In this document: piece after piece, positions 1-36,143 of the stretch
How the letters are laid out: the number at the start of each line of letters is the position of its first letter
Position numbering within the stretch: position 1 is the stretch's first letter
Assembly: GCA_013153845.1 (NCBI GenBank)
Contig: JAADDS010000029.1
Location: 1 to 36,143 of the forward strand
Length of the DNA: 36,143 nt
Direction of reading: 5' to 3'
Source: Methanococci archaeon
Lineage (GTDB): Archaea; AGJL01; Methanococci; Methanococcales; Methanocaldococcaceae
Translations under genes and position numbers: made by a program
Notes under the pieces: model-generated
The model's input: the letters and a program-made list of their open reading frames with translations, nothing else
Database searches by the model: none
Told to the model about the DNA's origin: nothing

Positions 1-39
1 TTTAAACATAATCAATATTTATTCTCTTCATATATATGC

Positions 40-356
40 TTTTCTATCAATAATTTTTCTACCCCCAAATAACCCCTTTTCTTTATAAACCTTTTAACAA
101 AACAATTCAAACTTCTATCTAAAAAACAACAATAAATAATTAATAAAAATAAAAAATATAATTAACCAACCGTGGATTTTCAAAAACAACTTCAATAAAT
201 TAAAAACTCTAAAAAAACTCTATAAATAAAAACATCAAAATATAAGAAACAATAAAATAAGCCACCCCTTCGAAACCCACTAAAAACAAATAAAAAATAG
301 AAATCTCAATTAAAAAATCAAAACACAAAAAAACAAAAACAAACAGCAAGATAAAT
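40..356 (-). repeat. CRISPR leader (long repeat), left copy
   Basis: This 317-bp non-coding, A+T-rich block aligns nearly end to end with 10227-10543, the leader of the CRISPR array in this window. Conserved islands include TTTTCTATCAATAATTTTTC, AACCCCTTTTCTTTATAAAC, CCGTGGATTT and CCACCCCTTCGAAAC. Both copies have the same length and orientation and end in AAGATAAAT. No CRISPR repeat is visible in bases 1-39. In the right copy the nearest repeat ends 49 bp from the conserved block, so an array here would begin just outside the window. Inferred: leader of a second array to the left, or an orphan leader. The block runs up to the stop codon of the next gene. Confidence 0.85.
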
Positions 357-358
357 AA

Positions 359-955
359 TTATGGAGAGACCTCATCAACATATGGAATGTCAGATACATT
401 TGCTTCCCATATTGCCATACAGGAATCGAAAATATTTTGTATGTTTCTAAAAGTATAACATATCTTCACAACTTTTACATCTTTTGGAATTTTGTATATT
501 ATATACCCCTCTATTGATTCTTGAGGAGGAATTGTAGTTATTGTTAATGCATGTTTTAAGTCAAGAACGTTCATTTCACAGTCGTATTTTCGTCCTTTAT
601 CATCTAATAAGAAAAAATCCATATTTGATATGTAATAAGAGACATTTTTTCTTAAATTTTCTATTTTGACCTTAACTACAATAAATGTTTCATTATCCTT
701 TATTTTCCGATAACCCATATTTCCCTTAATTTTCTGAGTTCGTAGTATTTTTTCTACAACAATTTTTATATTTGAGGAGGTTATTGGCTGTCCAACTTTC
801 AAGACAACCACTTTGTTCGGCTCGTTTGTAGTGATGGATGGTGTAGAATTTTCTGCTCCGTAGAGGTTTTTATTTAAAAAATTTGAAAGATTCACAGCAG
901 TAAATATTAGTATTATCATTGTGATTCCTAAAAGTAGTATTGTTTTTAAACCCAA
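359..955 (-). CDS. Membrane-anchored DUF4352-like extracytoplasmic protein
   Basis: 198 residues. A hydrophobic segment at about residues 4-24 should act as a signal anchor. It is followed by a Thr/Ser/Asn-rich linker and a beta-rich domain at about 50-190 containing ETFIVVKVKIENL and a PPQESIEGYIIYKIP stretch. That pattern resembles DUF4352-type immunoglobulin-like domains, which are usually tethered outside the membrane. The start is a TTG preceded by AGGTGGGGGAG, read leftwards. The gene stands alone: its 3' end abuts the CRISPR-leader copy, and it diverges from the PII-like operon across a 214-bp spacer. Function unknown; the domain assignment is by pattern only. Confidence 0.72.
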   Translation of the reverse strand: MGLKTILLLGITMIILIFTAVNLSNFLNKNLYGAENSTPSITTNEPNKVVVLKVGQPITSSNIKIVVEKILRTQKIKGNMGYRKIKDNETFIVVKVKIENLRKNVSYYISNMDFFLLDDKGRKYDCEMNVLDLKHALTITTIPPQESIEGYIIYKIPKDVKVVKICYTFRNIQNIFDSCMAIWEANVSDIPYVDEVSP

Positions 956-1109
956 ACTCCCCCACCTTTTTAATGTTGGTTTGAATTAGGTTTTTATATG
1001 TTGTGAATAATAACTCAAATTGTGCACATAAATGTTCTTTAATATAGGAGTGGTTTATATAAATTTCTATATACTTTTATTCGCACCATTAGAAAAACTA
1101 AATGAAAAG

Positions 1110-1147
1110 GTTTATATCCTACATTTTTAACAGTTAAAGTGTTAACT
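1110..1147 (+). promoter_or_regulatory. Putative promoter and operator of the PII-like/A2 operon
   Basis: A TATA-like sequence (GTTTATATCC, 1110-1119) lies about 50 bp before the first start codon. It is followed by the inverted repeat AGTTAA-AGTG-TTAACT at 1132-1147. An archaeal start site about 25 bp past the TATA box would fall inside this inverted repeat, the position of a typical repressor operator. Inferred from position and symmetry only. Confidence 0.4.
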
Positions 1148-1169
1148 TTTCCTCATAAGGGGGATATTT

Positions 1170-1508
1170 ATGACAAAACGGATACTATTTAAAATCTTCG
1201 TAGAAGAAAAGAATGTTGGAAGAGCAATAAACATAATGACACTCGCAGGAATTACTGGGTTTTTTTTACACAAGTATAGAGGATTATCTCCAGAACATTT
1301 TAAACATTTAAACGTTAAAGACCTCGAAGACGTGGAGAAGGTTTATGAAGTGATAAAAAACTCCCAGAGAGCTGTGGTTATTGGAACAGTTGTGAAAGAA
1401 GAAAGGGCTAAAAAGATCGAAGAATTGTTAAAAGAGAAACTTAAAAACGAAAGATGGACTGTTATGAAAATACCAATATTGAAGGTTAAAGTAAATAGAG
1501 TTCAATAA
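1170..1508 (+). CDS. PII-like protein (Nit_Regul_Hom type), first paralogue
   Basis: 112 residues. It resembles archaeal proteins described as homologues of nitrogen regulatory protein PII, which form small alpha/beta trimers. The N-terminus (ILFKIFVEEKNVGRAIN, then GITGFFLHKYRGLSP) closely parallels the next gene, so the two are tandem paralogues. The segment at about 33-58, where PII proteins carry the T-loop, is the most divergent part. No PII uridylylation motif is evident. RBS AGGGGGAT precedes the ATG. It is probably the first gene of an operon with the second paralogue, a DUF134 regulator and the methyl-CoM reductase activator A2. The ligand is unknown. Confidence 0.75.
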   Translation: MTKRILFKIFVEEKNVGRAINIMTLAGITGFFLHKYRGLSPEHFKHLNVKDLEDVEKVYEVIKNSQRAVVIGTVVKEERAKKIEELLKEKLKNERWTVMKIPILKVKVNRVQ

Positions 1509-1615
1509 AAGCTGAATTCAATAAAGCAAATTAAAGTTAATTAAAACGATCAAAATGGAATAAAATTATAAGTAATAAAATTAAAAATTTAGTTGAATTA
1601 TAAAGGTGATACTTT

Positions 1616-1942
1616 ATGAAGGTTCTCCTATACCTCTTTGTTGAAAGTGAGAACGTTGGAAAGGCAATAAACGCTCTATCAGAAGGAGGAATTACCGGAT
1701 TTTTCCTATATGATTATAAGGGGATGTCCCCACAGGATTGGCAGGGATTTCTTTTAGATGAAGATCCAGAAATGGCAATTAAAGCGGTTAGTGATTTAGC
1801 ACAAAATGCAGTTTTAATTGGAACCGTTGTTAATGAAAGCGATCTTATGGAAATAGAGAAAATTATTGATGAAAAACTTTCTGACTGCAAGTATACAATA
1901 ATCGAGATTCCAATAGAAGGGATCATCGTAAACATGCCATAA
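1616..1942 (+). CDS. PII-like protein, second paralogue
   Basis: 108 residues, a tandem paralogue of the preceding gene. Shared blocks are the N-terminal beta strand, [22 protein letters not shown], and the VLIGTVV strand near residue 76. The C-terminus ([14 protein letters not shown]) matches the first copy's IPILKVKVN. RBS AAAGGTGAT lies before the ATG. The 107-bp spacer from the first copy is A+T-rich, and only 14 bp separate it from the DUF134 gene, which supports cotranscription with that gene and A2. A role as a small-molecule sensor is inferred from the PII fold and is not shown by the sequence. Confidence 0.75.
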
Positions 1943-1956
1943 TAAGAGGAGATTTT

Positions 1957-2328
1957 ATGGGTAGAAGAGGTAGGCCAAAGATCCCAAGATTTATATCTGA
2001 AGAGCCAAAATATAGAGTATTTAAACCACATGGTGTTTCCATATCTGAAATAGAGAAAGTAGTTTTAAAAGTTGATGAATTGGAAGCGATCAGGTTGGTT
2101 GATTATCTTGATTACACTCAGGAGGAGGCCTCTAAATTGATGGGTATTTCAAGGAGAGTATTGTGGAGTTTACTAACTGAGGGTAGAAAAAAAATAGCCG
2201 ATGCATTAATAAATGGGAAGGCATTAGTTATTGAAGGAGACAACTATAAAATTAGAGAGTGCGGGTTTTGTATGAGGCACAGATTTGGAATAAAAAAACA
2301 TTGTAGAAATTGGAGGGAAGAGCTATGA
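1957..2328 (+). CDS. UPF0251 (DUF134) helix-turn-helix protein
   Basis: 123 residues, the usual size for the family. The N-terminus ([12 protein letters not shown]) is basic. A helix-turn-helix of sigma-70 region 4 type spans about 45-90 ([20 protein letters not shown]). The C-terminus has a Cys/His cluster ([15 protein letters not shown]) that could bind a metal or Fe-S cluster. The family is predicted to bind DNA. RBS AAGAGGAG precedes the ATG. Its stop overlaps the next start as ATGA (2325-2328), so translation with the A2 gene is likely coupled. A regulatory link to MCR activation is an inference from this overlap. Confidence 0.85.
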
Positions 2329-3929
2329 TGTTGTTAGAGGTTAAAAACGTCAGTAAAAAATTTGGAGATAAAGTAGTTTTAAAAAACATATCATTCACAT
2401 TAAACGAGGGAGAGACGTTAGGGATATTGGGAAAAAGTGGAGCTGGAAAATCAGTTCTGTTGCATATGTTAAGGGGTATGGATGGCTATGAACCAACAGA
2501 AGGGCAGATAATCTACCACGTTTCTTACTGTGAGAACTGCGGTTATGTAGATGTGCCCTCCAAAGCAGGAACTCCATGTAAAAAATGTGGAAGCGAACTT
2601 AAAAAAATAGAAGTCGACTTCTGGAACGATAAAAAATACACTTATGCTCTAAAAAGAAAAATTGCAATAATGCTTCAAAGAACCTTCGCTCTCTATGGAG
2701 AAAAAACAGTTCTTGAAAATATTTTAGAAGCATTACATCAAACTGGCTATGAAGGAAAAGAAGCTGTCGAATTAGCTCTAAAATTAATAAAAATGGTAAA
2801 ATTGGAGCACAGAATAACCCACATAGCAAGAGATCTAAGTGGTGGAGAAAAGCAGAGAGTTGTTTTAGCAAGACAAATTGCAAAAGAACCAGTTATATTC
2901 TTAGCAGATGAACCAACAGGAACGTTAGATCCTCAAACAGCAAAGTTAGTTCACTCCGCTTTAAAAGAGCTTGTGATAAAAAACAAGATAAGCTTAATTT
3001 TAACATCTCACTGGCCGGAGGTTATTGCTGAATTAACAGAGAAGGCGATCTGGTTAGATAAAGGAGAAATCGTAATGGAAGGAACTTCTGAGGAAGTTGT
3101 TAACAAATTTATGGAAACAGTAAAAGAATTTAAAAAACCAGAAACAGAAGTTGAGATTAAAGAGGATATTATAAGATTAGAAAATGTATCAAAACACTAC
3201 TGTTCAGTTGAGAGGGGAATAATAAAAGCGGTTGATGGAGTTAGTTTAAATATTAGAGAGATGGAGATCTTTGGATTGGTTGGAACGAGTGGAGCTGGAA
3301 AAACAACATTAGCAAAGATTATCGCTGCCGTATTGCCCCCTTCTAAGGGTAAATATTGGTTTAGAGTTGGAGATGAATGGGTAGATATGACTAAACCCGG
3401 ACCAATGGGTAGGGGAAGAGCTAAGAGATATATCGGAATATTATTCCAAGAATATGCTCTCTATCCACATAGAACAATATTACAAAATCTAACAGAAGCC
3501 ATTGGATTAGAACTTCCGGATGAGTTTGCAAGAATGAAAGCAATTCATACGCTTGTTTCAGTAGGATTCAGTGAAGAAGAAGCAGAGGAAATTTTAGATA
3601 AATATCCTCATGAGTTAAGTGTTGGAGAGAGGCACAGGTGTGCTTTGGCTCAGGTCTTGATAAAAGAGCCGAGAGTTGTTATCTTGGATGAACCAACTGG
3701 AACAATGGATCCAATAACAAGAAACATCGTTGCTGAATCCATACATAAATCGAGAATAGAATTAGAACAAACTTATGTAATTGTTTCGCATGATATGGAC
3801 TTTGTATTGAACGTCTGTGATAGAGCAGGATTGATGAGAAACGGAAAATTAATAAAAGTTGGAAAACCAGAGGAGATCGTTTCGTTATTAACAGAGGAGG
3901 AGAAACAAGAAATGTTAGGACAGAAATAA
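2325..3929 (+). CDS. atwA: Methyl-coenzyme M reductase activation component A2 (twin ABC ATPase)
   Basis: 534 residues from the ATG at 2325, which overlaps the upstream stop and has GGAGGG seven bases before it. An in-frame TTG at 2310 was discarded because it would sit on that RBS. There are two ABC nucleotide-binding domains: the first has Walker A GKSGAGKS (36-43) and signature LSGGEKQR; the second has GTSGAGKTT and signature LSVGERHR, each followed by a Walker B DEPTGT. A zinc-ribbon-like insertion in the first domain has Cys69/72 and Cys85/88, as in the A2 family. There are no membrane segments. A2 supplies ATP-dependent reductive activation of the F430 nickel of MCR in the cytoplasm. 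Confidence 0.9.
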
Positions 3930-3952
3930 GAAAGATCTATTTAACTTTTAAC

Positions 3953-6900
3953 TTAACTTACGCTAACTTTTGATACATTCCCCTCTTTTTTAACATTTAT
4001 TATCACATCGGCTATTTCTTCAAGTTCTCTATGATGAGTTATTATTATCATCTGAGGAATACTTTTAACTTTTTTAAATATCTCAGCTAACTTTGCTCTT
4101 CTGTTTTCATCGAGAAAAACAGTAGGTTCATCGAGTATTATGCACTCAACTCTATTACCAATCAACGCGTTAGCTATTGCCAATCTCAAAGAGAGGGCAA
4201 CTGCAATCTGCTCTCCTCCGCTAAGATTCTCTAAATTCAACACACCCTCGGGAGTATGAACTCTCACTTCGAAATCTTTTGTAAGTTCTACAAAACTGTA
4301 AGGAAGATCAAACTCTTCAAACGCCTCATTTAAGTATTTTTGAATTAATGGAACATACTTCTCTCTAAGATACGATTGAAACCCATGTCTTCCAAAAATT
4401 TTTCTGATTTTATCCAAATAATCGATAAATTTTGATAATTTTTCTCTTTCTTTTGATATATTTTCTAACTCGTTAAGTTTTTCTTTTAACTTTTTAATAC
4501 TATCTTTTATATATCTTATTTCAGTGTTTATCTCTGCTTCATATTTTTTATATTCTTCAAGTTCATCTCTTTTGTTTATAACCTTAATTTTTGCTTGTTC
4601 ATACTCCTCTTCGCGGTAGTTTATTTCTTCAAGTTTTTGCCGGATATATTTTATCCTCTCTTCTATGTCTTTAATATTTTTAATAACGTTTGAAATCTCA
4701 TCTTTTAAATAAGAAACGACATCCTCAGTAGGGTATCTATCTTTTATATTCTTAATTATTGACATTTTTGATGTGCACTCTTCATAAATGTCTTTAAGTT
4801 CTTGTTTTATTTTTTTCAGCTGATCTAACTCTTCATTTAAAGTTAAGTATGTTCTATAATTCTGATGATACTCATTTAGTAGATTTTCTACCTTTTTTAA
4901 TTCTTCTCTTTTGTTATTAAACTCCATTAGCACATCTCTGATTTTTATTAATTTTTTCTCTTCATCTCTAAGTTTATCTATCTCGTTTTTGCATTTTTCT
5001 CTATTCCAACCGTTTATTTGAGTTTCAATTTCATTGAGTTTATTTTTTAGCTCTTCTTCATCAATTTCGTCTAAATTTCTCTTGGCAGATAAATAATTAT
5101 CGTAGTATTGTTTTATCTCTGCCATTTCCAATTTCACGTCTCTTAATACCTCATCTACTTGCTTTCCATCAATTTTATAGTTTTCAATACGTTTTTCTAT
5201 TTGTAGTAAATATTTTTCTTGCTCTTTCAACTTTTCTGTGAGTTTTTCAAGTTGTTTTCTTTTTTCTAAATATATGGTCTTTATATTATTCAGTTGCTCT
5301 TCTTTTTCAATTCCTTTTGTTAATTTTTCTATTTCATTGTTTATTTCATTTATTCTATGCTCTATATTATCTAATTCTTTGAGTTTTTCTGAAAGTTTAA
5401 GCTTGTGTTGATTTATAAGTTCCATTTTCTTCTTTTCATCGATTGGGGTTTTACAAAGAGGACATTTTCCTTCCACTTTTTCAAGTTCTATCAAAATCTT
5501 TCTTAATTGTGAAATTTCACTATTCAACTCTCCAATTTTTTTATTAAGTTCTATTTTATCTTTTTGCAATTTTTCAAGCATTTTTTTCATTTCTTTAATA
5601 GATTTTAATGACTCTTCCACTTTTTTAATATCAATGGAATTAATCTCTTTTGATAATTTTTCAACATCTATTTTTAATTTTTTTAGATTTTCTTCAACCA
5701 AACTCCTCTCTTGAGATAATTTTGCATACTCCACATTTAATTTTTCTAATTCTTCATATTTTTTTTCTAATTCAAGGTATCTCTTGTAATATGGCTCAAA
5801 TTCTTTCTTAATTTTTTTATATCTTTCTATCTTTTCAATTTCAGAGTATATTGTTCTCAGTTCTTCAATTAAATCTTTAATGTGTTCTATTTTTTCAATA
5901 TTATTTCTTATTTTATCGATTTCTTCTTCTATATACTTTAAATCTCCTTTGTAATCACTTCTATTGATAAATTCTTCTAATTTTTTAATATCTTCTTCTA
6001 ATATATCTTTTTTATTTGCTAATCTTACATAGTTCTCATAACTCTCTTTAAGGTCTTTAAGTTTGTTTTCTATCTCCTCTATTCTATTAACTACTGATGT
6101 GTATTTTTCATATTCCGCCTTATGATCCTCTAAAAACTTCATAGCTTCTGTTATTATATTAAAATCATATTTTAGTGTGTTTAATTTCTGCTTATTTAAT
6201 TCTAATGCAGTTTTTCTTTCTTCCAATTTTGATATAAATTTTTCATATTGTAGTTTTTTCTTTTCAATATTTGACAGTTCATCTTCCGCATCTTTAAGTT
6301 CTTTTCCAATCTTTTTAATTGTTTCATTAATTTTTGATAGTTCATCTATTTTCTCTTGCAGTTTTTTTTCCATGTCTCTTAATTCCTGTTCGAAAGATTC
6401 TTTATTACTTAATTCTCCTTCTAATCTCTCAAGTTTTGATTTATATTCTTTTAAAATCTCCCCCATCTTTTGATAGCACTTTTCAAATTCATCAATGCCA
6501 AGAAGTTTGGCTATTGTTTCCATTCTTTCCGAAGGTTTTAGCATTAAAAATTTTGCAATTTCTCCCTGTTTTATGTATATTGAATTTAAAAATAGATTTT
6601 TATCAATTCCTAAAATTTCGTTGACTGTTTTATTAACTGCACTTATACTGCTTGCATACAATTTTCCATTTTTGTATAATTTGGCTTTTCCTCCGTTGTC
6701 ATATTCTCTTATTATTTTATAGTTATCTCCTCTAACTTCGAAGTCAAGCTCCACTCTAACTGATTTTCTGTTCTTTGAAATGATATTTTCATATTTAAAG
6801 TTGCTGTCCACACCAAATAATGCAAAAAACACTGCTTCAAATATTGATGATTTTCCACTGCCATTTTCTCCAATGATTGCCACAATTCCCTTATCAAATG

Positions 6901-6964
6901 TTATTTTTGAGTTTGCATGACTTTTAAAGTTGTTCATTTTTATTTCTTTTATTATCATATTCAT
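3953..6964 (-). CDS. rad50: DNA double-strand break repair ATPase Rad50
   Basis: 1003 residues, normal for archaeal Rad50. Walker A GENGSGKS is at 32-39, and a Q-loop region follows (IYIKQGEIAKF). Two very long Lys/Glu-rich coiled coils flank the zinc hook CPLC at Cys501/Cys504. The C-terminal lobe has the ABC signature LSGGEQ and Walker B CIILDEPTVFLDE. Two Rad50 molecules dimerise on ATP, join through the zinc hook and tether DNA ends while Mre11 processes them. The start codon overlaps the mre11 stop by four bases (ATGA), so the pair is one operon. An alternative ATG lies two codons downstream. Confidence 0.97.
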   Translation of the reverse strand: MNMIIKEIKMNNFKSHANSKITFDKGIVAIIGENGSGKSSIFEAVFFALFGVDSNFKYENIISKNRKSVRVELDFEVRGDNYKIIREYDNGGKAKLYKNGKLYASSISAVNKTVNEILGIDKNLFLNSIYIKQGEIAKFLMLKPSERMETIAKLLGIDEFEKCYQKMGEILKEYKSKLERLEGELSNKESFEQELRDMEKKLQEKIDELSKINETIKKIGKELKDAEDELSNIEKKKLQYEKFISKLEERKTALELNKQKLNTLKYDFNIITEAMKFLEDHKAEYEKYTSVVNRIEEIENKLKDLKESYENYVRLANKKDILEEDIKKLEEFINRSDYKGDLKYIEEEIDKIRNNIEKIEHIKDLIEELRTIYSEIEKIERYKKIKKEFEPYYKRYLELEKKYEELEKLNVEYAKLSQERSLVEENLKKLKIDVEKLSKEINSIDIKKVEESLKSIKEMKKMLEKLQKDKIELNKKIGELNSEISQLRKILIELEKVEGKCPLCKTPIDEKKKMELINQHKLKLSEKLKELDNIEHRINEINNEIEKLTKGIEKEEQLNNIKTIYLEKRKQLEKLTEKLKEQEKYLLQIEKRIENYKIDGKQVDEVLRDVKLEMAEIKQYYDNYLSAKRNLDEIDEEELKNKLNEIETQINGWNREKCKNEIDKLRDEEKKLIKIRDVLMEFNNKREELKKVENLLNEYHQNYRTYLTLNEELDQLKKIKQELKDIYEECTSKMSIIKNIKDRYPTEDVVSYLKDEISNVIKNIKDIEERIKYIRQKLEEINYREEEYEQAKIKVINKRDELEEYKKYEAEINTEIRYIKDSIKKLKEKLNELENISKEREKLSKFIDYLDKIRKIFGRHGFQSYLREKYVPLIQKYLNEAFEEFDLPYSFVELTKDFEVRVHTPEGVLNLENLSGGEQIAVALSLRLAIANALIGNRVECIILDEPTVFLDENRRAKLAEIFKKVKSIPQMIIITHHRELEEIADVIINVKKEGNVSKVSVS

Positions 6965-8052
6965 CCCCTAAATTTAGAGTTGTAGTAGTTTTGTAGCAAG
7001 TGTTTCCAGTCATCATTCGTTAATAAGCACTTATAAAGCTCTAATACTAAATTCCCATCCACACCTTGCTTATTTGCATATTCAATTAATGTTTTTTTAA
7101 TATCTATTGCTTCAATATCTAAATCATCGTTTATTTCAACAAATCCATCGTCCACTAAGATCACCTTGTTTATTAAAATTTTATTGCTTATTAAATCAAA
7201 AAGTGGTTTAAATTCTTTTTTTATTTTTCCATAAACGACTGGTTTATCTTTACATTTTTTTATTGTATTTATTGCTTCATTTAATGATTTCTCATCTTTA
7301 ATATTTACCTCTACAAATTCTCTACATTCAATATTTATCTTCTCTATATCTGAAAGATCAAGTTCTTTTTTACTATAATCCACTAAATAAAATCCTTTAC
7401 CTTCTTTTTTGTAATTTTCATATTCATTTCTGTAAATTATCTCTGTCGAACCACTATAAGCCAATATTCCATCATTTACTCTCTCCAATATTCTACTATG
7501 AACATGTCCAAGGGCATAGTAATTAAATTTGGGAAGATCAAAAAGTTCTATCTCATAATCATATGGAAGATAGGGATTTATTCCTTGATGTAGCATTAAT
7601 ATCCTTTTATTGTATGATTTTGCCTTAACTTCAAATTCTTTCAATTTTTCAAGAATCTTTTCTCTTTTACTTTTCCTATGAAATCGAGTTCCGCAGAGAA
7701 ATATCTCCCCATCTATCACATCATATCCATTTAGCACATGCACATAATCTCTAAAAAGAGACAAGGGTGTATCTTCACTCTCCCTTCTTGGAGTTTCATG
7801 ATTTCCTGCTACGATGTAAACTTTAATTCCCTTTTCTTTTAGTTTTTTAAAACCCTGCATTGCCACTTTTAACGCTCTAACTGGCGGTCTTATATCGTTG
7901 AATAGATCCCCACAGTGTAAAACTACATCTGGCTTAATTTCTAATATCTGGTTAATACATTCTTTAAACGCATCATATATGTCTTTTTCTCTATCATACA
8001 AATTGTATTGTCTATATCCGAGATGATTATCTGCAATATGGGCAAATAACAT
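6961..8052 (-). CDS. mre11: DNA double-strand break repair nuclease Mre11
   Basis: 363 residues from the ATG at 8052, which has GTGAT four bases upstream; an in-frame GTG three codons earlier (8061) lacks a better site. Phosphodiesterase motifs appear in order: DNHLG near residue 9, HCGDLFND, AGNHE, LHQG and GHVH, which together hold the two-metal (Mn) site. The C-terminal capping region is intact and the length matches archaeal Mre11. The enzyme has 3'-5' exonuclease and endonuclease activity and works in complex with Rad50. It is the first gene of the pair; a TATA-like run on the minus strand near 8121-8134 may be the promoter. Confidence 0.96.
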   Translation of the reverse strand: MLFAHIADNHLGYRQYNLYDREKDIYDAFKECINQILEIKPDVVLHCGDLFNDIRPPVRALKVAMQGFKKLKEKGIKVYIVAGNHETPRRESEDTPLSLFRDYVHVLNGYDVIDGEIFLCGTRFHRKSKREKILEKLKEFEVKAKSYNKRILMLHQGINPYLPYDYEIELFDLPKFNYYALGHVHSRILERVNDGILAYSGSTEIIYRNEYENYKKEGKGFYLVDYSKKELDLSDIEKINIECREFVEVNIKDEKSLNEAINTIKKCKDKPVVYGKIKKEFKPLFDLISNKILINKVILVDDGFVEINDDLDIEAIDIKKTLIEYANKQGVDGNLVLELYKCLLTNDDWKHLLQNYYNSKFRG

Positions 8053-8270
8053 ACTTATCACATTAGTTTTTATTTGTAAGTTTTTTTCATGTATTGTTGT
8101 TGCAATAATTATCTATTAGAAGATATAAAAATTTTCCTCTAACTATTTTTCCTTTATTTTAGCGGACAATATAATGAATATATATTTAATTGTATTTATA
8201 CAGAATTCAAAATAACCCATTAGAATTATAAAGAAAACTTTAAATACTTAATAGTAGTGATCTTGATAGG

Positions 8271-8300
8271 TAAAGTGTTGGCCATATATAAAGCACTTTA
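8271..8300 (+). promoter_or_regulatory. Inverted repeat enclosing the TATA box of the V4R gene
   Basis: TAAAGTG at 8271-8277 and CACTTTA at 8294-8300 form a perfect 7-bp inverted repeat with 16 bp between arms. The intervening sequence contains CATATATAAAG, a good archaeal TATA box. A start site about 25 bp downstream of the TATA box would give a leader of roughly 15 nt before GGTGAGATA-ATG. Such a layout would let one dimeric regulator cover the promoter. The regulator is unknown. Confidence 0.45.
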
Positions 8301-8326
8301 TATAATAAAATAAATTCGGTGAGATA

Positions 8327-8773
8327 ATGGCAATAAGGTTCTCAATCGATGAGATCTCAAAATCTAACAGACATACATTAGGAAGAGATATAGATGTAGC
8401 AGTTTTTAGATTGATAAGATTTATGGATTTAGAGAAATACTTGGGAAGAGGTGCTCATGGGGTTATTTACGAATGTGGAAGAGAACTTGGACAAAGTTTA
8501 AATCCGAAGAACATAGATGACTTAATTAAGTTTTGTGAAGAGTATAAAATTGGAAAAATAGAGGTTGTAAATAAAAATCCAATACAAATTCGAGTATACG
8601 AGTGTATCTCCTGTTCAGGTCTTCCCGAAGTTGGAGAAACATTATGCTGGTTTGAAGGAGGGTTTATAGCAGGATGTTTAGAGAAAATACTAAATAAAAA
8701 AGTTAGAGCCAAAGAAACTCACTGTGCAGGTTTGGGAGACGATTTTTGCCAATTTGAAATTACTACACTATAA
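8327..8773 (+). CDS. V4R (4-vinyl reductase) domain protein
   Basis: 148 residues, almost entirely one V4R domain, a small-molecule-binding module related to bacteriochlorophyll synthesis protein BchJ. Typical features are the N-terminal GRDIDVAVFRL, the central YECGRELGQ, and the C-terminal Cys-rich part CISCSGLP, GGFIAGCLE and THCAGLGDDFCQFEI. The Cys/His residues probably bind a metal. There is no fused kinase or DNA-binding domain, so it is a stand-alone sensor or ligand carrier. RBS GGTGA precedes the ATG. It is convergent with the MoaE-like gene, with 17 bp between stops. The ligand is unknown. Confidence 0.8.
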   Translation: MAIRFSIDEISKSNRHTLGRDIDVAVFRLIRFMDLEKYLGRGAHGVIYECGRELGQSLNPKNIDDLIKFCEEYKIGKIEVVNKNPIQIRVYECISCSGLPEVGETLCWFEGGFIAGCLEKILNKKVRAKETHCAGLGDDFCQFEITTL

Positions 8774-8790
8774 TCTAACAAAATTTAAAA

Positions 8791-9150
8791 TCAATGATGT
8801 TTTTTCATCTCTTCGACAATAAATTCCAATGCCTTAAAACCCTCCCCCCGATGTTTTGCAAAAACTGCGATAGATGCAATCCTCTCCCCAACTTTTAAAA
8901 ATCCCGTATTGTGATAAAATAAAACATCTATTATTTCAAATCTGCGTTTTGCTTCATCTAAAATTGGATTTAATTTTCTAAAAATATCTTTTTCAATTGT
9001 TATTCCTTCTGTAGGGACTTTTTCCCCATCTTTTAAATCATATTCCCTAACAAACCCGTTGAAAGTTATTATACATCCAAATTTACCTCTATATTTACCA
9101 ATATATAAATCCAATAATCTACAAAACTCTTCGTAATCTTCAACGATCAT
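8791..9150 (-). CDS. MoaE-like molybdopterin synthase large-subunit family protein (short)
   Basis: 119 residues, compared with roughly 140-150 for typical MoaE. The fold-defining parts are present: the GCIITFNGFVREYDL strand, a helix-rich middle, FYHNTGFLKVGERIASIAVFAKHRGEGFKALEFIVEEMKK. MoaE normally ends with a PFWK/PIWKKE segment that carries a catalytic lysine; here the protein stops at MKKHH before that segment. It could have lost sulfur-transfer activity, use another residue, or bind MoaD in another role. RBS GAGGTGGTG precedes the ATG. No MoaD is encoded nearby. A Mo/W-type transporter lies about 16 kb to the right. Confidence 0.75.
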   Translation of the reverse strand: MIVEDYEEFCRLLDLYIGKYRGKFGCIITFNGFVREYDLKDGEKVPTEGITIEKDIFRKLNPILDEAKRRFEIIDVLFYHNTGFLKVGERIASIAVFAKHRGEGFKALEFIVEEMKKHH

Positions 9151-9340
9151 AACACCACCTCTTTAATGCGAATGAAAGCTAATCTATGGTATCACAAAAA
9201 GCAATAAAAATATTTCCTTCTTCAAATTAAAAAAAGAGATCTATTTTTTAATAAACATCTAATCATAAGTGAGAAGAGCTTAGCTAATTTTAAATTATTT
9301 ATTTTATTAGTGTTTACTTCCAATATTTTCCTAAATCCCA

Positions 9341-10177
9341 TTCCATCACAGTTCGTGCTTATTTAATTAATAATACAAATATCAAAAACAGTAAAAAAAA
9401 CGCTCAGTTTCCATCACAACCTGTGCTGATTTTAATAAGAATTAATAAAAAGATGTAGAATTAGGTTTTTATCATGGCTTATTTTAATTTTGAAATAATC
9501 GAAGAATGATGTATATCTATTATTGATTTGTTTCCATCACGAAACGTGCTTATTTTAATTAACGGGTTTCCTAAATTTAGAAGAGTTGGAGTTAGAGTTG
9601 CAATTCCATCACGAAACGTGCTTATTTTAATCTCCTCAAAAAGAGCTAAGTAGAATTTGGAAAAAGTAAATTTCCATCACGAAACGTGCTTATTTTAATC
9701 AATAGATACAATATACAATAGAAAAATAATTCCCGATTTCCATCACGAAACGTGCTTATTTTAATTTCAAATTATCCCATGCCTGAACATAATGCACTAA
9801 ACTACACATTTCCATCACGAAACGTGCTTATTTTAATTATAAAAATTATTAAAAATGAATTCTATGTAATAATAAAATGATTTCCATCACGAAACGTGCT
9901 TATTTTAATAATAGAAATGTTAAGGCAAACTATCGACTTTTTATCATTTCCATCACGAAACGTGCTTATTTTAATGTTGTTTGAGTAAAAAAATCACATA
10001 AGTGATTAAAATTTCCATCACGAAACGTGCTTATTTTAATATTGCTTACTAATCGTGAATCTGGCTGGTCATAAGCATTTCCATCACGATCCGTGCTGAT
10101 TTTAATGCTATAAAACAATATCATTTTAAAAAGGTAAAATTTAAAAAATTTCCATCACGATCCGTGCTGATTTTAAT
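9341..10177 (-). CRISPR. CRISPR array, 12 clear repeats plus one decayed
   Basis: Repeats of 29 bp start at about 9341, 9408, 9531, 9603, 9671, 9737, 9809, 9881, 9947, 10012, 10078 and 10149, with spacers of about 36-43 bp. On the minus strand, the transcribed direction judged from the leader and the ATGGAAA end, the main repeat starts ATTAAAATAAG, has the hairpin CACG-TTT-CGTG and ends ATGGAAA. Copies at 9531-10040 are almost identical (9603 differs at one end base). The two leader-proximal copies share three substitutions. The copies at 9341 and 9408 are diverged, and a decayed copy lies at 9466-9488. No cas genes occur in the window, so effectors must act in trans. Confidence 0.97.
9466..9488 (-). 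repeat. Decayed CRISPR repeat in the trailer end
   Basis: The apparent spacer between the repeats at 9408 and 9531 is 94 bp, more than twice the others. It contains TTTTTATCAT followed by GGCTTATTTTAAT, which matches both ends of the repeat with the central hairpin segment deleted. Counting it as a repeat splits the interval into spacers of 29 and 42 bp. Confidence 0.75.
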
Positions 10178-10543
10178 AGGACAATCTTTCTTAATTTTAT
10201 TATAATATTTTTACTGATATTTATAGTTTTCTATCAATAATTTTTCTACCCCTAAATAACCCCTTTTCTTTATAAACCCTATAACAAAACAATTCAAACT
10301 TTTATTTAAAAAACAACAATAAATAATAAACAAAAACAGATAACTAAAATAATCAACCGTGGATTTCTAAAAACAATATTAAATAATCAAAAACTCTAAA
10401 AAAACTCCATAAATAAAAACATCGAAATATATAGAATAATAAAATAAGCCACCCCTTCGAAACCAACAAAAACCAAATAAAAAACAAAAATCAAAACAAA
10501 AAACTCAAAACACAAAAAAATAAAAACAAACAACAAGATAAAT
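10178..10543 (-). promoter_or_regulatory. CRISPR leader (long repeat), right copy
   Basis: This non-coding region follows the last repeat. The first 49 bp (10178-10226) are not shared with the left copy; the next 317 bp (10227-10543) match 40-356 throughout. The block is A-rich on this strand, with small G+C islands (CCGTGGATTT, CCACCCCTTCGAAAC). By established knowledge of Methanocaldococcus, such long segments beside short repeats are the CRISPR leader, where transcription begins and new spacers enter. The direction is therefore leftwards into the array. Confidence 0.9.
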
Positions 10544-10689
10544 ATCATGCATTATTAAATTAAATATATAATATAGAAATAGACGTCAATATTAAATATT
10601 TGTAAAATGCTAAATTGTCTGTTGACGATAACAATATATATGAACTGCCACTATATTTCAGAATATTAAGCATTATTGAGGGAAAAATT

Positions 10690-10863
10690 ATGGTAAAAGT
10701 CAACTATAAGAGATGTGGTTATTGTGGAGCTTGTGTTGGTGTATGTGAAAATTTGGCAATAAATTTAATAGAGCATATAGTTGTGATAGATGAAAAAAAG
10801 TGTAGTGATTGTAATCTTTGTGTAATTGTATGTCCATTAAACGCGTTAGAGGGAGAAAAATGA
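10690..10863 (+). CDS. Small 2[4Fe-4S] ferredoxin
   Basis: 57 residues from the ATG at 10690, which has GAGGG seven bases upstream. An upstream in-frame TTG at 10615 has no RBS and was rejected. Two clusters are predicted: Cys9/12/15/19 and Cys38/41/44/48, the last followed by proline. The stop codon overlaps the reductase start as ATGA (10860-10863), so the two are translationally coupled. A ferredoxin encoded beside geranylgeranyl reductase is the likely electron donor for saturating archaeal lipid chains, as shown for a methanogen (Methanosarcina) pair. Confidence 0.9.
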
Positions 10864-12035
10864 GAGAGTTGATGGATAGTTATGATGTTGTGGTTGTTGG
10901 AGCAGGGCCTGGAGGAAGTATGGCGAGTTATGCTTCTGCAAAAAATGGAGTAAAAACTCTTTTAATTGAAAAATCTCAGGAAATTGGAGAACCAGTAAGA
11001 TGTGCCGAGGCAATTCCATCAATTGAGGAGTTTGGAATAAAACCAAGTCCTGAATTTGTTAGAAATATAATTAAAGGAGGGATTCTTTTTTCTCCATCAG
11101 GAAAAAAGGTTGTTGTTACACAGGGTAAAGCACAGGGGTTTGTTGTTGAGAGAAAGATCTTTGATAAGTATTTGGCAGTTAGAGCTGGTAGGGCAGGAGC
11201 AAAGATTGCTGTGAAGTCAACTGTTGTAGGTTTGGAGAGAGATGGAGATTATTGGAATGTTATAGTTGAATTTTTGGGAGAGGAGTATGTTGTAAAAACA
11301 AAGATTGTGATCGCTGCCGATGGTGTTGAGAGTAATGTAGCAGAATATGCTGGATTAAAAGCAAAAAAGAAACCGTTGGATATATGCTCTTGTGCTGAGT
11401 ATGAGATGACAAATGTTGAGTTGTTTGATAAAAATATGATGGAGTTTTACTTTGGAAATGATGTAGCGAAAGGGGGTTATGCTTGGATATTTCCTAAGGG
11501 AGAAACAGCAAATGTTGGACTGGGTGTTAGGGATAAAAAAAAGAAGGCAATTGATTACTTAGAGGAATTTATAGAGAATAGTTTAGCAAGTGATAAACTA
11601 AAAAACGCTACTCCTGTGGAATTTAAAGTTGGTGGAGCCCCTGTTTCTGGGCCAATAGAAAAAACCTATGCTGATGGGATTTTGGTTGTTGGAGATGCTG
11701 CAGGACAGATAAGCCCTTTAACTGGTGGAGGAATTTATTTAGCGATGGATTGCGGATTGATGGCTGGAGAAGTGGCAAGTAAATCTATAAAGTCAAATAA
11801 TTGGAGTGAGGATGTTTTAAAAGAATATGAGAAGTTATGGAAAGAGAAGCATTATGAATATTTGCTTAATCATTTAAAGTATAGGAAAATCTTGGAAAAA
11901 CTTTCTGATGATGAATTAGATGCTCTTGCGGAAGCGTTAGGGGATAATTTAGATGGTATTGATTTAAAAAAGTTCGTAAAGAGGATAATAACAAAAAAGC
12001 CATCTCTTTTAAAGTATTTCAAGGATCTTATTTAA
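10860..12035 (+). CDS. Digeranylgeranylglycerophospholipid reductase (geranylgeranyl reductase family)
   Basis: 391 residues from the ATG at 10860, with RBS GAGGGAG nearby. The N-terminal FAD Rossmann motif [10 protein letters not shown] covers residues 10-19, and RCAE follows where the family has its conserved flavin/substrate segment. The second FAD motif is [15 protein letters not shown] near 277. The protein has the length typical of archaeal GGR. It reduces the geranylgeranyl double bonds of archaeal membrane lipid precursors at the membrane surface, giving saturated phytanyl chains. Cotranscription with the ferredoxin supports this lipid role over chlorophyll-type or other GGR-family functions. 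Confidence 0.92.
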
Positions 12036-12083
12036 ATTTTAGGTTTTGCAAATATATAAAAAGAGATATTTAATATTTTTGAA

Positions 12084-12527
12084 TTATTCTTCTTTTTTTG
12101 GTTTTTTAACAACTAAAACCGGACAGTGTGCATTTTTAATAACTCTTTCTGCAACACTTCCAAGGAGTATTCTTTCGAGACCTGTTTTCCCAGTAGTTCC
12201 CATAACAATTAAATCTGCTTTTTTCTTTTCTGCGAATTCTACGATTTCTGTTGCAGGAACACCTTCTAACATTTCTGTGTGTATTGTCAATCCTTCCTCT
12301 TCTGCAAGTTTTTTTACTTTTTTTAGGGCTTCTTTACCTTCTTCTTTTAAAAGTTCACTTATTAATTCCCAACTTCCCTCTGCAGGAAGTCCCACGAATG
12401 GAGAGACATCTACTACATATATGGCATATAATTCAGAGTCAAATTCTTTGGCAATTGCAATAGCATGCTTTGCAGCTTCGAGTGAAACATCTGAGCCATC
12501 CGTTGGGACGACTATTTTTTTATACAA
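12084..12527 (-). CDS. Universal stress protein (UspA family, ATP-binding type)
   Basis: 147 residues from a TTG at 12527 preceded by GGTGA; translation then begins (M)YKKIVVPTDGSD, the normal UspA start. An in-frame ATG at 12566 would add 13 residues unlike the family. The ATP-binding pattern G-2X-G-9X-G-S is present (GTTGKTGLERILLGS), followed by VAERVIKNAHCPVLVV. These are cytoplasmic dimers that bind ATP; the precise role is unknown. The gene is monocistronic, transcribed towards the 3' end of the lipid reductase gene. Confidence 0.92.
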   Translation of the reverse strand: MYKKIVVPTDGSDVSLEAAKHAIAIAKEFDSELYAIYVVDVSPFVGLPAEGSWELISELLKEEGKEALKKVKKLAEEEGLTIHTEMLEGVPATEIVEFAEKKKADLIVMGTTGKTGLERILLGSVAERVIKNAHCPVLVVKKPKKEE

Positions 12528-12616
12528 GATTTCACCTTTTTTGGATCGATTAAGATCTGGGAACATAAATAGTTGGATCTCAACATCTATATAAACCTTA
12601 ACCGTAAAATTAAAAG

Positions 12617-12675
12617 TGGCGATGATGAAAAGAGGGTTAGCTGATATTGTGATGATACTTACCCGATCTGAGCCA
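12617..12675 (+). ncRNA. C/D box guide sRNA
   Basis: All parts of an archaeal C/D sRNA occur in order over 59 bases: terminal stem TGGC (12617-12620) pairing with GCCA (12672-12675); box C ATGATGA (12622-12628); box D' CTGA (12641-12644); box C' GTGATGA (12649-12655); box D CTGA (12668-12671). The two guide segments are AAAGAGGGTTAG before D' and TACTTACCCGAT before D, each 12 nt, as expected. By the N+5 rule they would direct 2'-O-methylation at the nucleotides pairing with G12636 and C12663. The gene sits in the 181-bp spacer between the stress protein and zinc protein genes. Targets were not determined. Confidence 0.9.
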
Positions 12676-12708
12676 TTTTTTTATTTTTTATTTACATTTT
12701 TAAGTCGT

Positions 12709-13299
12709 TTATTCTTTTTCATCCTTTTTTTCGCTGTCGATTATTACAATTCCTCCTTTTAATTTTTCTACTTCTTCTTCGCTCAACTCTTCCTCCTCCA
12801 CACCCTCTCCAATTATTGCACTATGTCCAAGAGGATCTATGAGAATTAATGTCGCTGATTCTTTTCCTTCTTTTATGTTTTTTATTTTCTCTCTAAGTTC
12901 TTCCGCTTTTTTCTTCTGCTCTTCTGTTTCTGCCCATCTTATAAGTGTCTGGAGGATATTATCTACTCTATTTAACACTCCCTCCACGTTGCTAACGAAT
13001 CCTTCTGCCAGTGGTCCAGGGGTTATTTCAACTCCGAGTTCTGGTATTTCGATATAAGCAGAGGAGCTTCTTACTACTCTTTTATTTAGGTCTTTTTCGC
13101 TTTTAATTTTTAGTTTATATTTTTTTGGTTCCCTAACTTCTAATGGAAACACATCACTTCTTCTAAAATTGCATTTTTCACATATCATGGTTGTTTCTAA
13201 GACCGGACCAAAATATGGGATGTCTATTTGATGAGAGGTTATAACAAATGTTCCTTTTCCTCCACAGACAGGACAATCTAATCTTTGCACATTTTCCAT
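12709..13299 (-). CDS. ZPR1-type zinc finger protein
   Basis: 196 residues from the ATG at 13299, which has GGTGAT four bases upstream; an in-frame ATG at 13311 would place that RBS inside the gene. A C4 zinc finger is at the N-terminus (CPVCGGKG, then CEKCNFRRSDVF). The following beta-rich ZPR1 domain contains SSAYIEIPELGVEITPGPLAEGFVSNVEGVL and ends with the DPLGHSAIIG segment, then an acidic Glu/Lys tail. Archaeal members carry a single ZPR1 unit, as here. In eukaryotes ZPR1 binds or chaperones eEF1A; the archaeal role is not established. Confidence 0.88.
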   Translation of the reverse strand: MENVQRLDCPVCGGKGTFVITSHQIDIPYFGPVLETTMICEKCNFRRSDVFPLEVREPKKYKLKIKSEKDLNKRVVRSSSAYIEIPELGVEITPGPLAEGFVSNVEGVLNRVDNILQTLIRWAETEEQKKKAEELREKIKNIKEGKESATLILIDPLGHSAIIGEGVEEEELSEEEVEKLKGGIVIIDSEKKDEKE

Positions 13300-13367
13300 C
13301 GTATCACCCATGGGAACTTTTAATCAATCTAATATATAAAATTTTCGTCTTGGGTTTTGTAGTTAAT

Positions 13368-13415
13368 TTTATATATTTGCCAGAGGATAATGTTATTCCA
13401 TAGCGATAATGTAAT
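13368..13415 (+). promoter_or_regulatory. Putative promoter of the HTH-eha operon
   Basis: A TATA-like run, TTTTATATATTTGC, begins near 13367. A direct repeat follows: GATAATGTTAT at 13386-13396 and GATAATGTAAT at 13405-13415, offset by 19 bp (about two helical turns). The expected start site lies between or within these repeats, giving a leader of about 70 nt before the regulator gene. The repeat could be the binding site of that HTH protein. Positional inference only. Confidence 0.35.
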
Positions 13416-13469
13416 GATTGATTATGAACAATAGCGGAAATTAATTTCCTATAACGTTAAAGTGGGAAC

Positions 13470-14108
13470 ATGTATAAGAAATTAGAAATCATCGAACGAG
13501 CAATTCTCTTAAATCCACAATATATACAAGCATTTAGGGAAAAATTAAAAATAACTCAGTCAAAATTGGCAAAAGAAAGCGGGATAAGTCAGTCCCATCT
13601 TAGTATGTTGGAGAAGGGAAAGAGACCTGCAACCAAACTTATCGCAACAGCATTAACGCTTGGATTATTAAAGTGTTTCTCATCAAATAATGTTGAAAAT
13701 CCAATTATTGAACTTTTGGATGCACTTTCCATGCTAAAATTTGAAGATACGTTTGCAGAGTTAGTGTCTGAAATAATAGAGAAAGGTGATAAAAAATATT
13801 TAAGATATATAGAGGCGTATCCAGTGTTAATAATTAGCAAAGAAAATCTCTTAAACGAAATGAGAACAAGATTGGAAGTTATAGATATTGAGAAGATCGA
13901 GATGTCAAGGGGAAGGATAAAGGTTATAGGAAGGCATAGGGACAATAAGTGTGTGGAAATATTTTTAGATTGCTCAGATATAAGGAGATTAGAAAAAAAG
14001 TTTATGAAAAAAACAGGAAAAAAGGTTATTGTTCAGGTCTTCCCAAAGGATGAGGTTCCTCCTATTTATTCAACAAATAAGGACTGTGTGATAATACACT
14101 GTTGGTGA
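13470..14108 (+). CDS. HTH (Xre/Cro-type) transcriptional regulator at the head of the eha operon
   Basis: 212 residues. The helix-turn-helix lies at about 20-58 ([29 protein letters not shown]). A helical middle follows, and a C-terminal alpha/beta domain of about 90 residues ([18 protein letters not shown] ... [17 protein letters not shown]) that may sense a ligand. The upstream site (GTGGGA) is a weak RBS. The stop codon is only 5 bp from the ehaA start, so the gene is probably cotranscribed with the hydrogenase operon, making it a candidate regulator of Eha and of itself. The function is not established. Confidence 0.8.
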
Positions 14109-14113
14109 TCATA

Positions 14114-14377
14114 ATGCAAATACTGATCCTCTATCTTGTATCGTTGATAACTTCAATAGTTGTAGCTGCACTGCTAAAAATGCCATTAATTCAAAAAAGT
14201 AGGCCAATTAGGTTCAGTTTTGAGACATCCATATTGTTTCCAACACCAATTTTAGCGTTGGGAATTGAGGCAATATTTCGAAATTTGTTTGGGGATTATA
14301 TTACGTTGGCATTTTTTGCTGGATTATTTGGAGCTTTGTTGTCTAAGTACTCTGATAAGATCTTTGGTGAGCCATAA
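14114..14377 (+). CDS. ehaA: Energy-converting hydrogenase A, membrane subunit EhaA
   Basis: 87 residues from the ATG at 14114, with GGTGAT just upstream. It is hydrophobic with about three membrane segments. It is the first of a run of small membrane proteins whose order and sizes match the Eha operon of methanogens; the identification rests on this position as well as on the protein. The reading frame touches ehaB by one base. EhaA should be part of the ion-translocating membrane arm. Confidence 0.8.
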
Positions 14378-14877
14378 TGGATGAGATAGTTGTGAGTATA
14401 TTAAAGATGCTTGTCGCTGGGGCAATATGTTGGATTAATTTTGTTATTATCGATACATACTTTGGACTTCCTGAACAACCCGGCGTTTTAGGAGCTAAGA
14501 TGATAGGAGAAAAGGTTAAAGACATTGGAGGGAATCTCCACGGTGGGTATTTTATGGGAAATATTGTTTGTTCTCCTGATGCCTCTGCTGGAACTTTACT
14601 TGCTTCAATCATGAACTATCTTATGGGTGTTGAAGGAGGGTTAATAACTGCCCTTCTTGTTTGGATTGGAAATCGACTCTGTGCAGATCCGGGGTATGCG
14701 GGAACCATTGGAGCTTTAACAATAACTGCAATTATATCCCTTTTAAAGCCAATAATTGAGCCGAAATATTTTGTTGCAGGAATGGTTTTGGCCATATTTA
14801 CTATTCAAGGGTTAGATCATAAACATGCATCATTATTACTTGGAAAAATCGCTAAAAAAATGAATAGAGGGGAATAA
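14377..14877 (+). CDS. ehaB: Energy-converting hydrogenase A, membrane subunit EhaB
   Basis: 166 residues with about four hydrophobic segments. A loop rich in Gly and Asp between them includes [30 protein letters not shown] (shown here as its family-like part near 45-75), followed by [17 protein letters not shown]. The start codon overlaps the ehaA stop by one base and the stop touches the ehaC start. It belongs to the membrane arm of Eha; it has no close relation to a core Nuo subunit that I can see. Confidence 0.78.
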
Positions 14878-15122
14878 TGGATATATTAGAAATAGTTATT
14901 GGAGCAGTAGCCCTTTTAATGACTTTAAGGATATTTTTAGAGAGAAGTAGAGCAAGAAAATTATTATATTTGTGTTGTTTAAGTTTTTGTATTTCTGCTC
15001 TGATTGCTTTGTATGTAAAGAGTCCAATGGGCGGAATTACAGCGATTGTATACTTTATAACCTCCACTCTATCCTCTAACGCGATCGCTTACACGATAGA
15101 ACAAACAAAACATATTGAATAA
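14877..15122 (+). CDS. ehaC: Energy-converting hydrogenase A, membrane subunit EhaC
   Basis: 81 residues with two to three membrane segments and a basic loop (ERSRARK). The start overlaps the ehaB stop by one base (RBS AGAGGGG within ehaB). Small conserved membrane subunit of Eha, named by operon position; its individual function is unknown. Confidence 0.75.
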   Translation: MDILEIVIGAVALLMTLRIFLERSRARKLLYLCCLSFCISALIALYVKSPMGGITAIVYFITSTLSSNAIAYTIEQTKHIE

Positions 15123-15166
15123 AAAACTTAAAAATTAAAAATAAAAATTAAAAATGGGTGAAAAAT

Positions 15167-15445
15167 TTGGAAGTTCTTCCACTTATTTCAGGGGTTTGTT
15201 GTATACTTGGAGGATTAGGGGTTGTTCTTCACACCAATCCCATAAATAAGATAATAATGTTAGCTTTGCTTGAAATTGGGATGATCGGTTTAATTGTCTC
15301 ATCTTACTATCTTGATATTGCAATAATCTCCTCTATCTGTGAGCCGATATGCACGATAATTTTGCTTTTGGGATATATGAAATATTTAACCACGATTAAG
15401 AAGAAGAAAAAGTTTGGGAGGGATCTTCCAGTTTTATCAAAGTAG
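15167..15445 (+). CDS. ehaD: Energy-converting hydrogenase A, membrane subunit EhaD
   Basis: 92 residues if it starts at the TTG at 15167, which has GGTGA five bases upstream. The alternative GTG at 15158 lies inside that RBS and would add three residues. It has three membrane segments and a basic C-terminal tail (KKKKKFGRDLP). The pattern NPINKIIMLALLEIGMIGLI resembles NuoK/MrpC-type short antiporter subunits, and GLGVVLHTNP fits the same fold. Named by position in the operon. Confidence 0.77.
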   Translation: MEVLPLISGVCCILGGLGVVLHTNPINKIIMLALLEIGMIGLIVSSYYLDIAIISSICEPICTIILLLGYMKYLTTIKKKKKFGRDLPVLSK

Positions 15446-15459
15446 TTGGAGGGAGTTTT

Positions 15460-15717
15460 ATGGATTTAGTTCAATATATCCTCTACTTGGGTTATGCACT
15501 ATTGATAATTGGCACTCTTGGGGCAATTCTTGGGCCAAAAGTTGAAGATCCGTTAATACGATTTCTAAATGTGGAGGTTCCGAGTATAGGTGTGGCGTTG
15601 ATATTCCTTACGTATGATGAGGATTTGGCATTGATGACGTTTATAGCGGTTAATGCGATATTATCTTTGATATTGATTAGAGCCCTAATTTTAAAGGAGA
15701 AGTATGAAAGCGAGTAA
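15460..15717 (+). CDS. ehaE: Energy-converting hydrogenase A, membrane subunit EhaE
   Basis: 85 residues, about three membrane segments, with strong RBS GGAGGGAG. Sequence features such as GTLGAILGPKVEDPLIRFLNVE and a later acidic TYDEDLALMTF segment within the membrane region are consistent with a small ion-channel-type subunit (MrpG/NuoJ-like size class). A 130-bp A+T-rich gap follows, the largest among the first eight subunits. Assigned by order and size. Confidence 0.77.
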   Translation: MDLVQYILYLGYALLIIGTLGAILGPKVEDPLIRFLNVEVPSIGVALIFLTYDEDLALMTFIAVNAILSLILIRALILKEKYESE

Positions 15718-15847
15718 AGTTCGATAATAGTTATAAAATTATTATAAAATTAGGATTACAAAAATAAAATCAAAATAATAAGGTAAATTAATAAAGTAAA
15801 TTTAAAATTGACGGAAATAAAAGCGAAATAAATCTTTTGGTGGAAAA

Positions 15848-16309
15848 ATGAAAAAGTTGGGAAAAATTTGGAACTATCTTTCTAAACCTGAGGTCGTTCC
15901 AAGGATATTCTCCATATTTATAGCTCTGATCTTTGTGTTTGGGTTGTTGATGCCTCACTATCTAAACCCAGATCAACTCTATCCAAAACCGGTTCCTCAC
16001 TCTCAGACGTTAAAGACCCCCTTAGCCCCTTATGATAGAGGAGGAGTCCCGTTAAAAGTTCCTGCAAAATTAAAATCCCAGTATCCACAATATGAGCCGG
16101 ATCTTGGAATGATAACTGCTTATTTAACTCCTGTGGCTAATTGGATTAAAGATAAAACCTATTACTTTGGAACAACAATCGTTTCCACACCTGGAGGAAT
16201 ACTTGATGAGATACTCTACTACACGAGGGGGATGGATACAGTGTTGGAAAGTTCTATCCTTCTTATTTCCTTTATAATATTCAGTTGGATGTTCTTTAAT
16301 AAGGATTAG
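15848..16309 (+). CDS. ehaF: Energy-converting hydrogenase A, subunit EhaF
   Basis: 153 residues. One membrane segment near the N-terminus (residues 19-36) and one at the C-terminus (about 131-149) flank a proline-rich extracytoplasmic-looking region ([17 protein letters not shown] ... YPQYEPDLG). The GGTGG RBS lies before the ATG. This shape resembles MrpB-like subunits that cap the antiporter arm, though identity was assigned by operon order. There is no enzymatic motif. Confidence 0.76.
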
Positions 16310-16317
16310 GTGATAAG

Positions 16318-17013
16318 ATGGAAAATATTATCTACTCTCTCTATCATCCCACAATGATAATCGGATTTTCGGTTGGAATACTGTCTTTACTTGCCATTGG
16401 ATTTCAGAAGGATGATTTACACGCTTTAATACTTGCAGATGTTGTGGAATGTGCAATGCTCGTTATAATTGCAGGAGTGGGCACTGATTTAGCAGAGGCA
16501 CTAATCTTACCGGGATTAGTTGTTAGTTTGGCTGAACTTTTAGCCGTTTCAGAAGTTTTAATAACAAGAAAACATATTCAGTCAAAAAACCATGACTCTA
16601 AGAAATTTAAACTATTTGAAGAATTTAAACTACCTTTACACACTGGGGAGTTGAAGTATGATATTGAAATGGAGGTATTAAAAACATCTCCAAAATTTTT
16701 CGCGATTATTTTAATTGTATATGGAGCGATATTAAGCGGATTTACAGGAGGGGCGGTTATTGCCACAGGATTATTGTTCTATGCATTATCTCAGAGGGTT
16801 TTGGGCTTAAATATCTCTGATGACGTAAAAACACTATGGGAAGGGATGGCTGGATTGTCTGGAGTAGCTTGGGCTTTTTGGATCTTTGGATTTCTTGGAT
16901 TTTTCCTGTTTCCGAAATACTGGCTTGTCTGTCTTTTGATGTCAGGTTTGGGTTTAGTTATTAAAGTTGGGTCTAAACTTGGACTTGTTGGATATATTGG
17001 CGAGGTTAAGTGA
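16318..17013 (+). CDS. ehaG: Energy-converting hydrogenase A, membrane subunit EhaG
   Basis: 231 residues, with RBS AGGTGAT. There are membrane segments in two groups of about three, split by a hydrophilic loop at about 80-115 ([17 protein letters not shown]). The N-terminal half ([38 protein letters not shown]) resembles NuoK-like proteins with a conserved acidic residue in the membrane. It probably takes part in ion movement. The stop is followed 41 bp later by ehaH. Confidence 0.78.
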
Positions 17014-17054
17014 TCTTTCTAACTATAAAATAAGTTATCAATGGGTGAACTACA

Positions 17055-17711
17055 ATGATCAGCTCAATAATAGGACAACTCTTTGGCATTGTTCCATTTG
17101 GGGATATTGTATTTGGATTTTCGGAATTTTCAATTATCGGATTTGTAGTTGCGTTAATTTTTACGATTGTAGTGTATTTAACCAAGCCAGAGAAACAGTT
17201 GGAAGCACAAAAATTTAGAGTTGAAGATAAATTAGAGGTGGTAAGCTTAGAAGAACTTAAAATCAGAAGAATGATGGCTATTGTATGTGGAATAGCTACT
17301 GCGGGAGCTATGTTAACTTATGATTTGTTTGATTATGCTTTATTTTTAACTCTTGTAGGAATTGCGAATATTGGAATTGTTTCGGCTGTAAAAAAGGACT
17401 GGGTGTTAAATGCAAGCTATCAGTATGGTCTTATTGCAATGATTGCAACTCTTCCTTTATTTGGTTCTGCAGGAATGATATTGGCAAAAACTGGAACTCT
17501 TTCACTGTTTGAGCTTCCAAAAATCCCTACTTCACTGTTATTTGAAAAGATCATATTTGCTGCGGGGATGGCAGGAGAGACAGGTATTGCCCCTTTCTAT
17601 GCCTCCAAGGCAGAGATGTTTAGAGCTCCCGGATCTCCATACATCCTTATGATTCATCTTTCATCACTTCTGTTGATAGTGAGAACTGTTGAGATACTTT
17701 TAACGATTTAA
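17055..17711 (+). CDS. ehaH: Energy-converting hydrogenase A, membrane subunit EhaH
   Basis: 218 residues, about five to six membrane segments, RBS GGTGA. The second half has features of antiporter-like NuoL/M proteins reduced in size: GLIAMIATLPLFGSAGMILAKTG and GMAGETGIAPFYASKAEMFRAPGSPY. The Eha complex lacks a full-length NuoL/M subunit in this operon, so this short protein may supply the ion path. Assigned by order, size and these motifs. Confidence 0.78.
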   Translation: MISSIIGQLFGIVPFGDIVFGFSEFSIIGFVVALIFTIVVYLTKPEKQLEAQKFRVEDKLEVVSLEELKIRRMMAIVCGIATAGAMLTYDLFDYALFLTLVGIANIGIVSAVKKDWVLNASYQYGLIAMIATLPLFGSAGMILAKTGTLSLFELPKIPTSLLFEKIIFAAGMAGETGIAPFYASKAEMFRAPGSPYILMIHLSSLLLIVRTVEILLTI

Positions 17712-17721
17712 AGGTGAAAAA

Positions 17722-17922
17722 ATGGATGAAGAAAGAAAATGTGGACTTTATTTGTTGATAATTGGATTGCTATGCACATTTGGAATTGTGATGTTTAAAG
17801 GAATGATATGCTACCTACTCTATGTAATTGCTGTTCCCTGCTTACTTTATGGAATTGGATCATATTTAATTCCAAAAACTCGAAGAAAAAACGCAGGTAG
17901 ATTACCGTTTAGAGGATTTTAA
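17722..17922 (+). CDS. ehaI: Energy-converting hydrogenase A, small subunit EhaI
   Basis: 66 residues with two membrane segments followed by a basic tail (PKTRRKNAGRLPFRGF). RBS GGTGA is 10 bp past the ehaH stop. Small subunit named by operon position; its role is unknown. Confidence 0.72.
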   Translation: MDEERKCGLYLLIIGLLCTFGIVMFKGMICYLLYVIAVPCLLYGIGSYLIPKTRRKNAGRLPFRGF

Positions 17923-18017
17923 TGTCAAAATGTAGGATATGTAGAGGTAAAGCATAAAACATAAAGAAGTAAATTCATAGCAAAAACCTAAAAAGGAGAC
18001 AAATTAAGGTGAGGATC

Positions 18018-18896
18018 ATGGATTCATCCATAATAAACGTAGTAAATCTAACAATTCATGCATTTTTGGTTGGATCTCTATTACTTGGGCTTCACAGGAA
18101 AATTATTGCAAGAATTCAAGGAAGGCCAGGTCCTCCTATAATTCAATATCTACTTCACACAATTAAATTCTATGTAAAGGAGATAACCTTTCCCATAACT
18201 GCTGGAAATCCTCTCTACATATTTGTGGCATTGTTAGATGTTTCTGTTTGGTTAACGGCCTTAATTATTGCAATAGACCTTAAATCTTCATTATTAATAA
18301 TTATTGGAATTTATGTATTGCAGAAAATAGTGGAACATGGATGTGGGCTATCCTCTGGATCTCCATATGGGAAGATTGGAGGGGTTAGAAGTGTCTTCTC
18401 AGCTGCGGCGGAAGTGCCTTTATTTGCAGTAGTTGCAGCAATATATCTAACAACACATTCCGTTCTAATTTCGGATATATTAAATTATCAATCAATACAT
18501 GGAAGTTTACTCTTCAAAATGCCAATTTGTGCCTTTGCATTCTTTATACTACTTGTCTCTAAGGCACCAAATAGCCCCTTTGGTATTGTTAAGGGAAAAG
18601 ATATTGTCAGCGGATACATGACAGAACATTATGGTTTACTGGCTTCTATAATATACATTGCTGAGGCAATTGCCTACTTCGCTCTACTTTGGATCTTTAT
18701 TGCGGTCTTTATTGGGCCTTGGGTTGTGTCTCATCCATTGATAACACTGGCTGTGATGGTTGGGCTAACTGTTATATTAGCGTTTGTTAATGGACTAACT
18801 CCTCTCTTAGCTCCTCATCACTCAGTAATGCTTCAAATGACTATTGCAGGGCTTGTGTTGTGTGATGTATTATATCGCTTAATAATGGGAGGATAA
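18018..18896 (+). CDS. ehaJ: Energy-converting hydrogenase A, NuoH-like membrane subunit EhaJ
   Basis: 292 residues from the ATG at 18018, with GGTGA five bases upstream; an in-frame GTG at 18009 lies in the RBS. About eight membrane segments. NuoH/EchB hallmarks are GLHRKIIARIQGRPGPPIIQ near the N-terminus and a central AEVPLFAVV acidic segment. NuoH-type subunits link the hydrogenase module to the ion-translocating arm, and this is the clearest core membrane subunit of the operon. Confidence 0.9.
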   Translation: MDSSIINVVNLTIHAFLVGSLLLGLHRKIIARIQGRPGPPIIQYLLHTIKFYVKEITFPITAGNPLYIFVALLDVSVWLTALIIAIDLKSSLLIIIGIYVLQKIVEHGCGLSSGSPYGKIGGVRSVFSAAAEVPLFAVVAAIYLTTHSVLISDILNYQSIHGSLLFKMPICAFAFFILLVSKAPNSPFGIVKGKDIVSGYMTEHYGLLASIIYIAEAIAYFALLWIFIAVFIGPWVVSHPLITLAVMVGLTVILAFVNGLTPLLAPHHSVMLQMTIAGLVLCDVLYRLIMGG

Positions 18897-18917
18897 TAAA
18901 CTTTATTGAGGGATACT

Positions 18918-19178
18918 ATGAGTAAAGCAAAAAATTACATCTATTTCTTTGCAATTGCTTGTTTAATAGCTCTTGCATATACTATTTCAATAAATGCAAT
19001 ACAAATGAGTGTGATTCCAGCCATATTAGTATTTCTATTTATATTTGCATTAGAGGTTTCATCTATAAACAAAAGAATAGCTCACAACCTTGAAAAAATA
19101 GAGGTTTTATTCATGCTCGCTGTCTTGGTGTTCTTTGCATATGCGTTTTATAAACTGTATATGGTTATTCCCACGTAA
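18918..19178 (+). CDS. ehaK: Energy-converting hydrogenase A, small membrane subunit EhaK
   Basis: 86 residues from the ATG at 18918, preceded by GAGGG; an in-frame TTG at 18906 lies upstream of that RBS. Three membrane segments with a short hydrophilic loop (EVSSINKRIAHNLEKIE). Named by operon position; individual function is unknown. Confidence 0.74.
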   Translation: MSKAKNYIYFFAIACLIALAYTISINAIQMSVIPAILVFLFIFALEVSSINKRIAHNLEKIEVLFMLAVLVFFAYAFYKLYMVIPT

Positions 19179-19193
19179 AAACGGTGAGAGGTT

Positions 19194-19484
19194 ATGGATC
19201 TGTTTAATCTTAATTTAGCAATAGTTTTATTTATAATAGGGAACTTCGTTGGATTGGAATACAGTTATAGAAGATACACAACCCCTTATACTGAGAAAAA
19301 AATAGATAAAATAGCGTTAATTTTGTCAGTAGTGGGAGGTTTGCTGATAAACACGCCTCTTTATGTAGTAGGGTGTTTCTTAATTGGGTTTCCATTGGGT
19401 ATGAGGCCAGGGTATGGAAGGATCGAGTTTGTAGTTGGAGGGATTATTGCATTACTAACTTATCTTCTACTAAACTCATACTAA
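19194..19484 (+). CDS. ehaL: Energy-converting hydrogenase A, small membrane subunit EhaL
   Basis: 96 residues, three membrane segments, RBS GGTGA. The conserved-looking [17 protein letters not shown] loop and [14 protein letters not shown] segment fit the EhaL family. It is the last hydrophobic subunit before the soluble part of the operon begins. Confidence 0.78.
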
Positions 19485-19533
19485 ATACCCAAATACTTAA
19501 TAACGTATTTGGGTTGTTGTTGAGGTGAACACA

Positions 19534-19947
19534 ATGTCTGAAATTGTAGATATTGACAAAAGATACGTAGAAAATGCCTTAAAACAAAAAATGAATGTTC
19601 TAAGAGATAACAGATATTTGATGGATGATGTATTTATCCCAATAGCTAAGGCGTTAAAAATGGATGTTGAAGAAGTTATAGAGTTATTTGCAAAAAAACT
19701 GGATTTTGCCTCTTGCTATGAATTGCACGCTTATGCAGAACAGGCAAGGATGGGGTGTTTAGGAAGAAAGGTGGATATTGATTTAGGATTATGTTGGATA
19801 TGTGATTTCTTTGGATTAATAACAAAAGAAGAAGCGGATCTTATTAGAAAAAAAGTTGTTGAAAGCCATCTTTTATATAAAAAGCCATACAATGAGGCGT
19901 TAGAAGAAGGAAGGCAGATGATTATTAAACTGCTAAAAGAGGAGTGA
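19534..19947 (+). CDS. ehaM: Energy-converting hydrogenase A, soluble subunit EhaM (DUF1959)
   Basis: 137 residues from the ATG at 19534, with GGTGA five bases upstream; an in-frame GTG at 19525 lies in the RBS. Mostly helical and charged with no membrane segment. It contains two Cys-bearing segments ([20 protein letters not shown]) and [12 protein letters not shown]. The family occurs only next to the hydrogenase small subunit in Eha-type operons, which argues for Eha rather than Ehb. The function is unknown. It is followed by the first hairpin insertion. Confidence 0.82.
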
Positions 19948-19982
19948 TCTGTTGTATATTTATCTATTAAGTTTACCTATTA

Positions 19983-20037
19983 ATCTGCCTCTTAAAATTT
20001 ATTTGGGAATAACTATGATAAAAGAACTATTTAGAAA
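19983..20037 (+). repeat. Upstream copy of the ehaN start region
   Basis: This 55-bp stretch repeats at 20091-20147, which carries the functional ehaN start. The last 32 bases, covering the ATG and first seven codons, are identical. Differences cluster before the ATG: this copy has TTTGGGAA where the downstream copy has GCTGGAGGAA, so only the downstream copy has a strong RBS. The two copies are 108-110 bp apart and enclose the hairpin insert. Confidence 0.92.
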
Positions 20038-20110
20038 CCATAGGGCTCCGCCCTATTGGTATACCCGAAATATCTGCTTCGTTGCAGAAGATCTGCTTCT
20101 TAAAATTTAG
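20015..20110 (+). pseudogene. 5' fragment of ehaN read into the insert (31 codons)
   Basis: The upstream copy of the ehaN start (MIKELFR) stays open through the hairpin insert, giving HRAPPYWYTRN and then a hydrophobic end, and stops at TAG 20108-20110, just before the RBS of intact ehaN. Its RBS is weak. It is either a dead fragment left by the insertion or an upstream reading frame that affects ehaN translation. The spacing of stop and RBS would allow re-initiation. Confidence 0.55.
20038..20092 (+). mobile_element. Hairpin insert A, between duplicated ehaN starts
   Basis: This is the unique segment between the two ehaN start copies. Its core, 20037-20065, is ACCATAGG-GCTCCGC-CCTATTGGTATACC, a hairpin with stem TAGGGC/GCCCTA, outer pairs CCA/TGG and one bulged T; it ends in the palindrome GGTATACC. 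A second possible hairpin (TCTGC/GCAGA) follows near 20074. The same core recurs before the polyferredoxin gene at 21866. There is no transposase, so it would be a non-autonomous palindromic element if mobile. A regulatory hairpin is the alternative. Confidence 0.65.
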
Positions 20111-20124
20111 CTGGAGGAATAACT

Positions 20125-20583
20125 ATGATAAAAGAACTATTTAGAAAAAGATCGATCCACGTTTGTGTTGTCAATACCGGAGGTTGCAATGGATGCGATA
20201 TTGAAATCGTTTCCTGTTTATCTCCGAGATATGATATTGAGCAGTATGGAATATATGTCCACAACAATCCAAGAGAAGCGGATGTTTTACTAATAACTGG
20301 GCCAGTTACTTTACAATGGGCTGAGCGATTGAAAGAAATTTATGAAAAGACCCCAGAACCGAAAGTTGTGGTTGCAGTAGGAGCATGTGCTCTGAGTGGA
20401 GGAATATTTAAAGAAGGGCACGTAATTGGAGGAGTCCATAAAGTTATTCCCGTTGATGCCAAGATTCCAGGATGTCCTCCAAGACCCTCCGAAATAATAG
20501 AAACGATATTAAAAGTTGCTCCTAAGGCAATAGCAATGAGAGAAAAACTCATAAAAGAAAAAATGGAGAAAAATGAGGTTTAA
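20125..20583 (+). CDS. ehaN: Energy-converting [NiFe]-hydrogenase A small subunit EhaN
   Basis: 152 residues; NuoB-like small subunit. The proximal [4Fe-4S] ligands are Cys21/Cys24 (GGCNGCDIE), Cys88 (GACALSGG) and Cys117 (PGCPPRP). It passes electrons between the NiFe centre of EhaO and the ferredoxin-type subunits. The start is the second of two duplicated ATGs and has the better RBS (CTGGAGGA, seven bases upstream). The region before it was rearranged by the hairpin insertion, but the coding sequence is complete and of normal length. Confidence 0.93.
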
Positions 20584-20665
20584 TATTTAATAACATTATA
20601 TAATGCAATACTAATCATTGTGATAATTAATGAAAGAAAAATAAACAACATAAAAGCGTGAAAAC

Positions 20666-21796
20666 ATGTCCACAGTTCCAATTGGGCCAATTCATCCTGT
20701 CTTAAAAGAACCGTTAAGAATAAAACTCGTCTTAGATGGGGAAAAACCCGTCGATGCAGAAATTGAGATGGGTTATGTTCATAGAGGAATAGAAAAAATC
20801 ATGGAAGGAAAACACTGCCATAAGGGAATTCACTTAGCCGAAAGAGTTTGTGGAATTTGCTCATACATACACACAATGACCTTTGCGGAATGTATAGAGC
20901 ATATTTCAAAGATAGAGATTCCAGATAAAGCAAGGTATTTAAGAGTTATAACTTGCGAATTGGAGAGGATACATAGTCATTTAATTGCTTCTGCGGTCTA
21001 TAATTTATCTATCGAACATGAAACATTGGCAATGTGGCTTTTAAATGTTAGAGAGATAGTTATGGACTTAATGGAGATGATCTCAGGGAATAGGATAAAT
21101 ATGAGTTATAATGTAATTGGAGGAGTTCGAAGAGATATAAATAGAGAGATGATGGATGAAATATACAAAAAACTTGATGAATTTGAGGAGGAAATAAAAA
21201 ATATCATTGAAGTTTTCGAGACAGGGCCTTTAATTGCTTTAAGAAGTAAGGATATTGGTATTTTGCCTTATCACGAGGTTATGAGGACAAGAGCAGTAGG
21301 GCCTGTTTGTAGGGCATCAGGACTACCAGAAAGTGATTGGCGACTGAGACATGCAACCTATCAAGAACTCGACTTTAAACCTGTTTGGAGAACAGAGGGA
21401 GATAACTTTGCGAGAATGATGGTTAGGCATGAGGAGGTCTTAGAGAGTGTAAGATTGATCAGAAAAGCGTTAGAGTATTATGAAGAATGTTCTGGGGATA
21501 TTAGGGTAAAGGCAGAGATAAAAGGAGGAAAGGGAGTTTGGAAAAACGAGGCACATAGAGGAGAGGTTACTTACAAGATGGAAATTACAGATGGAGGAAT
21601 AATAAAGCGAATAATGATTAGGACTCCAACAGTTATGAATTTAGAAGCATACAAATACATGTTAAAAACTTGTCCGACAGTTGCTGATGCTGTTTCTACT
21701 TACACAAGTATAGATCCTTGCATATCTTGCACTGAGAGGAGTATATACATAGTTAAAGATGGAAAAGAGATTCCAGTAGGAGTAAAACATCCATAA
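20666..21796 (+). CDS. ehaO: Energy-converting [NiFe]-hydrogenase A large (catalytic) subunit EhaO
   Basis: 376 residues, related to NuoD and group 4 [NiFe]-hydrogenases. Both nickel-binding motifs are intact: RVCGIC (Cys62/Cys65) and DPCISC (Cys352/Cys355), showing it is a true hydrogenase rather than a Nuo-like relative. The C-terminus extends 21 residues past the last Cys, without the classical maturation cleavage site, as in other group 4 enzymes. It splits or forms H2, coupled to ferredoxin reduction by the ion gradient. The upstream 82 bp are A+T-rich with a weak RBS (GTGA). Confidence 0.95.
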
Positions 21797-21823
21797 AGAG
21801 GATTACTAATTTAATTATTGTAA

Positions 21824-21863
21824 TTAGGTGGTTGTTATGGCATCTTCATTATGGTATCTCTAT
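21824..21863 (+). repeat. Upstream copy of the first polyferredoxin start region
   Basis: This 40-bp stretch is identical to 21979-22018, which holds the RBS (AGGTGG), ATG and first nine codons of the polyferredoxin gene. The copies are 155 bp apart and enclose hairpin insert B. Perfect identity suggests a recent event or gene conversion. Confidence 0.95.
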
Positions 21864-21872
21864 AGACCATAG
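21837..21872 (+). pseudogene. 5' fragment of the polyferredoxin gene (11 codons)
   Basis: The upstream copy keeps a full RBS and ATG and would make MASSLWYLYRP before a TAG that lies in the ACCATAGG core of the insert. It is a truncated start left by the insertion, or a short leader peptide gene whose stop codon is in the hairpin. Confidence 0.6.
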
Positions 21873-21978
21873 GAGGAGGCCTCCTATTGGTATACCACAC
21901 GTCCATTAAGTTGCCTCTTCCAGAGACAATTAATGTCCAAACTCTATATATTATGTTAAAAAATAGGCGTATCGAGAT
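21864..21978 (+). mobile_element. Hairpin insert B, between duplicated polyferredoxin starts
   Basis: A 115-bp segment without coding capacity. Its core, 21866-21896, is ACCATAGG-AGGAGGCCT-CCTATTGGTATACC: the outer stem matches insert A, but the apical pairs (AGG/CCT) differ and remain complementary. A second imperfect hairpin follows, CATTAA-TTG-CTCT pairing with AGAG-CAA-TTAATG around 21904-21933. Like insert A it sits at the very start of a hydrogenase-operon gene and ends in GAT before the second gene copy. No transposase is encoded. Confidence 0.65.
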
Positions 21979-21991
21979 TTAGGTGGTTGTT

Positions 21992-23188
21992 ATGGCATCT
22001 TCATTATGGTATCTCTATGAATTCGCAAGGAGGAAATGGATTAAAAGATTTATTAATGCGAAATCAGATAAAAGTTCTTATATCCCTCCCGAGAGGTATA
22101 GAAAAGTCCCACCTATTGTAAAATACCCTGAGAGGTGTATTTCTTGTGAAGGATGTAAGGAGAGTTGCCCTGCATTTGCGGTAGAGATGATTTACAGTGA
22201 GGAATTTCAAAAAAACATTCCGTTAATAGATGAAGGTTCATGTATTGCCTGTGCCAACTGTGTAGAGATGTGTCCAACCGGAGTTTTGGAAATAGATAAA
22301 CATAGGATAGAAACAGAAGGATTATTCTTTGATAAACCAAAATATAATAACCTATTAATTGATGATGAGGTGTGTGTCCACTGCGGAAACTGTGAAAGGG
22401 CTTGCCCAATAAACGTAATCGAGCGGAAAGAGGGAAGATATGTAATAAATATGTCTCAATGTATTTCTTGTAAGGAGTGTATCAATGCCTGTCCAATAGA
22501 GGATGCGATCATAGTTGTTGATGAGAAAACATTAAAGGAGAAAATAGAAAAAGCATTCGAAATTAAAACTAAAAAGATCATGGGAAAATTGGAAGTTAAA
22601 GAAGTTATAAAAGAAGTTCCCCATATAGTTGATAGTATATGCTTAACTTGTGGATTGTGTAAGGATGTTTGCGTTGGAGAAATTGATCTAAATAAAAAAG
22701 TTATTGTTAACTGTGTAAAATGTGGGTTTTGTATAGATGTCTGTCCAACAACTGCCATAAGGACTCATAAAGAGATCGTTCCAAAGAGGAAGGATATATG
22801 CTACATGGTTGATGAGGATATGTGTATTGGATGTAGAATCTGTCAGAAGGTCTGTGGTTCTGGTGCTATAAAGATCAGCAAAGAGACAAAACTTCCATAC
22901 ATTATTCCAGATCTCTGTGTTAGGGGAGGGGCATGTGCAAGAGAGTGTCCTGTTGGGGCTATAAAAATTGTTAAACCAGAAGAAGCCGAAAAAGCTGTTA
23001 AAGTTAGAATAATTGAAGATAAAATCATTGAAACTATTGAGAAAGATCTAATCTCATTCACAAAGAAATACGGAAAAGTTAAAGAGGAAATAGAAAAATT
23101 ATCGATTAAAAAGTTAAAAGAAGAGTTAAGAAAAAAGGTCTACGAGGAAAATAAAAGAATAATGAAAAAGAAGAGGGAGTTGCAATGA
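21992..23188 (+). CDS. ehaP: Polyferredoxin subunit of the Eha complex
   Basis: 398 residues from the ATG at 21992, with AGGTGG upstream (the downstream copy of the duplicated start). An in-frame GTG at 21983 lies in the RBS. Seven complete CxxCxxCxxxC[P] motifs occur (CISCEGC, CIACANC, CVHCGNC, CISCKEC, CLTCGLC, CVKCGFC, CIGCRIC), plus an eighth with three cysteines, CVRGGACARECP. The C-terminus is a Lys/Glu-rich helix. It is expected to wire electrons from EhaN towards soluble ferredoxin partners. The ehaP name rests on position. The stop overlaps the next start. Confidence 0.88.
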   Translation: MASSLWYLYEFARRKWIKRFINAKSDKSSYIPPERYRKVPPIVKYPERCISCEGCKESCPAFAVEMIYSEEFQKNIPLIDEGSCIACANCVEMCPTGVLEIDKHRIETEGLFFDKPKYNNLLIDDEVCVHCGNCERACPINVIERKEGRYVINMSQCISCKECINACPIEDAIIVVDEKTLKEKIEKAFEIKTKKIMGKLEVKEVIKEVPHIVDSICLTCGLCKDVCVGEIDLNKKVIVNCVKCGFCIDVCPTTAIRTHKEIVPKRKDICYMVDEDMCIGCRICQKVCGSGAIKISKETKLPYIIPDLCVRGGACARECPVGAIKIVKPEEAEKAVKVRIIEDKIIETIEKDLISFTKKYGKVKEEIEKLSIKKLKEELRKKVYEENKRIMKKKRELQ

Positions 23189-23670
23189 TAAAGGAAATTA
23201 TCTCCAAACATTTTAATTTAGAAGATAATATCAAACTACTCCCAAAATTTAACATAATATTGAACAGAAGAGAAATTATTGTTAAAGAGGATAAGTGCAT
23301 TGGTTGTGGAAAGTGTGTAGATGTCTGTCCAACTGATGCAATAACCTATAATAATAAACTTCATATTGTTATAAACAAGGAAAAGTGTGTATTCTGTGGA
23401 AAATGTAAAGAAGTGTGTCCGACCAATGCAATAGTTATAATTCGATTGAGATGTGAAATAAAAGAAGATGCGAAAATAATCGAAGTTGACAAGTATGAGT
23501 TTATTGATTATATAAGTGAAAGATGTGCTTCCTGCTTAGTTTGTTTAAGGAATTGTCCATTTAATGCCATTAAGGAATATGAAGACAAGATTAGAATTGA
23601 CATAAACAAGTGTGAACTCTGTGGAAAGTGTGAAGAGATCTGTCCTTTGAATGCAATAATATTACGATAA
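23185..23670 (+). CDS. ehaQ: Second polyferredoxin (4 x [4Fe-4S])
   Basis: 161 residues with four cluster motifs: CIGCGKC, CVFCGKC, CASCLVC and CELCGKC, each ending in CP. The N-terminal 35 residues lack cysteines. The start overlaps the preceding stop as ATGA, so expression is coupled. It probably extends the electron wire of Eha. The symbol is given by order only; methanogens differ in the number and size of these subunits. Confidence 0.8.
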   Translation: MIKEIISKHFNLEDNIKLLPKFNIILNRREIIVKEDKCIGCGKCVDVCPTDAITYNNKLHIVINKEKCVFCGKCKEVCPTNAIVIIRLRCEIKEDAKIIEVDKYEFIDYISERCASCLVCLRNCPFNAIKEYEDKIRIDINKCELCGKCEEICPLNAIILR

Positions 23671-23729
23671 TAATTAATGAAATAATTAGGATAAATAATT
23701 AGTGCAGTATTTATAAAAGGTGGTGTCAT

Positions 23730-24473
23730 TTGATAGAAATTAAAAAACCACTAAAAGAGATTATAAAGAAGATAGATGGAGATGAAAATTATATTAATGA
23801 AATTGCAAGGAAAATAACCCCTATATCCTACAAATTAATTTATATAGATGAAACGAAATGTGTTAGATGTAATCTCTGCTACAAAGAATGTCCAGTAAAT
23901 GCAATAGAAAAAGCAAAAGTCAAAAATCCTGCTAAAATAATAGAGGATAAATGCGTTAAATGTGAAATATGTGCTCAAACGTGTCCAGTTGGAGCGATCT
24001 ATGTTATAGAAGGAGAGGCAGAGGTTAAAGATGAGGAAGTCCATTACTTGATAAAAGAAAAGCCAATTCCACATCGAAAAATAAGATTAAAAAGTTATCA
24101 TCTTGATGAAGAAAAGTGTATAAAATGTGGAATATGTGCAAGATTCTGCCCGACAAACGCGATAAAAGTGGTTAGAAGGAAGAGTATAGAGGTTAACTTA
24201 GATCTTTGCATGGGTTGCGGGGCGTGTGAATCGGTATGCCCAAAAAAATGTATAAAAGTCGAAAATGAGATAGGAGATGTGATAAGGACGAGAGATATTG
24301 ATGTCAATAAAAACTTATGTGTTGGTTGTTTCGTTTGTATAGAGGAATGTCCTGTTAATGCAATAGATCAAGATGGGGATAAAGTAAAAATAAACAAGGA
24401 AAAGTGTATACTCTGTGGAAGATGTGTTGATGTCTGTCCAACAAACGCGATAAAGATGTGGAATATACATTAG
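23730..24473 (+). CDS. Third polyferredoxin (6 x [4Fe-4S])
   Basis: 247 residues from a TTG with AGGTGGTG upstream. Six cluster motifs: CVRCNLC, CVKCEIC, CIKCGIC, CMGCGAC, CVGCFVC and CILCGRC, each with a following CP, arranged in pairs as in bacterial-type 2[4Fe-4S] units. The first about 30 residues resemble a degenerate version of the second polyferredoxin's N-terminus (ITPISYKLIYIDETKC). It ends the operon; its stop overlaps the convergent siroheme gene by four bases. The exact Eha letter is uncertain. Confidence 0.82.
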   Translation: MIEIKKPLKEIIKKIDGDENYINEIARKITPISYKLIYIDETKCVRCNLCYKECPVNAIEKAKVKNPAKIIEDKCVKCEICAQTCPVGAIYVIEGEAEVKDEEVHYLIKEKPIPHRKIRLKSYHLDEEKCIKCGICARFCPTNAIKVVRRKSIEVNLDLCMGCGACESVCPKKCIKVENEIGDVIRTRDIDVNKNLCVGCFVCIEECPVNAIDQDGDKVKINKEKCILCGRCVDVCPTNAIKMWNIH

Positions 24474-25078
24474 ACCCATTTCTCAATTAGATTTTTTAAA
24501 TCCTCTCTAAACTTCTCATTTTTTAAGAGATCTTCTAAAATCTTCTTCCTATCTTTTGGGTTTGGGATTATTTCTTTTAAAACATCTCTGAACTTTGCTA
24601 TTCCCTCTAAATCTGTCGATTTTAAGTAGTTTTCTACAATAATTCTAATATTTCTTGCTATCAAGGGGCTTTTGCCTCCTGTGTATATACTAAAAATCAC
24701 ACCATCAACTTCTGTGCAAGCGGGAATTATAAAATTAATTTCTTCTTCATTTGTTGATGAATTTACAAATTTATCCAAAGATAATGCAATTTTTACTATT
24801 TTTCTATTTATCTGAGGATCTATTGCGGTTATTACAAAATCATATTTTGTTATAATTTTTTTTAGTTCGTCATCACTTAACTTTTCAATATCTAATTTTA
24901 TTAAATTTAAATTATCGCATCTATCTTTTAAAGATTTAATTTCCTCACTAAACTCCTTAGAGTATATATCCACCATTCCTCCGTTTTTCAATATTTTTTT
25001 AGCTCTTCTCGTTCCCACAGATCCACAGCCGAATATAACAACCTTTTTTCCTTTAAAAGATAACAAAACAGGAAGCAA
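24470..25078 (-). CDS. Precorrin-2 dehydrogenase / siroheme synthase-type protein
   Basis: 202 residues from a TTG preceded by AGGAGGGG. The N-terminal NAD-binding motif is VVIFGCGSVGTRRAKKIL (about 13-30), followed by the family's VDIYSKEF and the FVITAIDPQINRKI and FVNSSTNEEEINFIIPA segments; IYTGGKSPLIARNIR matches the CysG/Met8 family hallmark. It oxidises precorrin-2 to sirohydrochlorin, which leads to siroheme, cobamides and, in methanogens, F430. No methyltransferase domain is fused. Gene names in use vary (sirC, cysG N-terminal). Confidence 0.88.
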   Translation of the reverse strand: MLPVLLSFKGKKVVIFGCGSVGTRRAKKILKNGGMVDIYSKEFSEEIKSLKDRCDNLNLIKLDIEKLSDDELKKIITKYDFVITAIDPQINRKIVKIALSLDKFVNSSTNEEEINFIIPACTEVDGVIFSIYTGGKSPLIARNIRIIVENYLKSTDLEGIAKFRDVLKEIIPNPKDRKKILEDLLKNEKFREDLKNLIEKWV

Positions 25079-25114
25079 AAGAACCCCTCCTATATTGTCT
25101 TATTATCTATATTT

Positions 25115-26182
25115 TTAATTTTTATATGATATTTTTTGTTTTAAACTTTTTATTATCCTAACGCTATTCGGATCTACGGAAATAGAAACCTCATCCTCTA
25201 CATTTAAAGTTTTTAACATATTAGGAGTTAATAGAGATCTTAATGTTTCTCCTCCAAGATCCAAGGTTATTTCAACAACCTCTCCTCTCCTTCGAATATT
25301 TTTAACTTTACATCTCTTTTCTCCATAAAAAACTACAACATCCTCAGGCCTTATGGATATTAACACATCTCCATTTCCCATATCTACACTTTTTACAACT
25401 GTATCTCCCACTTTTATCAATGTTAACCCATTTTCATCTTTTCCAATGACTTCTCCTTTTAAAACATTCGTTCCAACAAACTCAGCTACAAAGTTTACCG
25501 ATGGTTTGTAGAAGATTTCCTCAACTGATCCTTCCTGCAAAATACCTCCTCCTTTCATAACCGCAACCCTATCGGCTAAACTCCAAACATCCTCAAAATC
25601 GTGTGTGATATGAATTACTGTGGTTCCATACTCTTTAACTGCTTTTTTGACTAAATTTCTTAGGTTTTCTTTTGTTTTTACGTCTAAGGCGCTGAATGGC
25701 TCATCCAACAGTAAAACTTCCGGTTCAATAACTAACGCTCTTGCTAATGCAACTCTCTGCTGTTCTCCTCCGCTAAGTGTTTTTACATTTCGCTTTAAGA
25801 TGTGTGTTATATTTAGTATTTCACATATCTCTTTTATTCTTTTTTCTATTTCTTCCTTACTTTTAATTTTTTTCTTTAATCCATACGCAATATTCTCAAA
25901 GGCAGTCATGTGAGGAAATAGCATGTAATCCTGATAAACTATGCTCATTTTTCTTTTTTCAGGAGGGAGGTTTGTTATATCCTCTCCTGCAAGATATATT
26001 TTTCCTAACTTTGGTTTATAAAATCCGGCTATTGTTTCTAACAGTATAGATTTACCGCTTCCTGTTGGCCCTATTATCGTTAAATAATCTCCTTTTTTTA
26101 CTTTCAAATTAATATCCTTGAGTTTAAATTCTCCGAGTTCAATACTTATATTTTTGACTTCTAAATATGATAATTTTGACAT
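25115..26182 (-). CDS. Molybdate/tungstate-type ABC transporter ATP-binding protein
   Basis: 355 residues. Walker A GPTGSGKS is at 38-45, with a Q-loop VYQDYMLFPHM, signature LSGGEQQRVALARAL and Walker B LLLDEPFSALD, then an H-loop in THDFEDVW. The C-terminal about 120 residues form a TOBE-type domain (VLKGEVIGKDENGLTLI ... ISIRPEDVVV), which in ModC/WtpC-like ATPases can bind the oxyanion and inhibit transport. RBS GGTGA is upstream of the ATG. It is the last gene of a binding protein-permease-ATPase operon. Sulfate or other oxyanions cannot be excluded. Confidence 0.85.
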   Translation of the reverse strand: MSKLSYLEVKNISIELGEFKLKDINLKVKKGDYLTIIGPTGSGKSILLETIAGFYKPKLGKIYLAGEDITNLPPEKRKMSIVYQDYMLFPHMTAFENIAYGLKKKIKSKEEIEKRIKEICEILNITHILKRNVKTLSGGEQQRVALARALVIEPEVLLLDEPFSALDVKTKENLRNLVKKAVKEYGTTVIHITHDFEDVWSLADRVAVMKGGGILQEGSVEEIFYKPSVNFVAEFVGTNVLKGEVIGKDENGLTLIKVGDTVVKSVDMGNGDVLISIRPEDVVVFYGEKRCKVKNIRRRGEVVEITLDLGGETLRSLLTPNMLKTLNVEDEVSISVDPNSVRIIKSLKQKISYKN

Positions 26183-26202
26183 GTGTTTTTCACCATTAAT
26201 AT

Positions 26203-27012
26203 TTAGTTCCTTATGCTTTCTACCTTCTTAAAATTGGAAGAATTTACTCCTTCAAATTTTTCAAATATTAGAATTGCAATAAATGAGATTATTATTAATA
26301 ATATCCCGCTCGTTATTGCCATTCCAAGGTTTCCATAGGATATATTTAAATATAATGTTATTGGAAGTATTTCTGTGTTCATATAGGATCCACCTGCCAA
26401 TATCAAAACTGCCCCAAACGCTCCCATGCATCTTGCAAAAGTTATTATTGTTGAAGCAAAAAGTCCATTTTTTGCTAACGGCAAGGAAATCCTAAAAAAT
26501 GTTTCTAACTCTCCATATCCAAGAGATCTCGATACAAATTCATATCTTGGATTTATCCCTTCGAACGTTGAATATATAACTCTAACTGCATAGGGGAGAG
26601 CTGTAAAAAATTGAGCAATAACTATTCCAATTTTGGTAAAAACTATTTTAATTCCAAAGCTTTCTAAAAATTTTCCTATAAATGATTGTCCAAATAACAA
26701 AAGCAAAGCTAAACCTAAAACCAATTCCGGAAAAGCCATTGGTAGGTCGAGAATTGATTTCACGATACTTTTTCCAATGAAATCGTGTCTTGATAACGCA
26801 TAACCTACCGGAATAGAGAAGAGAATTACAAGAACTGTTGAGGCAAGAGATGTTGCAATAGACAATTTTAAGGAATAAATCATTTCCTCAGTTTTTAATG
26901 AAGAGATAATTTCTGAAGGGTTTGGAACTAAGAACAATGAAAGTATGGACATAAATAGTAAAAAAGTAAATAAAAAAGATAAAAAAATGCAAAATGCTTT
27001 AAACTTCTCCAT
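26203..27012 (-). CDS. Molybdate/tungstate-type ABC transporter permease
   Basis: 269 residues with about six membrane segments, the first at about 8-29. The EAA loop that contacts the ATPase is SRSLGYGELETFFRISLPLA. PMAFPELVLGLALLLLFG is typical of the ModB/CysT/WtpB permease family. The C-terminal tail is cytoplasmic and charged. RBS GGTGAG precedes the ATG, and the stop is 20 bp before the ATPase gene. One permease gene suggests a homodimer in the membrane. Confidence 0.87.
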   Translation of the reverse strand: MEKFKAFCIFLSFLFTFLLFMSILSLFLVPNPSEIISSLKTEEMIYSLKLSIATSLASTVLVILFSIPVGYALSRHDFIGKSIVKSILDLPMAFPELVLGLALLLLFGQSFIGKFLESFGIKIVFTKIGIVIAQFFTALPYAVRVIYSTFEGINPRYEFVSRSLGYGELETFFRISLPLAKNGLFASTIITFARCMGAFGAVLILAGGSYMNTEILPITLYLNISYGNLGMAITSGILLIIISFIAILIFEKFEGVNSSNFKKVESIRN

Positions 27013-27086
27013 ATTTTCTCACCATTGTTTATTTGATTTGTCTATTTTTTATTTTATTTTCATTCATTGTAATTTATCAAAATAAA

Positions 27087-27908
27087 TTAACTGTTGTTGT
27101 ATGGAATAAATCCCCATTTTTTCCATATTTTACTTGCTTCTTCGCTTGATATATAACTGTTAAATGCCATTGCAACATCATAATCTCCGTCTTTTTTAGC
27201 ATAAACCGTTACAGCTGTTGGAATTGTCTTAATAATGTTCTCATCTTTTGGAATTTTTATAATCTCTATTTTTCCTTTTCCTTCTGCCCACGTAGCCATA
27301 TCTTCCCATATTATCGTTGCATCGGCTTGGTTTGTAGCAATATATATTAAAAGTTGGTTAACTGTTGGGGTTTCCACAACAATATTCTTACTAACATTTG
27401 TCCAAAGATGATTTTTTTCGAGTATGGCTTTTGCAACTTTTCCAATTGCACACGCTTTCGGATCGCCTATAACTACCCTAACTCCGGGTTTTGCTAAATC
27501 ACTTAAATTTTTTATGTGTTTTGGATTATTTTTAGGCACTGCGATAACTGGAATGTGATAAGTTATGTTTTTAATGGTGTTATTCAAAATTAAACCTCTT
27601 TTAGCAGCGTCAGCGGTGTATTTATATGCCCCAGGGATAAACACATCTCCTCCTGTTGTTGTTAAAATTCCAAACAACTCTGCACTACCCCCATAATGAA
27701 CATCCACTTTTGCTCCTGTTTTGTTCTCAAAGTTTGTAATTAACTCATTCATTGGCTTCATAAGGCCTGCTCCACAGAGAACAATTATGGTTTTTCCTTC
27801 AAATTGCTTATTTGTTTGGCTTTTATTTTCATTCACACATCCACAAAAACACACTAACATACACACAACGAATGCTAAAAATATTTTTAAGATGTATGAG
27901 TTGTTCAT
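27087..27908 (-). CDS. ABC transporter substrate-binding lipoprotein, ModA-like
   Basis: 273 residues. The hydrophobic signal (8-23) ends at cysteines 22-24 (CFCGC), a likely lipid-anchor site, so it should face outside the membrane. The mature protein has ModA/WtpA-type features: GAGLMKPMNELITNFENKTGAKVDVHYGGSAELF, GDVFIPGA, and a hinge segment PKDENIIKTIPTAVTVYAKKDGDY (quoted in part). Its length is closer to ModA than to the longer WtpA. First gene of the operon, RBS GGAGGTGA. Substrate could be molybdate or tungstate; tungstate would suit a hyperthermophilic methanogen (inference). Confidence 0.83.
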   Translation of the reverse strand: MNNSYILKIFLAFVVCMLVCFCGCVNENKSQTNKQFEGKTIIVLCGAGLMKPMNELITNFENKTGAKVDVHYGGSAELFGILTTTGGDVFIPGAYKYTADAAKRGLILNNTIKNITYHIPVIAVPKNNPKHIKNLSDLAKPGVRVVIGDPKACAIGKVAKAILEKNHLWTNVSKNIVVETPTVNQLLIYIATNQADATIIWEDMATWAEGKGKIEIIKIPKDENIIKTIPTAVTVYAKKDGDYDVAMAFNSYISSEEASKIWKKWGFIPYNNS

Positions 27909-27946
27909 CGACTCACCTCCATACGCTTAGATGTAATTAAAAATAG

Positions 27947-27991
27947 TTGTATATATTTATTATGTTTACCAATTCTAGTTAACAACATTGG
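27947..27991 (-). promoter_or_regulatory. Putative promoter region of the oxyanion transporter operon
   Basis: On the minus strand AAATATATACA (27947-27957) is a TATA-like box about 40 bp before the ATG. Upstream of it, at 27969-27991, CCAAT and ATTGG form 5-bp inverted arms spaced by 13 bp. It may be a regulator site for Mo/W control, but the arms are short. Confidence 0.3.
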
Positions 27992-28070
27992 AATAAAAAA
28001 TAAATTAAAATAAATTAAAAAAAAATATTAAAATATAAAAAAGAAATATAGGAAAGATAGAACAAGGTTT

Positions 28071-28754
28071 TTACTCAAATTTATCCAAGTAGTAGTTTAT
28101 AATATCCTCTCCATTTAGGTAAACTAAATTATGCTTTTCTGCATATTTTCTTGTTTCTGATTTGCTCATTGCTTCTCCATTATCTCCCATCATCTCACAG
28201 ATGGTAGTTATTGGAGTTAATCCTGCCATTTCTGCAAGAGCGACCGTCATTTCCGTATGTCCTTGCCTATTTTTAACTAAACCCTCACATGCTCTAAGAA
28301 GGATAACATGCCCCGGACTTCTAAATTCTTTTCCAAAATCGTTAAATCTCTGTTCTTTTACCAACTCTGTTAATTTTTTTATTGTAAAGGATCTATCCTT
28401 GTCAGTAATTCCTGTAAATGTTTTTCTATGATTTATTGTTATGGAGAATGATGATTTTTCATCATAGGGAATGTCATTTGGATAGAGTTCCTTTAAAACT
28501 TTAAATTTTTGAGAAGCAAACTCTAAAATATCTACCATAAACGGAATTCCCAAACTTTCACATATTTTCGAATGCAAAGCTGTGCAGATTAACCCTCCAG
28601 CATCTTTTCTCATCGTTCTTATATGTTCTGGCGTTATAAATTGAGATGCAACTACCATATCCGTTTCTCCTTCTCTTTCATCAGAATCATACACCAATAT
28701 TATTTCTCCTCTTTTTAATGCTTTAATTGCTTTTTCAACATTTTTATCACTCAT
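28071..28754 (-). CDS. ribB: 3,4-dihydroxy-2-butanone 4-phosphate synthase
   Basis: 227 residues, a monofunctional RibB without a GTP cyclohydrolase II domain, as is usual for archaea. The Mg-binding and active-site segment is [18 protein letters not shown] (26-41 region); other hallmarks are [27 protein letters not shown] and the C-terminal [15 protein letters not shown]. It converts ribulose 5-phosphate to the four-carbon unit of riboflavin in the cytoplasm. RBS AGGGAG lies upstream. The riboflavin kinase gene upstream makes this a small flavin cluster, separated by 124 bp. Confidence 0.96.
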
Positions 28755-28878
28755 TTTTATCTCCCTTATTAATTTTTGATTATTTTAACTCTTTGATTAT
28801 CTTTTAATGTTATATCTTTTAATTTTTTGTTTTTTATGATTTTTGTTATTTTTTATTTTGGCATATTTCATTTTTTAT

Positions 28879-29283
28879 TTATTGAAGAAGTTGTATTTTT
28901 ACCAAATCCCCATCTTTTAACCCAAATTCATCTCTCAACTTTATTGGAGCCACTATTTCTACAATGTCCTCACTATGATATGTTTTTTTCGGTAATACAA
29001 CTGCACCTTTTATTTTTTTATCTTTAATTATTATCTCAACAGGAAAAACTTTTACTCCAAAGAACTTTTTTCCTTCAAATTCAAAATCCTCAGTTTCGAT
29101 ATATTTAGAATATTTAAATGCTTCTTTAAATTTTTCTTTTGAAATATTTCTCAACTTTATATTTAAAGTTCCCTCATAAGGCACAAAACCAAGGATTTTT
29201 TTAAACGCTTTTTTATAAGGGGGAAGGGAAAGAAAGTATCTTCCTTCCCCAAAGCCAGAAACCACTTCTCCTTCAATTAACAC
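28879..29283 (-). CDS. ribK: CTP-dependent riboflavin kinase (archaeal RibK)
   Basis: 134 residues from a GTG at 29283 that follows AGGAGTGAG; translation then begins (M)[22 protein letters not shown], the normal start of the archaeal family. A longer in-frame reading from 29319 overlaps the antiporter gene and was rejected. Further hallmarks are [10 protein letters not shown] and [20 protein letters not shown]. The enzyme uses CTP rather than ATP to make FMN. There is no fused HTH domain, unlike the RbkR-type regulators of other archaea. The RBS lies within the 3' end of the upstream antiporter gene, suggesting one transcript. Confidence 0.92.
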
Positions 29284-29287
29284 TATC

Positions 29288-30556
29288 TCACTCCTGCTTT
29301 TTTGGTTTATATTCTCCAAGCAACTTTAACGCTAAAATTCCAGCCCACGAGGCCTCTAAAACCACACTCAAAAGGATCGTCATAAATGTCCCTATTATGA
29401 TCGTTCCTGCAATGTCTATCGGAGAGATATATTTAGTTATATATTGAGGAATTTTATCTGCATTTTTTAAAATCTCGATACCAACAGTTACAGCCAGAGC
29501 TGCTGGAACAACACCTCTCGGCCCTTCCAAAGCCAAATAAAGTTTTTCTTTAATAGATAATTTCGATCCAAGTAATCCTATAAAAACTCCAAGGGGTCTC
29601 GCTAAAAATATCGATCCAAACGCTACTAACAACCCTACAAGGAAATAATTCTCTAACATACTAAGTTTTATACACGCCCCTAAAAATACGAAGATAAAAA
29701 CACGGGCTAATAGTGAAAGATCATCACAGAATGATACAATATACTTGTAATCAATATCATCAGCCCTAAACAACGAATCCCCTAAATACAAACCCATTAT
29801 TGCAACAGCCATATATCCACTAAACCCATATCCGAGAGTTTTTGGTAGGAGATCATCTCCCAAGTAGAGGAGAAGCATAGCTCCCCCAAGAACCAAGGGA
29901 GCGACATACTCATGAAAATTGCAACTTAATATTATCTTCTTGTAGATCTTTGCCATTAAAAGACCTACAACTATGGCCCCTCCTGCAAGTGTTATCAGAT
30001 CTATGGCTGGATTTGAAGATGAGGATAACCCAAACAATCCTAACACTACGCTGGTGGAGACGATACCAAGAGGATCGTTAAATATGCTCTCTGCCTCCAA
30101 CGTTATTGCTATTTCTGGATTTGTTTTAACTCTTGAAAATACTGGAATTAGAGTTGCAGGATCGGTTGCCGAGATTATCGCTCCAAACAAGTAGCCAACA
30201 GGAGAATTGTAGGGTAGATTCAATACAAGATTAAATACAATACCCGAAACTAAGAGTGTTATTAGAAATGTTATCGTATCTAACCTAATAACTGTTTTTA
30301 TAACTCTCCTAAGTAGAGATATTCTCATCGTAAATGCTCCTCCTAACAAAATAAATATTAATCCAATTGGTCCTGCATATTCAAATATCTCCATTGCAGA
30401 TTCAGATGGGATTATGTGTAAAAAAGGCCCTATACTCAGCCCCAATAGTAATAACAATGGAATATCTGGAATCTTTAATTTTTCAGCTATTTTTGCTACT
30501 AACGATCCGAGGACAAGAGCCAATCCAAGATAACCAATAGCCAACATTAGTTCCAT
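29288..30556 (-). CDS. Na+/H+ antiporter, CPA1/NhaP family
   Basis: 422 residues with about 12-13 membrane segments. Family hallmarks are the ion-site motif [12 protein letters not shown], the FNDPLGIV segment and [16 protein letters not shown]. jannaschii NhaP1-type proteins have this size and are inner-membrane Na+/H+ exchangers, relevant here because methanogenesis and Eha depend on ion gradients. The upstream GTGAT six bases before the ATG is the likely RBS. The stop is 4 bp from the ribK start. Confidence 0.92.
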
Positions 30557-31008
30557 GGTATCACAGAAATACGTGTTTTTTCCTTAATTAATTTTAACCT
30601 CTCAAATGTTTTTTCTCAATGTTTGATCATATTTTGCTTCCATATTTGGGTGTTTATTTTATATTACGACATTACTTTTCTTTTTATTTTTTGACAGTTT
30701 AAACAGTTTATTATGGCAATTTCTTAATAATCATAATTAAGAATTTTAATGATATTAATTGTTTAATTTTTTTAGGTTTTATTTTGTTTTTTGTTTTTTA
30801 GGTCAATAAATGGTTTTATTGTTAAATTAGTGTTAGATTAAAATTAGCAATGTGAGGAATATTCTCTCTACTTTAAAGGGCGGAGTTTCTTTTAGGAGAG
30901 CAGAGATTTACTTTCGTTATTCTTCCTACTAATATTAATCTCTGAGAAATATCGGTTTAATCTTTTATCTGAAAAAAATTTTTTAATGAAATCAACAAAA
31001 TAAATAGA
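30557..31008. other. 452-bp intergenic region between antiporter and DUF211 genes
   Basis: No supported coding sequence. The region is very A+T-rich except for 30856-30950, which is richer in G+C and holds two adjacent hairpins listed separately. The left part would contain the antiporter promoter on the minus strand; no clear TATA box stands out. Confidence 0.6.
30864..30944. ncRNA. Candidate structured RNA or double hairpin
   Basis: Two hairpins abut. The first is CTCTC (30864-30868) with GAGAG (30896-30900), with an inner AAAG/CTTT pairing around GGCGGAGTTT. The second is CAGAGATT (30901-30908) with AATCTCTG (30937-30944), an 8-bp perfect stem. The strand is undecided because the stems read both ways. 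The local G+C rise in an A+T-rich hyperthermophile is a recognised sign of non-coding RNA, but no known family was matched. Confidence 0.35.
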
Positions 31009-31302
31009 TCAATGCCTATCCTGGGGAGTTCTAACCTCTTCTATAATCCTTTTACCTGCAACAACTTCATCTATACTATGAATTGTTCCTCCCAACGTTT
31101 CCACGATTTCCTGGATCTCATCAAAGTCAAGATTACTTCCTTCAATAGTTACCTTTACATTTTCAGTTTCCTTGTCAATTTCATAGACAGTAATATTTAC
31201 TCCATCAATATTCGGAAGAGATGTTAATTTTAAAGCCATTTCTGTTATTTTTGGTTCATGTGGTTTTAGTATATCTAAAACGATCCTTCTAATTCCATTC
31301 AA
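31009..31302 (-). CDS. DUF211 family protein
   Basis: 97 residues from a TTG at 31302, with GAGGG six bases upstream. It has the DUF211 pattern: [17 protein letters not shown] at the start, [22 protein letters not shown] in the middle and [16 protein letters not shown] at the end. The fold is ferredoxin-like, and the family occurs mainly in archaea with no established function. Single gene, divergent from ftr. Confidence 0.88.
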
Positions 31303-31637
31303 GGTTATCCCTCTTAATGTTTTTCAACATATATATCTTTAACAATTAAATAGTTATTTAAGGTTAATTGTTAAGTATCATAAAATCTTTAATTTTTATA
31401 ACTTTTGTAATTTTCATTTTTTATTCCTAGTTTTTATAATTTATAAATGGGGTATTAAGAATATTGCAGAAGGAAAACAGTTAAAAAGTTAGATATTAAA
31501 ACTACAAATGATAAGATATTAATATCCCTTTGGGGTAAAAATATTTTGTGTAATTCAAAAAGACCATAAAAATAGAACCACTATATTGAAATTAAATAAG
31601 AGTTTAGTGTAAATAATAAAAAGAAAGGAGGGAGAGA
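31303..31637. other. 335-bp divergent promoter region (DUF211 / ftr)
   Basis: A+T-rich, non-coding. TTTATAATTTATAAATGG around 31434-31449 could supply a TATA box. Strong ribosome binding site AGGAGGGAG precedes ftr. No conserved RNA or repeat was recognised. Confidence 0.5.
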
Positions 31638-32543
31638 ATGGAAATAAACGGAGTTTATATTGAAGATACATTTGCAGAGGCATTTCCAATATGGGTTTCA
31701 AGAGTTTTAATAACTGCTGCAACAAAAAAGTGGGCTAAAATTGCTGCAACAGAAGCGACAGGTTTCGGTTGTTCAGTTATAATGTGTCCAGCAGAAGCAG
31801 GGATTGAAAAATATGTCCCTCCATCAAAAACACCAGATGGAAGACCTGGTTTTATAATACAAATATGCCACCCTAAAAAAGCAGAGTTAGAGCATCAAAT
31901 GTTAGAAAGATTGGGACAGTGTGTTTTAACATGCCCAACAACTGCTATTTTTGATGCTATGGGAGATAAAGCTGATGAACAGTTAAAGGTTGGATTCAAG
32001 TTGAAGTTTTTCGGAGATGGCTATGAGAAGAAAGATGAGTTATATGGAAAAAAGGTTTACAAAATCCCAATCATGGGAGGGGAGTTTATAACTGAGGCAA
32101 AGTTTGGGATTAAGAAAGGAGTTGCTGGAGGAAACTTCTTTATAATGGCAGACACCAATGCAACTGCTTTAATCGCTGCTGAGGCAGCTGTTAACGCTAT
32201 TGCGAGTGTTGAAGGAGCAATAACCCCATTCCCGGGAGGAGTTGTTGCTTCAGGAAGTAAAGTTGGAGCAAGCAATCCAAAATATAAATTTATGGTTGCT
32301 ACTACAAACCACAAGATGTGCCCAACATTGAAAGGAGTTGTTGAAGATACAGAAATTCCTGAAGATGTTAATGGTGTTTATGAGATAGTTATTGATGGAG
32401 TTGATGAAGAGGCAGTTAAAGAGGCAATGAAGCAAGGGATATTAGCAGCTACAACAGTTAAAGGGGTTAAGAAGATTACAGCAGGAAACTATGGCGGTAA
32501 GTTAGGAAAATATCAGTTTAATTTAAGAGAGTTGTTTGAATAG
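31638..32543 (+). CDS. ftr: Formylmethanofuran:tetrahydromethanopterin formyltransferase
   Basis: 301 residues, normal for Ftr. Recognisable segments are the N-terminus [56 protein letters not shown], the [11 protein letters not shown] strand, and [20 protein letters not shown] (20 residues). Ftr moves the formyl group from formylmethanofuran to tetrahydromethanopterin, the second step of CO2 reduction to methane; it is a soluble cytoplasmic tetramer stabilised by salt. The AGGAGGGAG RBS is very strong, as expected for an abundant enzyme. It is monocistronic by spacing. Confidence 0.97.
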
Positions 32544-32787
32544 GCCTTTTAACTTAATTTTTAATTTCAATTTGTTGATTTGTATTCTTTGCTCATTAAC
32601 ATCATTTTAATATTCCCTTCTTTTTTGCGAAGAAAAATATATAAAACACCTCCTACAAATAAAATTTAAATAGTTAATAATTTAAAATTATATTCGTTGA
32701 TTTAAGTGAAAAATTTTGAATAGAATAAATGTTAACAGTAAATCTTGTAAAGGTGGATTTGAATTGAAATAAAACCATATAGGGGGT

Positions 32788-32806
32788 TTTTGGTTTGAAA
32801 CCAAAA
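32788..32806 (+). promoter_or_regulatory. Perfect palindrome enclosing the start codon of the next gene
   Basis: TTTTGGTTTGAAACCAAAA is a perfect 19-bp palindrome with a central G. The TTG start codon at 32795-32797 lies in its centre, and AGGGGG (RBS) sits just before it. As RNA it would form a stem of eight pairs with a TGA loop, which could hide the start codon; as DNA it could be an operator. Confidence 0.5.
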
Positions 32807-33469
32807 TACGCATTAAGAAAAGACATGATTGGAGAATTTACGTTGAATAAATCCTTTAACACATACAAAGGAAAAGTTTTAAAGGCAGATTTTAACGGGC
32901 CGATAGAAGGAATAGTGATGAGGAATAAAAAAGACCATATATATTTCTACCCACTTTTAGCTCTACACATGGTTAAACCAGTTAACTGCATTCCTATAAA
33001 TGTAATTCCTAAGACATCTCTTCCAACAAACCCAAAGAATGTTCATATAAAAGAGGCACTATCTCGAATAGTAGGAAGAACCTTAAAGGTGTATTACGAA
33101 ACGCCAAAAACCTCATATTTGGGTAGGTTGTTGGGGTTTACGAGGGGAGTGTTCTCTTGGACTCTTGTTTTAGAAATTCATGGAGAAGTGGTATTGTTGT
33201 TTAATCCTGATTATATAGTTTATTATGGAACTAAATGGAAATTTTTAAAAAATAATCCTCCATATAAGGAGCCAAAACTTATGAATATAACAAAAACAGC
33301 CAATCACTTGAAAAGATGCCTTTTAGAGGACGTTATTATCGAGCCAGAATATCCAAGAATAAACATAGAGGACAAAGTTTACATCTACCCCTATGGTGTG
33401 GTCTCAAAAGATGATTATTTAGGAAAAACAGTGGAAGAAATACTAAAAGAAAAAGAGTTTTTAATTTAA
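32795..33469 (+). CDS. Conserved hypothetical protein between ftr and the polyamine genes
   Basis: 224 residues from a TTG at 32795 that follows AGGGGG; an in-frame ATG at 32825 is an alternative start. I do not recognise a family. It is basic and beta-rich with no membrane segment or signal. It has two apparently similar halves: each starts near a basic beta strand (YKGKVLKADFNGPIEGIVMRN; LKVYYETPKTSYLGRLLGF) and mentions FYP/LFNPDYIVYYG-like strands. The C-terminal part has YIYPYGVVSKDDYLGKTVEEIL. Convergence of placement with pdaD suggests no clear operon, as 281 bp separate them. Confidence 0.7.
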   Translation: MKPKYALRKDMIGEFTLNKSFNTYKGKVLKADFNGPIEGIVMRNKKDHIYFYPLLALHMVKPVNCIPINVIPKTSLPTNPKNVHIKEALSRIVGRTLKVYYETPKTSYLGRLLGFTRGVFSWTLVLEIHGEVVLLFNPDYIVYYGTKWKFLKNNPPYKEPKLMNITKTANHLKRCLLEDVIIEPEYPRINIEDKVYIYPYGVVSKDDYLGKTVEEILKEKEFLI

Positions 33470-33646
33470 GTAATTTAAGAGTAATTAAAAAATAATCAAT
33501 AAAACTTGTCCTAAATAACAAAAGTTTTTAAAAATTTTAAAATTTTCTTTTTTTGGCATAACTTCTTGATATAATAAAAAATAGGTCATAATATCCCATT
33601 TTTTTCTATAAAAGCTCAGAAAATTTTAATCTATTTTAGCACCGAA

Positions 33647-33708
33647 GAGTTTATATATGAGTAATCATTATTTACACTAAAAAATCTTAAAACTATTATA
33701 TATAATCG
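33647..33708 (+). promoter_or_regulatory. Putative promoter(s) of pdaD
   Basis: AGTTTATATATG (33648-33659), preceded by the purine-rich ACCGAAG, fits a BRE-TATA element. A second TATA-like run, TTATATATAATC, lies near 33697-33708, about 45 bp before the ATG at 33751. One of the two probably drives the arginine decarboxylase gene. Confidence 0.4.
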
Positions 33709-33750
33709 TTCATAAGTTGAAAAAAACATGAGTTTTCGGAGGTGCGTCGA

Positions 33751-34248
33751 ATGAATAAAGAGATAAGCCCGATTCATTCCTATTTTAAATTACCAAACAC
33801 TGTATCTCTTGTAGCAGGAAGTAGTGAAGGAGAAACACCATTAAACGCTTTTGATGGGGCTCTGTTAAACGCAGGAATTGGCAATGTAAACTTAATTAGA
33901 ATAAGCAGTATAATGCCTCCAAAAGCAGAGATCGTTCCCCTTCCAAAATTACCAATGGGTGCATTAGTTCCCACAGCATATGGTTATATTATAAGTGAAA
34001 CCCCCGGAGAAACAATATCTGCTGCAATAAGCATCGCGATACCAAAAGATGAAGACCTTTGTGGTTTGATCATGGAATTTGAAGGGGTCTGTGGTAAAAA
34101 AGAGGCAGAAGAGAAAGTTAGGGAGATGGCAAAGATCGGATTTGAAATGAGAGGTTGGGAATTGAAAGAAATAAAATCAATTGCTGTTGAACATACAGTT
34201 GAAAAATTGGGATGTGCATTTGCCGCAGCAGCACTATGGTATAAATAA
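33751..34248 (+). CDS. pdaD: Pyruvoyl-dependent arginine decarboxylase (proenzyme)
   Basis: 165 residues from the ATG at 33751, with GGAGGTG upstream; an in-frame upstream start at 33742 lies in that RBS. The self-cleavage site is Ser52-Ser53 in [10 protein letters not shown]; cleavage gives a beta chain (1-52) and an alpha chain whose Ser53 becomes the pyruvoyl group. Other family marks are [23 protein letters not shown] and [12 protein letters not shown] (quoted in part). It converts arginine to agmatine, the first step of archaeal polyamine synthesis. It heads a cluster with speD and speE. Confidence 0.96.
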
Positions 34249-34380
34249 CTTTCGAAAAACATTAACAGTTAAATATGAAATGAGTATAATTTATGTGAAG
34301 TAAAAATAATTTAAAGATAGTTTTCGAATTCTTAAAAAAAGAAAATTTTATTTTTTATTTATCGATTTGGAGGTGAAAGG

Positions 34381-34755
34381 ATGTTGAAATACTTAGGAAA
34401 ACACTTGATATTGGAGTTATGGGGTTGCGATCCAAAAGCGTTGGATGACGAGAAAGGCATCGAAAAAATGCTTGTTGACTGCGTTGAGGCCTGTGGAGCT
34501 ACTTTAATCTGTGTAAGAACCCACAAATTCTCTCCTCAAGGGGCAACAGGTGTTGCTGTTTTAGCGGAAAGCCATATAGCAATACATACATATCCTGAAT
34601 ATGGTTATGCTGCTTTGGATGTGTTTACCTGCGGAGAGCATACAGATCCATACAAAGCATTAGAAGTTATAAGGGACTTTTTAAAGCCAAAGTCAATACA
34701 GATAATTGATTTAAAGAGAGGGCTTATGGAAAATGGAACATTTGAACTTAAATAA
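34381..34755 (+). CDS. speD: S-adenosylmethionine decarboxylase proenzyme
   Basis: 124 residues, the short archaeal/bacterial class. The cleavage site is Glu63-Ser64 in [12 protein letters not shown]; Ser64 becomes the pyruvoyl group. DVFTCGEH carries the conserved active-site Cys, and [13 protein letters not shown] is the typical start. RBS GGAGGTGA. It makes decarboxylated AdoMet, the aminopropyl donor for the next enzyme. A 132-bp gap from pdaD may include its own promoter. Confidence 0.96.
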
Positions 34756-34980
34756 TTAATATACTTTATCTCTTATTTGTAATATTTGTAGTTTATTCTA
34801 AATCTGAATAATCAGTTTTAAAGCACAATATTGGAAATGATTTCGATTTAATATAATTTAACCATCATTTAACTATCATTTAACCATTATTATTTACTTA
34901 TTAATATTTTAATATTTTAATGTCGTTAATTCAACTATTATTGCAATTCATTTTTTAACATAAATTCTAAGGTGATGAAA

Positions 34981-35862
34981 GTGAACCAAAACAACGATTT
35001 TAAATGCCAAATATGGTTTACCGAGTATCACAACAACAACGTGGCACTTTCAGTAAGGATTAAAGATATACTGTATAGAGAAAAATCCGAATTTCAAGAA
35101 ATAGAGATAGTTGACTCCTATGATTTTGGAAAAGTGCTCATATTAGATAATACGTTCCAAACAACAGAGAGAGATGAATTTATTTATCATGAATTAATAT
35201 CTCACATCCCTCTTTTTACACATCCTAATCCAAAAAGAGTTCTTGTTATTGGAGGAGGAGATGGAGGGACTGTTAGAGAAGTGGTTAAACACGATTCAGT
35301 TGAGGTTGTTGATTTTGTAGAATTGGATGAAAAGGTTATTGAGGCGTGTAAAAAATACATGCCAAAATTAAGTTGTGAAATAGAAAATGAGAAGGTTAAT
35401 GTTTTAATAACTGATGGGATTAAGTATGTTGCTGAAACAGAGAATAAATATGATGTTATAATTGTTGATTGCCCAGATCCTGTGGGGCCTGCAAAGGGTT
35501 TATTTGAAAAGGAATTTTATAAAAACGTATTTAAATGTTTAAATGACGATGGAATTATGGTTCAACAATCAGAAAGCCCTCTTTACAACTTAGATTTAAT
35601 ACAAAACATCTGTAAATATTTAAAAGAAGCAGGTTTTGAGATAATTAGACCATATACTTACCCTATGCCAACATATCCAAGTGGATTTTGGAGCTTTACC
35701 TTAGCATCTAAAAAACACGACCCATTAAAAACTGATGAGAAAAAAATAAAAGAAAAATTAAAAGATATAAAAACTAAATACTATGATGAAGAAGTTCACA
35801 AAGGGATATTTTTGGCAACTCCAAAGTTTTTAAAAGATGCAGTTAAAAAAGCCCTTGAATAA
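34981..35862 (+). CDS. speE: Polyamine aminopropyltransferase (spermidine synthase family)
   Basis: 293 residues from a GTG at 34981, which has GGTGA five bases upstream; an ATG two codons earlier (34975) overlaps that RBS. The fold is Rossmann-like, with VLVIGGGDGGTVREVVKH, the acidic VELDEKVIEACKKYMP strand and the DCPDPVGPAKGLFEKEFY active-site region. It transfers an aminopropyl group from decarboxylated AdoMet. With pdaD next door and no ornithine decarboxylase, the acceptor may be agmatine as well as putrescine, the archaeal route via aminopropylagmatine (inference). Confidence 0.95.
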   Translation: MNQNNDFKCQIWFTEYHNNNVALSVRIKDILYREKSEFQEIEIVDSYDFGKVLILDNTFQTTERDEFIYHELISHIPLFTHPNPKRVLVIGGGDGGTVREVVKHDSVEVVDFVELDEKVIEACKKYMPKLSCEIENEKVNVLITDGIKYVAETENKYDVIIVDCPDPVGPAKGLFEKEFYKNVFKCLNDDGIMVQQSESPLYNLDLIQNICKYLKEAGFEIIRPYTYPMPTYPSGFWSFTLASKKHDPLKTDEKKIKEKLKDIKTKYYDEEVHKGIFLATPKFLKDAVKKALE

Positions 35863-36048
35863 GGAGAATACTTTAATTATTCTTCAATTTTCGTCTATTT
35901 TTTGTTTTTATTTTTGCATCGTTTTTCGTCAATAATGCTTTTAAATATTGAAAATTCACACATAAAATTTATTCTTTAATATATGCCACTCTATAAAATT
36001 GTCTAAAAAACGTCTGAAAATTAATAAATAGTTGTAAAAATATAATAT

Positions 36049-36072
36049 ATTTCAGACATGTAAATCTGAAAT
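36049..36072 (+). promoter_or_regulatory. Inverted repeat in the promoter region of a truncated gene
   Basis: ATTTCAGA (36049-36056) and TCTGAAAT (36065-36072) are perfect inverted arms spaced by 8 bp, and a further TCTGAAAA lies at 36013-36020. TATA-like runs occur both before (TATAATATAT, 36041-36050) and after (CTATAAAC, 36088-36095). Possible operator of the gene that starts at the window edge. Confidence 0.4.
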
Positions 36073-36118
36073 AGCCAATATACCTTCTATAAACTTTATT
36101 TCGTAAAGGGAGGGTTAT

Positions 36119-36143
36119 TTGCTGATAAAATTTCTCCCCCCCC
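36119..36143 (+). CDS. Possible 5' end of a gene cut by the window edge
   Basis: A strong RBS, GGGAGGG (36108-36114), is followed four bases later by a TTG that opens a frame (LIKFLPP) to the end of the window. Only eight codons are visible, so no product can be named. The poly-C end may be a window or contig edge effect. Confidence 0.3.

Follow-up and report, generated by a model that had tools for sequence, protein, structure and literature searches.

Palindromic repetitive DNA elements of Methanocaldococcus jannaschii were reportedly described by Suyama, Lathe and Bork in 2005 (FEBS Lett 579:5281) and divided into the groups MJRE1-3. Other small elements invite comparison, among them ordinary MITEs, which have short target duplications. 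The accessible text of PMC2229807 presents the MITEs of bacteria and archaea as short, non-autonomous and palindromic, with many copies and with direct repeats at the target, and the M. jannaschii elements of 2005 are cited in that text as well as in the accessible text of PMC2996958, where the Rickettsia palindromic elements are described as in-frame insertions in proteins. For two Methanocaldococcus species, 1,190 and 1,349 palindromic sequences have been predicted, and no family such as the one treated here is apparent in the available portion of that source (PMC12306157). Within the open literature, a range that did not take in the M. jannaschii paper of 2005, we found no description of target duplications at these elements.

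The window analyzed here, that is, the whole stretch of 36,143 nucleotides, carries an operon with Pfam matches to Oxidored_q6, DUF1959, the 49 kDa subunit and polyferredoxins, which from its gene make-up we take to be that of the Eha energy-converting hydrogenase. An earlier note, made from the sequence alone, had pointed out two cores in this operon with common outer arms and differing self-complementary apices; the sequence at 20038-20065 and 21867-21896 bears this out, and the base A stands directly before both cores, in line with the ACCATAGG given there. A point absent from that note is that first-codon sequence is present on both sides of each hairpin, as exact duplicates (20006-20037 = 20116-20147; 21824-21863 = 21979-22018). 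The features of the two sites are listed below, where the genomes G004 and G013 are presumably those of M. jannaschii and M. vulcanius, respectively.

20006-20037, + strand: site 1, left copy (X1), which spans the ribosome-binding region, the ATG at 20015 and the opening codons of the gene for the hydrogenase small subunit; identical to 20116-20147
20038-20065, + strand: site 1, hairpin 1, CCATAGGGCTCCGCCCTATTGGTATACC; covariance model R1, 46.5 bits, E 2.5e-14
20066-20112, + strand: site 1, second hairpin of type D in degenerate form, with a tail rich in A and T; assigned by eye from comparison with the type D hairpin that L317 (G004) has at this site
20116-20147, + strand: site 1, right copy (X2), where the small subunit gene begins (ATG 20125); exact repeat; ORF 20125-20583, Pfam Oxidored_q6
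21824-21863, + strand: site 2, left copy (X1), ATG 21837, followed by AGA (21864-21866); identical to 21979-22018
21867-21896, + strand: site 2, hairpin 1, CCATAGGAGGAGGCCTCCTATTGGTATACC; model R1, 45.4 bits, E 6e-14
21897-21938, + strand: site 2, second hairpin, type G by pattern class (GTCCATTAAGTT...AATTAATGTCC), then tail up to 21978; the G013 element is nearly identical
21979-22018, + strand: site 2, right copy (X2), where the polyferredoxin gene begins (ATG 21992); exact repeat; Pfam Fer4 repeats at 22007-23185

A looser match extends the left copy of site 1 to 55 nt at 91% (19983-20037), and part of this stretch resembles the tail of an element. The true gene starts are likely the downstream ATGs, 20125 and 21992, while the list of open reading frames offers GTG 21983 as an alternative start for the gene at site 2. 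The earlier statement that the cores lie at the first codons of genes is too simple: the cores follow a duplicate of these codons and the likely real starts are found downstream. Both genes begin intact downstream of the hairpins, and because of this an in-frame element of the Rickettsia type was rejected for both window copies. The analogy with those elements drawn in the earlier note is therefore weak: it is confined to dispersed palindromes near or in genes, whereas both window copies lie between target duplicates, with the genes whole and nothing added in frame to the proteins. The left duplicates retain the start signal and can be read by eye as short upstream frames through the hairpin (20015-20110 and 21837-21872). 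No Rfam family matches at the gathering score at the cores of the window or of L001 and L004-L009; elsewhere in the window, positions 12618-12673 match the C/D box small RNA sR3 at that score.

That the cores are not due to chance, as the earlier note had argued, is seen from the pattern CCTATTGGTATACC, which with at most one mismatch occurs nine times in the window's own genome as against zero for the reversed-pattern control. The hairpin-1 pattern CCTATTGGKATACC, searched with K at its variable base and without mismatches allowed, is found in 11 of the 14 genomes of the genus, up to 33 times in one genome, and the reversed control gave 0 in all 14. Of the 36 genomes of the order 12 carry it, the only one outside the genus being G034 with a single copy, and the reversed pattern matched once each in two of the 36. 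The dispersed, structured family that the note had envisaged emerged when a covariance model of hairpin 1, built from 40 sequences, was applied with matches counted at E <= 0.01: at least 432 matches were found in 11 Methanocaldococcus genomes, one in G012 and none in G003 and G008. Because 150 candidates were scored per genome the counts are lower bounds, namely at least 10 in G000, 60 in G001, 46 in G002, 63 in G004, 53 in G005, 50 in G006, 27 in G007, 32 in G009, 42 in G010, 38 in G011 and 11 in G013. The 22 other Methanococcales genomes yielded one strong match, again in G034 (E 9e-11), and outside the genus there are eight weak ones in five genomes (E 2.8e-4 to 0.009), of which the one inspected, L436, looks unlike the element. 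The G034 copy (L434, 1501-1528) lies at the same DUF1959/Oxidored_q6 gene junction as site 1 of the window, in the opposite direction and with a 33-nt repeat of its own (31/33 identical, score 56, controls 16 and 15); it is a separate insertion, made there or in a donor. A 76-base element of type A+D (L317) was compared with 72,556 plasmid and 50,697 phage records, among which kin of the window genome are possibly absent, and matched none of them. Among the matches listed in a scan of genome and viral contigs with a 14-base pattern most are in unrelated organisms and chance-like; of these matches the analysis drew on L059, from Methanocaldococcus sp. SG1, and L099, from a Methanocaldococcaceae MAG. 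Both window hairpins are copies of a small mobile element of which many Methanocaldococcus genomes carry tens.

With at least 63 hairpin-1 matches, G004 contains dispersed palindromic repeats, and the family is likely that of the M. jannaschii elements of 2005, with which it shares the genus, the palindromic make-up and the dispersal; the accessible text of the two later papers citing them gives no sequence. The word "undescribed" in the earlier note was probably mistaken, given that the M. jannaschii elements have been in print since 2005. What differs here is that copies are traced throughout the genus and set against empty sites.

The unit consists of hairpin 1 (CCATAGG...CCTATTGGKATACC), a second hairpin that comes in several alternative types, and a short tail rich in A and T; simple copies measure approximately 65-90 nt, and those inspected as read appear non-coding by eye. 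Among 21 distinct 30-base hairpins 98.6% of the cells are paired, and 15 cells are changed on both sides versus 7.0 in shuffles that retain relatedness, none of 500 reaching 15. These changes fall in only two of the ten pairs, a number that shuffles equal (mean 1.9; 472/500 reach 2); seven pairs are invariant, and the number of pair types is not above that of the shuffles. For 12 type D hairpins both-side changes occur in six of 12 pairs, which one in 500 shuffles reaches, relatedness again being retained; 81% of their cells pair, two inner pairs fail in nine of the 12 rows, and pair types are not clearly above shuffles (155/500). Compensatory apical changes, as anticipated in the earlier note, are found across the family in these 21 hairpin-1 and 12 type D sequences. 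Mismatches are unevenly distributed on the drawn strand, where C.T exceeds G.A by 37 to 4 (G.A on the other strand) and A.C exceeds G.T by 27 to 13 (G.T on the other strand; p 0.04, relatedness uncorrected), and an earlier test with a different walk rule gave A.C to G.T ratios of 16:4, 5:3 and 3:0 in three hairpin types. Loops of the forms C-GNA-G and C-GNNA-G, which are stable, occur among 61 hairpin-1 inner sequences on the other strand only in 19, on the drawn strand only in two, on both in none and on neither in 40; the corresponding numbers for 27 type D hairpins are 10, 1, 6 and 10. This bias in mismatches and loops suggests that the folded strand is the one reading GGTATACCAATAGG...CCTATGG.

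The mobility suspected in the earlier note is visible in orthologous sites that are occupied in some genomes and empty in others, examined at three chosen sites and one further site. Neither orthologous copies nor those in arrays count as independent. Nine of the 13 genomes covering site 1 are empty by eye and have a single copy of the target (G002, G003, G005-G010 and G012; G011 is uncovered), G004 has an element with a perfect 35-nt duplication, and G001 is occupied too. In G013, whose large subunit is 100% identical to that of the window, site 1 has no element and a tail-like remnant, which looks like element loss. Site 2 is empty by eye with a single target copy in 11 of 14 genomes (G001-G006 and G008-G012) and occupied in G000, G013 and G007, the last with a different second hairpin. 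Of the insertions at the L326 site, that of G004 has a duplication of 39 nt (95% identity), and G001 carries another one in the same gene end, displaced by about 15 nt; by eye, nine of the 13 covered genomes (G011 being uncovered) show no element there, G000 has an apparent decayed remnant, and in G007 a similar left copy precedes a decayed core, behind which more than 200 nt of other sequence follow. One copy common to G004 and G001 has no visible duplication, nor is a duplication visible for another copy at a site derived from L282. Since element-free orthologous sites have one copy of the target, many copies of the element are best regarded as insertions with unusually long target duplications. 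The duplicates of site 2 are identical within G000 and within G013, and both differ between the two genomes by the same two bases, so that they have changed in concert since the insertion; for this one genome pair gene conversion would be the simplest reading.

The generality of the duplication was assessed on 161 unique cores from the fetched loci, a subset of the model matches, from which seven cores without a recognized left arm and five with short flanks were removed. The flank on the CCATAG side recurs within 170 nt to the right (score >=30) in 73 of the 149 remaining copies, as compared with one of 149 when the left flank is shifted by 320 nt and 14 of 149 when the right window is taken 450 nt off, a figure probably inflated by CRISPR and tandem arrays. 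The other 76 copies have no repeat at this threshold, for which decay, nesting or another route could account. A previous form of the test, in which 60 of 153 copies scored above the best of about 20 controls (right flanks of other elements), is superseded by the present one. In 66 of the 73 cases at most 6 nt separate the repeat from CCATAG (gap 0 in 50, gap 2-6 in 16), and seven do not abut it. Among 29 better-preserved cases (identity >= 0.88, score >= 48, length measured from the core) 11 sit in CRISPR repeats, where the length is set by the repeat (32-42 nt, and 80 in a tandem array), and the duplication in the other 18 spans 29-55 nt, although divergence and the uncertain position of the element's right end blur the boundaries; the 55 nt belong to site 1 of the window, with an exact part of 32 nt, and 43 nt (L003) to site 2, with an exact part of 40 nt. 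The eight bases before CCATAG consist of a T-rich (58/69/51/41%) and then an A-rich stretch (42/43/59/54%) in 134 non-redundant copies, CRISPR repeats included, and the preference is weaker in 44 non-CRISPR duplicated sites (T 50/64/50/52, A 34/45/48/34%).

For 46 sites the position relative to genes was classified with ORFs of at least 70 amino acids, after removal of CRISPR-like rows (some were missed), similar rows and those below 75% identity, some of the rows kept being orthologous. A gene enters the duplicated stretch from the right only at 28 of these sites, from the left only at four, from both at six and from neither at eight, including two tRNA genes recognized by eye. At L325, L330 and L343 the duplicated stretch starts at GTTCGAATCC or GTTCAAATCC and includes an apparent tRNA 3' end. 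Integrases also insert at the 3' ends of tRNA genes. With the end of the gene, tRNA or CRISPR repeat supplied anew by the duplicate, the host sequence remains functional, and such insertions would survive for this reason. Elements at or beside CRISPR-type repeats, with more repeats after them, are seen in L016, L026, L033, L034, L334, L337, L344, L359, L362-L364 and L368, loci of G005, G006 and G009, and are probably few events copied among arrays.

We consider it probable, at roughly 70%, that the two window hairpins belong to a mobile non-coding element, probably the M. jannaschii elements of 2005, which acquires a target stretch of about 30-50 nt on both sides through staggered insertion by a trans-acting enzyme. 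A staggered-cut insertion is in keeping with the precise element end, the junction preference and the great and apparently variable length of the duplications. In this scheme a trans-acting enzyme would open the two strands at points tens of bases from each other, the hairpin DNA, itself or as a copy, would be joined by its CCATAG end after the T-rich and then A-rich stretch, and fill-in would yield the long duplication; recombination between the duplicates may later remove the element, as apparently at site 1 of G013, or build tandem arrays. Three enzyme families were sought in the 14 genomes of the genus. RVT_1 (PF00078), the reverse transcriptase expected in a carrier of non-LTR retroelements, matched in none, while the same search as a control matched in three of 14 well-known genomes. 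The Y1 transposase (PF01797) was found in two, G007 and, with internal stops, G013, and it was not found in G001, G002 and G004-G006, carriers of 46-63 copies. Neither family is therefore supported as a common mobilizer. Cas1 occurs in 12 of the 14, namely in all 11 copy-rich genomes and in G003, itself without copies.

A cis-regulatory RNA hairpin of the hydrogenase operon, serving mRNA processing or translation, would account for the covarying stems, for a location between genes of one operon and for the short upstream reading frames that X1 and the hairpin form by eye. Most covered relatives are, however, empty at both sites, and copies are also present where other genes start or end, behind tRNAs and within CRISPR arrays, so we regard this explanation as very unlikely. 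An error of repair or replication, either template switching or the joining of two breaks across chromosome copies in a polyploid cell with hairpin DNA as filler, fits the variable duplication length and the tandem arrays, and of the three families sought the reverse transcriptase is absent and the Y1 transposase rare. Yet the insert ends precisely, with gap 0 to CCATAG in 50 of 73 cases, and together with the junction preference this points to an enzyme that recognizes the element end; we rate such an error as unlikely, but together with Cas1-Cas2 as one of two live rivals.

Target-primed reverse transcription of an RNA copy, in the manner of non-LTR elements, would give one fixed end with variable duplications, and indeed the CCATAG end is fixed, the opposite ends are varied, and the structural signs favor the strand GGTATACCAATAGG...CCTATGG; the lack of RVT_1 matches in all 14 genomes, against a control search that succeeded in three of 14, makes it highly improbable. 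The proposal that Cas1-Cas2 inserts the hairpin DNA like a spacer, at CRISPR repeats and off target, with the staggered cut producing the duplication, draws on several copies that directly follow the end of a CRISPR repeat (...TTTTAAAC|CCATAG), on the weaker T-rich then A-rich end at non-CRISPR junctions too, and on the presence of Cas1 in 11 of 11 copy-rich genomes and in one of the three others (G003). This association is, however, confounded by phylogeny, G003 has Cas1 and zero copies, and G008 is only 85% complete. A ruler integrase should moreover give a near-constant length, whereas lengths apparently vary from 29 to 55 nt (18 non-CRISPR copies, boundaries blurred), the usual CRISPR spacer is shorter than the element, and the copies in CRISPR repeats seem to have arisen by duplication from a small number of events. 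On balance we judge Cas1-Cas2 to be a rather unlikely agent, and the CRISPR-repeat junction makes its role directly testable.

Turning back to the staggered insertion in trans, we would advance it as a transposition-like process not known in prokaryotes only as a tentative and rather doubtful suggestion. In such a process a pair of folded non-coding hairpins, of DNA or RNA, would be inserted by a machine acting in trans and possibly belonging to the host, with cuts in the two target strands at a variable distance of 30-50 bases or more from each other; the CRISPR adaptation complex is one possibility. If this is true, insertions inside gene ends heal themselves. If the duplications of 30-50 nt are right, they constitute an insertion signature matched by no element class that was tested here, and they explain why dozens of insertions at the edges of genes can be borne by so compact a genome. 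The element resembles MITEs in being short, non-autonomous and palindromic, with many copies and with direct repeats at the target (73/149), and differs from them in that it has no known parent transposon and that its duplications are tens of bases long; no end-to-end inverted repeat was seen by eye in the inspected copies, and the parent search covered Y1_Tnp, RVT_1 and Cas1. REP/RAYT systems are similar in their hairpins, their location mostly at gene edges and their strand asymmetry, and unlike in that the Y1 transposase occurs in only two of the 14 genomes of the carrier genus and in that the present elements have long flanking duplications. The duplicates may also be of use as natural reporters of gene conversion and excision. 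Two further observations concern single loci: L433 (G011) has, by eye, an insertion in a gene end that is accompanied by a direct repeat of some 70 nt, and in L010 and L018 a different element with inverted ends TAATTATCAAAG...CTTTGATAATTGG apparently lies inside a type G second hairpin.
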